Below are positions 1 through 47,300 of a stretch of DNA of 47,300 nucleotides, in pieces (the stretch's first letter is position 1; every line of letters begins with the position of its first letter). Location of the stretch: IMG/VR virus record IMGVR_UViG_3300047678_000203, positions 1 to 47,300 of that record; one strand, written 5' to 3'. Source of the DNA: a virus. The translations under genes and the position numbers were made by a program. The notes beneath the pieces were generated by a model. The model was not told where the DNA came from and did no database searches. It worked only from the letters and a program-made list of their open reading frames with translations.

Positions 1-27
1 ACCCCCACGCCCACCCGGGATAAGAAC
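1..27. repeat. Terminal direct repeat, left copy
   Basis: These 27 bases are identical to the last 27 bases of the window (47274-47300). This means either a circular genome written with a short overlap or a short terminal redundancy. The join lies in the non-coding gap before the terminase genes, where cos sites of cohesive-end phages usually sit. Confidence 0.9.
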
Positions 28-73
28 CGCCGGAGAGGCTTCTCCCTGGTGCGGAGGGTCAAAGACATTCGGA

Positions 74-92
74 CCGTCACGCGATGTGACGG
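74..92. promoter_or_regulatory. Small inverted repeat upstream of the small terminase
   Basis: CCGTCAC (74-80) and GTGACGG (86-92) form a perfect 7-bp stem with a 5-base loop. A second short stem, GGAGA/TCTCC, lies at 32-45. They fall between the presumed cos region and the small terminase gene, so terminase recognition is a reasonable guess; nothing in the sequence proves it. Confidence 0.35.
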
Positions 93-128
93 CCAACCGA
101 TGCCGCGCGATGCGGCTGAGGAGATTGC

Positions 129-605
129 ATGCCACGAGGTGGACACGGAAGGTCCGGCCCGCCGCCGGATCCGAAATCAGAACGCAGCGAGCGCCGTGGC
201 ATCCGCTTCGACGCGCTTCCGGTGGAGGGCTACGCCGGCGATGCCCCGGATTTCCCGCTCCCTGCCCCGTCAGCCCGAGAGTTGGAGATTTGGCGGTGGG
301 CTTGGTCGACGCCGCAGGCCTGCGCCTGGGCACGGCAGCCGTGGCGCAACCGCACGATCGCAATGTGGGTTCGCTGGTCGGTGCGCATGGAGGAACCGAA
401 CGCTGGCGCTTCGCTCGGCAACGTCGTGGTTCGCCTGGCCGATCAGATAGGCATGACGCCCGCCGGCCTCAAGGACAACGGCTGGCGAATCGCCGTGGAC
501 GAGGTGGCCGCGAAGCGCGACGCCGTGGTTCAACTGCCGGATGAGGACGAAGATCCGGACGACCTGCGGTCCCGTTTCGCGGTAGTCCGCGATGCAGCCG
601 GCTGA
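129..605 (+). CDS. terS: Terminase small subunit
   Basis: This 158-residue protein begins PRGGHGRSGPPPDP, the N-terminal signature of small terminases next to the large subunit in many actinophages. The core has a tryptophan-rich stretch (LEIWRWAWSTPQACAW, about residues 52-67) typical of that family, followed by a helical region and an acidic tail (DEDEDPDD). The family recognises phage DNA and delivers it to the large subunit. The ATG at 129 is preceded by GAGGAG at 117-122. The gene overlaps the large terminase by 14 bases, so the two are probably translated together. Earlier starts in other frames give no recognisable protein. Confidence 0.85.
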   Translation: MPRGGHGRSGPPPDPKSERSERRGIRFDALPVEGYAGDAPDFPLPAPSARELEIWRWAWSTPQACAWARQPWRNRTIAMWVRWSVRMEEPNAGASLGNVVVRLADQIGMTPAGLKDNGWRIAVDEVAAKRDAVVQLPDEDEDPDDLRSRFAVVRDAAG

Positions 606-2286
606 CCGGTATGCCGTCGACTTCCCGACCCTGTGGATCGTGCCGGCCTGGATTCAGCGGCACTGCATCATCCCGGACGGATTTCGCAAGGGCCGCCCGT
701 TTCGCCTATACGACTGGCAGTTCTGGTGCCTGGCGAACCACTACCGGATCAAGCCGCAAGCGCAGCAGGATCCGGACTTCCTGGCCGGCGACCCCGATGC
801 GATGCCGGTCCGGACCGAGGCGTTCCACTACCGCCGTAGCCAGATCATCGCCCCACAGAAGACCGGCAAGGGCCCGTGGTCGGCGGCGTGGGTGTGTGCC
901 GAGGGCCTGGCGCCGGTGCTGTTCTACGACTGGGCGGGCGAGAACGACGCCTACGTGTGCGACGACAACGGCTGTGACTGCGGCTGGGTGTACCGGTACC
1001 AGCCGGGTGAGCCGATGGGCCACGCCTGGCCGACGCCGCTGATTCAGCTGCTGGCGACGTCCGAGTCGCAGGTTGAGAACGTCTACCGGCCGTTGAAGGC
1101 GATGGCGCGGGGCCCGCGGCTGAAGAACCGCATGATGGTCCGTGAGGGCTTCATCCGGCTGCGGGGCGAGGGTGGTGATCCGGAGGAGAACCGGATCGAC
1201 GTGGTGACCAGCTCGGCGCTGTCGCGGCTGGGTAACCCGATCAACTTCGCCCTGATGGACGAGTCGCAGCTCTACACCGAGTCCAACAAGCTGGTGAACG
1301 TCGCGCAGACAATGCGCCGGGGTGCTGCGGCGATGGGTGGCCGGTCCGGGGAGACGACGAACTGCTACGACCCGTCGGAGAACTCGACGGCGCAGCGGAC
1401 GCACGAGTCGACGAAGCGCGACATCTTCAAGTTCTACGAACCGCCGCCGCCCGACTTGAAGTACAGCCGCCGCGACGAGCGCCGACGCATCCACGCGTTC
1501 AACTACAAAGGGTCGCCGCACGCGGACTTGCACGGCATCAACGCCGACGCCGACGAGCTGCACGACGAGGACCCGGCGAAAGCCGAGCGGTTCTTCGGCA
1601 ACCGGATCGTCTACGGCGCCGGCACCTGGCTGGAGGGAAACCTCTGGGAGGCTCGGTCTCTGGAGAAACTGGGCCGGCCGCCGCGGATCGTTCCCGACGG
1701 CACGTCGATCGTCCTCGGTTTCGATGGTAGCGACGTCGACGACTGGACCGTGCTGCGGGCGCAGACCGAAGACGGCTACCAGTTCACGCCGGTGTTCGGC
1801 GACGACCGCAAGCCGTGCGCCTGGAACCCCGCCGAGCACAAGGGCAAGATCCCGCGGCTGGAGGTCGCGGCCGCGATCGAGGAGATATTCGGCCGGTTCA
1901 CGGTGGTCCGGATGTACGCCGACCCGCCGGACTGGAAGACCGAGATCGACGGCTGGGCGGCCGAACACGGCGAGAAGGTCGTCATCCGGTGGGAGACCTA
2001 CCGGATCACGCAGATGCACGCGGCCCTGGTGCGGCAGCACTCCGACGTGACCAAGGACGCGACGACGTTCACCCACGACGGCTGCCCGACAACGTTCATC
2101 CACATGAAGAACGCCCGGAAGCTGGCCCGGTCCGGCCAGAAGTACATCCTCGGCAAGCCGTCCCAGACCCAGAAGATCGACGCCGCGATGTCGTCGACGC
2201 TCGCCAACGAGGCCGCCGGTGACGTCACCGCGGCGAAGGCGTGGCCGAAACCCCGAGTCCGCCGCAAGGTGGTCGCCCTGCGTTGA
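592..2286 (+). CDS. terL: Terminase large subunit (ATPase and nuclease)
   Basis: This 564-residue protein is the DNA-packaging motor that docks on the portal. The Walker A-like motif APQKTGKG lies at residues 87-94. The Walker B motif is LMDE, with D223 and E224 as the catalytic pair. The C-terminal half has the RNase H-like nuclease pattern: D378 in GFDGSD, an acidic stretch around YADPPDWKTE, and D530 in KIDAAMS. The length is normal for the family. The ATG overlaps the end of the small subunit. The portal gene follows directly, as usual in headful and cos siphoviruses. Confidence 0.95.
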   Translation: MQPADRYAVDFPTLWIVPAWIQRHCIIPDGFRKGRPFRLYDWQFWCLANHYRIKPQAQQDPDFLAGDPDAMPVRTEAFHYRRSQIIAPQKTGKGPWSAAWVCAEGLAPVLFYDWAGENDAYVCDDNGCDCGWVYRYQPGEPMGHAWPTPLIQLLATSESQVENVYRPLKAMARGPRLKNRMMVREGFIRLRGEGGDPEENRIDVVTSSALSRLGNPINFALMDESQLYTESNKLVNVAQTMRRGAAAMGGRSGETTNCYDPSENSTAQRTHESTKRDIFKFYEPPPPDLKYSRRDERRRIHAFNYKGSPHADLHGINADADELHDEDPAKAERFFGNRIVYGAGTWLEGNLWEARSLEKLGRPPRIVPDGTSIVLGFDGSDVDDWTVLRAQTEDGYQFTPVFGDDRKPCAWNPAEHKGKIPRLEVAAAIEEIFGRFTVVRMYADPPDWKTEIDGWAAEHGEKVVIRWETYRITQMHAALVRQHSDVTKDATTFTHDGCPTTFIHMKNARKLARSGQKYILGKPSQTQKIDAAMSSTLANEAAGDVTAAKAWPKPRVRRKVVALR

Positions 2287-2300
2287 GAGGAGCCTGCCTC

Positions 2301-3764
2301 GTGGCGCTGCCCGACGACTCCGACCCGATCGGCTGGGTCAACTACCTGGCCCGGGTCCACGACTCGGAACTGCCCGCACTGCGGGAGTACGACGGCCTGT
2401 ACTCCGGCACCGCGCCGTTGCACTACCTGCACCCGGACATCCTGCGGGAGGTCGAGGACCGCATCACCGCGGTCATCCTCGGCTGGCCGATGCTCGCGGT
2501 CGACCCGCTCGAGGAACGTCTCGACGTGATCGGGTTCGCGTACCCGGAGGACGGTGACGCGGACCCGAACGTCACGCCGGACGAGCTGGCGTCGGCGATC
2601 GGTGACGCCAACCTGGCCATGGTGTGGGAGGACAACGACCTCGACACCGAGTCGCAGATGGGCCACATCGACGCCCTGGTGATGCGGCGGGCGTACATCG
2701 ACGTCGGCACCCGGACGGCCGGGAACACCGACAGCCCGTTGACGACGATCGAGTCTCCGCTGGAGGCGTTCGCGCTGATCGACCCGCGCACCCGGGAGCC
2801 GCGGGCGTACCTGAAGCGCTGGACGGAGGAGTACGACCTGCTGCACGGGCAGCTGCCGCAGCAGTACGCGACGCTGAAGCTGCCCGACAAGACGGTTTGG
2901 TTCGACCAGGGGCCGACCGGGTGGCGGGAGACCGGCCGGGACGAGCACAAGCTCGGCACCCTGCCGGTGGCGGTCCTGACGAACCGGGCCCGGCTCGCGG
3001 ACCGGTACGGCCGGTCGGAGCTGACGCCGCCGCTGCTGTCGCTGTCGCACGCGGCCAACAAAATCGCGACGGACATGATGGTCGCCGCGGAGTTCCACGC
3101 GATCCCGCTGCGGGCCCTGTTCGGTGTGGGCCCGGAGGATCTGGAGGACGTGTCCGGGAACCGGATGTCCGCGCTTCAGATCATCATGTCGCGGATCCTG
3201 ACCGTCCCCGGTAACGAGGACCAGGACGGCGGCGGCGTGCGGCCACACGAGTTCTCGGCGTCGAGCCTGAGCAACTTCCACGACACGCTCGGCCAGCTGG
3301 CCCGGCACGCGGCCGGCCTTATCGGCATGGACCCGTCCGCGATGGGCATGACCGCCGGCGACAACCCGGCCAGCGCGGAGGCGCTGCGGTGGCGTGACAA
3401 CCGGACGATCAAGCGCGCCGAACGCAAGAGCCGCGGCTTCGGTGGCGGCTGGAACCGGTGGGCGCAGCTGGTCCGCCGCTTCCAGGAAGGTGACTGGGAT
3501 CCGAAGGCGCGCCGGGTGAAGACGCTGTGGCGTGACCCGGCGACCCCGACCAGGTCGCAGGCCGCCGACGCGGCGCTGAAACTGGTGACGGGCCGGATCA
3601 TCCCGAAGCAGCAGGCCCGTGAGGACCTCGGGTACACGCCGGCGCAGCAGCGTCGGATGGAAGCCCAGGACGCGGCGAACATGGCCCTCGACCCGATCGG
3701 TGAGATCTCCGCTGACATGGGGCAGGGCCTGCCGGATAGCACCGCCGCCGGCGCCGGGGTATAG
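2301..3764 (+). CDS. Portal protein
   Basis: This 487-residue protein sits directly after the large terminase and before a MuF-like protein, the canonical portal position. The sequence has the features of siphovirus (SPP1 gp6-like) portals: an alpha/beta N-terminal region, the stretch LTPPLLSLSHAANKIATDM (about residues 235-255), and a long C-terminal helical part (NPASAEALRWRDNRTIKRAERKS region) that would line the channel. The protein forms the dodecameric ring at one capsid vertex. I chose the GTG at 2301 because GAGAGGAG lies just upstream; a longer in-frame start at 2241 would overlap the terminase by 46 bases and has no clear ribosome site. Confidence 0.92.
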   Translation: MALPDDSDPIGWVNYLARVHDSELPALREYDGLYSGTAPLHYLHPDILREVEDRITAVILGWPMLAVDPLEERLDVIGFAYPEDGDADPNVTPDELASAIGDANLAMVWEDNDLDTESQMGHIDALVMRRAYIDVGTRTAGNTDSPLTTIESPLEAFALIDPRTREPRAYLKRWTEEYDLLHGQLPQQYATLKLPDKTVWFDQGPTGWRETGRDEHKLGTLPVAVLTNRARLADRYGRSELTPPLLSLSHAANKIATDMMVAAEFHAIPLRALFGVGPEDLEDVSGNRMSALQIIMSRILTVPGNEDQDGGGVRPHEFSASSLSNFHDTLGQLARHAAGLIGMDPSAMGMTAGDNPASAEALRWRDNRTIKRAERKSRGFGGGWNRWAQLVRRFQEGDWDPKARRVKTLWRDPATPTRSQAADAALKLVTGRIIPKQQAREDLGYTPAQQRRMEAQDAANMALDPIGEISADMGQGLPDSTAAGAGV

Positions 3765-3767
3765 GCC

Positions 3768-4823
3768 GTGGCCGTTGACGACATCGCCGCGGCGCACGCC
3801 CGGCGGCAGGTGGCGTTGGGCCGCCGGGTGGCCGAGGAGATCGGCCGGTTGTGGCGGCTGCTGCTGGACCTGCGGGACATCGCCGCGTCGTGGGCGCGGG
3901 CGGTGCCGCGGGCGCTCGGTCTGATGACGGCCGGGCAGACCGCGGCCGCCGCCGACGCTGGCTCCTACATCGGCGCCGTGGCGGGCGCCTACGGCATCCG
4001 TAGCGACCCGGCTGGCCGGATCGTGCCGTCCGGGTTCGCGGGGACCGCGTCCGACGGCCGAGACATGACGTCGCTGCTGTACCTGCCGGCGATCACCGTG
4101 CTGACCCGCATCGCCGAAGGCGTCGATGTGGACCGGGCGGCCGCCAGTGGCGCCGCCGAGCTCGACATGATCGCCCGGACCCAGGTCGCGGACGCCGGCC
4201 GGGTCGCCGATGGGGTTGCCATCGCATCCCAGCCCCGGCTGAGCGGCTACATCCGGATGATCGTCGGTGACACCTGCTCGCGGTGCATAGTGTTGGCGGG
4301 CCGCTGGTACGAGTGGAACGCCGGTTTCCAGCGCCATCCGCGGTGCGACTGCATTCACATTCCGGCGTCCGAGGACACCGCCGACGAGGTTCTCACCAAC
4401 CCGGCGAAGATCTTCGAGTCGATGTCGGCGGCCGAGCAGGACCGGGTGTTCACGATCGCGGGTGCCCAGGCGATCCGGGACGGCGCCGACATCTCGCAGG
4501 TGGTCAACGCCCGCCGCGGTGCGCGCGGGCTGACGCCTGCTGGTGCGCGGATCACGGCCGAGGAGGCGCGGATCCTGCGCGGCGGCCGGGACCGTGGCCG
4601 GCTCGAACGGACCAGCGTGTTCGGCCGGGACGTGTTCACGACCACCGAGGGACGGACCGTCCGTGGTGTCGCGGGCAAGAGACTCAGCCGGCGTGGCACG
4701 GAACGCGTCGGCCGATACCGGTCGGCGAAGGCGGCCCGGTTGATGCCGGAGTCGATCTATGAGCTGGCCGAGGATCGCGAGGACGCGATCCGGCTCCTGC
4801 GGTACCACGGTTACATCCTCTGA
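3768..4823 (+). CDS. MuF-like minor head protein (possible capsid maturation protease)
   Basis: This 351-residue protein follows the portal by 3 bases. Residues about 160-200 carry the MuF-like signature: CSRCIVLAGRWY, then GFQRHPRCDCIH. The paired cysteines and histidine are characteristic of phage minor head proteins that sit inside the capsid at the portal vertex. In many actinophages this position is annotated as the capsid maturation protease. I see no unambiguous Ser-His protease motif, so I call only the MuF-like role. The C-terminal third is basic and helical. The start is GTG at 3768. Confidence 0.82.
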   Translation: MAVDDIAAAHARRQVALGRRVAEEIGRLWRLLLDLRDIAASWARAVPRALGLMTAGQTAAAADAGSYIGAVAGAYGIRSDPAGRIVPSGFAGTASDGRDMTSLLYLPAITVLTRIAEGVDVDRAAASGAAELDMIARTQVADAGRVADGVAIASQPRLSGYIRMIVGDTCSRCIVLAGRWYEWNAGFQRHPRCDCIHIPASEDTADEVLTNPAKIFESMSAAEQDRVFTIAGAQAIRDGADISQVVNARRGARGLTPAGARITAEEARILRGGRDRGRLERTSVFGRDVFTTTEGRTVRGVAGKRLSRRGTERVGRYRSAKAARLMPESIYELAEDREDAIRLLRYHGYIL

Positions 4824-4861
4824 CCTGGCGCGATGCCGGTCACCACACCGAGAAGGTCGCG

Positions 4862-5563
4862 ATGACCCGACTCCCTGTCCACCCGTTCACCGGCCTCACG
4901 GCCATCGGGTTGCGCCGCGACGGCCGCCCGATCTACCCCATCCGTGGCGGCTCCGAGCCGTCACCGGTGCCCGGCGCTCCGGCACCGGCGCCTGCTCCGG
5001 CACCTGCTCCGGCACCGAACCCCGCGCCATCCCCGTCGCCCAAGCCGACCCAGGACGAGCCGCTCGGCCCTCCCGGGCTCAAGGCGCTCCAGGAGGAACG
5101 CAAGGCGCGGGAGGCGCTGGAGAAGCAGCTCGCCGAGCTGGCCCCGCTCAAGGATCTGGCCGCCGCGATCGCGGGCGGGCAGACCCCGCCGCCGGGCAAG
5201 AGCGCCGAGGACCTGCTCAACGATCGGTTCGCCACCTACGAGAAGGACCTCGCCGACGAGCGGCAGGCCCGCTGGCGTGCCGAGATCGCCCAGGAGAAGG
5301 GCCTCACCGCCCAGCAGGCGGCCCGGCTCGTCGGCGGCAACCGCGACGAACTCGCCGCCGACGCCGACGCCCTGACCGCCCTGTTCCCCACCGCCCCGGC
5401 CGGGCCGCGTACCCCCGTTCCGGACCCGTCACAGGGTGCCCGCGGCGGCCAGCCGGGGCCGGACCTGCAGGCGCAGATCGACGCGGCAAAGGCCAAGGGC
5501 GACTTCTGGGGCGCCGCCGCTCTGGAGCGCACGAAGCTGCAGAACGTTTCACGACCTCGATAG
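4862..5563 (+). CDS. Scaffolding protein
   Basis: This 233-residue protein lies immediately upstream of the major capsid gene, the normal scaffold position. Residues about 40-62 form a low-complexity Ala-Pro repeat. After that comes a charged, coiled-coil-prone region (LKALQEERKAREALEKQLAE) and a C-terminal amphipathic helix ending in KLQNVSRPR. Scaffold proteins of HK97-fold phages have this acidic-helical build with a basic C-terminal tail that contacts the capsid protein. The ATG at 4862 follows GAGAAGG. Function comes from composition and position, since scaffold sequences diverge fast. Confidence 0.82.
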   Translation: MTRLPVHPFTGLTAIGLRRDGRPIYPIRGGSEPSPVPGAPAPAPAPAPAPAPNPAPSPSPKPTQDEPLGPPGLKALQEERKAREALEKQLAELAPLKDLAAAIAGGQTPPPGKSAEDLLNDRFATYEKDLADERQARWRAEIAQEKGLTAQQAARLVGGNRDELAADADALTALFPTAPAGPRTPVPDPSQGARGGQPGPDLQAQIDAAKAKGDFWGAAALERTKLQNVSRPR

Positions 5564-5613
5564 ATCGAAGGGCCGGCGCGGGCCGCGCCCGAACCTGAAG
5601 GGAGCACCAGCTC

Positions 5614-6795
5614 ATGGCTGGTATCACCGCGCTCGGCACGACGTACAACCTGCCGAACTACACGGGCCTGCTGTTCGGGCTCACCCCGGCTGACACGCCG
5701 TTCTTCTCCGCGATCGGCGGGCTCTCCGGCGGCGGCCAGACCACCGACTGGGAGTTCGAGTGGGAAACCTACGACATGCGGGCGGCTGGCCAGAACGTGG
5801 CGCTGGAAGGCCAGACGGCGCCGTCGCTGCAGAACCGTGTCCGGGCGAACGCCAGCAACGTTCTGCAGATCCACCAGGAAGCGGTCGGTGTCTCCTACAC
5901 CAAGCAGGCGGCGACCGGCCGGCTGTCCGGTCTGGCGTCCGCGGGCGCGGCCAACCCGGTCCTCAACGAGCTGGACTGGCAGACGCGGGTCATGCTCATG
6001 CAGATGGTCCGGGACATCAACTGGTCGTTCCTGAACGGCGTCTACCAGAAGCCGGTCGACAACTCGACCAAGCGGCAGACCCGGGGCCTGCTCGCCGCAA
6101 CCACCACCAACGTCACCAACGTGGCCGCCGCCGGTGTGTCCGGTGCTGCCGCGGCGTCGACCGACCTGATCACCTCGTCGGCGCACGGCCTGGTCGCCGG
6201 TGACACGGTCCGGTTCAACGCGGTGGGTGCGGCGACGCCGCTGACCACCACCGACGTGTACTACGTCATCACGCCGCTGACCAACACGTTCGCGGTGGCG
6301 CTGACCAAGGGCGGCGCGGCGGTGAACATCACCGTCGACGGCACCGTGAACTGGAACAAGGGCACCGCCCTGACCAAGGCGCACATCGACGCCACCGCGC
6401 AGCTGGCCTACGACAACGGCGGTCTGACCGGCGGCATGCCGGCGATGATCGTCGGGTCGGCGCAGAAGCTCGCGGTCACGAAGGCGTACACCGCGGCCGG
6501 GTACGTCACCAAGGAACTCGCGGGCAACATCGGCGGCGTCACCGTCGACCAGATCCAGACGGACTTCGGGCCGATGGGCATCATGCTCGACCGGGCGATG
6601 CCGCAGGACACCATCCAGATCGCCACGATGGGTCAGATCCGGCCGGTGTTCCTGGAGGTTCCCGGCAAGGGCACCTTCTTCGAGGAGCCGCTGGCGAAGG
6701 TCGGCGCCTCCGACCAGAACATGCTGTACGGCGAGACCGGTCTCGCTTACGGCAACCAGCTCGCCCACGCGAAGATCGTCGGTCTCGCGGCATGA
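5614..6795 (+). CDS. Major capsid protein (HK97 fold, SU10-like/DUF5309 type)
   Basis: This 393-residue protein starts MAGITALGTTYNLPNY and has the pattern of the DUF5309/SU10-like capsid family: a TPFFSAIGG N-terminal arm, EFEWETYDMRAAGQN, and the C-terminal segment ADPLAKVGASDQ-type region with YGETGLAYGN. GGAG lies upstream of the ATG (5600-5603). Residues about 185-250 (bases about 6166-6360) look like an inserted beta-rich module, HGLVAGDTVRFNAV through GGAAVNITVDG, separate from the HK97 core. A similar module occurs in the virion protein at 9126-9776. The gene overlaps its successor by 4 bases. Confidence 0.92.
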   Translation: MAGITALGTTYNLPNYTGLLFGLTPADTPFFSAIGGLSGGGQTTDWEFEWETYDMRAAGQNVALEGQTAPSLQNRVRANASNVLQIHQEAVGVSYTKQAATGRLSGLASAGAANPVLNELDWQTRVMLMQMVRDINWSFLNGVYQKPVDNSTKRQTRGLLAATTTNVTNVAAAGVSGAAAASTDLITSSAHGLVAGDTVRFNAVGAATPLTTTDVYYVITPLTNTFAVALTKGGAAVNITVDGTVNWNKGTALTKAHIDATAQLAYDNGGLTGGMPAMIVGSAQKLAVTKAYTAAGYVTKELAGNIGGVTVDQIQTDFGPMGIMLDRAMPQDTIQIATMGQIRPVFLEVPGKGTFFEEPLAKVGASDQNMLYGETGLAYGNQLAHAKIVGLAA

Positions 6796-7196
6796 GCGCG
6801 CAGAACACCGACGACGGTGCCGAGCTGGTCGTGCTGGCCGGCTCGGTCACCGTGCTCCGCAACGTCGGCGCGGGCATGGCCTATGTCGACGTGGCCCGAG
6901 GCGAGCCGGTCGGTGACCTCGACGACGAGACCCGCATCGGACTCCTCGCTCGCGGTGCGATCGGCCGCCGCGACGGCAGGCCGCACGAGGTCGCGGCCGA
7001 GCCGGGACCCGACGAGGACGAGGCCGACGATCCGGGTGCCGTGCCGGACGGCAACGTCGACGCCGTTCTCGCCTGGGTCGGCGACGACACCGACCGCGCC
7101 GCCCAGGCGCTGGAAGCCGAGCAGGGCGACGGCGGCAAGAACCGCAAGGGCGTCGTCGACCCGCTCACCGAACTCCTGACCCGACCCGAACAGTGA
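6792..7196 (+). CDS. Small head-region protein, function unknown
   Basis: This 134-residue protein lies between the major capsid protein and the head-tail adaptor and overlaps the capsid gene by 4 bases. Residues 10-60 form a small beta-rich segment. A proline- and acid-rich linker (EPGPDEDEADDPGAV) follows, then a C-terminal helical piece (VDAVLAWVGDDTDRAAQALE) that resembles a short UBA-like three-helix module. Proteins with this layout are common after actinophage capsid genes. A role in capsid decoration or head completion is an inference from position only. Confidence 0.75.
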   Translation: MSAQNTDDGAELVVLAGSVTVLRNVGAGMAYVDVARGEPVGDLDDETRIGLLARGAIGRRDGRPHEVAAEPGPDEDEADDPGAVPDGNVDAVLAWVGDDTDRAAQALEAEQGDGGKNRKGVVDPLTELLTRPEQ

Positions 7197-7214
7197 CAGC
7201 GGACGGAGGCGAGG

Positions 7215-7793
7215 ATGGCTGACCTCCTGGCGAGCGACACCGACCTCGCCTCCGCGCTGCAACGCGACGTGGACACCTCCTCGGCGATCCTCGCCTTGGA
7301 GGTGTGCACCGCGGTGGTGCAGGCCGCGGCCGGCCAGCGGATCGTCCGGGTTGTCGACGACACGGTCCGACTGTGGGGCGGCGCCGACCAGGTGCTGCGG
7401 CTGCCGGAGCGGCCGATCGTGTCGGTGGCGTCGGTGACGTATGGCGGGGTGCTGCTGTCGCAGGGCACCGCGTCGGGCACCTGGCGGCTCGACCCGAATG
7501 GGATCTGGCGTGACGTCGGCTGGATCGAGTGTCCGGGCGAGCCGTGGCCGACCGACGTGGTCTACACCCACGGTCTGACCGCTGACCAGCAGGACATCGA
7601 ACTCGCCCGCGGCACGGTTCTGTCGCTGGCGAAGCCGTTCTTCACGAACCCGGACGGCACGATCCGCGAGGCCATCGACGACTACTCGGTCGCGTACGCC
7701 GAGGCCGAGATGGCGCTGGAGATGCGGCCCGGCGCGAAGGACCGGCTCCGTAAGAAGTACGGCCGTAAGGGCGGCATGGTCCGCATCGTCTGA
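7215..7793 (+). CDS. Head-tail adaptor (connector, gp6-like)
   Basis: This 192-residue protein has the layout of the HK97 gp6-like adaptor: N-terminal helices (residues 8-40), a beta region with LRLPERPIVSVASVTYGG around residues 60-80, and W-rich strands before a C-terminal helical region. The segment PTDVVYTHG followed by ELARGTVLSLAKP is typical. Adaptors form the first ring below the portal. The ATG at 7215 follows GGAGGCGAGG. The protein ends in a basic tail (RLRKKYGRKGG). Confidence 0.85.
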   Translation: MADLLASDTDLASALQRDVDTSSAILALEVCTAVVQAAAGQRIVRVVDDTVRLWGGADQVLRLPERPIVSVASVTYGGVLLSQGTASGTWRLDPNGIWRDVGWIECPGEPWPTDVVYTHGLTADQQDIELARGTVLSLAKPFFTNPDGTIREAIDDYSVAYAEAEMALEMRPGAKDRLRKKYGRKGGMVRIV

Positions 7794-7804
7794 GAGGGGC
7801 GGCC

Positions 7805-9115
7805 ATGGCGGTCACGACCGAGCCGCCCTGGCTCAACCAGGCCTCCGGCACCGCGGCCCGTAACGGCACCACCAGCCACACGATCAGCTTCGGGTTCACT
7901 CCGGCGTCCGGGTCGCTGCTGGTGGTCGTGGTGTTCGGCGCGGTCACCCACAGTGCTACCGGCTGGACGGAGCAGCTCTCACCGGTCAACTCCGGCGAGC
8001 TGTCCGTTTTCACCAAGACGTCTGCCGGCGATACCGACATCACCGTCACCCACAACGGCAGCAACTACCCGGTCGCCTGGTGCGCGTACGAGTTCCCGAC
8101 CGGGTCCAGCTACACGGCCGGGACGAGCGACAGCACCAACGTCGACACGTTCCCCACCCTGTCCGGTCTGCCCGGTGCCGAGCAGGTCATCATCGCCGCC
8201 CGGGGCCGGACCGCCACCGCCACCGAGACCGCCGGCAGCAGCACCTGGTCGGCGCCGTGGGTGGAGGACGCCGACCAGTTCACGGCCCTGTCCGGGACTG
8301 ACGGCTGCTATCTGACCGTCGGGCATCAGATCAACGTCACCGCCACCAGCATCACCCCGTCGGCGTCGACGACGTACACGGGCACGTGGGGCACCCCGGA
8401 CCGCGAGAAGATCGTGGTCGCCTTGGACGTCGCTGGGTTCGGCGCCGTTGCCGTCGTTGGTACGGCGCGGGCCGCAGCTATGGGCCGCAGCGTCGTCGCC
8501 AAGGTCGTTGCCGTGACCGCACGATCCGTTGCCTCGGCGACGGCTGCGGCGACCGCCCGCAAGGTGGCACCGACTGTCGCCCGGTCGGTTGCGGTGCCGA
8601 CCGGATCCGCCGCGGCGAAGCACGTCACGCCCGCCACGGGCCGGCAGGTCGCAGCGCCCACCGGCATGGCCGCCGTGGTCAAGCGGCTGGCCGTTGCTGG
8701 CACCTCGATTGGCGCCGCGTCTGCGGTCATGTCGGGATCGTCGCGGGCAGTCACTGGCCGATGCGTTGGGGCCGCGCGCGCCGGGGCCTCCGTCGCCCGC
8801 AGCACCGCGGTCGCCGGCGCGGCTTGCGCGGCGCCGATCGGCCGGGCCACCGCGGTGCACCGCACACCGGTGGTCGCGTCCTCACCGGCGCTGGCCACCA
8901 CCCGGGCGGTCGCCACCAAGCGGCTCGCCGTCTCCGGCCGGACGGTCGCGGCAGCAACCGCCGCCGGCATCGCCGGGCAGGCCGGCAGCACCCGCTCGGC
9001 GACTGGCCGCTGCACGGCGGTGGCGATCTGCCGATCCCGGACGCGGAACCGCACCCCGAGGCCGTACTCCGGCGTCACCTCCCGGCCGTTTACCGGCATC
9101 ACGTACAGGCCCTGA
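7805..9115 (+). CDS. Virion protein with beta-sandwich domain and Ala/Val/Arg repeat tail
   Basis: Of 436 residues, the first 215 or so form a beta-rich domain that resembles domains on phage tail and surface proteins (for example VTHNGSNYPVAWCAYEF and VIIAARGRTATATET). Residues about 220-415 are a low-complexity tail built from loose repeats of Ala, Val, Thr and regularly spaced Arg/Lys, such as VVAKVVAVTARSVASATAAA and KRLAVSGRTVAAATAAG. The C-terminus is PYSGVTSRPFTGITYRP. Its position between the head-tail connector genes suggests an exposed virion component. No enzymatic motif is visible. The repeat tail is very basic and would be disordered or helical. Function is unknown. Confidence 0.8.
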   Translation: MAVTTEPPWLNQASGTAARNGTTSHTISFGFTPASGSLLVVVVFGAVTHSATGWTEQLSPVNSGELSVFTKTSAGDTDITVTHNGSNYPVAWCAYEFPTGSSYTAGTSDSTNVDTFPTLSGLPGAEQVIIAARGRTATATETAGSSTWSAPWVEDADQFTALSGTDGCYLTVGHQINVTATSITPSASTTYTGTWGTPDREKIVVALDVAGFGAVAVVGTARAAAMGRSVVAKVVAVTARSVASATAAATARKVAPTVARSVAVPTGSAAAKHVTPATGRQVAAPTGMAAVVKRLAVAGTSIGAASAVMSGSSRAVTGRCVGAARAGASVARSTAVAGAACAAPIGRATAVHRTPVVASSPALATTRAVATKRLAVSGRTVAAATAAGIAGQAGSTRSATGRCTAVAICRSRTRNRTPRPYSGVTSRPFTGITYRP

Positions 9116-9125
9116 AGGAGCGACC

Positions 9126-9776
9126 GTGCCGTTCAACACTCCCGCGAAGAACACGATGCTCGACGCGCTCGACGAGTCCAACACGCAGATCACGCACGTC
9201 GCGGTCTGGCAGCTCGGCGACCCGGGCACCGGCACCAACGCGACCGGCACCGAGGCGACCGGCGGGTCCCCGGCGTACGCCCGCCAGGCCGTCACCTGGG
9301 GCTCGGCCGCGTCGGAGCTGAAGCAGAACACCGGCGCGCTGACGTTCGACGTCCCGGCCGGCACCTACGGCTTCCTCTGCTTCTTCAACGCGTCCTCCGG
9401 GAACACCGGCAACTTCCGCGGGTACGTGCCGATCAACGGCACCGTCCGCGGCTTCTTCTCCGTCGACACGACTCTGGCCAACGACCAGTTCCTCAGCCCC
9501 GGGCACGGGCTGGCGAACAACGACAGGGTCATGCTGTTCAATGTCCTCGGCACCGCACTGCCGACCGGCGTCTCCGAGGGCACCATCTACCACGTCGTCA
9601 ACGCCGCGACCGACACGTTCAAGGTGTCGACCACCCAGGGCGGCGCCGCGGTGGACCTCACCGCCGTGGGTGGCGGTGAGGGCTACTTCGAGAAGGTCAT
9701 CCCGGAGACGTTCGCGTCGCAGGGGCAGCTGACCGTGGCGATCGGCGCGCTGACGCTCGACCTGACCGGCATCTGA
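9126..9776 (+). CDS. Tail-fibre-like virion protein carrying a module shared with the capsid protein
   Basis: This 216-residue protein has an N-terminal beta domain seen in many actinophage virion genes: PAYARQAVTWGSAAS followed by LTFDVPAGTYGFLCFF. Residues about 118-180 contain a module resembling the insert in the major capsid protein: HGLANNDRVMLF, YHVVNAATDTFKV, GGAAVDLTAVG. The last 20 residues (GQLTVAIGALTLDLTGI) complete the sandwich. The GTG at 9126 is preceded by GAAGGAG at 9114-9120; the open frame extends upstream but only overlaps the previous gene in a shadow frame. The stop overlaps the next start by one base. Confidence 0.8.
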   Translation: MPFNTPAKNTMLDALDESNTQITHVAVWQLGDPGTGTNATGTEATGGSPAYARQAVTWGSAASELKQNTGALTFDVPAGTYGFLCFFNASSGNTGNFRGYVPINGTVRGFFSVDTTLANDQFLSPGHGLANNDRVMLFNVLGTALPTGVSEGTIYHVVNAATDTFKVSTTQGGAAVDLTAVGGGEGYFEKVIPETFASQGQLTVAIGALTLDLTGI

Positions 9777-10039
9777 TGCTCGCGCCCGCGATCGACGAGC
9801 TGCTGTATCTCCAGGGCGACGAGGACTGCGACGTCTCCGTGCAGTGCCGCGGCTGCGACAAGGGCGGCGAGCCGGTCATCTTCTATACCCAGTTCGGCAG
9901 GAACCCGTACGACGAGCAGCGCGTACCGACGGCCCGGACCATCGCTGAGCTGTTCTCACTGATGAACCGGCACGTCCGCGAGGTTCATGGCGCGCCGGCC
10001 GAGCGGCCGGTCAACGTGCGGCTGGCCGGTGTTTCGTGA
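9776..10039 (+). CDS. Small zinc-ribbon-like protein
   Basis: This 87-residue protein has CRGCDKGG at about residues 23-30 and a His-rich stretch (MNRHVREVHG) near residue 65, which could complete one zinc site of the C2H2 type. The start ATG shares its A with the preceding TGA, and the stop overlaps the next gene by 4 bases. It sits among head-tail joining genes, but no structural family is recognised. Confidence 0.7.
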   Translation: MLAPAIDELLYLQGDEDCDVSVQCRGCDKGGEPVIFYTQFGRNPYDEQRVPTARTIAELFSLMNRHVREVHGAPAERPVNVRLAGVS

Positions 10040-10431
10040 GCCGCGATGTTCTGCTCGGCCGGGCCCGTGCCGCCGCGCTGCGGGGCATGGCCGACACGTG
10101 CACCATCCGGCGGCGCACCGGCGCCGGCTCGGTCGGCGCCGACGGCAAGGTCACCCCCGCGTACACCACGCTCTACACCGGCCAATGCCGCGTGCAGCAG
10201 GTGACCGCGGAGCCTACCCCCGCAGATCCGGGCGAGGACCGGGAGCTGCTGGTGAGGCTGACTGTTCAGCTGCCGATCTCCGTGACGGGCCTTCAGGCTG
10301 CCGACGAGATCACCGTGACCGCGTCCGAGAACGACCCGGACCTGGTCGGCCGGGTTTTCCTGGTCAACGGCCTGCACCACAAGACTCACGCCACCTCCCG
10401 CCGGGTGGGCGTCATCGAGCGCACGCACTGA
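10036..10431 (+). CDS. Head-tail stopper (DUF6093-like)
   Basis: This 131-residue protein matches the DUF6093 family pattern: an N-terminal helix, MADTCTIRR at about residues 18-26, a small beta barrel with a YTTLYTGQCRVQ segment, and a C-terminal VFLVNGLHHKTHATSRRVGV. Proteins of this kind, similar to SPP1 gp16 and HK97 stoppers, close the connector below the adaptor. Position supports this. The start is GTG, overlapping the previous gene by 4 bases. Confidence 0.78.
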   Translation: MSRDVLLGRARAAALRGMADTCTIRRRTGAGSVGADGKVTPAYTTLYTGQCRVQQVTAEPTPADPGEDRELLVRLTVQLPISVTGLQAADEITVTASENDPDLVGRVFLVNGLHHKTHATSRRVGVIERTH

Positions 10432-10441
10432 GGGGGCCGGC

Positions 10442-10825
10442 ATGCGGGTGACGATCGAGTCGAACGCCGGCGAGCTGGCGGCCTCGCTGGAGATCGAGGC
10501 TGAGAACCTGCCGGACACGGTTCGGCCGGTCGTGCAGAAGGCGTCGCTGAACATCAAGCGCGACGCCCAGGCCCGCATCGGCCGCGGCCCCTACCTGCCG
10601 ATGTACGGCCGGTCGATCTCCTACGACACGGAGGCGTCCGGAACGTCGGTGACCTCGGAGATCGGCCCCGACAAGGACCGCCCGCAGGGCCCGCTGGGAA
10701 ACCTGCTGGAGTACGGCACCGGCGACACCCCACCGATCCCGCACCTCGGCCCCGCCCTGGACGCCGAAGAGCCCGCCTTCCTGCGCTACCTGGAGGAAGC
10801 GGTGGCGAAGGCGATCGAAGGGTGA
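10442..10825 (+). CDS. HK97 gp10-like tail completion protein
   Basis: This 127-residue protein has the gp10-like pattern: an N-terminal beta strand (MRVTIESNAGELAASL), a helix with VRPVVQKASLNIKRDAQARIG, a strand-turn segment SYDTEASGTSVTSEIGPD, and the family hallmark LLEYGTGDTPPIPHLGPAL (residues about 83-101). Family members join the tail to the head. GGGGG precedes the ATG at 10442. Confidence 0.87.
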   Translation: MRVTIESNAGELAASLEIEAENLPDTVRPVVQKASLNIKRDAQARIGRGPYLPMYGRSISYDTEASGTSVTSEIGPDKDRPQGPLGNLLEYGTGDTPPIPHLGPALDAEEPAFLRYLEEAVAKAIEG

Positions 10826-11220
10826 ACGCCGATCACGTCGCGCCGATCTTTGCGGCGCTGGCCGCCGACGACACCGAGAACCTCCGCACCGAGGACGGGG
10901 CTGTCCAGCCGGGCACCGAGCCGCCGTACCGGGCCGTCTACACCAGCGTCACCACGCCTGAGGCGATCGGCATGGAAGAGGCGGCCGACCGGGTCACCTG
11001 CACGGCGATCGTGCACAACGTCGGCTACAGCGCCGACGCGGCCCGCATCATCGCCGACCGGACCGCTGCCGTCCTGATCGGTCTGAGGCCCACGGTGGCC
11101 GGCCGGGATTGCGGCCGGATTCGGCTGATCGACTCGCGGCCGCAGCGGCGCGACGAGTCCACCAACGTCGTGGTCATCACCCAGACCGACGTCTACCAGT
11201 ACACGTCGCTGCCGGGCTGA
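10822..11220 (+). CDS. Tail terminator protein
   Basis: This 132-residue protein overlaps the gp10-like gene by 4 bases and comes before the tail tube gene, the usual position of the tail terminator ring (gpU-like). It has an N-terminal helix, PPYRAVYTSVTTPE, and a C-terminal strand VVVITQTDVYQYTSLPG, consistent with the alpha/beta fold of terminators. No stronger sequence signature is visible, so this rests mainly on order and size. Confidence 0.7.
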   Translation: MNADHVAPIFAALAADDTENLRTEDGAVQPGTEPPYRAVYTSVTTPEAIGMEEAADRVTCTAIVHNVGYSADAARIIADRTAAVLIGLRPTVAGRDCGRIRLIDSRPQRRDESTNVVVITQTDVYQYTSLPG

Positions 11221-11263
11221 CCGGCGGCCGCCCTGCAACCTCTCATCGAAAAGAGTGCACCGG

Positions 11264-11602
11264 ATGACAGCCCAAGTCTCCCAATCGGTAACCACGGCGG
11301 CCGCCGCGCCGGTGCCGCTCACCCCGGCGGCGTCCGACACCATCGCCGAGAGTTCATTCGGGCCGGTCGGCGTCCTGATCCGCGTGATCACCACCGGTAC
11401 CGCAACGGACGTCGCCGTCCTCGACCCGGGCGTGACGCCCGGCTACGGCAATCCCGGCACGGTGACGGCCCAGACGATGCCCGCGACCGGCACCCGCGAG
11501 TGGCTCATCCCCAGGGCGGCGATCAACGGCAGTACCAATGTCGCCACGATCACCTTCAGCGGCGCCCGCACCGGTGTCACCTACGAGCTGAAGAAGGTGT
11601 GA
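11264..11602 (+). CDS. Small beta-rich virion protein, unknown
   Basis: This protein is 112 residues long from the ATG at 11264 (115 from a GTG at 11255). It is rich in Thr, Ala and Val with alternating strands (VGVLIRVITTGTATDVAVLD, then VATITFSGARTGVTYELKKV) and no cysteine. It looks like a small Ig-like or jelly-roll virion decoration protein. I prefer the ATG because a purine-rich GAAAAGAG lies 7-9 bases before it. Function is inferred from fold-like composition and position before the tail tube. Confidence 0.7.
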   Translation: MTAQVSQSVTTAAAAPVPLTPAASDTIAESSFGPVGVLIRVITTGTATDVAVLDPGVTPGYGNPGTVTAQTMPATGTREWLIPRAAINGSTNVATITFSGARTGVTYELKKV

Positions 11603-11604
11603 CG

Positions 11605-11955
11605 GTGGCGTCGTACTGGCTGATCGGCCCCGAGGGTACCTACGCCCAGGTGGAAGGTGCGGCCCGCCGCGACCTGTTCATCGACCTCGGGTGGACCGCA
11701 TCCGATGAGCCCGACCGCAACGGCCGGGTGTGGCTGCGTCACAGCGTGACCCGCGCCTACGCCCACTTCTCCGCCGAATCGCTGGAGGGCTGGCACGCCA
11801 TCGGCTGGGAGTTCGCGGTCCCACCGATCCGGCGCACCGAGCAGGGGCCGGAGGCCCTCATCCCCGCGGATCCCGAATACGTCGAGCCTCAGCCGGCATC
11901 GACAACCAAGCCGAAGGCCGAGGCCGAGGACGTGAAGGAGAAGAAGAGTGCCTGA
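11605..11955 (+). CDS. Small tail-region protein, unknown
   Basis: From GTG 11605 this gives 116 residues (GTG 11599 is an alternative overlapping the previous stop). It starts VASYWLIGPEGTYAQVEG, has a W-rich middle (GWHAIGWEF) and a Lys/Glu-rich C-terminus (KPKAEAEDVKEKKSA). AAGAAGG lies 7 bases before 11605. It overlaps the tube gene by 8 bases. It may be an assembly partner of the tail tube, but no family is recognised. Confidence 0.68.
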   Translation: MASYWLIGPEGTYAQVEGAARRDLFIDLGWTASDEPDRNGRVWLRHSVTRAYAHFSAESLEGWHAIGWEFAVPPIRRTEQGPEALIPADPEYVEPQPASTTKPKAEAEDVKEKKSA

Positions 11956-12427
11956 CATCATCGGCGACGGCAAAGAGGGCTGGTGGCACCTCCCGGCCGT
12001 CGCGAACATGAACCTGGTGACCACCGCGGAATTCGCGGCCGGCACCCGCATTTCGCAGTGGATGACGAAGGACGGTGCAACCGGCTTCGCCGTGGACACC
12101 GCTGACGCGCCGACGTCGGGCATCGAGACGACGTTCGACACCGCCGTCAACGGCCGCCGCACGTTCTCCGGACCGAGGCTGCGCTTCAAGAAGCAGTCCG
12201 GCAGCGACTGGGTGTGGACGAACCTGACCCCGGACGCGACGGGCTTCCTGGTACGTCGGCGCAGCCTGGCCGCGGCCGCCACGGTGGCGTCGGCGCAGGC
12301 GCTTCAGGTGTTCGCGGTGATGTACGGCGAGGCCGCGCTCGTCGACATCGAGGACAACATGCCGGAGCGCTTCGACATCCCGGTCAAGATGACGGCCGAG
12401 CCGAAGCTCCGCGCCGCGGTCGCGTAA
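11948..12427 (+). CDS. Major tail (tube) protein
   Basis: This 159-residue protein precedes the tail assembly chaperone and tape measure genes, as tail tube genes do in siphoviruses. It is beta-rich with AAGTRISQWMTKDGAT near the start, a conserved GRRTFSGPRLRFKKQSG segment, and a C-terminal MPERFDIPVKMTAEPK. The start is GTG at 11948, preceded by GAGAAGAAG. The gene is followed at 12445-12473 by a stem-loop with a T tract, which would separate highly expressed tube mRNA from the chaperone and tape measure genes. Confidence 0.82.
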   Translation: MPDIIGDGKEGWWHLPAVANMNLVTTAEFAAGTRISQWMTKDGATGFAVDTADAPTSGIETTFDTAVNGRRTFSGPRLRFKKQSGSDWVWTNLTPDATGFLVRRRSLAAAATVASAQALQVFAVMYGEAALVDIEDNMPERFDIPVKMTAEPKLRAAVA

Positions 12428-12444
12428 CCGCAGCTCAACCAGAC

Positions 12445-12473
12445 ACCCCGGGCCTGACGGTCGCGGGGTTTTT
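12445..12473 (+). terminator. Rho-independent terminator after the tail tube gene
   Basis: ACCCCG (12445-12450) pairs with CGGGGT (12464-12469) and runs into TTTTT (12469-12473). This is a classical stem plus T tract. It lies in the 109-base gap after the major tail gene. Leaky termination here would adjust the ratio of tube to tape measure transcripts. Confidence 0.75.
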
Positions 12474-12536
12474 CGTGCCCGGCCGGTGCCACCCGACGCC
12501 GGCCGGGCGCCTTTCGGGTATCGGGGCGAGGGAAAC

Positions 12537-13082
12537 GTGGACTTCAAGGACAAGCTCAACAACGCCAAGCCGCACACGCGGACCGTGGAGATCTGCCTGC
12601 GCGGGGACCTGGTCGGCGAGATTGAGCGCCTCGACCGTGAGCTGGTGGGCGCAAGTAAGGCGCCATCGTCCGGCATGGAAGACGGTGCGAACCTGCGGGA
12701 GATCGCCGAGCGCATCGAGGCCCTCCGTGAGGAGATGGCGGCCGACGACAACAGCCACACGTTTGTCCTGCGAGCGCTTCCGGGGCCGAAGTATCGGGCG
12801 CTCAAGGCCGAACATCCGCCGCGCCTCGACGATGACGGGCGGGTCGACGACCGCGACCGGATCCTCGGCGCGAACATCGACACCCTCGCCGAACCGCTGG
12901 TGCGCGCCTCCATCGTCGACCCGGTGCTCGATGACGCCACCTGGGAGCAGGTCAACAACCAGCTCACCGACGGCCAGTTCGACCAACTCGTGCTTACCGC
13001 GCTCAGCGTCAACGGCGGTGGCGTCTCGATCCCTTTCTCGCGGGCCGCATCGCTCGTGATGCGGAGTACCGCACCCGAATAG
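12537..13082 (+). CDS. Tail assembly chaperone, short form (gpG-like)
   Basis: This 181-residue protein from GTG 12537 is preceded by GCGAGGG. It lies between the tube and tape measure genes, as gpG-type chaperones do. It is helical and acidic with ICLRGDLVGEIERLDREL and VRASIVDPVLDDATWEQV, a pattern found in actinophage gpG proteins. In unshifted reading the protein ends IPFSRAASLVMRSTAPE. At 13031-13037 it contains a slippery heptamer that shifts a fraction of ribosomes into the -1 frame. The family binds the tape measure protein during tail assembly. Confidence 0.88.
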   Translation: MDFKDKLNNAKPHTRTVEICLRGDLVGEIERLDRELVGASKAPSSGMEDGANLREIAERIEALREEMAADDNSHTFVLRALPGPKYRALKAEHPPRLDDDGRVDDRDRILGANIDTLAEPLVRASIVDPVLDDATWEQVNNQLTDGQFDQLVLTALSVNGGGVSIPFSRAASLVMRSTAPE

Positions 13083-13447
13083 AGGTCGCCGAGCGGCTCG
13101 GTATCGCCCCGTCCCGACTTGACGGGCGCGAGCCCACCGAGACGACCGAGCATGAGTACGACAGTGAAGGTCGCCTCATCCGCTCGACGACCACCCGCGA
13201 ACCGGAGTGGACCGAGCAAGATCGCGGCGAACTGCTCGCGTTGGCCATCTACCGCGACGGCCTGTGCCCGAAGTGCGGCATGGAACTCGCGGTCTGCACC
13301 TCACATGAGGACACCGGACCGGAGTTCAGCGTTCGAGTCCGACGCTGCCGTGCCACCGACGCCAAGCTCGTCGAAATGGCCGAACGCAAACCCGACCGGC
13401 CCGAGGCGCTGCTCGTTGCGGTCCAATCGAAGGGGGGCGGCAGGTGA
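12537..13447 (+). CDS. Tail assembly chaperone, frameshifted long form (gpGT-like)
   Basis: A -1 shift at C_CCT_TTC (13031-13037) joins the first 167 codons to an open -1 frame beginning at 13037 and ending with TGA at 13445-13447, giving about 303 residues. The T part begins LAGRIARDAEYRTRIEVAER and ends with a zinc-ribbon-like segment, CPKCG with a second Cys pair (CTSHED then RRCRATDAK). This matches the two-Cys-pair C-terminus of actinophage gpT proteins. The -1 frame has no stop between the slip site and 13445. The T part has no good start of its own before 13241. The 3' end overlaps the tape measure start by 4 bases. Confidence 0.87.
13031..13037 (+). promoter_or_regulatory. -1 ribosomal frameshift slippery site
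   Basis: The heptamer C CCT TTC is read in the gpG frame as (at)C-CCT-TTC, an exact X_XXY_YYZ slippery sequence with X=C, Y=T and Z=C. After a -1 slip the tRNAs re-pair on CCC and TTT and translation continues CTC GCG GGC. Tail chaperones of siphoviruses use this arrangement to make a short and a long form. Confidence 0.88.
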
Positions 13448-16428
13448 CCCGCACTGTCAAGGTCAAGCTGACCGCCGACCACGCCGACCTCAAGGCGAAG
13501 CTGAAGGAGGCCGGTCAGCAGGCGACGCAGATGGGTGCCACCACCGCGGCCGCCGCGAAGATCGCCACCACCGCGCTCAAGGGCGCAGAGGACGCCGCCG
13601 AGGGCCTCGGTGACGCCCTGGACGACGCCGCCGATCAGGGTGGCGCGCTGACCGGGCTGGCCGCGGACATCCGCAAGCTCGACAACGAGATCACCAAGGC
13701 GGAGAACTCCGCCCGCGATCTGGCGCGCGAGTTCGCCCGCACCGGCGACAACGCGGTGCTGGACAAGCTCAAGGCCCAGCGCCGCGAGCTGACGCAGATG
13801 CGCAACGTGCGCAAGCTGCTGCCCGCTCCGGTGGAGATGGCGGCGGCTGGTGCGCAGATGGCGGCCGAGGTCGGCGGCGGGATGGCCCGGGAGCTGCCGA
13901 AGTTCCTGACCAAAGGTCTGCCGTTCGCTGCCGTCGGAGCGGGAATGGCGGCCGGTATCGTGCCGTTCCTGTCTGCGGCGATCTCGGCAGGTGTGCTGGG
14001 TGCCGCTGGCGGCGGTGGCATCGCCGGCGGCCTGGCTCTCGCGGCCCAGGACCAGCGGGTGGCGGGCGCTGCGAAGCTCATCGGCGAGCGCGTCATGGAC
14101 CAGCTCGCCGGGTCGGCCGGCGCCGGAAGTTTTGTCGATGCCGCCCTGGACGCACTGGACGAGCTGGAGCGGGAGCTGGCGTCGTTGGACGGCGACATCT
14201 CCGGGATCCTCGGTGCGTCGGCGGCCAACATGGAGCCGCTGCTCGACGGCGTGATCGGGTTCGCCAGGGAGTTGATTCCGGACCTTAGGGTGGCCATCGA
14301 GCAGGCCCGGCCGATCTTCGATTCGCTGGCTACGATCGGGCCGCAGCTCGGCAACCTGGTCGGTGATGTGCTGCTGCAAATGGCCGACAACGCCCCGGCG
14401 GCGGCGGTGGCGCTGGAGCAGTTGGTCGATGTCATCGACGTCAGCGTGCGCGCTCTCTCGGATGTCATCAGTGTGCTGACGCAGGTGTACGACGCCGGTG
14501 TGAAGATCGGTCTGACGGGCCCTCAAGCGGCGATCCGGTCGTGGCTGGGCGAGATGGATCCGGCCGCGCAGCGAATCCGCACGGTCACGAAGGTGTCCGG
14601 GGAGCTGACGTCGGAGCTGACCCGCCAGGGCCGTGCCGCGTCCGACGCTGCTGCCGATCTGCGGTCGCTGCACGACATTGCCAACGAGATGGCCAACGCC
14701 AACCTCAGCGCGCGTGAGGCTCAGGTGGCCCTGCGTCGGGCGATCTCGGCCACGACCGAGGCTCGGGAAAAGGGCGGGAAGGTCACCGACAAGGAACGGT
14801 CGGCACTGTACGACCTGGCCCGGGCGGCGAACACTTCTACGGAGGCGCTGGACGCCCAGGGCCGCACGGCGGCCGAGGCTGCCGCGTCGGCGGACAAGCA
14901 GCGCGGCGCGTTCATCCGGGCCGCTGAGGGCATGGGCTACTCCCGCAAGCAGGCCAGGAAGCTGGCGGACGAGCTGCTGGCGATCCCGAAGGATGTCACC
15001 CCGAACGTCAAGGTCGAAGGGTCGTCGGCCGCGGCGGCACGCATCCAGGCGATCAAGGACGCCCTGAACCAGCTGCCCGGCACCAAGACGATCACCATCA
15101 ACACCCGGGCCGAGATCCCGGCTGGCATGTCGCTGCGGCAGCTCATGAACGCCCGCGGCGGCACGGTCATGCCGATGGCGGCCGGCGGCGGCATCTATCC
15201 GGCTTCCAACCCGCCGCTGGTCCGGTTCGCCGAACCGGAGACGGGCGGGGAGCTGTACGTCCCGCGCAAGGGCATCTCGAGGGCCCGGGCGCGTGGCCTG
15301 CTCGCCGAGGGTGCCGCCTGGCACGGCCTGAGTATCAGCCCCATGGCGGCCGGCGGCTCCCTGGTCGCGGCGGCTCAGGGCAGCCTGGTCAACGTCGATT
15401 CGGGTAGCGGCTCGCTGTCGGGCACTCGGCTGGACTATTACGAGTCGGCGATCTCCGCCCGCGACGCGGTGACCAGCCTGAACGCGGCACTGAAGGACAA
15501 CGGCAAGGCCTTCGGCTGGTCGACGCAGAAGGGCCGCGACAACTCCAAGGCGCTGATCTCCGGCACCCGGGCGGCCCAGTCTGCGGCTGAGGCGAAGTAC
15601 GAAGAGACCGGCTCGGTGCAGGCGGCCAACAAGGTGTACGCCGACTACATCCGGCTCCTCGACCAGTCGATGACGAAGATGGGCATCAACGCCAAGACCC
15701 GGCGTGAGCTGCTCAAGGCCTACTCGGAACCGCCGCAATACGGGGTGGCGCCGTCGAACTCCTCCGCACGGGTCCGGTCGGTCACCGACCAGATCGGCGC
15801 AGACCAGGCCCTCGGTGACGCGCGGGCCGCGTTCGCCTGGACCAAGCCGACGTTCAACTCCAAGACGGCGGCCGGCCAGGCCGAGCTTCAGCAGCTGTTC
15901 TCGTTCCTGGGTTCGGCTGAGTCGGCTGCGCAGAGTCTGTTCACGGAGACCGGCAACAGCAAGACCGCAACCGCCCTCTACAACACCTACCTCAACGGCC
16001 TGCGGTCCACGCTGCGGGCGTCCGGGATGAGCCAGGGCGCGATCGACCAGCTGTTCAAGACCTACGGCCGGATCACCCTGAGCAAGAACAGGTGGGGCGG
16101 CATGTACGAGCGGGCCGGCGGCGGGCTCACCGAGGCGCAGATCGCCCCGGGCGGCCCGACCCGGTACGCGTGGGCCGAGAGCAGCACCGGCGGCGAGGCG
16201 TTCATCCCCCGCAACGGCGACCGGGCCCGGTCGCTGGGGATCTGGCAGCACGTCGGCGAGAAGTGGCTCGGCCAGTCGGCTGGCGGCAGTGGCCGGTCCG
16301 GGCCGATCACCGTGCAGGCGACCATCCCGATCACGCTCGGGTCGGAGACCATCACCCGCCAGGTTCGCCTCGAGGTCGACGCCGCTCTCGGCCAGGTCGT
16401 CGACGCCGTCGTCTACCAGACCGCCTAG
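13444..16428 (+). CDS. Tape measure protein
   Basis: This 994-residue protein is the longest in the genome and directly follows the chaperone, overlapping it by 4 bases (GTG start). Residues 1-120 are coiled-coil (KAKLKEAGQQATQMGATTAA). Hydrophobic stretches at about residues 155-200 (FAAVGAGMAAGIVPFLSAAI, AGVLGAAGGGGIAGGLALAA) are typical membrane-interacting segments. Two glycine-rich motifs, AAGGGIYPASNPPLVRFAEP and GPTRYAWAESSTGGEAFIPR, repeat the tape-measure theme F/W-AE-xxTGGE-x-xIPR seen in many actinophages. The protein sets tail length (roughly 150 nm by the usual 0.15 nm per residue rule) and helps DNA entry. Confidence 0.95.
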   Translation: MTRTVKVKLTADHADLKAKLKEAGQQATQMGATTAAAAKIATTALKGAEDAAEGLGDALDDAADQGGALTGLAADIRKLDNEITKAENSARDLAREFARTGDNAVLDKLKAQRRELTQMRNVRKLLPAPVEMAAAGAQMAAEVGGGMARELPKFLTKGLPFAAVGAGMAAGIVPFLSAAISAGVLGAAGGGGIAGGLALAAQDQRVAGAAKLIGERVMDQLAGSAGAGSFVDAALDALDELERELASLDGDISGILGASAANMEPLLDGVIGFARELIPDLRVAIEQARPIFDSLATIGPQLGNLVGDVLLQMADNAPAAAVALEQLVDVIDVSVRALSDVISVLTQVYDAGVKIGLTGPQAAIRSWLGEMDPAAQRIRTVTKVSGELTSELTRQGRAASDAAADLRSLHDIANEMANANLSAREAQVALRRAISATTEAREKGGKVTDKERSALYDLARAANTSTEALDAQGRTAAEAAASADKQRGAFIRAAEGMGYSRKQARKLADELLAIPKDVTPNVKVEGSSAAAARIQAIKDALNQLPGTKTITINTRAEIPAGMSLRQLMNARGGTVMPMAAGGGIYPASNPPLVRFAEPETGGELYVPRKGISRARARGLLAEGAAWHGLSISPMAAGGSLVAAAQGSLVNVDSGSGSLSGTRLDYYESAISARDAVTSLNAALKDNGKAFGWSTQKGRDNSKALISGTRAAQSAAEAKYEETGSVQAANKVYADYIRLLDQSMTKMGINAKTRRELLKAYSEPPQYGVAPSNSSARVRSVTDQIGADQALGDARAAFAWTKPTFNSKTAAGQAELQQLFSFLGSAESAAQSLFTETGNSKTATALYNTYLNGLRSTLRASGMSQGAIDQLFKTYGRITLSKNRWGGMYERAGGGLTEAQIAPGGPTRYAWAESSTGGEAFIPRNGDRARSLGIWQHVGEKWLGQSAGGSGRSGPITVQATIPITLGSETITRQVRLEVDAALGQVVDAVVYQTA

Positions 16429-16437
16429 GAGGCCCGG

Positions 16438-17217
16438 ATGCCGACAACCCTGGTGGCCACCCCAGAGCCGTCCGCCGATCCGCCGCGGATCCTGCTGGAG
16501 CTGACGTACACCGGTCAGACGTCGGCGACGATCGTGCGCACGGACCCGGACGGCTCCCAGGTGCCGGTTCGGCTCGCTGAGCCCGCCGCCCTTGACGGGG
16601 TGGGCTCATGGGTCGGCTACGACTACGAGTCGTGGTTCGAGGGCTCCACCAGCTACACGGCCACCACCGGCGCGGGCAGCGTCACCAGCTCCACCGTGAG
16701 CCTCGACGTGACCGACGTGTGGCTACGGCACCCGGGCATCCCGTCACTGTCGCAGCAGATCGACTTCCAGGGCGACGGCGCGCCGGTCCGGCCGGTCGTG
16801 CAGGCCGTCCTGGAGCCGCTCGGCCGGACCTACCCGGTGGTGGTCTCCGACGGCCGGCGCAAGGCCAAGCGGGGCGAGATCACCATCCGCACCAAGCTCG
16901 ACGCCGAACACACCGCGCTGGCCGCCCTCGTCGACGACGTCACGCCGCTGCTGCTGGACGTCCCGCCGTCCAAGGGGTTCGGTGTCGACCTGACCCACCA
17001 GTACCTGGCGATCGCGGACGTAACGCAGTCCCGGCTTCGGCCCGACTACTACAAGCACCCGTGGCGGATCTGGACGGCCCCGTACATCGTTGTCGGCCGG
17101 CCGGCCGGTGACCTCCAGTCGGAGCGCACGTACGCGACCGTGCTGGCCGATCACGCCACCTATCAGGAGCTGGTCACCCTCTACTCCACGTACACCGAGC
17201 TGCTCACGGGGGTGTGA
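16438..17217 (+). CDS. Minor tail protein (distal tail-like)
   Basis: This 259-residue protein is the first after the tape measure, the position of distal tail (Dit) proteins. It has an N-terminal beta domain, DVTDVWLRHPGIPSLSQQID (about residues 89-110), the repeated GRTYPVVVSDGRRKAKRGEI region, and a C-terminal domain with LRPDYYKHPWRIWTAPYIVV. Actinophages with this gene order encode similar proteins here. GGAGG lies at 16428-16432, 5 bases before the ATG. It likely forms the ring at the tail tip. Confidence 0.82.
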   Translation: MPTTLVATPEPSADPPRILLELTYTGQTSATIVRTDPDGSQVPVRLAEPAALDGVGSWVGYDYESWFEGSTSYTATTGAGSVTSSTVSLDVTDVWLRHPGIPSLSQQIDFQGDGAPVRPVVQAVLEPLGRTYPVVVSDGRRKAKRGEITIRTKLDAEHTALAALVDDVTPLLLDVPPSKGFGVDLTHQYLAIADVTQSRLRPDYYKHPWRIWTAPYIVVGRPAGDLQSERTYATVLADHATYQELVTLYSTYTELLTGV

Positions 17218-18320
17218 TGTACCCGGTCAGCGAGACCTTCGGCCGGGCACTACGCCAGGCGCATGCTGCGGTGTTTCAGGTGGATGCCTACCTCGGTGGC
17301 AGCCCGATCGCCGAGGACATCGACATCTCCGGCGGGCAGGTGTCGGTGGCGTCCGGCTCTGGGGTGCGCCGCACCTTGGACCTGACGATCACCGACCGGG
17401 ACCTGTGGTCGACGCTCGACGTGATCGGCGTGGAGCTGCGGGCCTACCGCGGCATCCGCTACCCGTCCGGCACCCGGGAGATGGTCCCGCTCGGGGTCTT
17501 CTCCCTCGACACGCAGGCCATGGCCGTCGGCCCGACCGATGGCATCCAGGTCCGGTCGGCACCGGACCGGTGGGCTCGGGTTCAGCGGGCCCAGTTCGAG
17601 ACGCCCACCGCCAGCATCCCGTCGGCGCAGATTCGATCCGAGATCTCCCGGCTCGTCACCGGCGCCGTCTCTGGCATCACCGTGAGCACCACGGCGACCC
17701 GGACGGACACCGTCGGCCCGATCGTGTGGGAGCAGGACCGGGCCGGCGCGGCCGCTGATCTCGCGACCAGCATCGGCGCCGAGGTGTTTTTCGACGTCGA
17801 CGGGAATTTGGTCATCGAAGACGCGCCGCTGCTCGGCCAGACGCCGGTGTGGACGGTGGACGCCTCGCTGACGGGTGTACTGCTCGGCGGCGAGCGGTCC
17901 CGGGACCGGCAGCGCACCTACAACGTGGTGGTCGCTTACCCGTCGTCGTTGACGGGGGCGTCCCCGTACAGCCCGGTGGTGGTGGCCGACAACGACCCAA
18001 CCAGCCGGACATACGTGGGCGGCCCGTTCGGCCGAGTGCCGTACCGCTACACCAGCCCGGCCATGACGACGTCCGGGCAGGCAACCGCCGCGGCGACGGC
18101 GCTGCTCAACCGAATCAAGGCCGTCAACGCTCAGCTCTCGATCGAGTCGGTGGTGCACCCGGGCCTGGACCGCGGTGACGTCATCACCGTGCTCACCCCG
18201 GACGGCAGCACCGAGCGGCACCTGGTCGACTCGGTGACCATCCCGCTGACCGTGAACGGCGCCCAGCAGGTCACCACCCGCTCGTCCCGTCCGGAGGGCG
18301 ACATCCCGGCAGGAGAGTGA
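17217..18320 (+). CDS. Minor tail protein (DUF5047-like)
   Basis: This protein has 367 residues from ATG 17217 (one more codon from GTG 17214). The N-terminal FGRALRQAHAAVFQVDAYLG and DISGGQVSVASGSGVRRTLD match the DUF5047 family of actinophage tail tip proteins. It continues with a beta-rich domain (TVGPIVWEQDRAGAAADLA, VFFDVDGNLVIED) and ends in a region with RGDVITVLTPDG resembling tail baseplate hub domains. It overlaps the previous gene by one base and probably forms part of the tip complex with it. Confidence 0.85.
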   Translation: MYPVSETFGRALRQAHAAVFQVDAYLGGSPIAEDIDISGGQVSVASGSGVRRTLDLTITDRDLWSTLDVIGVELRAYRGIRYPSGTREMVPLGVFSLDTQAMAVGPTDGIQVRSAPDRWARVQRAQFETPTASIPSAQIRSEISRLVTGAVSGITVSTTATRTDTVGPIVWEQDRAGAAADLATSIGAEVFFDVDGNLVIEDAPLLGQTPVWTVDASLTGVLLGGERSRDRQRTYNVVVAYPSSLTGASPYSPVVVADNDPTSRTYVGGPFGRVPYRYTSPAMTTSGQATAAATALLNRIKAVNAQLSIESVVHPGLDRGDVITVLTPDGSTERHLVDSVTIPLTVNGAQQVTTRSSRPEGDIPAGE

Positions 18321-18322
18321 CC

Positions 18323-18601
18323 ATGCAGCACGTCGCACGGCTATCCAGGGAGATCAACGTGGGCAAGCCGCCCCAGGGCGCCCCGTCCGCGTGGATCGAA
18401 CCGGCCACCGTCGCCACCGTCACGCCCGGCGCGGCCGCCGACGGCAACGCACTGGTCACCGTCACCTGGCGCGGCGCCGCCCAGCAGGCCGCCTACCTGT
18501 CCTCATACACGCCCACCGTCAGCCATGTCGTCGCGGTCGTCTACCAGCCACCCGGCGGGTTGCTGATCCTCGGCCGCATCATCGGCACCCCACCGAGCTA
18601 A
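18323..18601 (+). CDS. Small tail tip protein (OB-like barrel)
   Basis: This 92-residue protein contains several short strands (TVATVTPGAAADGNALVTVT, VSHVVAVVYQPPGGLLILG) in the pattern of small beta-barrel proteins that sit between hub and fibre genes. The ATG at 18323 has GGAGAG 7 bases upstream; a GTG at 18317 overlaps the previous stop. Position suggests a small baseplate component. No catalytic motif is visible. Confidence 0.72.
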   Translation: MQHVARLSREINVGKPPQGAPSAWIEPATVATVTPGAAADGNALVTVTWRGAAQQAAYLSSYTPTVSHVVAVVYQPPGGLLILGRIIGTPPS

Positions 18602-18610
18602 GGAGCCCGC

Positions 18611-19216
18611 GTGCCCAACACCACCTACCTGGCGTTGCCGTACCCGGCCCTGTCTGCGGCCCCGAACGTCCCACAGGACATCCAGGGGCTGGCCGGTGAG
18701 ATCGACGACACCCTCAGCGGCATCATCCGATGCACCTCCTCCACGCGACCGACCACCCGCGAGGCCGCGGTCATCTACGAGACCGACACCGACGCCCTCA
18801 TGCACTACAACGGGTCGTGGCTGCCGCTGCTCGACGCGCTGACCCAGTCGTACACGCCGGTGTTCTCGGCGTCGACGTCTGGCGGGACCCAGGGCAACGG
18901 GACCTTGACCGGCCGGTATGGGCGCGTCGGTGGCTGGACCCAGTTCCAGATCAACTTCACCATCGGCAGCACCACCACCGGCGGGTCTGGCAGGTGGCTG
19001 TTCACCCTGCCGACGGCGCCGACCCTGGAAGGCGTGGCGGCCGCAATCTGCGAAGACACCTCGGCCTCCCAGCGGTTCGGTGGCTCCGCCTGGTTCACCG
19101 GCGGCGGCATCTTCTCCATCGCCGTCGGCGCCGGCGGCAACATCGGCGCCAGCTCTGCCGTGCCGTTCACGTGGGCCACCGGCGACAAGCTCATGATCTG
19201 CGGCCGCTACTACTGA
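18611..19216 (+). CDS. Minor tail protein, probable receptor-binding
   Basis: This 201-residue protein has an N-terminal helical anchor (NTTYLALPYPALSAAPNVPQ, then IQGLAGEIDDTL) and a C-terminal beta domain rich in Gly, Ser and Thr with aromatic residues (GRYGRVGGWTQFQINFTIG, GRWLFTLPTAPTLEG). The motif AVIYETDTDALMHYNGSWLP is frequent in phage tail-tip and fibre proteins. Its place between the hub genes and the lysis genes supports receptor binding, which remains inferred. GGAG lies at 18602-18605. Confidence 0.78.
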   Translation: MPNTTYLALPYPALSAAPNVPQDIQGLAGEIDDTLSGIIRCTSSTRPTTREAAVIYETDTDALMHYNGSWLPLLDALTQSYTPVFSASTSGGTQGNGTLTGRYGRVGGWTQFQINFTIGSTTTGGSGRWLFTLPTAPTLEGVAAAICEDTSASQRFGGSAWFTGGGIFSIAVGAGGNIGASSAVPFTWATGDKLMICGRYY

Positions 19217-19224
19217 GGAGCGTC

Positions 19225-19515
19225 GTGACAACCTTCCCGCTAGCCCTTGAAGAGGGCCTGGTCCTGGCCGGCGCCATGTCCAAGTCTGCCGCTCGCAATG
19301 CGGCCAAGACGTGGCTGATGACCGTGAAGGGGCTGACGGACGACGACGCCTCGGACGCCATCGATGGGGTCGGCGTCGGTCAGGGAGCCCATTGGAGCGA
19401 CGAGCCCGACAATGACGGAAACGCGCCGGCGGGCTTCGTGATGAGCCCCGACTACCCTGGGGCCGTTCCGGTCACGATCGTCCACCTGGCCCGCCCACTG
19501 CTGGTCGGTGAATGA
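19225..19515 (+). CDS. Small protein between tail and lysis genes, unknown
   Basis: This 96-residue protein from GTG 19225 is preceded by GAGGAG at 19215-19220. It starts MTTFPLALEEGLVLAGAMSK, followed by a helix (AARNAAKTWLMTVKGLTDDD) and a proline- and acid-rich middle. It overlaps the endolysin start by 4 bases. No family is recognised. It may be a tail tip or lysis accessory protein. Confidence 0.65.
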   Translation: MTTFPLALEEGLVLAGAMSKSAARNAAKTWLMTVKGLTDDDASDAIDGVGVGQGAHWSDEPDNDGNAPAGFVMSPDYPGAVPVTIVHLARPLLVGE

Positions 19516-20417
19516 TGGCGCAGTCGCCGGAGTACCCCGACCTGCCGTGGATGCCGCCGCGATCCTGGACGGACGCCAACCGGTCGAGCGTGCAGCTGGT
19601 CGTCATCCACACGACCGAGGGCAGCGCGCACGCCCAGTCCGCCGAGGATGGTGCCAGCTACGACCAGCGCCGCACCGACGGCACCAGCACCCACTACTTC
19701 GTCGACAGCGACTCGGTCGTGCAGTGCGTCCGCACCGCCGACCAGGCGCACACGGCCCGCGCCCAGGGCAACCGCCGGGGTATCCAGTACGAACTGTGCG
19801 GCCGCACGACCCTCGACTGGGCCGGCGCCTACGCGCAGGCGATGTTGCGGCGCGCGGCGCACCAGGCGGCCCGGGACTGCCGGAAGTGGGGCATCCCAGC
19901 CCGCAAGCTCAGCCCAGCGCAGGTCGCCGACGGGCTGAAGGGCTTCTGCGGGCACGCCGACATCACGTACGCGTTCCCGCAGGACGGCGGCACCCACACC
20001 GACCCGGGCAGCGCATTCCCGTGGTCGCAGTTCCTGGGCTACGTCCAGGCCGAACTCAACCCGGAGGTAACCGTGGACCTGCAAGACGTCAAGGACATCT
20101 GGACCACCGACGGCTTCATCGCCGCCCCGGCCAACGCCGCGTCGGCCGCCTCAAACCCGTACTGGACTCCGGCCTCGTTCCTGAAGGACGGCTCGGAGCT
20201 GGCCCGGGCCAACGCGCAGACCCTCGCCGAGATCAAGGCCACGCAGGTGGCGATCCTGGCGAAAGTGTCCGGCGACCTGGTCGACGAGCAGGCGGTCGCG
20301 GCGGGCGTGCTGGCGGGCCTGCCGGTTCCGGCGATCGTCACGGCGATCGCGTCCGGTCTCCCGCCGGAGCTGGCGCGTCAGGTTGCTGACGAGCTGGCTG
20401 CCCGGCTGGCGTCGTGA
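19512..20417 (+). CDS. Endolysin, N-acetylmuramoyl-L-alanine amidase
   Basis: This 301-residue protein has an N-terminal Amidase_2 (PGRP-like) domain. The zinc ligand H33 is in VVIHTTEGSAH, a second His is in DQAHTARAQGNRRGIQYEL, and the distal His-x-Asp is in THTDPGSAFPW (residues about 160-170). The fold binds zinc and cuts the bond between muramic acid and the stem peptide. Residues about 185-301 are helical (ARANAQTLAEIKATQVAIL) and probably target or oligomerise the enzyme. No signal peptide is visible, so release depends on the holin genes that follow. It overlaps the previous gene by 4 bases. Confidence 0.92.
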   Translation: MMAQSPEYPDLPWMPPRSWTDANRSSVQLVVIHTTEGSAHAQSAEDGASYDQRRTDGTSTHYFVDSDSVVQCVRTADQAHTARAQGNRRGIQYELCGRTTLDWAGAYAQAMLRRAAHQAARDCRKWGIPARKLSPAQVADGLKGFCGHADITYAFPQDGGTHTDPGSAFPWSQFLGYVQAELNPEVTVDLQDVKDIWTTDGFIAAPANAASAASNPYWTPASFLKDGSELARANAQTLAEIKATQVAILAKVSGDLVDEQAVAAGVLAGLPVPAIVTAIASGLPPELARQVADELAARLAS

Positions 20418-20696
20418 GTGAGCGAGCGCGCCACCCCGCCGACCACTCCGCCCCGTGGGATCGCGGTGCGGGATCTCGTTTCGTTCGTCCTGGGCTGGGG
20501 CCTGATCGGCTACGAGGTGCTGCTCCGGCCGGACGTGCGGGAGTCGGTGCTGCTGCTGGCCGCTACGGCGGTGGGGATTCCCGGTCTGACGTTGGGCGCG
20601 TCGTCGGTGGCGGAGGCGGTGCGGTCCCGCGCTGGTACCGGATCGCCGTCGGAACCCTCTCCGCCGGTGGTGTCGCCACCGTCGCCGCCATCCTGA
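20418..20696 (+). CDS. Lysis-module membrane protein (possible second holin)
   Basis: This 92-residue protein begins one base after the endolysin stop. It has one clear membrane segment (LVSFVLGWGLIGYEVLL, about residues 20-36) and a second hydrophobic stretch (VLLLAATAVGIPGLTLG, about 44-60). The tail is Ser-Pro-rich. Small membrane proteins of this type with a basic-hydrophobic build often accompany actinophage endolysins. An alternative -1 frame continues past its stop with a further hydrophobic segment (see the feature at 20633). Holin function is inferred from topology and position. Confidence 0.72.
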   Translation: MSERATPPTTPPRGIAVRDLVSFVLGWGLIGYEVLLRPDVRESVLLLAATAVGIPGLTLGASSVAEAVRSRAGTGSPSEPSPPVVSPPSPPS

Positions 20697-20716
20697 TCGC
20701 CCGAAGCCTCGGATAG
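20633..20716 (+). other. -1 frame continuation encoding a possible third membrane segment
   Basis: In the -1 frame relative to the 20418 gene, bases 20633-20716 read WYRIAVGTLSAGGVATVAAI and onward to LARSLG-like hydrophobic residues ending at TAG 20714-20716. The codons here are strongly C-ending (ATC GCC GTC GCC), typical of real genes in this genome, and the stop abuts the ribosome site of the next gene. No usable start codon lies in this frame after 20414. A frameshift would be needed, and no textbook slippery heptamer is visible. Confidence 0.35.
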
Positions 20717-20725
20717 GAGCACACC

Positions 20726-20953
20726 ATGCCCAACGTCACCGCAAAGATCATCTGCGACAGCAAGACCGAGACCGGCGAAGGCGACGACCGCACGGTCAAC
20801 GTCGCGTTCCGCCCGGACTACCAGGACGGCCGCAACGCCGAGTGGGCGCGGTGGACGCCCGGCCTGTCGCTGACCATGGGCCTGAGGGGCGCGGTCGCCG
20901 ACCTGTTCGAGGTCGGCAAGCCGTACACGCTCACGTTCTCCGAGGAGGACTGA
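20726..20953 (+). CDS. Small conserved lysis-region protein, unknown
   Basis: This 75-residue protein has the pattern FRPDYQDGRNAEWARWTPGL and ends in YTLTFSEED. I recognise this as a short protein often located beside lysis genes in actinophages, with no known role. It is beta-rich and soluble. AGGAG lies at 20715-20719, 6 bases before the ATG. Confidence 0.78.
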   Translation: MPNVTAKIICDSKTETGEGDDRTVNVAFRPDYQDGRNAEWARWTPGLSLTMGLRGAVADLFEVGKPYTLTFSEED

Positions 20954-20955
20954 CC

Positions 20956-21174
20956 ATGCGCACCGCAGCCTTCTGGCGCGAAACGGCGGAGAGAGCCGTC
21001 AAGTCCGCAGCTCAGGCCCTACTCGGCCTGTGGCCGCTCGACCAGTTCAACGTCCTCGACGCCGACCCGCGTTTGGCCGGCGGGGTCGCGGCTGGCGCCG
21101 CGGTGCTGTCGATCCTGACGTCGCTGGCGTCGACCGCGATCGGCCGCGGCGACAGTCCGGCCGCGCTGCCGTGA
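20956..21174 (+). CDS. Holin (r1t type)
   Basis: This 72-residue protein starts MRTAAFWRETAERAVKSAAQ, the r1t-type holin signature (FW..A.ERA.KS.AQ). It has two membrane segments: ALLGLWPLDQFNVLD-flanking residues 20-36 and VAAGAAVLSILTSLASTAIG (about residues 43-62). Holins of this family form membrane lesions that let the amidase reach the cell wall. It follows the previous gene by 2 bases. Confidence 0.85.
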   Translation: MRTAAFWRETAERAVKSAAQALLGLWPLDQFNVLDADPRLAGGVAAGAAVLSILTSLASTAIGRGDSPAALP

Positions 21175-21233
21175 GCCGTCGCGCCGTCTGGACGCTGGCG
21201 TTCCTCGGCGTCACCGCGAACCGCCGCCTGTAG
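21171..21233 (+). CDS. Possible 20-residue peptide overlapping the holin stop
   Basis: A GTG at 21171 overlaps the holin stop (GTGA) and opens a 20-codon frame, MSRRAVWTLAFLGVTANRRL, ending at TAG 21231-21233. Only translational coupling and a short hydrophobic run (VWTLAFLGV) favour it. It could be a remnant or non-coding. Confidence 0.3.
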   Translation: MSRRAVWTLAFLGVTANRRL

Positions 21234-21264
21234 CACCCCTGTAGCACCCACAGACGCACTACAG

Positions 21265-21296
21265 AGCCGCCCCCCGACTTCGGTCGGGGGGCGGCT
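21265..21296. terminator. Strong bidirectional terminator with UUCG tetraloop
   Basis: Perfect 14-bp stem AGCCGCCCCCCGAC (21265-21278) with loop TTCG and the exact complement at 21283-21296. It separates the plus-strand lysis genes from the minus-strand gene ending at 21312, so it can stop transcripts from both sides. C(UUCG)G is an unusually stable loop. Confidence 0.9.
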
Positions 21297-21311
21297 TTCG
21301 TCGTGTCCGGA

Positions 21312-21809
21312 CTACTCCGGCACCAGCTCAATGCTGGCCACGTCGATCCAGACCTTCGCGTCGGCCGACTCGATCGCGATCACCTCGGACGGCATCTGCT
21401 CCGACCGGCGCTTGCCCATCGTGAACGACCCCGTCTTCACCCCGTCGGCGCCGACCACCTTGTACGTCACCCGCCACGTGTGCAGCGTCGAGATCTCGCC
21501 GGGCGGCCCTTCAACATGCGCCACTACGTCGAAGCGGATCATGCATCGATCCTTGACGCATTGCCGGGACGTCTCCCGGGGTGTCAGCGAGATCGAGTCC
21601 AGCGGCGGCGTCTCCACGGGGGCGGGCCCCGGCACCGAGCTGGCGCCCGCCCCCGTGGCAGCTACGGCATGGCCGGGCGAGTCGCTGCCACGGTTGACGA
21701 ACAGGAAGGCTCCGCCACCGACAGCCAGCGCCAGGACGGCAACGCCGATCCGCAGCCAGGGTCGCGGCTGACGCCGAGGGGTCTCGATGATTGGCTGCGG
21801 GTAGGACAC
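21312..21809 (-). CDS. Membrane-anchored extracytoplasmic protein (possible lysogenic conversion or exclusion gene)
   Basis: This 165-residue protein is read against the late genes from GTG at 21809; GGGAG lies 5 bases upstream on the minus strand. Residues 1-16 are short and cytoplasmic (SYPQPIIETPRRQPRP), residues about 17-40 form one membrane helix (WLRIGVAVLALAVGGGAFLF), and residues 41-75 are a proline/alanine linker. The rest is a small beta-rich domain with two cysteines (RQCVKDRCMIRFDVV) that could form a disulphide. Isolated minus-strand genes between the lysis and lysogeny modules are often expressed from the prophage. A role in superinfection exclusion or surface change is inferred. 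Confidence 0.78.
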   Translation of the reverse strand: MSYPQPIIETPRRQPRPWLRIGVAVLALAVGGGAFLFVNRGSDSPGHAVAATGAGASSVPGPAPVETPPLDSISLTPRETSRQCVKDRCMIRFDVVAHVEGPPGEISTLHTWRVTYKVVGADGVKTGSFTMGKRRSEQMPSEVIAIESADAKVWIDVASIELVPE

Positions 21810-21934
21810 GGCGTCTCCCGGACATGGTGGTGGGGGTGTGCTGCCAGGGTGAGGCGGCAAGTCAAGAGCATGGATCGCCGCGGCCTGTCGAGGCCAGTGT
21901 GGACGGATGATCAGCGGCGAACTCCAGCCGATCG

Positions 21935-21953
21935 GCGGACCCGCGTAGCGGAC
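21935..21953. promoter_or_regulatory. Two GCGGAC sites upstream of the XRE-TPR gene
   Basis: GCGGAC occurs at 21935-21940 and 21948-21953 in the same direction, 13 bases apart, in the 243-base gap (21810-22052) between the divergent genes. The same hexamer is repeated downstream of the regulator at 23229-23271. The gap must hold promoters for both the minus-strand gene and the XRE-TPR gene; I cannot assign clear -35 and -10 boxes. Confidence 0.45.
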
Positions 21954-22052
21954 ACGCCCGCCGGTCGTTGAGATGGCGTACCGTCGATAGCCGGCGGCCG
22001 GTGTCTTGCGGCCCGGCCGCCATCCCCTGACCGCAAGCAGGGACGTGACCCC

Positions 22053-23222
22053 ATGCCCGACACCTTCGCCGTCGAACTCCGCCGACTCCGCGGCCAGCGA
22101 GGCCTGTCCTACCGGCAACTCGCCGCCCTCTCCGCCGTGAGTTCCAGCCAGATCAGCGACCTTGAGAAGTGCCAGCGCCGGCCAACCCCGGAGATCGCCG
22201 CCGCCCTCGACCTGGCCCTCGACGCCCGCGGCCGGCTGTCCGCCATGCTGCGTACCCCGGCGCCCGACGACATCGAGGGCGAGTACGAGGCCCTGGAGCT
22301 GGCGCAACGCGCCGCCGCTTCCGACGTCAGCGACACCACCCTGAACCGGCTCGACGCCATCGCCGACAAGATGGCCATGTCGTACGCGACCACCCCGCCC
22401 GCCGAGCTGCTGCCCAAGGTCCGCCGACACCTGCAATACGTCGACCAGCTGCTCGCTGGCCGGAAGACTCTGCAGCAGCACCGGCGCCTGCTCGTCGCCG
22501 GCGGCTGGCTGTCGCTGCTGCGGGCCACCGTGCACATCGACCTTCAGCAGCGGGCCGCCGCCGCGGCCCAGCTGGAGACAGCGTCCGAGCTGGCCGAGCA
22601 AGCTGGTCATGCCGAGATCGCCGCCTGGTGCCTGGAGACGGACGCCTGGGACCACCTCACCCGCGGCCACCACCGCCGGGCCGTCGAGCTGTCCCAGCAC
22701 GCGCAGGCGATCGCCCCGGCGAACGGGTCGGCGATTGTGCAGGCGACCGCTCAGGAGGGCCGGGCGTGGGCGCGGCTCGGCGACCAGGCGGCGATGCGGG
22801 ACGCTCTCGGCCGTGTCGAGCAGATGGCCGGACACCGTCCGATGCCGGCCCATCCCGAGCACCACTACCAGTACGACCCGGGGAAGATGCACGCCTACAC
22901 GGCGACCACGCTGGCATGGGCCGGTGACCCGGCCGCGGAGCGGGTGGCTCGGGAGGTGTTGATCGAGCTGGAGGCGGAGGGCGCGCGGCCGCGGCGGATC
23001 GCGTCGGCGCGGCTGGACCTCGGCCTGGCGCTGCTGTCCGGCGAGAACCGGCGTCCGGACGAGGCGGCGGCCGAGGCGCGGGCGGCGATCCGGTCCGGCC
23101 GGATCGTGCCGTCGAACTGGTGGCGCGTTGAGGAACTGGTGGGCGGGGTGGTGGAGTCCGGCGCTTCGGAGGGCCGCGACCTGCGCGAGGAAGCCAACGC
23201 GGCCCGGCCTGTCGAGGGCTGA
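22053..23222 (+). CDS. XRE-family regulator with TPR-like helical domain
   Basis: This 389-residue protein has an N-terminal XRE helix-turn-helix: FAVELRRLRGQRGLSYRQLA, then SVSSSQISDLEKCQRRPTPE (residues about 4-55). The rest is all-helical and resembles the TPR-like sensor half of actinomycete XRE regulators of the WhiJ type, which control development and antibiotic genes and are typically paired with small DUF397 proteins. A DUF397 gene lies 900 bases downstream here. The ATG at 22053 follows AGGGACG. This type is common in host chromosomes and unusual in a phage. It is a candidate lysogenic conversion gene. Ligand and targets are unknown. Confidence 0.85.
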   Translation: MPDTFAVELRRLRGQRGLSYRQLAALSAVSSSQISDLEKCQRRPTPEIAAALDLALDARGRLSAMLRTPAPDDIEGEYEALELAQRAAASDVSDTTLNRLDAIADKMAMSYATTPPAELLPKVRRHLQYVDQLLAGRKTLQQHRRLLVAGGWLSLLRATVHIDLQQRAAAAAQLETASELAEQAGHAEIAAWCLETDAWDHLTRGHHRRAVELSQHAQAIAPANGSAIVQATAQEGRAWARLGDQAAMRDALGRVEQMAGHRPMPAHPEHHYQYDPGKMHAYTATTLAWAGDPAAERVAREVLIELEAEGARPRRIASARLDLGLALLSGENRRPDEAAAEARAAIRSGRIVPSNWWRVEELVGGVVESGASEGRDLREEANAARPVEG

Positions 23223-23228
23223 CCTCCT

Positions 23229-23271
23229 GTCCGCACGGTTGCGGACGCCGCCGCGGACTTTGCGGACGCCG
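23229..23271. promoter_or_regulatory. Cluster of GCGGAC half-sites, candidate operator
   Basis: GTCCGCA-CGGT-TGCGGAC (23229-23246) is a perfect 7-bp inverted repeat. TTGCGGACGCCG occurs at 23239-23250 and again at 23260-23271, exactly 21 bases apart (two helical turns). GCGGAC also occurs at 23253-23258. This gives four half-sites in 43 bases, inside the 147-base gap between the XRE-TPR gene and the next operon. The regulator is the obvious candidate binder; this is inference. Confidence 0.55.
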
Positions 23272-23369
23272 GCTACCTGCCGCTGCCGTGATCCGTCGCT
23301 GACGATCGGTAGCAGCGGCGGCGGGTGCAACCCACAGAGCGCCCGCCGCCGCCCCGATCGGAGGCGGGC

Positions 23370-23513
23370 ATGTTCAGCGAGGCCATGCGGAAGCTGATGT
23401 GGCGACGGCGACTACGCGCCGCCCGAGACTGGCAGGAAGCCCAACGCCAGCAGGCGGCCGAACACAGTGCCGCGGTTCGGCGGATCCTCGACCAGGTGGA
23501 GCGGGCTGCGTGA
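23370..23513 (+). CDS. Small basic helical protein of the DUF397 cassette
   Basis: This 47-residue protein starts MFSEAMRKLMWRRRLRAARD and is a single amphipathic helix rich in Arg, Gln and Ala. GGAGG lies at 23360-23364, 5 bases before the ATG. It is the first gene of a three-gene operon that ends in DUF397 and overlaps the next gene by 4 bases. No family is recognised. It could bind DNA, or act as a partner of its neighbours. Confidence 0.65.
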   Translation: MFSEAMRKLMWRRRLRAARDWQEAQRQQAAEHSAAVRRILDQVERAA

Positions 23514-23722
23514 GCCGGCCGATCCTGACTGTCGGCCCCCGCACGCTCCCGGACGCCGGCACCGCCCGGGTGTGGATCGACACCGGGTCCGGACCGGGGT
23601 ACGTCCGCGAGGTCAGCGTCACCCGGCTCACCCTCGCCGAGGTCGATGACGGCCAGGGCGACCACGCGTTCTACCTGCTGTGCCGTCCCGGCGAGGTGCC
23701 GTGCGAGGCCACCGATGGGTGA
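23510..23722 (+). CDS. Small protein of the DUF397 cassette, unknown
   Basis: This 70-residue protein starts MSRPILTVGPRTLPDAGTAR and contains a strand-rich segment (GYVREVSVTRLTLAEVDD) and two cysteines near the end. The GTG overlaps the previous stop by 4 bases, and the stop overlaps the following ATG by 8. It is co-translated with the others in the cassette. No function is recognised. Confidence 0.65.
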   Translation: MSRPILTVGPRTLPDAGTARVWIDTGSGPGYVREVSVTRLTLAEVDDGQGDHAFYLLCRPGEVPCEATDG

Positions 23723-24335
23723 CTTCACGCTAAGCCAGCTCATCGCCTCGCCGGAGTTCCCGCTCCCGGCAGACAGCGCACCGGCCCGGTTCACCCGGCT
23801 CCTCGCCGAGGTGGTCCCCGGCTGGCGGGTCGAGCCGCCCGACGAGCAGGCCGTCGACATGCATTTCGCGGCGATCACCCCGGACGACACCCGGCGCAGT
23901 GTCGCCGTCACCGTGGACTGGCCGCCAGCGGCCGGATACCGGGACATCGACGAGTGGACGGTGCACGGCTACGGCCCCCACCGGGTCGGCATGGAGTTGC
24001 AGCTGTGCCACGACGCCGGCCGGGAGGAGTTCGCTGTCGCGCTCCGCCTGCTACGGACGGCGTGGGAAGACGTTCGGTCCGGATCAGCCGGGCCGAAGCG
24101 AAAAGAGGAGGGCCTCGTGGAGGTCAAGGGAATGCAGGTCAACCTGGACGGCGCCGACTGGAAGAAGAGCAGCCGCTCCGGTGCGGCAGGGCACTGCGTG
24201 GAGGTCGCGGTCGTCGGGCAGGCGACCGCGGTCCGTGACTCGAAGGACCCGTCAGGCCCGGCGCTGGTGTTCACCGGCGACGAGTGGGACGCGTTCCTGG
24301 GTGGCGCGAAGGCCGGCGAGTTCGACCGGAGCTGA
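23715..24335 (+). CDS. Long protein with C-terminal DUF397 domain
   Basis: From the ATG at 23715 the frame stays open for 206 residues and runs into the DUF397 domain without a stop. Residues 1-123 form an alpha/beta domain of unknown family (GWRVEPPDEQAVDMHFAAIT, RVGMELQLCHDAGREEFAVA). Residues about 124-134 are a charged linker (PKRKEEGLVE). Residues about 135-206 are DUF397. A strong ribosome site and GTG lie inside the linker at 24105-24119, so a short form may also be made. Whether the long form exists cannot be told from sequence. Confidence 0.55.
   Translation: MGDFTLSQLIASPEFPLPADSAPARFTRLLAEVVPGWRVEPPDEQAVDMHFAAITPDDTRRSVAVTVDWPPAAGYRDIDEWTVHGYGPHRVGMELQLCHDAGREEFAVALRLLRTAWEDVRSGSAGPKRKEEGLVEVKGMQVNLDGADWKKSSRSGAAGHCVEVAVVGQATAVRDSKDPSGPALVFTGDEWDAFLGGAKAGEFDRS
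24117..24335 (+). CDS. DUF397 protein, short form
   Basis: This 72-residue form starts at GTG 24117, 5 bases after GAGGAGG (24105-24111). It has the DUF397 hallmark: WKKSSRSGAAGHCVEVAVV, then AVRDSKDPSGPALVFTGDEW and FLGGAKAGEFD. DUF397 proteins are small partners of XRE-TPR regulators in actinomycetes, for example the WhiJ neighbourhood, and likely modulate them. The strong internal ribosome site suggests this is the main product. Confidence 0.72.
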   Translation: MEVKGMQVNLDGADWKKSSRSGAAGHCVEVAVVGQATAVRDSKDPSGPALVFTGDEWDAFLGGAKAGEFDRS

Positions 24336-24350
24336 CCCTCTCCTGATGGG

Positions 24351-24382
24351 CGGCGGCCGGGCCACGCATGGCCCGGCCGCCG
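24351..24382. terminator. Hairpin between converging genes
   Basis: CGGCGGCCGGGCCA (24351-24364) and its exact complement at 24369-24382 form a perfect 14-bp stem with a 4-base loop. It lies between the DUF397 stop (24335) and the end of the minus-strand gene (24387). There is no long T tract. It probably ends both transcripts. Confidence 0.75.
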
Positions 24383-24386
24383 TTCG

Positions 24387-24596
24387 CTATTCGCCTTCGG
24401 AGCCCTCGTCAACGGGCGGACGGTGCTCGCGGATCCAGGCCATGACTTCGTCCTCGTACCAGACGGCGCCCATGCGCAGGGTGTCGTCGACGGGGTCGGG
24501 AAAGCCTTTGCGGTGCATGATCTCGCGGGCCCTGGTGCGTGCGAGCCCGAGTGCTTGCTGGATCTCCCAGGCACCCATGAGTCGCTCTCTGCGCAT
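24387..24596 (-). CDS. xis: Excisionase-like small helix-turn-helix protein
   Basis: This 69-residue protein (63 residues from an internal ATG at 24578) has the winged HTH pattern of the AlpA/Xis group: MGAWEIQQALGLARTRAREI, then GFPDP, AVWYEDEVMAWIREH. The internal start has a better purine-rich site (AGAGAG). It is on the same strand as the integrase but separated from it by one plus-strand gene. In temperate actinophages such proteins bend attachment-site DNA and direct excision. Another DNA-binding role is possible. Confidence 0.68.
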   Translation of the reverse strand: MRRERLMGAWEIQQALGLARTRAREIMHRKGFPDPVDDTLRMGAVWYEDEVMAWIREHRPPVDEGSEGE

Positions 24597-24888
24597 GGGC
24601 TGAAGTTATGGTCCCGTTCGGAGCGGCCCACTGGTCCGCTCAGGTGAGCGGCCTGTTGATCAGTTGTCGCGCGCCATACTGCACGATCACTGCGAGTGTG
24701 GCAATAGTTGCTGCACGTGCGTTCAGCTTTCGGCGTTGATCGGTACGTTCGGCGGATCGGTGACCGAAAACGATCGACACGCTCGCTCCCCGTTACGGGG
24801 ATGTTGCGGGGCGTGGTCGCCGGGTTCTAGTGGACCTTCGCCAGTCACCGCAGCCAGCGGCGACCAACGCAGGAACGGGGAAGTACCC
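24597..24888. other. Non-coding region between divergent genes, possible attP and promoter region
   Basis: This 292-base gap lacks any protein-like frame. It is visibly less GC-rich than the rest. It contains a 16-base near-palindrome CCGCTCAGGTGAGCGG (24636-24651, 7-bp arms), and GTTGATC twice (around 24655 and 24735). It lies between the Xis-like gene and the gene at 24889, with the integrase beyond. A phage attachment site (attP) and two promoters would fit. No tRNA end or core sequence can be proven from this side. Confidence 0.4.
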
Positions 24889-25185
24889 ATGACCACCCAC
24901 ACCGCCGCCGCCGTCCTCAGCCCCGACGACCAGCCCGACACCACCGCCGCCAGCCTCGAACACTGCGAAGCCTGCGGCTACCAGCTCTACGGCATCGTCC
25001 ACACCTGGGAAGCCGCCTACGACCTGCTCCGCGCCGACCTGGTCCAGGTCATCGTCGTGGCCCGCCGCGACACCTGGGCACCACGCATCGAGTACGCCGA
25101 ACGCCGCAACCAGCGCGTAATCGCCAGCCGCGGCACCACCAACACCCGCTGGCGGCGCGCCCGCGTCGTCCGCCGCTACCGCTGA
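24889..25185 (+). CDS. Small protein with CxxC motif, unknown
   Basis: This 98-residue protein from ATG 24889 is preceded by GGGGAAG. It has CEACGYQLYG at about residues 22-31, a helix (TWEAAYDLLRADLVQVIVVA), and a very basic C-terminus (TRWRRARVVRRYR). The CxxC could hold zinc with later residues. It is the only plus-strand gene between the Xis-like and integrase genes. Its own promoter must lie in the preceding gap. Function is unknown. Confidence 0.68.
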   Translation: MTTHTAAAVLSPDDQPDTTAASLEHCEACGYQLYGIVHTWEAAYDLLRADLVQVIVVARRDTWAPRIEYAERRNQRVIASRGTTNTRWRRARVVRRYR

Positions 25186-25197
25186 CCGCACACACGA

Positions 25198-25232
25198 AAG
25201 CGCCGGACCCATTCTCACTGGGTCCGGCGCTT
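25198..25232. terminator. Bidirectional terminator before the integrase end
   Basis: AAGCGCCGGACCCA (25198-25211) pairs perfectly with TGGGTCCGGCGCTT (25219-25232) around a 7-base loop. It lies between the converging plus-strand gene (ends 25185) and the integrase (ends 25241). The A-run and T-run at the ends serve both directions. Confidence 0.85.
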
Positions 25233-25240
25233 CCTTGCGT

Positions 25241-26080
25241 TCAGGTTAGATCCGGCAGGGCTGCCACCGCAGCGGCCCGCTGAGCGTCGACGACCTCGAC
25301 GTACCCCTGCGTGGTCGACACGTCCGCGTGCCCCATCAAATCCTGCACGGTCCGCAGGTCCTTCGTCCGGGCGTACGTCTGCGTTCCGAACCAGTGCCTC
25401 AAGCGGTGCATGCTCGCCCCGGCCTGCATCTTCCGCAGCCGGTAGTTGCCCCGGTGCGCGACCTTCTGCGGGCTCAGCCGGGTCACGCCGTCGTGGTCCA
25501 GGGCGACCGGCCCGGCGGGCAGCTCGGCGACCGCCCGCCACAGTGCCGGGTGCGTCGGCACGAACCGCTCCCGGTCGCCCTTGCCCGACGGCACCCAGAC
25601 GTGCTGCTCGGTGATGTGCGCCCGGTCGGCACGCGAGATCTCCACGCACCGCAGTCCGGCGTAGGCCGCCAGCAGGAACCACGCCCGGTGCGGCTCCGGG
25701 GCCCGGCCGAGCATGTCGGTGAGCTGCTCGGTGCTGACCGGCTTCGGGCGGCGACGTGGCCGGCGGACGCGAGGCAGGCAAACGGTGGGGTCGTAGTCCA
25801 GCCAAGGGTCGTCCGGGTCGTCCGGGGGGTAGCACGCCCAGGAGAAGAAGCCGGCGATCGCGGATCGGTAGGTGAGCCGGGTCGACGGGCCGCGGTTGGG
25901 TGCGAATATCCAGGCGCGCAGTTCGGGGGTGCTGGCTCCAGCCAGACCGCTGGGCAGGTCGCGGTCGGCCCGGCGCAGGATGCCGGTGTAGTCGGTGATG
26001 GTGCGGGGCGACAGGGCGGTGTCGACGCCGTCAGCGGCCTCGGCGGCGAGGTGGGTGGAGTACAGCTCGATGAGGTCCAT
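25241..26080 (-). CDS. int: Tyrosine integrase
   Basis: This 279-residue protein starts MDLIELYSTHLAAEAADGVD (ATG at 26080, GGGTGG upstream). The N-terminal SAM-like domain (residues 1-95) includes TALSPRTITDYTGILRRADR. The catalytic domain has R144 in AYAGLRCVEIS, K167 in SGKGDRER, H225 and R228 in MHRLRHWFG, H251 in LMGHADVSTT and the nucleophile Y260 in TTQGY. All six active-site positions are present, so the enzyme should be active in attP x attB recombination. It is shorter than lambda Int and lacks a clear arm-binding domain. It lies 13 bases from the repressor, in the same direction. Confidence 0.92.
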   Translation of the reverse strand: MDLIELYSTHLAAEAADGVDTALSPRTITDYTGILRRADRDLPSGLAGASTPELRAWIFAPNRGPSTRLTYRSAIAGFFSWACYPPDDPDDPWLDYDPTVCLPRVRRPRRRPKPVSTEQLTDMLGRAPEPHRAWFLLAAYAGLRCVEISRADRAHITEQHVWVPSGKGDRERFVPTHPALWRAVAELPAGPVALDHDGVTRLSPQKVAHRGNYRLRKMQAGASMHRLRHWFGTQTYARTKDLRTVQDLMGHADVSTTQGYVEVVDAQRAAAVAALPDLT

Positions 26081-26093
26081 GTGATCCACCCTG

Positions 26094-26531
26094 TTACGCG
26101 GCGCTGCGGCTGGGGATCGTGTGTCCGGGGGTACGAACTTGGCGCGGTCTGCGCTCTTCCCGAGTTGTCCGTCCGGTCGGGCGTTGACGGGAGCGGACCG
26201 GGTGTGCCTTTGGCGCTGGAGCCGCCGAACGGCTGATCTGGCCGGAAACAACCTTAGGGTTGTTGATCACCCCGGCCGCGACTTCGGCTCCGGGGAGAAG
26301 CGCCTGGAAGCTGATGCCGAGGCCGCTGGCGATGAGGGCCAGATCGTTGAGGTCGATGGGCTGTTTGCCGCGTAGGCGGACGCTCAGCCACTGCTCCGTT
26401 TTCCCGATCCTCCGCGCCAGTTCGCTCTGCCTAATGTCGGCACGGGTCATGGCGACGCGGATCTCCATGGCTACGAGTTGCGTGAGGGTCTTCGCGGGGA
26501 CCTCAGGCTCAAGACTCATAGCGTCAATCAT
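26094..26531 (-). CDS. XRE-family immunity repressor
   Basis: This 145-residue protein from ATG 26531 has GGAGG 6-7 bases upstream. Residues about 20-75 form an XRE HTH: MEIRVAMTRADIRQSELARR, IGKTEQWLSVRLRGKQPIDL, NDLALIASGLGISFQALLPG. The C-terminal 50 residues are basic and unstructured (RSRQRPTGRTTREERRPRQV). It is transcribed divergently from the Cro-like gene across an 87-base gap with inverted repeats. It precedes the integrase in the same direction, so one lysogenic transcript can carry both. No C-terminal peptidase domain of the LexA/CI type is visible. Confidence 0.83.
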   Translation of the reverse strand: MIDAMSLEPEVPAKTLTQLVAMEIRVAMTRADIRQSELARRIGKTEQWLSVRLRGKQPIDLNDLALIASGLGISFQALLPGAEVAAGVINNPKVVSGQISRSAAPAPKAHPVRSRQRPTGRTTREERRPRQVRTPGHTIPSRSAA

Positions 26532-26604
26532 GATGATCCTCCGTCATCAAGTCAACCTTTCGGACAGGCTGGCACATCCATGCTTGACGCCTCACGCTAT
26601 GAGT
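26514..26604. promoter_or_regulatory. Operator region between repressor and Cro-like gene
   Basis: ACTCATAGCGT (26514-26524) is matched by its exact complement ACGCTATGAGT (26594-26604). GCGTCAA (26521-26527) is matched by TTGACGC (26584-26590). The right half also has CTCAC...GTGAG symmetry (26592-26606). These flank the start regions of both divergent genes, as expected for a repressor-operator switch. TTGACG at 26584-26589 could also be a -35 box; no clear -10 follows at 17 bases. Confidence 0.55.
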
Positions 26605-26618
26605 GAGAGTCTTCATCC

Positions 26619-26879
26619 ATGACGCAAGAGACAACGGTTTTGACGACCGGCCTAACGCATCGCGTTGCGGCTGAGATCAGGGCTGAGCTTGCGCGCCAGC
26701 AGATGACTCAGCGGGAACTAGCCCGCCGGATTCGCATCGACCAGGCCATCGTCAGCAAGCGCCTCAACGGCGGCTCGGCCCGCTCGTGGACGCTCGACGA
26801 GCTGGACAGCATCGCTGTCGCCCTGGGCGTCCCGGCGGCCTCGTTCCTCGCCGCCCGGTCCACTGCGAGCGCGGCATGA
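26619..26879 (+). CDS. Cro-like XRE-family regulator
   Basis: This 86-residue protein is one XRE HTH domain: THRVAAEIRAELARQQMTQR, ELARRIRIDQAIVSKRLNGG, then LDELDSIAVALGVPAASFLA. It is divergent from the repressor and is the first gene of the early lytic operon, the Cro position. The ATG at 26619 lacks a strong ribosome site, and a short upstream frame (ATG at 26599) ends at the start codon. It overlaps the next gene (ATGA). Confidence 0.82.
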   Translation: MTQETTVLTTGLTHRVAAEIRAELARQQMTQRELARRIRIDQAIVSKRLNGGSARSWTLDELDSIAVALGVPAASFLAARSTASAA

Positions 26880-27985
26880 CCGACATCGCCCCCCTGACCC
26901 GCGCCGAGGCGATCGCCCTCGGCGACTGCGAGCAGCGCATCGAGCGCGGACTCAAGACTTTCATCGAGGTCGGCACCGCGCTCATCGCGATCCGCGACAA
27001 CCGGCTGTACCGGGCCTCGCACGGGACCTTCGAGCTGTACTGCCGCGAACGATGGAACATGACGCCGCAGCACGCCAACCGGCTCGCCCTGGCTGCCGGG
27101 GTCGTGGCGTCGATGGAACCAATTGGTTCCACTCCGCCGCCGTCCACCGAGAGCCAGGCCCGCGAGCTGGCGAAGGTGCCCGAGCCGGAGCGCGCCGACG
27201 TGTGGGCCGAGGCCGTCGAGCGCACCGCCGGCAAGCCGACCGCGGCCGCCGTCCGCCAGGTCGCCGAAGAGCGCACCGCGCCGGACCTGAAGCCCCGGAT
27301 CGTCCGGCAGCTCACGCATGCCGGGCAGGAGGGTCTGACGGTCGCCGACATCGCGGCGGCCTGGCCCGGCGCCGTCTCCCGCGCCGACCTTTGGGCCGCC
27401 CTCGGCGAGCTGGAGGAGGCCGGCCAGGTCGAGCCTGCTGGCCGGGCGCGGCGCGGCAACCACATGGAGGACCTGTGGGCGCTCGCCGAGCTGCCCACCG
27501 AAGACCACCCGACTCAGGAGGGTGAGGGCCGGTCGGCCGGCCTCCCGTTGGCTGCGGCTACAGCCGACGAAAGCGACGCGTCTGTGGTGGGCGACGTCGC
27601 AGCCGACGAGCTTCCCGACCCGCTCGCGGGCGTGGGCGACCAGTACCGCACCGACCCGGCCGAGCGGATCGCCTCGGTCGCCGAGGTCGCCCCGGAGTTC
27701 GTCCGGCCGGCCGAGCCGGACCCGGTCGCGCTGGTCAACGCCGCCCTAGACCGGTTCGTTCCGGACCAGAACGCGGGCACCTTCGCGTGGCGCAAGGACC
27801 TGCACGCCCGGTTGAAGCCCGCGCACCAGGTGACGCTGTGGATCGACGTCGACGACGCGGCCGAGTTCGCCTCCGCCGACGACGTGGAGACGATTCGCCA
27901 GCTGGCGCTGTCCTTCGCCGACCTGCACCGCCGGATCCTGGCGGCCCGCAACGACAACGTCGTGCAGCTGCGAGCGGTCCAGTGA
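26876..27985 (+). CDS. Early regulatory protein with helical N-terminal domain
   Basis: This 369-residue protein has an N-terminal domain of about 80 residues (EQRIERGLKTFIEVGTALIA, then LYRASHGTFELYCRERWNMT, PQHANRLALAAGVV) found in many actinobacterial phage and plasmid proteins and probably DNA-binding. Residues about 90-150 contain the ParB-like phrase TESQARELAKVPEPERADVW. Residues about 155-200 form a winged-helix-like segment (LTVADIAAAWPGAVSRADLW). The C-terminal part is helical. It may organise transcription or replication early after infection. Exact function is unknown. Confidence 0.75.
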   Translation: MTDIAPLTRAEAIALGDCEQRIERGLKTFIEVGTALIAIRDNRLYRASHGTFELYCRERWNMTPQHANRLALAAGVVASMEPIGSTPPPSTESQARELAKVPEPERADVWAEAVERTAGKPTAAAVRQVAEERTAPDLKPRIVRQLTHAGQEGLTVADIAAAWPGAVSRADLWAALGELEEAGQVEPAGRARRGNHMEDLWALAELPTEDHPTQEGEGRSAGLPLAAATADESDASVVGDVAADELPDPLAGVGDQYRTDPAERIASVAEVAPEFVRPAEPDPVALVNAALDRFVPDQNAGTFAWRKDLHARLKPAHQVTLWIDVDDAAEFASADDVETIRQLALSFADLHRRILAARNDNVVQLRAVQ

Positions 27986-28512
27986 ACCGGGCCATCAACC
28001 GCGCGGCCTGGTCGCCGGAGGAGCGGGCCGAGTTCGACGAGCTGCTGGCCGAGGTGATCGCCGCGTCGACGAGCACGGCCGAGCGGCTGGCCCTGATGGA
28101 CGCGAAGGTCCTCGACGCGGTGCAGGCGCACCGACCCTGGGCTACGGAGTTCATCATGGCGGCCCGGCGTGAGGGCTACGCGCGTGAGATCAGCCGCCAC
28201 CAGGGTCGCCAGCGGGTGACGGTCGCCTACGACGGGCGCGTGCTGTCGGTTCCGGCCGTGCAGGCGCGACGGGTGGTCGACGAGTCCGGCGTGACCGGCT
28301 ACCAGCGCGAGCTGATCGAGCTGTGGACGTGGGACGAGCTGCGTGAGAAGCGCCGCGAGGCCGTCAAGGCGTCGACGACCTACACCGAGAAGGTCGCCCA
28401 CTACGACCGGCTGCTGATGCTCGGCGAGCTGGCTCCCGGATCGGAGACGCCGGCCGAGGCCGCCGCTGCCCTGGGCGTGGACCTCGGCGAGTGGCTAGGC
28501 CGCGCGGCGTGA
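27982..28512 (+). CDS. Early operon protein, unknown, helical
   Basis: This 176-residue protein from GTG 27982 overlaps the previous gene by 4 bases. It is helical and charged, with NRAAWSPEERAEFDELLAEV at the start and TWDELREKRREAVKAS in the middle. The end reads AAAALGVDLGEWLGRAA. It could act with the preceding protein, but no family is recognised. Confidence 0.72.
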   Translation: MNRAINRAAWSPEERAEFDELLAEVIAASTSTAERLALMDAKVLDAVQAHRPWATEFIMAARREGYAREISRHQGRQRVTVAYDGRVLSVPAVQARRVVDESGVTGYQRELIELWTWDELREKRREAVKASTTYTEKVAHYDRLLMLGELAPGSETPAEAAAALGVDLGEWLGRAA

Positions 28513-28602
28513 GCCGCGCCAAGAACTGAAACAGATGCGTCGCCCGGGGTGAGGCCCGGACGACGCCGCACCGGACAGCACTCCCAACAGAAAGGACGTC
28601 CG

Positions 28603-29889
28603 ATGACCAGTCCGACTCTACCGGCCGCCGAGCACTCCCACAGTGGTGGAAGCGCTGGTGGGCCTGGTGAGAACTCCGCCAGCTGCGTGTGTGGCGTGAC
28701 GTTCGACGGGTTCGACACCCACCGCGAGGCCGTCGCCCAGGTCGAGCAGCACATCCGCGACGAGCAGGAGACCAAGCGCGCCGACCAGCTGGCCGTCGGT
28801 GACTGGGTGTCCCTGCTGGCCGACCACCGCGACCCGTGGGAGACCCGCCGGAACACGAAGGTCGCGGCCGTGTTCCCGTACACCGACGAGGTCGAGAACG
28901 ACCGGGTGTTGCTGGTTACGAGGACGTCCGACGCCGCGCGTCCGTGGACGAACCGGCTGCTGGCCGATCAGCCGGTCCGGGTGTTGACCGCCGACGAGCT
29001 GGCGGCCGTCCGTGAGCAGGCCGAGCGGGCAACGAAGATCGCCGACATTCGGGCGTTCGCCGACTTCCTGGAGCAGCACCCGGATCTGCCCGTCACTCAC
29101 ATCCGGATGCAGGCGTCACTCAACCCGCACGGTGACGTGTGGAACAGCGGGGCTGAGGGCGTTGCCGAGGTGCAGCGTCTCGCCGGGCTCTTCGACTGCC
29201 GGGTCAAGCAGGACGACGAGCACATCACGGCGACCCGCGAGGTGGGGGCGACCGAGTACGTCATCGTGGCCTGGCACAAGGACGGCCGCCCGGCCGAGGC
29301 GATCACCTGCAACTGGTGCACCGACCCGGCCAGTCCCGACCCGGCGCTTCACCCCGGTGACGGTCGCACCCACGTTCCCGCCGATGACCTGGGCTTCGGC
29401 TTCTCGCGTCAGGATGACGACCCGCAGGTGATCCGCCCGCATTCGCCCCGGGTTCCGCTGCACACGGGTGCGGTGGTCGACGGCGGCGTCCTGGTCGACG
29501 AGACCCCAGCCGAGTCCCCGGCGAGCGGCCTCACTCTCGCCGCCGACCTGTCGCGTGGCCCGCTGGCCGGCACCACGCCGGTCGTCACCTACTTCTCCTT
29601 CGGCCACGGCCAGACCGACCCGGACACCGGGCAGAAGCTGATCGACCACTACGTGACCGTGGTCGCGCCGACGTACGAGGAGTGCCGGGCGGCGATGTTC
29701 GCGTCCCGGTTCGGCCGGGCGTGGTCGTTCGACTACCTCGCGGGCCGGGCGAAGACGACCGAGGCTGTGTCGGAGTGGACCGAGCACGAGGTCATCATGG
29801 CGCCCGGCACGGATCCGGCGTTGGGCGAGGCCGCGCTGAAGGCGGCGGCTGCTCTGCTGGTCGACGAGCCGGTTGCCGAGGCCCGCTGA
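28603..29889 (+). CDS. Early operon protein with conserved C-terminal module
   Basis: This 428-residue protein starts MTSPTLPAAEHSHSGGSAGG; AAAGGA lies 8 bases before the ATG. Residues about 28-60 include a C-x-C motif (CVCG) near the start of a helical segment. A conserved module lies at about residues 330-400 (TYFSFGHGQTDPDTGQKLID, then YVTVVAPTYEECRAAMFASR and FGRAWSFDYL). I recognise this pattern, F-x-F-G-x-G-x-T-x-P-x-T-G, as recurring in actinophage early proteins of unknown role. It stands as a separate domain after a proline-rich linker. Confidence 0.75.
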   Translation: MTSPTLPAAEHSHSGGSAGGPGENSASCVCGVTFDGFDTHREAVAQVEQHIRDEQETKRADQLAVGDWVSLLADHRDPWETRRNTKVAAVFPYTDEVENDRVLLVTRTSDAARPWTNRLLADQPVRVLTADELAAVREQAERATKIADIRAFADFLEQHPDLPVTHIRMQASLNPHGDVWNSGAEGVAEVQRLAGLFDCRVKQDDEHITATREVGATEYVIVAWHKDGRPAEAITCNWCTDPASPDPALHPGDGRTHVPADDLGFGFSRQDDDPQVIRPHSPRVPLHTGAVVDGGVLVDETPAESPASGLTLAADLSRGPLAGTTPVVTYFSFGHGQTDPDTGQKLIDHYVTVVAPTYEECRAAMFASRFGRAWSFDYLAGRAKTTEAVSEWTEHEVIMAPGTDPALGEAALKAAAALLVDEPVAEAR

Positions 29890-30101
29890 TGGCCGAGATC
29901 TACCGCGGCAACTACGACCGGGAGCCTCCGCCGCCCGCCGCGCCGTCGCAGGGCCTGTGTCGGCAGTGCGACCACCGGGCCACCCGCCTGGTCCGGTACG
30001 GGGTCAACGAGCCGGTTGCGGTCTGCCTGTGGCATTCGCTGGTCGCCCAGCAGATGAGGCACGCGCACCTGGTCCGCGACCTCGCGACCGCGTCTCCCTG
30101 A
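29889..30101 (+). CDS. Small zinc-finger-like protein
   Basis: This 70-residue protein has CRQCDHRATRL at about residues 25-35 and CLWHSLVAQQMRHAH further on, giving a possible Cys-Cys-Cys-His site. The ATG at 29889 overlaps the previous stop by one base. Many genes downstream share this small zinc-ribbon style. Function is unknown. Confidence 0.7.
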   Translation: MAEIYRGNYDREPPPPAAPSQGLCRQCDHRATRLVRYGVNEPVAVCLWHSLVAQQMRHAHLVRDLATASP

Positions 30102-30166
30102 TCTGCGGTGCGGCGAGGGCCCGACCCCCCTCCCGCCGTACCGCCGCCGGGCTCGCATTCGCGGGC

Positions 30167-30257
30167 GGGTCCGGCACCGGCCCGGGACGCAGGTCCCCTA
30201 CCTCGGCGTCCCGGGCCGGACCCCCGACTTCGCACCGAACTTCGCACCTACTTCGCA
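30167..30257. promoter_or_regulatory. Structured leader with triple ACTTCGCA repeat
   Basis: GGGTCC (30167-30172) and GGCCCGGGACGC (30179-30190) pair with GCGTCCCGGGCC (30206-30217) and GGACCC (30218-30223), with an inner AGGT/ACCT stem. This makes a long, stable hairpin. Right after it, ACTTCGCA occurs three times (30227-30234, 30239-30246, 30250-30257). They lie in the 166-base gap just before the start of the long overlapping operon. A terminator/antiterminator or operator is plausible. Confidence 0.55.
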
Positions 30258-30267
30258 GGAGCACTCC

Positions 30268-30603
30268 GTGGAACTCAAGCTCGAACGCCGCGACCAGGCC
30301 AACGAGACGCCGCACATCGGCCCCTTCATGCTCACGCCCGCCGTCAACGAGGACTACTGGGCCTATCGGGTCCGGCTCTCCGACAAGCAGGCCATCGTCG
30401 GCTTCCCGAAGTTCATGACGATCGGCATCGGCTTCGCGGTCGAGGAGGACCGGAACACCAACTTCCCGTACACCGTCGACACCGAGGCGACGTTCCAGCA
30501 CATCAAGCACAACAAGGGCGACGACTCGATCTCCGACGATGACGTCCGTGCCGCGATCGCGCTGGTCCAGCAGGCCGCTCGGGAAGACCGGGGGGACGTC
30601 TGA
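30268..30603 (+). CDS. First gene of the overlapping early operon, unknown
   Basis: This 111-residue protein from GTG 30268 is preceded by CAGGAG at 30256-30261. It contains PFMLTPAVNEDYWAYRVRLS and FMTIGIGFAVEEDRNTNFPY, with strands and an acidic C-terminus. A 1-base overlap joins it to the next gene. No family is recognised. It follows the hairpin and repeat region, so it marks the operon start. Confidence 0.75.
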   Translation: MELKLERRDQANETPHIGPFMLTPAVNEDYWAYRVRLSDKQAIVGFPKFMTIGIGFAVEEDRNTNFPYTVDTEATFQHIKHNKGDDSISDDDVRAAIALVQQAAREDRGDV

Positions 30604-30923
30604 TGAGCCTGCTCGAAGACTTCTACGTCAACACCGGGGAGATCCGCCTCCCCGACAACGAGATCATCACCCGGCCAATCGCCGCCGACCGCCCGTCGTT
30701 CGCCGTGCTCGGCAGCTCGGGTGAGTTCCCGCTCGGCATCCGCCCGCCGGCGCCCGACCTGATCGACCCGGCGGCGACGCTGCGGATCTCGGTGCCGGTC
30801 ACGTACGGCAGCCCGATCCCGCTGGCCGTGCCGCGCCGTCCGTGGTTCTACCGGGGTACGCACCGGTGGACGCGGTCGCTGGCGCTGCTGACCGCCGCGA
30901 CGTGGCCGGGCGGTGCCCGATGA
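30603..30923 (+). CDS. Early operon protein, unknown
   Basis: This 106-residue protein starts MSLLEDFYVNTGEIRLPDNE, has proline-rich turns (PPAPDLIDPAATLRI) and a basic end with tryptophans (RPWFYRGTHRWTRSLALLTA). It overlaps both neighbours. No family is recognised. Confidence 0.7.
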   Translation: MSLLEDFYVNTGEIRLPDNEIITRPIAADRPSFAVLGSSGEFPLGIRPPAPDLIDPAATLRISVPVTYGSPIPLAVPRRPWFYRGTHRWTRSLALLTAATWPGGAR

Positions 30924-31546
30924 GCATCGACAACACTGCCAGCCCCGACAACCGCCAGCTCAACGCCTACGGTGTCCTCGCCGTTGGCAGCACCGACTGG
31001 ATCACCAGCCAGGAAGCCGCCGGACAGCGGCAGCTCGTCGCGTCGACGTCGCTGCCGACCGACGCATCCGGCGACGACGCCGAGTTCCTGGCCCTCGGCT
31101 TCACGTTCGGCGACCCCGACCCGGGTGACCCGATGTTCCGGCCGGTCACCCTCCCGGACGGCTGGTCCAAGCAGCCCTCGGACCACGACATGTGGTCGCA
31201 CGTCGTCGACGAGCTCGGCCGCCGCCGGGTGGCGGTGTTCTACAAGGCCGCCTTCTACGACCGGCGGGCGTTCATGCGGCTGGAGTCGCTGCGCTCGTAC
31301 GCCCACGACCTGCGCTACACGGGCGGCCTGCCGGTGTACGACGACGTGTGGTGCACGCCGGAGACGTTCGCGGCGGCGGCAGCGGAGATGCGCGGCGAAC
31401 TCGCGGAGGACGCCGAGCGGATCGCCGCGCGCGCCGCCGAGCAGCCGGACGACGACTACTGGTCCCGCCACCTGGCCGAGCTGCGGGACGAGCTGGCGGC
31501 GCATGACGCGTGGATGGCGCGGGTCTCCGAGGCGGTGGCCCGGTGA
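30920..31546 (+). CDS. Early operon protein, unknown
   Basis: This 208-residue protein from ATG 30920 overlaps the previous gene by 4 bases. The first 85 residues are loop-rich (DAEFLALGFTFGDPDPGDPM). Residues about 86-150 (PSDHDMWSHVVDELGRRRVA, VFYKAAFYDRRAFMRLESLR) read like a compact alpha/beta domain. The C-terminus is helical and charged. It resembles conserved actinophage early proteins without known function. Confidence 0.72.
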   Translation: MSIDNTASPDNRQLNAYGVLAVGSTDWITSQEAAGQRQLVASTSLPTDASGDDAEFLALGFTFGDPDPGDPMFRPVTLPDGWSKQPSDHDMWSHVVDELGRRRVAVFYKAAFYDRRAFMRLESLRSYAHDLRYTGGLPVYDDVWCTPETFAAAAAEMRGELAEDAERIAARAAEQPDDDYWSRHLAELRDELAAHDAWMARVSEAVAR

Positions 31547-31827
31547 TCCTCGACCTGATCAACGCCGCCGCCGGGATCGCCTACATCGTGGCCCTCACCG
31601 TCGGCCTCTACCGGTCCCGCCGGGGAGCGCTGCGGGACGCCGACCACGCGATCGCCGCGTTCATGCTGGCCGCTCTCGCCGCGCTCATCTCCGCTGTTGC
31701 CGCCCTGATGCGGGTCGACGTCCACGGGTGGGTGCCGGTCGGGCTGGCCGGGTTCTTCCTGGCAGGGGCCGTGCTGGTGGTCTTCCTGGCCGTGGGGCGC
31801 GCGGACCGGATGGAGGACGCCCGGTGA
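31543..31827 (+). CDS. Small membrane protein with three membrane segments
   Basis: This 94-residue protein has hydrophobic stretches at residues about 4-21 (NAAAGIAYIVALTVGLY), 36-58 (AIAAFMLAALAALISAVAAL) and 66-88 (WVPVGLAGFFLAGAVLVVFL). A short basic loop (RSRRGALRD) separates the first two. It overlaps both neighbours by 4 bases. It could alter host membrane function early in infection. No family is recognised. Confidence 0.75.
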   Translation: MILDLINAAAGIAYIVALTVGLYRSRRGALRDADHAIAAFMLAALAALISAVAALMRVDVHGWVPVGLAGFFLAGAVLVVFLAVGRADRMEDAR

Positions 31828-32054
31828 GCGCCGCCGACCTGGACGAGGAGCACTGCGGTAACAACTGCGGCGGCGTCTACGAGGACGGCGAGCGCATCGA
31901 GGAGCCCGACGACTGCGTGTGCTGCGAGTGCTGCTGCGACTGCCTCGCCTGCATCTACGCGCCACAGGACGGGATGCTGCTCACCCCGGAGCAGCGTGCC
32001 GGGATCGGCGCAGGCCTCGACGACGTCCCGCCGAACGCCGGGAGCGCGTCATGA
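31824..32054 (+). CDS. Cysteine-rich small protein
   Basis: Of 76 residues, 11 are Cys, packed as CGNNCGG near residues 11-17 and CVCCECCCDCLAC at about residues 32-44. The C-terminus (LTPEQRAGIGAGLDD) is free of Cys. The spacing suggests one or more zinc ions or a metal cluster. It starts with GTG 31824 and overlaps both neighbours. No close family is recognised. Confidence 0.75.
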   Translation: MSAADLDEEHCGNNCGGVYEDGERIEEPDDCVCCECCCDCLACIYAPQDGMLLTPEQRAGIGAGLDDVPPNAGSAS

Positions 32055-32479
32055 GCGCCGCCGAGCCGATCTACTACACCGCTTTCCCCCACCAGCCCAT
32101 CCCCTGGCCCGAACGTCGAGGCCGCTGGATCTGGGCCATCACCGACGGCATGGCCGGACGCACCATCGCCAAGGGCACGGCCTTCACCCAACGCGGTGCC
32201 GTCCGCAAACAGCAGCGGGCGTACGGCCAGTGCGTGTGCATCACCGGAACGTGCCGCGCTGACCGGCCCGTCCTGCACCCCCTCGACCGGATGGCCGCGC
32301 ACCGCATCACCGACCGGCTGCAGCGCGACGACATCCCGGTGACCGTCCGCATCGACGGCCCGGACGGTGTGGTGGTGCTGTGGCCGGCGCTGGCTCTGAC
32401 GCCGGAGCAGGAGGCGCACACGTTGCATGCGGTGTTGCCGGAGACGGACGCCCCGGTCCGCTGGGCAGGTGTCGCATGA
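32051..32479 (+). CDS. Early operon protein, unknown
   Basis: This 142-residue protein contains PWPERRGRWIWAITDGMAGR, a CVCITGTC motif (about residues 61-68) and RMAAHRITDRLQRDDIPVTV. It is alpha/beta with basic patches. It overlaps both neighbours by 4 bases. No family is recognised. Confidence 0.7.
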   Translation: MSAAEPIYYTAFPHQPIPWPERRGRWIWAITDGMAGRTIAKGTAFTQRGAVRKQQRAYGQCVCITGTCRADRPVLHPLDRMAAHRITDRLQRDDIPVTVRIDGPDGVVVLWPALALTPEQEAHTLHAVLPETDAPVRWAGVA

Positions 32480-33099
32480 CGGCGCCGACCACCTACGCCA
32501 ACCCGTACTGGGACAAGGTCCAGGGCCACGTCCGCGTCGACCGGTGGGACCGCACCCCGACCGTTGACCACTACCGCAGCGACAACCCCGCCGTCAGCCG
32601 GCACGACCTGGTCAGCGAGTACGCGTGGACCATCACCGACCCGGACACGGTCGCGTTCGTCGCCAAGCACTGCGGACCCCAGGTCGTCGACCCGCTCGCC
32701 GGATCCGGCTACTGGGCATGGCTCCTCGGCCAGCACGGCATCGACGTCGCTGCCTCGGACCTGAAGCCAGGCGCAAACGACTGGCACCGGCATGGCGTGC
32801 ACCTGCCCGTCGCCCGCCAGGAAGGACCGCACGCGGTCCGGCTGGCCGGCCGGGACCGGACGCTGCTGCTGTCGTGGCCGCCGTACTCGATGCCCGTCGG
32901 TGCGGAGCTGGTCGCCGCGTATCAGGGCGACCGGATCGTCTACATCGGCGAGGGCCCGTACGGCTGCTGCGGCGACGAGGACATGTGGGAGCTGCTGGAG
33001 GCCGGTTGGACCGAGGTGGCCTCGCACCGGCCGGTTCAGTGGTACGGGCTGCGGGACTGGGTGACCGTCTACGAGCGGACGGCCGGTGATGTCCGGTGA
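32476..33099 (+). CDS. SAM-dependent DNA methyltransferase-like protein
   Basis: This 207-residue protein has a motif I variant DPLAGSGYW at residues 72-80 (SAM binding), an acidic residue in ASDLKPG (93-99) that would hold the ribose, and SWPPYSMP at 133-140 in place of the N/D-PPY catalytic motif. It is short and lacks an obvious target-recognition domain. It could methylate phage DNA against restriction or modify small substrates. The S-W-P-P-Y variant makes the substrate uncertain. It is followed by recombination genes and overlaps both neighbours by 4 bases. Confidence 0.75.
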   Translation: MTAPTTYANPYWDKVQGHVRVDRWDRTPTVDHYRSDNPAVSRHDLVSEYAWTITDPDTVAFVAKHCGPQVVDPLAGSGYWAWLLGQHGIDVAASDLKPGANDWHRHGVHLPVARQEGPHAVRLAGRDRTLLLSWPPYSMPVGAELVAAYQGDRIVYIGEGPYGCCGDEDMWELLEAGWTEVASHRPVQWYGLRDWVTVYERTAGDVR

Positions 33100-33983
33100 C
33101 CGAGCAGCTGACCCTGCCGCCCGTCGTCGGCGAGTGGACGATCACCAAGCCCAGCCACCACGCGCTGATGCCCGAGGCCGTCTACCACGACGACCCCGTG
33201 CCCGGCGGCTCCCTGTCCTCGACCGGCGCGCGCAAGCTCCTGCCACCCGGCTGCCCCGCCAAGTACCGCTGGTGGGCCGACAACCGCGAGCCGTTCAAGG
33301 CAGTGTTCGAAGAGGGCAAGGCAGCTCACCGCAAGGTCCTCGGCGTCGGCTCCGAGCTGGTGTTGGTCGACCGGCCGCGCTGGGACACCAACGAGGTCAA
33401 GGCGCAGCTCGCCGAGATCCGGGCCGCCGGAAACGTGCCGCTGAAGAAGCCGGCCATGGACATGGTCGACGCGATGGCCGCCGCGCTGCGCGAGGATCCG
33501 ATCGCCGGGGTGCTGCTCGACCCGGACCAAGGCGCGACCGAGCTGTCGCTGTTCTGGCGCGACCGGTCCGTCTGGGGTCGGTCGCGGCTGGACCGGCTGA
33601 CGAAGCTGCGCAGCGGCCGTCCGGCGATCGTCGAGTACAAGTCCGCGGCATCCGCGGCGCCGGCCGACGTCGAGCGGTCGATGGCCCGGTTCGGCTACCA
33701 CGTTCAGGGCGGGTTCCAGCGGGCCGGAGCGGTCGCGCTGGGCCTGGCCCCGGAGGACGTGGCGTTCCTGATCGTCGCGCAGGAGAAGGAACCGCCGTAC
33801 CTGTGCACGGTCATCGAGCCGGACTTCACAGCGATGCGCATGGCGGCGATTCGGGTGCGCGAGGCGTTCGACATCTACGCCGAATGCATGGAGTCGGGCC
33901 GCTGGAAGGGCTACGCGGACGACGTCGTGCTCGCCGAGTTGCCGCCGTGGGAGACCCGCGAGCTGAACGGCCAGGTGTGGTGA
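33096..33983 (+). CDS. RecE-like (PD-(D/E)XK) exonuclease
   Basis: This 295-residue protein resembles the RecE/DUF3799 exonucleases of phages: SLSSTGARKLLPPGCPAKYR at the start, FEEGKAAHRKVLG (about residues 70-82), and the nuclease core D166 in GRSRLDRL, E180 and K182 in IVEYKS. This D...E-x-K set is the PD-(D/E)XK active site. GYHVQGGFQRAGAV matches the region after the core. Such exonucleases resect double-stranded DNA for strand annealing. It lies one gene block before a candidate annealing protein. Confidence 0.85.
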   Translation: MTEQLTLPPVVGEWTITKPSHHALMPEAVYHDDPVPGGSLSSTGARKLLPPGCPAKYRWWADNREPFKAVFEEGKAAHRKVLGVGSELVLVDRPRWDTNEVKAQLAEIRAAGNVPLKKPAMDMVDAMAAALREDPIAGVLLDPDQGATELSLFWRDRSVWGRSRLDRLTKLRSGRPAIVEYKSAASAAPADVERSMARFGYHVQGGFQRAGAVALGLAPEDVAFLIVAQEKEPPYLCTVIEPDFTAMRMAAIRVREAFDIYAECMESGRWKGYADDVVLAELPPWETRELNGQVW

Positions 33984-34165
33984 TGGCCAAGCGTATCCAG
34001 GTTCAGCGCTTCAAGTCCACGGGCCGCGCGCAGTGCGAGGAGTGCGGCACCCCGCCACGGCTGTGGGCCCGGGAGCGGGCGCGTCTGCACGTCGACCGCG
34101 AGGGCCACACCGTCCGCTTCGTCATCGAGGACACCACCGTCTACAGCAGGAAGGCCAGCTCGTGA
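33983..34165 (+). CDS. Small zinc-ribbon-like protein
   Basis: This 60-residue protein starts MAKRIQVQRFKSTGRAQCEE and has CEECGTPPRLWARERARLHV with a single Cys pair, then REGHTVRFVIEDTTVYSRK. It overlaps the exonuclease by one base and the next gene by 4. It lies between the exonuclease and the candidate annealing gene, so an accessory recombination role is possible. Confidence 0.7.
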   Translation: MAKRIQVQRFKSTGRAQCEECGTPPRLWARERARLHVDREGHTVRFVIEDTTVYSRKASS

Positions 34166-34491
34166 ACGACCTGGACAAGGCCCGCACCGTCCCATGCCCC
34201 GACTGCAAGCGGCCCGCCGGTTCGAAGTGCGTGCACCTCGAAACCCTCGCCGAGACCAACGGCGTCCACTCGTCGCGGATCTACCGGGCGTACCTGGTCG
34301 GCGAGGCGATCGCCGAGAACGTGGCCTACGAGCTGCGCATCGCCCTGGAGCGGCTCGCCCAGGCCGCCGAGCAGTACCTCCAGACCGATCACTGCAGCGC
34401 CGCCCGGGAGGTGGAGCTGCGTCGCAACCTCGGCGAGGCCACCACCGATGCGGCGCTGTGGCTGACCATGCCGAACGGAGCCACACCATGA
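34162..34491 (+). CDS. Small zinc-finger protein in the recombination cluster
   Basis: This 109-residue protein has CPDCKRPAGSKCVH at about residues 12-25, a CxxC-x(7)-CxH zinc knuckle. The rest is helical (LAETNGVHSSRIYRAYLVGE, ELRIALERLAQAAEQYLQTD). It overlaps both neighbours by 4 bases. It may bind nucleic acid alongside the recombination proteins. Confidence 0.7.
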   Translation: MNDLDKARTVPCPDCKRPAGSKCVHLETLAETNGVHSSRIYRAYLVGEAIAENVAYELRIALERLAQAAEQYLQTDHCSAAREVELRRNLGEATTDAALWLTMPNGATP

Positions 34492-35420
34492 CCAACGCTC
34501 TCGACCGGATCGCCGCCCCGGCGCCGATTACCCAGACCACCGCCGTCGAGCAGGCCCGCGCGGTGGCCGAGGTCGCCGCCGCCGTCCAGGTCGCCCAGCA
34601 GTGCCCCCGCGACATCCGCCGCGCCTGGGCCGAAATGGACGACGCCTGCCGACGCCTCGGCCTCGCCGAGGTCGCGTTCTACTCCGTGCCCAACCGAGGC
34701 CGTGACGCTTCCGTGCACCTCGCCCGAGCCCTTGCCCTGATCTGGGGCAACCACGACTCCGGCGTCCGCGAGCTGTCCCGCGACGACGTGAACGGCATGT
34801 CCGAGATCCAGGCCTACGCCTGGGACCAGCAGACCAACGTCCGCAGCTCGCGAACCTTCCAGGTGCCGCACGCCAAGATGGTCAAGGACAAGAAGACGGG
34901 CGCGCAGGAGCGCAAGGCGCTCACCGACCTGGCCGACGTCTATCTCAATAACCAGAACATCGGCGCGAGGGCGCTCCGCGAGTGCATCTGGGCAACCCTG
35001 CCCCGGGACTACGTCGACCAGGCGAAGGCGATCTGCGAGGAGACCCTTCGCAACGGCGACGGCACCCCGCTCCTCGACCGGATCGCCAAGATGGTCGAGG
35101 TCTTCGGGAAGGCCGGCGTCACGCCGAGGCAGATCGAGACGCGGCTGGGGAAGCCGCGCGGGCAGTGGACCTCGGTCGATGTCGCGGACATGCAGATCGT
35201 CATCCGATCGATCGCCAGCAAGGCGACCACCGTGGACGCTGAGTTCCCGCCCGAGCGGGTGACGGCGGCTGAGATCACCGGCCAGCGCGCTCCGGCTCCG
35301 TCGGTGTGCGGCTGGTCGACGCCGGACGGACCGTGCGCCCTGGCGCTGGGCCATCCGGTCGGGCCGGAGCTGCCGGGCTACGACGGCCACGACGTGGCGC
35401 CGGCGGGTGAGGGCCGGTGA
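34488..35420 (+). CDS. Candidate single-strand annealing protein (RecT/Erf-like role)
   Basis: This 310-residue protein starts TNALDRIAAPAPITQTTAVE. It contains VHLARALALIWGNHDSGVRE (about residues 75-95), EIQAYAWDQQTNVRSSRTFQ (about 105-125) and an LTDLADVYLNNQNIGARALR segment (about 140-160). This pattern is widespread in actinophages and appears near exonuclease genes. Size, helical-plus-strand build and position suggest a RecT/Erf-type annealing protein, but the sequence does not match one of those families clearly. It has a C-terminal extension with CGWSTPDGPCALALGH. Confidence 0.6.
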   Translation: MTNALDRIAAPAPITQTTAVEQARAVAEVAAAVQVAQQCPRDIRRAWAEMDDACRRLGLAEVAFYSVPNRGRDASVHLARALALIWGNHDSGVRELSRDDVNGMSEIQAYAWDQQTNVRSSRTFQVPHAKMVKDKKTGAQERKALTDLADVYLNNQNIGARALRECIWATLPRDYVDQAKAICEETLRNGDGTPLLDRIAKMVEVFGKAGVTPRQIETRLGKPRGQWTSVDVADMQIVIRSIASKATTVDAEFPPERVTAAEITGQRAPAPSVCGWSTPDGPCALALGHPVGPELPGYDGHDVAPAGEGR

Positions 35421-35506
35421 GCACCTGGCAGGAGACGGTGCAGCTGGGTCTGTGTCTGGCGGCTGTGGTCGCGGTCGTGTGGATCGTCGCGAGGTTGCTG
35501 CGATGA
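35417..35506 (+). CDS. 29-residue membrane peptide
   Basis: A GTG at 35417 overlaps the previous stop (GTGA) and opens MSTWQETVQLGLCLAAVVAV, then VWIVARLLR, ending in TGA at 35504-35506 inside the next gene's ATGA. It is a single membrane helix with a basic C-terminus. Coupling at both ends favours translation. Confidence 0.6.
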   Translation: MSTWQETVQLGLCLAAVVAVVWIVARLLR

Positions 35507-35823
35507 CCGATCTCGTCTCGCCGTTCCTGTACGCGGACGTCAACGCCGGCGAGATCCGCCGGGTCGCCGACGCGCTCAAGGTCCTCGCAGACCCGACCCG
35601 ACTGCGGATCCTGGCCCTGTTGTACCGGCACGGGCCGCTGCTGGTCGCCGAGCTGATGCCCGACCTGGGCTTGACGCAGGCGACCGTCAGTCACCACATC
35701 AAGACGTTGACCGATGCCGGGCTGGTCCGCGAGGAGCCGGTGTCCGGCGCCCGCGAGATCGTCATCGATGCCGTGTCTGGACTGGCCCGGCTGGTGGACC
35801 CGACGAACGGCGGCGGTCGATGA
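35503..35823 (+). CDS. ArsR-family HTH regulator
   Basis: This 106-residue protein has the ArsR winged-helix fold: VADALKVLADPTRLRILALL (residues about 23-42), LLVAELMPDLGLTQATVSHH, IKTLTDAGLVREEP, GAREIVIDAV. No cysteine metal site is present, so a classical arsenic or metal sensor is unlikely. It overlaps the small membrane peptide and the resolvase. Phages of actinomycetes carry such single-domain regulators now and then; the target is unknown. Confidence 0.83.
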   Translation: MTDLVSPFLYADVNAGEIRRVADALKVLADPTRLRILALLYRHGPLLVAELMPDLGLTQATVSHHIKTLTDAGLVREEPVSGAREIVIDAVSGLARLVDPTNGGGR

Positions 35824-36434
35824 TCCGGCCGCTGCGGGCGGTGGCCCTCGATTTATCGACGGCCGCCACGGCGATCGCATCGACGCACACGTCGACTGGT
35901 GAGCCGCGGCTGTCGGTGCGGACCATCGATACGGCCAAGCGGCCGCTGCACATGCAGACCGATCTGATCGATGTGCAGGTGCGGCAGGCGTGCGGGTTCG
36001 GCTCGGGTAACCGGCTCCTCGGCCGCGGCTTCGCTGACCTGGTCGTCATCGAGGGGACGTTCTCCCGGCAGTCGTCGTCGGACTATCCGCTGCACCACGT
36101 GCGGGCGTGTGTGACGCAGTGGCTGGCCCGGCAGGGGATTCCGTACGTCGATGTGGCTCCGGCGACGGTGAAGGTCTATGCGACCGGCTCGGGTGCGACG
36201 TCCGGGGCCAACAAGGTGACCAAGGACAAGGTCATCTCCGCGGTGATCGCCGCGTACGGGCGGCTGTTGCACATCCCGCCGACCGACGACAACTGTGCGG
36301 ACGCCGTAACGCTTCTGGCTCTCGGGCTGGACGCGTACGGACAGCCGCTCGCCACGATGCCGGACTCGCATCGACGGGCGCTGAACTCGGTGAAGTGGCC
36401 GAAGCTCGATCTATCGACGGCGGTGCCCGCATGA
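35820..36434 (+). CDS. RuvC-like Holliday junction resolvase
   Basis: This 204-residue protein has the RNase H-like acidic set: D11 in VALDLSTAATAI, E78 in VVIEGTF, and a C-terminal DDNCADAVTL with D155, D156 and D161. Between them, PATVKVYATGSGATSGANKV is the conserved loop of the RuvC/YqgF-type phage resolvases. The enzyme cuts four-way junctions during replication and recombination and can debranch DNA before packaging. It fits with the RecE-like nuclease and annealing protein upstream. Confidence 0.83.
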   Translation: MIRPLRAVALDLSTAATAIASTHTSTGEPRLSVRTIDTAKRPLHMQTDLIDVQVRQACGFGSGNRLLGRGFADLVVIEGTFSRQSSSDYPLHHVRACVTQWLARQGIPYVDVAPATVKVYATGSGATSGANKVTKDKVISAVIAAYGRLLHIPPTDDNCADAVTLLALGLDAYGQPLATMPDSHRRALNSVKWPKLDLSTAVPA

Positions 36435-36682
36435 GGTTCCTCGGTGGCCGCAAGCCCGTCGTCGAGGAGGTGTCGCCTCCGTCCGTCGATCGGGAGCAGG
36501 TTTTCCTGGACCGGATCGGCGAGGTCGATCGGTTGTCCTCGGTGCTGCTGCTGGCGCAGTCGGATCTGCCTGCGGAGGACCGGAGTCAGCGGTTGATCGA
36601 TGCGCTCCTCGACATTCGGCGGGCGTTGTGCCTGACGGCTCCGGGGCCGCAGGTGCCGGTCGTGCCGGGGCGGCCGTCGTGA
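36431..36682 (+). CDS. Early operon protein, unknown
   Basis: This 83-residue protein starts MRFLGGRKPVVEEVSPPSVD. The middle is helical (FLDRIGEVDRLSSVLLLAQS). It has no Cys cluster. It overlaps both neighbours by 4 bases. No family is recognised. Confidence 0.66.
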   Translation: MRFLGGRKPVVEEVSPPSVDREQVFLDRIGEVDRLSSVLLLAQSDLPAEDRSQRLIDALLDIRRALCLTAPGPQVPVVPGRPS

Positions 36683-37155
36683 CGGTCCAGCTGTGCGTGT
36701 GTGGGTGTCCGCAGGGTCGGCATCTGCTGGCCCGGCGGGACTGCAAGTCGTGCCCGGACTGCACGCAGTTCAGGGCGGCCGAGTCGGTGGCGCTTGATGT
36801 CGGCGCGTTGCTCGGCGAGGTCCAGGGCGACGTGTCCCGGGAGACCGAGCTGGCGGCCCGGCTCGCCGACGTCGAGCGGCAGCTGGCCGAGGCTCGCCGC
36901 GAGCTGGCCAAGCGGCCGAGCGAGGCCGACTGGCTGGCGGTCAAGAGCGACCGGGCCCGGCTGCGTAAGGCCGTCGCCATGCCCGGTCCGGCGGTGGCGA
37001 ACGCGATGGGCGTGCTGCTGTTCGCCTACGACGCGTGGCAGTGCCTCGACGGGTCGGTGAACTGCTCACGCCGCTACTACGCCGACGACCCGGATCACGG
37101 GTGTGGGCCGCTGACGCCGGTGACCGTGACCGTCTCCCGCAGGCCCGCGTCGTGA
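36679..37155 (+). CDS. Zinc-ribbon and coiled-coil protein, unknown
   Basis: This 158-residue protein starts with a Cys-rich head (CVCGCPQGRHLLARRDCKSC, then CTQF). A long helix follows (LAARLADVERQLAEARREL, about residues 58-80), predicted to be coiled coil. The C-terminal third has aromatic and Cys residues (DAWQCLDGSVNCSRRYY). It could dimerise and bind DNA or protein. It is not assigned to a family. Confidence 0.7.
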   Translation: MTVQLCVCGCPQGRHLLARRDCKSCPDCTQFRAAESVALDVGALLGEVQGDVSRETELAARLADVERQLAEARRELAKRPSEADWLAVKSDRARLRKAVAMPGPAVANAMGVLLFAYDAWQCLDGSVNCSRRYYADDPDHGCGPLTPVTVTVSRRPAS

Positions 37156-37847
37156 GCGCCGCCGAGGACCGGGCCGACGCCGACATGGTCATGAGCGTGC
37201 TGCTGGCGTCGCCGAACCGCGACGAGCCGGGCGCTCTCCTGGCGGCCGCGAAGGCCTACCAGGCCCTCAAATCTTCCCGCGAACGCGCCGTGCGTCGCGG
37301 GGCAACCATCGAAGGAGCACCACACAGCATGAGCGACATCACGGTGAACGTGTCGGGCACCTGGTCGGCGAAGCAACGGGCGAACAACGGCCTCGACCTG
37401 GTCGCCGCGCACGTCCGGAAGGAATGGCTGGACGCCCAGCAGGTCGTCCGGATCCCCGTCGTCGGCTACGTCGAGTACCACAACTGGCACCACCCGTTGT
37501 CCGGGAAGGTCCTCGTGGTGTCGATCCCGGTGATCGAGCCGGGCGTCGAGGCGGACGGCGCGGACCCGAACGGCGCGGGCGCGCGGCTCATGGAGATCCT
37601 CGACCAGCTGCGTAAGCAGCGTGGCAAGGGAGCGTCTGAGGATGTGCCGCCGCGCGCCGGTGAGCTGGCGGGGCAGATCAGTTTCGACTTCGACGGCGAC
37701 GGCGGGGTGTCCGGCGAGGTCCGGCTCGGCCCGGACGGCGAGCACGTGGTGCCGGAGGCCTCCGGCGAGGAGCTGATGGCCGAGCGGGCCGAAGCGGCGG
37801 CGGCCGGGGTCCCGGCGGCGTCGTTCTCCGGCGGTGAGGACGCGTGA
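37152..37847 (+). CDS. Early operon protein, unknown, possible internal start
   Basis: This protein has 231 residues from GTG 37152. A second start, ATG 37329, follows AAGGAG (37310-37315) and would give 172 residues beginning MSDITVNVSGTWSAKQRANN. The conserved part is from there on (VRIPVVGYVEYHNWHHPLSG). The C-terminal third is acidic and disordered. Either a two-product gene or a short upstream gene is possible. No function is recognised. Confidence 0.65.
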   Translation: MSAAEDRADADMVMSVLLASPNRDEPGALLAAAKAYQALKSSRERAVRRGATIEGAPHSMSDITVNVSGTWSAKQRANNGLDLVAAHVRKEWLDAQQVVRIPVVGYVEYHNWHHPLSGKVLVVSIPVIEPGVEADGADPNGAGARLMEILDQLRKQRGKGASEDVPPRAGELAGQISFDFDGDGGVSGEVRLGPDGEHVVPEASGEELMAERAEAAAAGVPAASFSGGEDA

Positions 37848-38203
37848 GCAAGCGGATCACGGCCGGAGAGGCCGAGGAGCTGTACGCCGACGGCGAGGGC
37901 GAGCACGGCGACGTCGTCGGTGACTGGACGCTGGTCGGCGGGTCGCTCGACCACAAGCACCGTGAGTCGCGGTGGCACCAGCGGTACTGGCTGATCGTCC
38001 GGGACGCCGCCGGTGAGCTTTACGGGCTGGACTTCGGGATGGGTCTGACCGAGTCCCAGGAGAACGACTTCCCGTGGCCCTCGTACGTCGACCGCAGCAT
38101 CCCCGCCGACAGGGAGCTGAAGCTGACCCGGCTGTACCGGCATGAGGTGACGCGTGTCGAGTACTGGACGACGCCGCCCGAGGGGGCGAGGTCCAGTGGC
38201 TGA
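37844..38203 (+). CDS. Early operon protein, unknown
   Basis: This 119-residue protein is alpha/beta with a conserved aromatic stretch (ESRWHQRYWLIVRDAAGELY) and DFPWPSYVDRSIPADRELKL. The pattern is a compact single domain. It overlaps the previous gene by 4 bases and the next by 8. No family is recognised. Confidence 0.7.
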   Translation: MSKRITAGEAEELYADGEGEHGDVVGDWTLVGGSLDHKHRESRWHQRYWLIVRDAAGELYGLDFGMGLTESQENDFPWPSYVDRSIPADRELKLTRLYRHEVTRVEYWTTPPEGARSSG

Positions 38204-38444
38204 TCCGACCTCTTTGGAGCAGACCGACGTTCGGCTCGGTCTGCTCCGCGACATCGCCGACGGCCTGGTCGTCGACGACGACATGTTCATGCCGACGATG
38301 ACCGTGGACGGCATGCTCGTCCCGGTCGGCTCGGGCGTGTGGGAGCTGGAGCGGTTCTTCTGGGTGCGGCAGCCGTTCACGTCGCGCCGGTGGGAGCCGA
38401 CCGAGTTCGGCCGGGCGCTCCTCGAGGAGGCCGACCGTGGCTGA
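38196..38444 (+). CDS. Early operon protein, unknown
   Basis: This 82-residue protein starts in GTGGCTGA, an octamer shared with four other junctions downstream. It contains VDDDMFMPTMTVDGMLVPVG and WELERFFWVRQPFTSRRWEP. It may be a small alpha/beta protein. No family is recognised. Confidence 0.65.
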   Translation: MADPTSLEQTDVRLGLLRDIADGLVVDDDMFMPTMTVDGMLVPVGSGVWELERFFWVRQPFTSRRWEPTEFGRALLEEADRG

Positions 38445-38715
38445 TCAGAACGAGCCTCGGCAGCCGCTGCTGACGCCCGAGCAGGCCGCCGAGATCCTCG
38501 CCGCACTGAGGAACGGCCCGGCGATCGTCTGCTACGCGAAGTGCTGGCCGTGCCAGATGGGTCAGCACGACGACATCCCGCATACCTGGATGGACTCCGA
38601 CGGCCGTGAGCATGCGGGGATACCGGCCGACAAACCGCTGGACGAGCTGGCCGTGGAGAAGCCGTGCGGTTGCCACTGCAATGCGGCGAACGTGGGCGGT
38701 GGGGCCGGTGCGTAG
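38437..38715 (+). CDS. Small zinc-binding protein
   Basis: This 92-residue protein has two Cys pairs: CYAKCWPCQMGQHDD (about residues 32-46) and CGCHCN at the end. TPEQAAEILAALRNGPAIV forms a helix before the first pair. It starts in GTGGCTGA, overlapping the previous gene by 8 bases. Confidence 0.68.
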   Translation: MADQNEPRQPLLTPEQAAEILAALRNGPAIVCYAKCWPCQMGQHDDIPHTWMDSDGREHAGIPADKPLDELAVEKPCGCHCNAANVGGGAGA

Positions 38716-38965
38716 GCGTCTGCGTTTCGCGGTCGCCCGCCTGCTGGCCCGCCTCCCCGGCACCTGCCAGCAAACCGTGTGGCAGTGGGCGAACGGCCAC
38801 ACCCGCCGGCCGTGGGCGCGTGTCCGGCCGGGCTGCCGGGAGCTGGCGGTCCGGTACGGCTGGTGCCCATGCGGCCAGGTGGTCGGACCGGACGAGGCTG
38901 AGCTGGGTGCGGCCATGCGCCGTCACCCGGCCGGCCGGGCCCGAGGCGGTGACCGTCGTGGCTGA
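38708..38965 (+). CDS. Small basic protein
   Basis: This 85-residue protein starts MRRRLRFAVARLLARLPGTC, a strongly basic amphipathic helix, and continues QQTVWQWANGHTRRPWARVR. CPCGQ lies at about residue 53. The GTG overlaps the previous stop by 8 bases (GTGCGTAG). It could bind DNA or membrane. No family is recognised. Confidence 0.62.
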   Translation: MRRRLRFAVARLLARLPGTCQQTVWQWANGHTRRPWARVRPGCRELAVRYGWCPCGQVVGPDEAELGAAMRRHPAGRARGGDRRG

Positions 38966-39191
38966 GCCGGACAAGACCGCCGAGACGATCGAGGCGTTCA
39001 CCGCCCTCCGAAAGGCTTGTGACGAGCTGCTCGCCACCCTCGACCGGATCGCCGACAAGGAGCAGAGCGACACCGTCTACATCCCGCCGGAGTACGCCCT
39101 GGAGGTCGCCCACAAGCGGGGTAGGGCGGCCGGGTTCGCCCGGTCCGCCGAGATCGCCCGGGACATGATCGGCGGTGAGGACCGTGGCTGA
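38958..39191 (+). CDS. Early operon protein, unknown, helical
   Basis: This 77-residue protein from GTG 38958 (octamer GTGGCTGA) is helical: EPDKTAETIEAFTALRKACD, ELLATLDRIADKEQSDTVYI, then YALEVAHKRGRAAGFARSAE. It overlaps both neighbours by 8 bases. No family is recognised. Confidence 0.65.
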   Translation: MAEPDKTAETIEAFTALRKACDELLATLDRIADKEQSDTVYIPPEYALEVAHKRGRAAGFARSAEIARDMIGGEDRG

Positions 39192-39471
39192 GCTGCACGA
39201 GCGCGTCGGCTACTGGGACCTCACCCCCGAGGAACGCGCCGCCATCCAAGAGTGGCTCGCCGCGCACCGCATCGACCCGAACCGAACCCCGATCGACCCG
39301 CTGCTGGAGTACGACGACGTCCACGACGAGTGGCGTATCGAGCAGTACAAGCACGACGAGCGGGGCCGACTGCTGGTCGATGAGACCGGTGATGGCGTGC
39401 GCCGGTGCATCGTTCGGCGCCGTAGCCAGTCGTGGGTTTCGTGGCCGTACTGGGGCGGTGAGGTCCGGTGA
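39184..39471 (+). CDS. Early operon protein, unknown
   Basis: This 95-residue protein from GTG 39184 (98 residues from GTG 39175) contains LTPEERAAIQEWLAAHRIDP, LLEYDDVHDEWRIEQYKHDE and a C-terminal SWVSWPYWGGEVR. It begins in the repeated octamer GTGGCTGA. It is a compact alpha/beta protein without an assigned family. Confidence 0.65.
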   Translation: MAELHERVGYWDLTPEERAAIQEWLAAHRIDPNRTPIDPLLEYDDVHDEWRIEQYKHDERGRLLVDETGDGVRRCIVRRRSQSWVSWPYWGGEVR

Positions 39472-39659
39472 TCGCGTTCACGTTCGGCGCCGCCGTGTGG
39501 CTGATCGCCTTCTTCGGAGCGCTCGGCACCGCCGCGTACCTGGCCACCCGGCCCGGCTGGAAACCGTTCCTGACCGCGGTCGTGCTCGGCCTGGTCGCCG
39601 CGGCCCTGCTCGCCGGAGCGGGCGTCTACCTAGACCACCTCGCCGAGGTGCCGTCATGA
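39468..39659 (+). CDS. Small membrane protein with two membrane segments
   Basis: This 63-residue protein has hydrophobic stretches at residues 2-25 (IAFTFGAAVWLIAFFGALGT) and about 33-55 (FLTAVVLGLVAAALLAGAGV). The short RPGWKP loop between them is basic. It overlaps both neighbours by 4 bases and precedes another small membrane protein. Confidence 0.72.
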   Translation: MIAFTFGAAVWLIAFFGALGTAAYLATRPGWKPFLTAVVLGLVAAALLAGAGVYLDHLAEVPS

Positions 39660-39787
39660 CGAAGCGATACCCGAACGGCACATGGTGCGGCGGCATCCTC
39701 CCGGCCGTCGTGCTGCTGATGCCGTACGCCCTCGTCCGCTACGCCATCGACCGGCGGCGGGCCCGAAAGGCAGGCCACCGTGGCTGA
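39656..39787 (+). CDS. 43-residue membrane protein
   Basis: The sequence has one membrane segment (GGILPAVVLLMPYALVRYAI) followed by a basic tail (DRRRARKAGHRG). This is a type II-like or tail-anchored small protein. It overlaps both neighbours, so it is probably translated with the previous membrane protein. Confidence 0.62.
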   Translation: MTKRYPNGTWCGGILPAVVLLMPYALVRYAIDRRRARKAGHRG

Positions 39788-40043
39788 CCGCAGCGTGCAC
39801 CTCATGGTGGAGGTGACCTACCAGGCCGAGCCGGGCCAGGTCGCGGCGTTCCGGGCTGCGCTCGCCAGGTGGGCCCCGGCCAGGGCGTGCCGCACATGCG
39901 ACTACGGCAACGACCCGGCGTGCGGCCACGAGGGGCGGGCCGAGCGGGTGTGTGCCGCGCCGGTCGGTGACTTCGACTGTGCGGTGGTGCCGTGCCTCGG
40001 CTCCTGTGCGAACCCGGCGGGTGGTGCCTCGTGGACTTCCTGA
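39780..40043 (+). CDS. Small Cys-rich protein
   Basis: This 87-residue protein from GTG 39780 (octamer GTGGCTGA) has an N-terminal beta-strand segment (DRSVHLMVEVTYQAEPGQVA) and then several cysteines (CRTCDYGNDPACGHEG, then CAAPVGDFDCAVVPCLGSC). It looks like a small zinc or disulphide-bearing protein. No family is recognised. Confidence 0.63.
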   Translation: MADRSVHLMVEVTYQAEPGQVAAFRAALARWAPARACRTCDYGNDPACGHEGRAERVCAAPVGDFDCAVVPCLGSCANPAGGASWTS

Positions 40044-40123
40044 ACTGGCTGTGGCGCCGCGAGGTGGAGATCTTCCTCGCGGCCGCCGTGGTGCTGCTCC
40101 TGCTCACCTGCGGAGGCTGCTGA
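40031..40123 (+). CDS. 30-residue membrane peptide
   Basis: A GTG at 40031 opens MDFLNWLWRREVEIFLAAAV, then VLLLLTCGGC, ending TGA 40121-40123 at the next ATG. It has a short aromatic N-terminus, one membrane helix and a C-terminal Cys pair. It overlaps the previous gene by 13 bases. Coupling on both sides favours translation. Confidence 0.55.
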   Translation: MDFLNWLWRREVEIFLAAAVVLLLLTCGGC

Positions 40124-40386
40124 TGGGCGAGAGCATCACCACCCGCCTCGACATCCCCTACAACCAGCAGCCGGCGACCCGGGCCAAGGCCGTCCGCGTC
40201 ATGCAGCGGCTCGGCGCGGCCGACCTGATCGAGGCCCTCGGCCTCGACGACACACCGCCGCCACCCGAACCAGCACGGACCGGAATCAACCTCGGCGGCG
40301 GTAGCCTCCGCTGCTCGAAATGCCGCCAGCGGACCCGCGCGGATGGCATCTGCCGCCGCAAGACCAGGTGCGGTGACCCGTCATGA
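40123..40386 (+). CDS. Small zinc-finger protein
   Basis: This 87-residue protein has an N-terminal helix (QQPATRAKAVRVMQRLGAAD), a short proline linker, and a C-terminal CSKCRQRTRADGICRRKTRC, a two-pair zinc finger pattern found in many actinophage early proteins. It overlaps the next gene by 4 bases. Confidence 0.72.
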   Translation: MGESITTRLDIPYNQQPATRAKAVRVMQRLGAADLIEALGLDDTPPPPEPARTGINLGGGSLRCSKCRQRTRADGICRRKTRCGDPS

Positions 40387-40649
40387 GCGACCACACCGAA
40401 CCGGCCTACGACATCGCCAACTGCCGCTCCTGCAACGCCCAGATCATCTGGGCCACCAGCAGCGGCGGCAAACGGATGCCCGTCGACGCCGCACCCGTCC
40501 CGGACGGCAACGTCGAACTCACGTTGCAGCCCGGGGCGTTCGTCGGCCCGGTCGCCGCCGTCCTCACCGGGCCGTCGCTGTTCGAACGGCCGCTACGGAA
40601 GGCGCACTTCACGACCTGCCCAGAGGCTGAGCAGTGGAGGCGGCGATGA
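40383..40649 (+). CDS. Small zinc-binding protein, conserved in actinophages
   Basis: This 88-residue protein has CRSCNAQIIWATSSGGKRMP at about residues 14-33, VDAAPVPDGNVELTL, and HFTTCPEAEQWRRR at the end. The pattern C-x-x-C-x-x-x-I-x-W-A...GK-x-M-P-V-D...H-F-x-x-C-P is a familiar single-domain phage protein that probably holds one zinc. Function is unknown. Confidence 0.75.
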   Translation: MSDHTEPAYDIANCRSCNAQIIWATSSGGKRMPVDAAPVPDGNVELTLQPGAFVGPVAAVLTGPSLFERPLRKAHFTTCPEAEQWRRR

Positions 40650-40804
40650 CCGCCGAAGTCTTGCGCGAAAGTCTTCCGCAGCCGACCCGCACCTACCGCC
40701 GCCGCATCTGGGTCCCGGCATTCGGCCTCGGCCCGCTGGTCCTGACCGACGACCAGCGGGTGTGGCGGCTGGCCTACCTCCGGCCTGCGGGAGGTGCCCG
40801 GTGA
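40646..40804 (+). CDS. 52-residue protein, unknown
   Basis: From ATG 40646 the frame reads MTAEVLRESLPQPTRTYRRR, then IWVPAFGLGPLVLTDDQRVW and RLAYLRPAGGAR. It ends at TGA 40802-40804 and overlaps both neighbours by 4 bases. It is short and basic, with no family assigned. Confidence 0.58.
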   Translation: MTAEVLRESLPQPTRTYRRRIWVPAFGLGPLVLTDDQRVWRLAYLRPAGGAR

Positions 40805-40980
40805 TCGAGCACCTGACGTGGCTCGACGAGCAGCTGGCCGCCGGGCGGCGCGTCGACACCGACGAGCTGTGGACCCTGCTGTTCTTCCGCCTCGACGAGA
40901 ACCGGTCGCTGACCGATCGGGTCTGGCGGACCTGGGTGGCCAGGCCGGAAGGCGTCGGCCGGCCGGGAGGTGCCCGGTGA
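40801..40980 (+). CDS. 59-residue protein, unknown
   Basis: From GTG 40801 the frame reads MIEHLTWLDEQLAAGRRVDT and DELWTLLFFRLDENRSLTDR. It is a small helical acidic protein. The junction sequences on both sides share the 18-mer GGGAGGTGCCCGGTGATC (40789-40806 and 40965-40982). Confidence 0.62.
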   Translation: MIEHLTWLDEQLAAGRRVDTDELWTLLFFRLDENRSLTDRVWRTWVARPEGVGRPGGAR

Positions 40981-41246
40981 TCACGTTGACGGCGGAGATG
41001 CGGGCCGCCGCCGCACGCCGGATGGGCGTCGACGAGCTGGACCCGTGGACGGTGGCCGCCATCGTCGACGTCCTCGCCATCGCCGACCGGCACCTACGCG
41101 CCGTCATCGCGGGAGACATCAAGGCGGCCCTCGCCGCCGACGAGGCGGACAGTGACGTGACCTCCGGCGAGGCCATCTGGGAGCAGTGCGGCTACCGCCG
41201 AGGACTGGACACTGCTGCCGAGATCGTCGAAGGAGCCGCGACGTGA
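40977..41246 (+). CDS. Early operon protein, unknown
   Basis: This 89-residue protein from GTG 40977 is helical (EMRAAAARRMGVDELDPWTV, DVLAIADRHLRAVIAGDIKA) and ends EQCGYRRGLDTAAEIVEGAA. It overlaps both neighbours by 4 bases. No family is recognised. Confidence 0.66.
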   Translation: MITLTAEMRAAAARRMGVDELDPWTVAAIVDVLAIADRHLRAVIAGDIKAALAADEADSDVTSGEAIWEQCGYRRGLDTAAEIVEGAAT

Positions 41247-41521
41247 TCCCGGTGACCGACGAGATGTACAACGCGTTCCGGGCGGCACTCGCAGACGGCA
41301 ACGGCTACTGGAACGCCCTGGCCGCCGTGCTGGTGGTCGTCGAGCGGGACCACCTGCGGCCGGCGCCCGGCCCGGACCGCTGCTCCACCTGCGGCCGCAC
41401 CTCCCGCAACCTCACCCCGGTCACCGAGCTGGTCGACGCCCGGCTTGGGCCGTCCTGCCACGCCCGCTACCTGCGCTCCGGCGGCGGCCGCCAGGCGCTC
41501 CCCATCGGAGGCACCCAGTGA
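41243..41521 (+). CDS. Small zinc-ribbon-like protein
   Basis: This 92-residue protein has an N-terminal helix (TDEMYNAFRAALADGNGYWN) and CSTCGRTSRNLTP with a later Cys-x-x-Arg (SCHARY) at about residue 75, giving one zinc site. It overlaps both neighbours by 4 bases. Confidence 0.67.
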   Translation: MIPVTDEMYNAFRAALADGNGYWNALAAVLVVVERDHLRPAPGPDRCSTCGRTSRNLTPVTELVDARLGPSCHARYLRSGGGRQALPIGGTQ

Positions 41522-42180
41522 GCGACCTGCCCAACATCCCAGGCACCTGCGCCAACCGGCCCACCGTCGGCGGCCTCGTCGCCCCGTTCGTCAACATCCG
41601 GCTCGCCGACGGCGGCGTGGACTTCCGCACCCCGCACCAGGCCACCTACGAGCGCTGCTGGCAGGAGAATCTGTGCCAGACGTGCGGCGGCCGCCTCGCC
41701 AGCCTCGTCGTGTTCTTCGGCGGCCCGCGCCAGGTCCGGGAACGCCGTTTCGACGAGCCGCCCCTATGTCTGCCCTGCGCCGTTTACGCGTCCCAGGCAT
41801 GCCCGATGGTCGCCGGACGGATGCCCCGGTACGCCGACCGTGAGCGCCTTTCCGAGGGCAAGCGCGGGCACGTCTGCCCCGACGCCGAATGCCAGTGCGG
41901 AGGCTTCACTGCGTCGGACCCGAACGCCTACGACGCGTCCGGCGAGCCCGCGCACGACTGGTTCGCCGTCTACGTCCGCGCCGGGGACTGGCAGCTCACC
42001 GGCAACGTCGTCGAGGTGCCGTGCTCCGACCGGGGCTGTCTCCACGAGCGGACGCTGATCAATGGCTGCCATCTCACCGCGGACCCGCGCAAGGTGCTGC
42101 TCGCCTCGACACAGGCGGACGGCCGGGTGTGGCGGCGACTCACCGCGGACGAGCTGGCCGCCCGGCTCGGAGGCGTCTGA
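41518..42180 (+). CDS. Zinc-binding protein, unknown
   Basis: This 220-residue protein has several Cys sets: CQTCGGRLASL (about residues 53-63), CLPCAVYASQACP (about 83-95), then CPDAECQCGGF (about 119-129) and CSDRGCLHE. The middle region GHVCPDAE through YDASGEPAHDWFAVYVRAG is loop-rich. It could be a multi-zinc early protein that binds nucleic acid or host proteins. No family is recognised. Confidence 0.7.
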   Translation: MSDLPNIPGTCANRPTVGGLVAPFVNIRLADGGVDFRTPHQATYERCWQENLCQTCGGRLASLVVFFGGPRQVRERRFDEPPLCLPCAVYASQACPMVAGRMPRYADRERLSEGKRGHVCPDAECQCGGFTASDPNAYDASGEPAHDWFAVYVRAGDWQLTGNVVEVPCSDRGCLHERTLINGCHLTADPRKVLLASTQADGRVWRRLTADELAARLGGV

Positions 42181-42380
42181 TGGCCCGCGTCAAGTCGAAG
42201 GTCAAGCCGCACGTGCACGTTGCCGACCCGGCCGTGCCGGCCGATCCGCTCGACCGCACCGGCCGCCGGGTGTGCACCGTCTGCCACCTGATCGGCAGGC
42301 CCGGCGACGGCCGCCACACCATGCCCGACCCGGTGCCGGACGCCCAGAGCGCGGCGGCCGGCGAAAGGAGCGAGGGGTGA
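42180..42380 (+). CDS. Small protein with CxxC, unknown
   Basis: This 66-residue protein is basic at the N-terminus (MARVKSKVKPHVHVADPAVP) and has CTVCHLIGRPGDGRHTMPDP at about residues 32-51. It overlaps the previous gene by one base and the next by 4. The Cys pair with nearby His residues suggests zinc. Confidence 0.63.
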   Translation: MARVKSKVKPHVHVADPAVPADPLDRTGRRVCTVCHLIGRPGDGRHTMPDPVPDAQSAAAGERSEG

Positions 42381-42565
42381 CCGAACACCGACGCCAGATC
42401 TACATCACCGGAACCCACCGCCACCGCCTCAACGGCAAGGAACGGACCGGCCTGATCCTCTCCTGCACCCGCTGCGGCGAGCAGATGCTCACCGACCGGT
42501 TCGACGTGGCCGACGTCGTGGCGTTCACCGATCGGCACATCGAACGCACCGAGGGCGGCACCTGA
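42377..42565 (+). CDS. Last gene of the overlapping operon, unknown
   Basis: This 62-residue protein contains GTHRHRLNGKERTGLILSCT and RCGEQMLTDRFDVADVVAFT, with one CxxC. It ends the 36-gene run of overlaps; a 323-base non-coding stretch follows. Confidence 0.63.
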   Translation: MTEHRRQIYITGTHRHRLNGKERTGLILSCTRCGEQMLTDRFDVADVVAFTDRHIERTEGGT

Positions 42566-42888
42566 ATAGCGCCACACGAGCCATTGCCCGGACGTCATGG
42601 AATACGGCGTCCGGGCTGATCCACAGGACCACACATGCGATTTCCGGAACGGTACGAAAGCGGGCGGCCGAAAGTGATCAACAGTACAGGCCGAAAAGGC
42701 AGCGAAAGAACCGAAACTGGTCTCTGCCTGGGAGAATGGGGGGCGGAATGGGTGCGGCTAACACCCATCCCGCAGGCCCGATCCGACGAACCCGGAAGGA
42801 GCCCTGGCTCCATGCTGCCATGGCCGCGCCCAACGTGGCGCCAATGCAACACCGTGTCCCCCCTCACTCGCCCGGGTGGTGGCCACTG
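42566..42888. other. 323-base non-coding stretch upstream of the replication genes
   Basis: GCCCGGACG (42586-42594) pairs with CGTCCGGGC (42608-42616) as a hairpin just after the operon. A purine-rich part with repeated GAAA and GGCCGAAA (around 42650-42715) follows, then ATGGGTG-CACCCAT (42748-42768), a perfect 7-bp stem, and GGAGCC-CT-GGCTCC near 42798. These would end the upstream transcript and start a new one before the HNH gene. Alternative in-frame starts for the HNH gene lie inside but have no ribosome site. Confidence 0.5.
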
Positions 42889-43485
42889 ATGGCGAAAGTC
42901 ACCAAGCGTCTCCGCTTCGAGATCCTCCGCCGCGACGGCTTCCGCTGCCGCTACTGCGGAGCCACCCCCGACGAAGTGGAACTCCGCGTCGACCACGTCA
43001 ACCCCGAGGCGCTTGGCGGCCGCACCGAACCCGAAAACCTGGCCACCGCCTGCGAACCCTGCAACAGCGGCAAGACGTCCATCAAGCTCGACGACCCCGT
43101 CGTCGCCGACGTCGCCCGCGACGCCATCCGCTGGGCCCGCGCCATGGAAATCGCCGCCGCCGGCCAGCGCGCCGACCGCGAAGAACGCGACGCCCGCCGA
43201 CAGGCATTCCTCGACAAGTGGAACGAGTGGCACTACGACCACCGCGGCGAACGGCACTACATGCCACTGCCGAACGAGTGGCCGACCAGCGTCGACGCGT
43301 TCATCAAAGCAGGCCTCGACCTCGGCGACCTGGCCGCAGCAGTCGACATCGCCATGGCCAAGAAGCAGATCAGGAGCGACGCGATCTTCCGGTACTTCTG
43401 CGGCATCTGCTGGCGGATGATCGCCGAACGCCGCGAGACCGCCGCCGCCCTCGTCCACCTGGTCGACGACGAGGACGGCGAGTAA
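42889..43485 (+). CDS. HNH endonuclease-like protein
   Basis: This protein has 198 residues from ATG 42889. The HNH core is FEILRRDGFRCRYCGATPDE (residues about 8-27), ELRVDHVNPEALGGRTEPEN (H about residue 33), then LATACEPCNSGKTS. The two CxxC motifs hold the structural zinc. The C-terminal 110 residues are helical (RWARAMEIAAAGQRADREER). The gene is next to the replication initiator; similar pairs occur in actinophages. The substrate is unknown; nicking or processing of phage DNA is plausible. Confidence 0.85.
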   Translation: MAKVTKRLRFEILRRDGFRCRYCGATPDEVELRVDHVNPEALGGRTEPENLATACEPCNSGKTSIKLDDPVVADVARDAIRWARAMEIAAAGQRADREERDARRQAFLDKWNEWHYDHRGERHYMPLPNEWPTSVDAFIKAGLDLGDLAAAVDIAMAKKQIRSDAIFRYFCGICWRMIAERRETAAALVHLVDDEDGE

Positions 43486-44468
43486 TGGCACGCAGCGAGG
43501 CCCGCCTGGCCGTCTCCATCTGGTCCGACCCCGACTTCCTGGCACTCACCCTGGGCGCCCAGCGCATGTTCATGTTCCTGCTCTCGCAGCCCGACCTCGC
43601 CCACGACGGCGTCATCGCACTACGGGAACGCCGCTGGAGCAAAGCCGCCGCCGGCCTCACCCCGGCCCAGGTCGCCGACGACCTCGACGAGCTCGAACGC
43701 GCCCGCTTCATCGTCGTCGACGCCGACGCCGAGGAGCTGCTCATCCGGTCGTTCATCCGCCGCGACAAGGGCTACCGACAGCCCAACGTCCTACGCGCGG
43801 CCGCCGAACACCTGAAGGTCGTCACGAGCCGGACGATCCTCCGCGAGATCGCCGCAGAGCTTCAGCGCATCGGATCCAGCGGCGACTGCCCGCCCGGAGC
43901 GGCCGGACTGCTCGCCGAGATGCGCACCACCATCCGCAAGGCCATTCCCGCAGGTGATGAGGGATCCGGAAACCCTTCCCGGAACCCTTCCCCGGAGGGT
44001 ACGGCGAACCCCACGAGTGGTGCCCTGGGGGAAAGGGGAGTGTCTACTACCGTAACTACTGACTCCCCTTTCCCCGTTCCTCGAATTCCCCACCCCCAGC
44101 CTTCGGCCGGGGGTCGCGCGGACACGCCCGCACGCGAGGCCGACGCGCCGCCGGAGCCCCCCTCCGACCGATGCCGCAAACACCAAGACACCGACGACGA
44201 CCCCGGACCGTGCGGCGGCTGCGGCGACGCCCGCAAACGCCGCGCCCGCTGGGACCGCCGACAAGCCGCCACCGCCGCAGCCCGCCAGTCCCGCATCGCC
44301 CAGGACCGGGCCGCCGCCACCGCGGCCGCCGTCGCCGCCTGCAACCTGTGCAACGACCGCGGCTACACCAACGGCAAGCTCTGCACCCACGACCCCGCCC
44401 AGGACCAGCGCGTCCGCCAAGGCGCCGCAGCCGCCCGCGCCGCCCTCGCCACCCGGGAGCCAGCGTGA
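43485..44468 (+). CDS. Replication initiation protein (DnaD-like winged helix)
   Basis: This 327-residue protein has an N-terminal winged-helix domain (residues about 1-125): SEARLAVSIWSDPDFLALTL, AQRMFMFLLSQPDLAHDGVI, then AQVADDLDELERARFIVVDA and LIRSFIRRDKGYRQPNVLRA. This is the replisome-organiser pattern of actinophages. Residues about 160-215 are a Ser/Pro-rich linker whose DNA holds a strong palindrome. The C-terminal part has zinc-like clusters (CRKHQDTDDDPGPCGGCGD and CNLCNDRGYTNGKLC). It probably binds the origin and loads the host helicase. ATG overlaps the HNH gene by one base. Confidence 0.83.
   Translation: MARSEARLAVSIWSDPDFLALTLGAQRMFMFLLSQPDLAHDGVIALRERRWSKAAAGLTPAQVADDLDELERARFIVVDADAEELLIRSFIRRDKGYRQPNVLRAAAEHLKVVTSRTILREIAAELQRIGSSGDCPPGAAGLLAEMRTTIRKAIPAGDEGSGNPSRNPSPEGTANPTSGALGERGVSTTVTTDSPFPVPRIPHPQPSAGGRADTPAREADAPPEPPSDRCRKHQDTDDDPGPCGGCGDARKRRARWDRRQAATAAARQSRIAQDRAAATAAAVAACNLCNDRGYTNGKLCTHDPAQDQRVRQGAAAARAALATREPA
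43966..44075. other. Candidate origin of replication inside the initiator gene
   Basis: GGGGAAAGGGGAGT (44028-44041) and its exact complement ACTCCCCTTTCCCC (44062-44075) form a perfect 14-bp stem with a 20-base, AT-richer loop that contains CTACTACCGTAACTACT. Upstream, CCGGAAACCCTTCC and CCGGAACCCTTCC stand in tandem (43966-43991). All lie within the linker-coding part of the initiator. Many phages place ori within the initiator gene. Confidence 0.55.
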
Positions 44469-44881
44469 GACTCACCAGCGGCCAACACGCCCGCCAACAC
44501 CTCCGCGACATCCGCGAACACCACGGCATCAGCCGCCGCGAACTCGCCAACCGGCTCCACATCGTCTACAAGACCCTCGTCAACCGCGAACTCGGCGAAC
44601 GAAGCACCGACATCGGCGACTTCATCAACCAGGCCGCCGCCCTCGGCTACGCCGTCCACGTCGTCCCCGCCACCATCGCCGACGACTCCATCGACGAACA
44701 CACCGAGACCACCCGGCTCTCCGCCGCCGACTTCGCCCACGAATACGACCACCTCCGCGACTACGGCCACACCCGAGCAGAGATCGCCCTCCGCCTCGGC
44801 ATGAGCCGCACCGCCATCGACGCCGCCTACATCCGCGCCGTCCGCAACGGCCTGCTCACCCCCGACCGGAGGACCGCATGA
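44465..44881 (+). CDS. Two-HTH regulator
   Basis: This 138-residue protein has an N-terminal XRE-like HTH (HARQHLRDIREHHGISRREL, then ANRLHIVYKTLVNRELGE) and a second HTH of the resolvase/sigma type near the end (HLRDYGHTRAEIALRLGMSR, TAIDAAYIRAVRNG). GTG 44465 overlaps the initiator stop. It may act as a transcription regulator or partner of the initiator. Confidence 0.77.
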   Translation: MRLTSGQHARQHLRDIREHHGISRRELANRLHIVYKTLVNRELGERSTDIGDFINQAAALGYAVHVVPATIADDSIDEHTETTRLSAADFAHEYDHLRDYGHTRAEIALRLGMSRTAIDAAYIRAVRNGLLTPDRRTA

Positions 44882-45210
44882 CCTACCGCACCGGCAACCA
44901 CTGGGGCGTCACCATCGTCCGCCAGGGCGAACGCACCCCCGAGGGCCACATCGTCGGCACGGACCAGCTCGTCGCCGTCGTCGTCAACGGAGACCAGGCC
45001 CTCGCCGAACGCATCTGCGCGCTACTCAACGCCGAGCCATGCCGTGACCGCGTGACCGGACTGCACCTCGACCCGTGCACCTGCCGACCAGCCGCCGCCG
45101 ACTCGTGCACCTGCGGCCACGACGGCCTCGCCGACATGTTCCACACCCGGCCATGCCCCATCGCCGAACGCCGCTTCATCCGGCTCCGCAACACCGAGGA
45201 CGGAGCATGA
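44878..45210 (+). CDS. Cys-containing protein, unknown
   Basis: This 110-residue protein starts MTYRTGNHWGVTIVRQGERT, has a beta-rich first half (HIVGTDQLVAVVVNGDQALA) and a Cys-rich second half (CTCRPAAADSCTCGHDGLAD, then PCPIAERR). It overlaps both neighbours by 4 bases. A zinc site is likely. Function is unknown. Confidence 0.7.
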   Translation: MTYRTGNHWGVTIVRQGERTPEGHIVGTDQLVAVVVNGDQALAERICALLNAEPCRDRVTGLHLDPCTCRPAAADSCTCGHDGLADMFHTRPCPIAERRFIRLRNTEDGA

Positions 45211-46316
45211 CCCAGCTGTTCTGCGCGATCCCCACCTGTCGCATCCCCGGCGAACACCGCCCTCTCTGCGACGGCGACTGCCGCTACGGCTGCCAGCCCC
45301 GCCTCGCCGAAGACGGCTACGTGTGCGACTCGTGCGTCGGCTACGACCACCAGCTCCTCGGCGTCATCGCCGACCTCGCCCCGGATGCCCGCGCCGTCGC
45401 CGCCGGCCAAGCCCGACCCGGCGCCACCCGCAACGGCGGCAGCAGCAACAAGCCCGGCTCACAGAGCCCGCTCAACGACGGCGCCACCGACGCCCTCGGC
45501 GAGATCACCGCCGAACTCACGAAGATCGCCCGCCGCATCGCCACCGTTCGCGGCCTCAGAGGGCCTCAGAGCCACACAGAGGGCCGCACCCCGGGCGATC
45601 CCCTCGGAACCCTGTGTTCGTGGCTCAGCGACAACCTGGGGTGGGTTCGCCACGCCGTTGATGATCACGGCCAGCCCTACGCCGTCACCGTTCACGCCGC
45701 CATCCGCGACGCCGCCAACCGCATCCGCGCCATCGTCAACGGCCCCCACGCACGCCGCTACCTCGGCCCCTGCGGCACCAACACCCCCAAGTGCAAGATC
45801 TGCCAAGCCACCGACATCGACCACCACCGCGAGTGCGACGTCACCTGCCCCCACAAGTTCGTACCCGGCCCAGAATGCGACGGCGACGTCTACGGCCGAC
45901 CCGGCGCCACACACGCCACCTGCCGCACCTGCAACGCCCAACACGCCCAACACGACCGACGCACCTGGATCGACGGCCTCACCGCCGACCTCGCCGCACC
46001 AGCCCGCGACATCGCCCACGCCCACGGCATCCCCGTCAAAACCATCCGCACCTGGGCCAACGAGATCCGCACCGACAGCGGCACCGTCATCCGGCCGGCC
46101 AAGCTCCGCACCTACTGGCGCGACGGCACCAACGTCGTGCCCTGGGAACCCCGACCAGACACACTCAGCGACCACGACTGGCGACAAGAAACCACACGCC
46201 GCGGACCCCGCCTCCACTTCGTCGGCGACGTCCTCACCCTCGCCCGACAAGCCGCCGAGAGACGAGCCACACGTCAGCAAGAGTTGACAACCAGAGACCT
46301 TGAATCCACCATGTGA
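45207..46316 (+). CDS. Zinc-finger and HTH DNA-binding protein
   Basis: This 369-residue protein begins with a Cys-rich head (CAIPTCRIPGEHRPLCDGDC, CQPRLAEDGYVCDSC). A helical domain follows (LTKIARRIATVRGLRGP, then LCSWLSDNLGWVRHAVDDHG). Residues about 195-235 hold further Cys/His (CKICQATDIDHHRECDVTC, CRTCNAQH). Residues about 255-300 form an HTH (DIAHAHGIPVKTIRTWANEI). It resembles actinophage early DNA-binding proteins. It closes the early operon; a terminator-like stem lies 40 bases downstream. Confidence 0.75.
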   Translation: MTQLFCAIPTCRIPGEHRPLCDGDCRYGCQPRLAEDGYVCDSCVGYDHQLLGVIADLAPDARAVAAGQARPGATRNGGSSNKPGSQSPLNDGATDALGEITAELTKIARRIATVRGLRGPQSHTEGRTPGDPLGTLCSWLSDNLGWVRHAVDDHGQPYAVTVHAAIRDAANRIRAIVNGPHARRYLGPCGTNTPKCKICQATDIDHHRECDVTCPHKFVPGPECDGDVYGRPGATHATCRTCNAQHAQHDRRTWIDGLTADLAAPARDIAHAHGIPVKTIRTWANEIRTDSGTVIRPAKLRTYWRDGTNVVPWEPRPDTLSDHDWRQETTRRGPRLHFVGDVLTLARQAAERRATRQQELTTRDLESTM

Positions 46317-46354
46317 TCAACGTCGGACCAGTAGCACCGACGAAGACCACCGAC

Positions 46355-46381
46355 AAGCCCCGCGCCAACAGGCCGGGGCTT
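46355..46381 (+). terminator. Terminator upstream of the tRNA
   Basis: AAGCCCCG and CGGGGCTT form a stem with an inner GCC/GGC stem and AACA loop (46355-46381), followed by TTTCG. It lies 13 bases before the tRNA gene and would end the early transcript, or help processing at the tRNA 5' end. Confidence 0.65.
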
Positions 46382-46394
46382 TCGTCGTCCCCAG

Positions 46395-46468
46395 CGCGCG
46401 TTAGAGCAGGTCGGTAGCTCGCGTGGCTCATAACCACGAGGTCGCGGGTTCAAATCCCGCACGCGCCA
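46395..46468 (+). tRNA. tRNA-Met (CAU), initiator-like
   Basis: The cloverleaf is complete: acceptor CGCGCGT/ACGCGCC, D arm with GAGC/GCTC, anticodon stem CGTGG/CCACG with loop CTCATAA and anticodon CAT at 46429-46431, and T arm GCGGG-TTCAAAT-CCCGC. Six of seven acceptor pairs match, but positions 1 and 72 are C and C, unpaired. An unpaired 1:72 and an A11-U24 pair are initiator-tRNA hallmarks. The anticodon stem has U29:A41 instead of the third G:C pair expected in initiators. No CCA is encoded (CGA follows). Confidence 0.87.
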
Positions 46469-46485
46469 CGACTCCGGGGTGGGAG

Positions 46486-46824
46486 ATGGCTATCCGAGTG
46501 TGCGCCTGCATCGGCTGCACAGGCCACCCCGGCAGCTGCCCCCAACTCACCACCCAACGCCACTGCGACACCTGCCGGCCAGTACGCGAACGGGCACGCG
46601 GCACACGCCAACAGCGCGGATACGGCAAGACGCACGACGCACTCCGCGCACGCCTCAACCGCCGAGTCCAGACCGGCACCGTCCGATGCGCCCGCTGCCA
46701 AGAGCTGATCCAGCCCGGCACCGAATGGGCACTCGACCACACCGACGACCGCACCGGCTACCTCGGGGCCAGCCACGCCACATGCAACAACGCAGCAGGC
46801 GGACGAGCAGCACACGGAGGCTGA
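46486..46824 (+). CDS. HNH endonuclease next to the packaging region
   Basis: This 112-residue protein from ATG 46486 (GGGAG 2-6 bases upstream) has an N-terminal Cys set (CACIGCTGHPGSC, CDTCRPVRE), CARCQELIQPG, and the HNH core WALDHTDDRTGYLGASHATC, then NNAAGG. The pattern is the HNH protein found beside the terminase in many actinophages; such proteins are required for packaging in several cos-type phages. Across the circular junction it lies about 600 bases upstream of the small terminase. Confidence 0.88.
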   Translation: MAIRVCACIGCTGHPGSCPQLTTQRHCDTCRPVRERARGTRQQRGYGKTHDALRARLNRRVQTGTVRCARCQELIQPGTEWALDHTDDRTGYLGASHATCNNAAGGRAAHGG

Positions 46825-46825
46825 C

Positions 46826-47086
46826 GTGGACGCAGCAGCACAACGCATCACCGACGCCCTCGCCCACGCCATCCACCACGGCGAACTCGCAGACGACGGC
46901 ACCACCACCGGCATGCCCGGCGCCTGGGTCCTCATCGGCATGTGGCACGACGCCGAAGGCGAAGAACGCAGCGCCTTCCTCTCACCCGACGACCAGCCCC
47001 TCCACGTCACCCTCGGCCTACTCGACGCAGGCCAAACCGTGCACCGCGAAGAGATGCGCCGCTGGGTACTCGGAGACGGAAGCTGA
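46826..47086 (+). CDS. Small protein between HNH and terminase, unknown
   Basis: This 86-residue protein from GTG 46826 contains AQRITDALAHAIHHGELADD, a beta segment (GAWVLIGMWHDAEGEERSAF) and VHREEMRRWVLGDGS at the end. It follows the HNH stop by 1 base. No family is recognised. Confidence 0.68.
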   Translation: MDAAAQRITDALAHAIHHGELADDGTTTGMPGAWVLIGMWHDAEGEERSAFLSPDDQPLHVTLGLLDAGQTVHREEMRRWVLGDGS

Positions 47087-47088
47087 CC

Positions 47089-47256
47089 GTGGACCTCGAA
47101 GCCATGCAGGCACGCATCAACAAGCTGACCGAGGACCTCGCCAAGGCCAGCGCCGCACACGCCCTGCCCATCACGCTGCGCCCCACCCCGGCAGGCACCA
47201 CGCAGCCACACGCACAGCCCGCACCAGCCCCACCCGGCAGCCCTCACGCAGGGTGA
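47089..47256 (+). CDS. 55-residue protein before the packaging region, unknown
   Basis: From GTG 47089 the frame reads MDLEAMQARINKLTEDLAKA and ends in a Pro-rich tail (PHAQPAPAPPGSPHAG). The N-terminal part is coiled-coil-like. It is the last gene before the genome junction. Confidence 0.6.
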   Translation: MDLEAMQARINKLTEDLAKASAAHALPITLRPTPAGTTQPHAQPAPAPPGSPHAG

Positions 47257-47300
47257 CGAAGGGGAGGGGGGAGACCCCCACGCCCACCCGGGATAAGAAC
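47257..47300. other. Presumed cos/pac region, joined to bases 1-128
   Basis: A G-rich run (around 47259-47272) is followed by C-rich sequence, giving a short inverted GGGGG/CCCCC. With the first 128 bases of the window it forms about 172 non-coding bases between the last gene and the small terminase. Cos sites of actinophages lie in this place, but a cut position cannot be read from sequence. Confidence 0.45.
47274..47300. repeat. Terminal direct repeat, right copy
   Basis: Identical to bases 1-27. If circular, the unique length is 47,273 bases. Confidence 0.9.

Follow-up and report, generated by a model that had tools for sequence, protein, structure and literature searches.

An NsdA-family XRE-TPR regulator gene and a DUF397 operon between the lysis and integration genes of a temperate actinomycete phage

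Introduction

What does a regulatory cassette of host type do in a temperate phage, and does it serve the lysogen or the phage itself? The question is raised by positions 22053–24335 of a viral DNA stretch of 47,300 nucleotides (IMG/VR record IMGVR_UViG_3300047678_000203, positions 1 to 47,300; hereafter the window), where an XRE gene is followed by three overlapping open reading frames (ORFs), the last with a DUF397 domain. Endolysin and other lysis genes (19512–21174) lie on one side of this cassette and an integrase gene (25241–26080, minus strand) on the other. The original prediction, made from the letters alone, described the cassette as a WhiJ-like regulator with a DUF397 operon, acting as a lysogenic conversion module and possibly undescribed.

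The canonical XRE-DUF397 pairs of actinomycetes (WhiJ/BldB, Scr1/Scr2 and the Sco1979 family) likewise combine an XRE helix-turn-helix (HTH) protein with a downstream DUF397 gene, and they too are present in multiple copies. Fourteen such pairs are pleiotropic regulators, none of which acts as a toxin-antitoxin system, and DUF5753 is the C-terminal domain of all 15 Streptomyces coelicolor XRE partners of DUF397 (Table 1, PMC10364602). WhiJ9 binds three direct repeats next to the gene that encodes it, and the DUF397-related protein BldB forms hetero-oligomers with its paralogues and does not bind DNA (PMC10294661).

Results

Gene content and coding evidence

The first gene of the cassette (22053–23222, plus strand) encodes an XRE-TPR regulator of 389 aa. 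It is followed on the same strand by P2 (23370–23513; 47 aa, basic and probably helical), P3 (23510–23722; 70 aa, GTG start, beta-rich) and P4 (23715–24335), an ORF of 206 aa that joins an N-terminal domain of unknown kind (P4N) to a C-terminal DUF397 domain. The P2, P3 and P4 ORFs share a few bases at their junctions, as in a coupled operon. The same four ORFs were picked by a codon-usage gene caller that was trained mainly on other phage genes, with the XRE gene itself in the training set, and their GC3 values are 0.79–0.93. When compared with homologues, every cassette gene exhibits Ka below Ks, with Ka/Ks ratios of 0.4 for P2, 0.24 for P3, 0.56 for P4N, 0.5–0.6 for DUF397 and about 0.15–0.36 for the XRE gene, where much of the underlying divergence may predate capture.

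The DUF397 domain (PF04149) occupies P4 residues 147–199 (80.6 bits; cut-off 24) and was also recovered when the whole record was searched. An internal GTG preceded by a Shine-Dalgarno sequence (GAGGAGG, 24105–24111) marks a probable separately translated DUF397 protein of 72 aa (24117–24335, plus strand). At the matching point, AAGGAG-n5/6-ATG is found in three Actinoplanes loci (L121, L122 and L126), and stand-alone DUF397 genes start there in L131, L123, L176 and L178. In the structure model of P4, the internal Shine-Dalgarno sequence and start fall in a low-confidence linker (residues 125–137). From these observations, DUF397 is likely made as a protein of its own (72 aa), with or without the fusion, and the 206-aa ORF may hold two products in one frame, of 134 aa and 72 aa. 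P4N and DUF397 also form a single ORF in L121 and L122.

P3 is present in 8 of 68 Actinoplanes genomes, with up to 6 copies each, and its alignment contains 15 invariant columns in 19 homologues; its structure model has a pLDDT of 85. P4N is found in 6 of 301 Micromonosporaceae, and a fold search with the P3 and P4 models returned no match at E ≤ 0.001. P2 homologues adjoin XRE genes in several Actinoplanes loci and occur in phages L176 and L178. The original prediction had proposed the 47- and 70-residue proteins as extra members of the usual pair, and both do recur with DUF397 in Actinoplanes chromosomes and in L176. As judged from this conservation, P2 and P3 are real protein families. In RRNPP regulators of the AimR/PlcR type, the gene of an HTH-TPR receptor is followed by that of a small exported peptide precursor. 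The cassette has an HTH-TPR gene and a small gene. P2 is highly basic, with no hydrophobic signal sequence seen by eye, and a profile search of solved structures (PDB) returned mainly HTH matches, with no RRNPP receptor among them.

Family and origin of the regulator

The N-terminus of the XRE-TPR protein matches HTH_31 (40.1 bits) and HTH_3 (30.6 bits) in Pfam, and residues 35–354 match the NsdA-family regulator model (NsdA_fam_reg, NCBIfam NF053720) at 95.8 bits, above the cut-off of 75. Two phage homologues also pass this cut-off (L002, 117.3 bits; L176, 82.7 bits). The NsdA and NsdB equivalog models gave no match to the protein at E ≤ 0.01. A WhiJ-type assignment was rejected, since DUF5753 (PF19054), the marker of WhiJ-type DUF397 partners, has no match in the protein at E ≤ 1, whereas the five canonical XRE partners tested score 107–201 bits for this domain. 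The WhiJ-like description is thus wrong at the level of family. A tie to developmental regulators remains by family name only, through NsdA. NsdA is a repressor of development and antibiotic production.

The nearest relatives of the regulator are Actinoplanes chromosomal genes, the best five of which are 72–79% identical to it. In a maximum-likelihood tree, the window's XRE gene lies inside the Actinoplanes chromosomal clade as sister to the G207 copy (support 99/97), and the phage copy in L002 falls on a separate branch. The family match and the nested position together bear out the view that this is a host-type cassette in a temperate phage. A search of the XRE-TPR protein against phage records gave no match. 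DUF397 similarity was found near the XRE-TPR gene in only 3 of 80 loci fetched from other genomes (L008, L054 and L067), so on chromosomes this regulator does not usually come with DUF397.

Some neighbours of the chromosomal relatives were also recorded. A reading frame resembling the C-terminal part of a tyrosine integrase (L021:7674-8054) lies about 500 nt from an A. utahensis chromosomal XRE-TPR gene (77%). In Embleya and in a Kutzneria-labelled plasmid, XRE-TPR relatives are divergent to ATP-binding genes (L004:6901-7533 and L007:2858-3424); the Embleya neighbour is HATPase/AbaA-like by eye, and such a gene is a usual neighbour at whiJ loci.

An operator-like array behind the regulator gene

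Directly 3' of the XRE-TPR stop codon, an operator-like array (23228–23267) holds one GTCCGC and three GCGGAC half-sites in 40 nt, arranged as an inverted pair, TGTCCGCA-n3-TTGCGGAC, plus direct GCGGAC half-sites. Within the window this inverted pair has a single perfect occurrence, away from the excisionase-like gene (xis) and the integrase gene. Across 68 Actinoplanes genomes it has two matches, both adjoining XRE-TPR genes. The 60 nt after the stop codon contain a mean of 2.28 half-sites at 32 Micromonosporaceae XRE-TPR loci, with at least 3 in 47% of them, compared with a mean of 0.13, and at least 3 in 0.3%, after 350 other genes of the same loci. We take this enrichment as strong support rather than as a formal probability, as the half-site pattern was picked after inspection of the sequence and the loci counted are related, not independent.

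In L008 and L109 every half-site reads GTACGC/GCGTAC, a concerted change that represents one event in two close genomes. Viral contig L176, as read from its sequence, has a like layout after its XRE-TPR gene with a different half-site, GTTGCC/GGCAAC. At loci with another XRE family (L123, L127, L134 and L178), a palindrome of the GGCACA/TGTGCC type takes the same place before the small-gene operon, so that an operator-like element placed before the small genes looks like a general design. A plain terminator hairpin was considered for the array as well; it is possible for the inverted pair but leaves unexplained why the direct half-site changes together with the pair. The array is probably the operator of the regulator, through which the downstream operon would be controlled locally; WhiJ9, with its repeats, provides a precedent from experiments. 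The single occurrence in the phage, and the restriction of perfect matches to the vicinity of XRE-TPR genes, fit a switch that acts locally better than direct control of many host genes. A genome-wide regulon derived from the operator pattern was rejected, as matches with one mismatch are scattered and little above those of a reversed-pattern control.

Further non-coding elements surround the array. Between it and P2, a second conserved element, GTGATC-n8-ACGATCGG (23288–23309, plus strand), has counterparts at the same place in several relatives, one of which has different half-sites, and also in L176. The leader of the regulator gene (21985–22052, plus strand), which is conserved in four relatives, has two potential RNA hairpins and folds at −33.7 kcal/mol. 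A terminator-like hairpin at 21264–21297 (plus strand) closes the late/lysis genes upstream of the cassette, and another lies between DUF397 and xis (24350–24382); their z scores against mononucleotide shuffles are about −6.5 and −5.3, respectively. A scan for consensus sigma-70 promoters found no site at the cassette.

Recurrence in chromosomes and phages

Parts of the cassette recur in several combinations in Actinoplanes chromosomes: XRE-P2-P3-DUF397 in L126, XRE-TPR-P2-P3 in L128/L107, XRE-P2-P3 in L127–L129, P2-P3-[P4N-DUF397] in L121, P2-P3-[P4N..DUF397] in L122 and XRE...P3-DUF397 in L123. The finding of all four genes together in another phage had been named beforehand as support for the proposal, and viral contig L176 carries all four families in order (its P2 translated by eye from the sequence), followed by xis, a gene we call res, and a serine integrase gene; its XRE-TPR protein is 34% identical to that of the window. 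In L178 the XRE is of a different type; P2, three further small genes and DUF397 (76%) come after it, and then xis, res and an integrase gene whose product is 41% identical to that of the window. L183 has DUF397-xis-res-int without an XRE gene, and in L002 XRE-TPR is accompanied by a P2-like gene and further small genes, without DUF397. From these arrangements, P2 typically comes first and DUF397 last, with exchangeable genes between them.

DUF397 has relatives in 48 viral contigs. A strict peptide search of viral contigs with P4 found none; alignments found more. The prophage whose major capsid protein is nearest (83% identical), in A. palleronii, does not have the cassette in this interval, and other related prophages contain different XRE and small-gene sets there, or none. 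As would be expected of a moron, the cassette is a unit bounded by hairpins, of host origin according to the tree, and variably present, as its absence from that nearby prophage illustrates.

In A. utahensis (L122:5919-8538), P3 and P4N-DUF397 lie beside xis and res in the order and orientation of the phage. From this arrangement the locus is likely a prophage remnant.

Relation to the integration genes

Convergent to DUF397 lies xis (24387–24578, minus strand), which encodes an excisionase-like HTH protein (phrog_2790, E 8e-5); its homologues are convergent to DUF397 in L176, L178, L183 and L122. It is followed by res (24889–25185, plus strand), whose product has no Pfam match. Homologues with 34–36% identity take the same place between xis and the integrase gene in L176, L178 and L183, a relative lies beside xis in L122, and res is possibly part of the recombination module. 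The integrase at 25241–26080 is a tyrosine integrase (PF00589, 56.9 bits). On its other side, a divergent XRE pair (26094–26531, minus strand; 26619–26879, plus strand) matches a repressor family (phrog_4583) and is probably a CI/Cro-like immunity switch. Upstream of the cassette, a gene for a predicted membrane protein or lipoprotein (21312–21809, minus strand) has homologues (31–32%) close to the L178 cassette and to that of A. utahensis L122.

Because the module adjoins xis, res and int in several phages, the main rival to a role in the lysogen is a role in the lysogeny of the phage itself, in which XRE-TPR and DUF397 would sense the state of the host and influence excision or lysogen stability. 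DUF397 lies 51–58 nt from convergent xis, with res and int beyond, in the window, L176, L178 and L183, and XRE and small-gene cassettes also occupy the lysis-integrase interval of L002 and L170. However, hairpins part DUF397 from xis in the window and, similarly strong, in the corresponding gaps (53–58 nt) of L176, L178 and L183. The phage also has the separate CI/Cro-like pair across the integrase gene, the operator motif is absent near xis and int, and related chromosomal cassettes lie away from any detected xis. On balance, we consider a role in the phage's own lysogeny rather doubtful. A fuller version is unlikely: that temperate Micromonosporaceae phages carry a lysogeny-linked control module, composed of an XRE receptor of the NsdA family or another TPR type, a local operator, a near-constant P2, small proteins that can be exchanged and, at the end by xis-res-int, DUF397, and that this module ties the maintenance or excision of the prophage to the developmental state of the host.

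Discussion

The reading that we favor, although with no better than even confidence, is that temperate Micromonosporaceae phages retain a module of host origin with local autoregulation, which would work in the lysogen, probably as a conversion module. It would be a regulatory module of actinomycete (Actinoplanes-type) origin, held between the lysis genes and the excision and integration genes. We infer that the XRE-TPR protein binds the GTCCGC/GCGGAC array past its own gene and so switches the promoter of the P2-P3-P4N-DUF397 operon, whether by activation or repression. A signal, which may be a protein encoded in this operon, would enter through the TPR domain. If BldB-type proteins are a guide, DUF397 would act by protein-protein contact, and the phage DUF397 could oligomerise with the host's own DUF397 proteins. 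All 68 Actinoplanes genomes have 7–25 DUF397 genes each, so that a lysogen adds one member to a large network. Within the lysogen, the module would adjust this XRE/DUF397 network. The unique local operator counts against broad direct control of host genes, and the fact that several phages have the module at the same place, by xis-res-int, might point to a function in their own life cycle.

Two further explanations fare less well than the role in phage lysogeny weighed above. An addiction (toxin-antitoxin) or superinfection-exclusion system is suggested by the prediction of XRE-DUF397 pairs as toxin-antitoxin systems (PMC2701414) and by the link of DUF397 to some VMAP conflict systems (PMC7159879). 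However, overexpression of 14 S. coelicolor DUF397 proteins revealed clear toxicity for none of them (PMC10364602), and PADLOC returned only HTH-level matches to the XRE-TPR protein and nothing for the small proteins, which makes such a system improbable. There is equally little likelihood that the cassette is passenger host DNA without a selected function, as the nearby prophage that lacks it and the differing gene content among phages might indicate, given that the reading frames are all intact with Ka below Ks (divergence that may largely predate capture), the operator-like array and the hairpins have been preserved, and several phages share the layout.

The conversion module proposed here resembles the canonical pairs in part. 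As with WhiJ9, there are repeats beside the regulator gene. In contrast to those pairs, the regulator is an NsdA-family TPR protein without DUF5753, and P2 and P3 intervene where the canonical DUF397 gene lies directly next to its XRE gene. Canonical DUF397 proteins have about 63–96 aa; the cassette ORF has 206 aa, its likely internal start would give 72 aa, and DUF397 lies in one frame with a new N-terminal domain. NsdA/NsdB regulators are close by family, as the cassette XRE protein passes the subfamily cut-off, but the cassette differs in being phage-borne and followed by P2, P3 and DUF397. The Actinoplanes loci L126, L128, L129, L121 and L122 share the same families in the same order, with operator-like repeats after the XRE-TPR gene; they differ in that most are not located by int or xis (L122 being the exception) and several use other XRE families.

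DUF397 itself is not new to phages. Canonical pairs of XRE and DUF397 are present in the records of phages Samy (SAMYPH_91/90), where the pair is near the integrase gene, and in PIS 136 (PIS_120/119), and PHROGs includes a DUF397 family. With the viral contigs counted above, the presence of DUF397 in phages is already a database fact. By title and abstract, none of the papers found on DUF397 and phage in the open-access literature is about phage-carried DUF397 genes, and where the Samy paper deals with regulators, the passages found make no mention of its XRE-DUF397 pair. The Samy and PIS 136 loci are two-gene pairs, in both of which the XRE protein has DUF5753 and does not match the NsdA family. 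Thus, the proposal of an undescribed system holds in part: it fails for the pairing of XRE with DUF397 in phages, and it stands, as far as searched, for the NsdA-type regulator, P2, P3, P4N and the operator layout.

In actinomycetes, regulatory loci of the XRE-DUF397 kind have expanded greatly and are little understood. The cassette of this phage of soil actinomycetes adds to them a branch of NsdA type that has two new families of small proteins and a candidate operator open to view and to testing, and phages repeatedly carry such loci by their integration genes. Should the module be active in lysogens, prophages would contribute to variation in how actinomycetes develop and in their metabolism, and what DUF397 does could be learned in the simple system that the compact phage version would offer.
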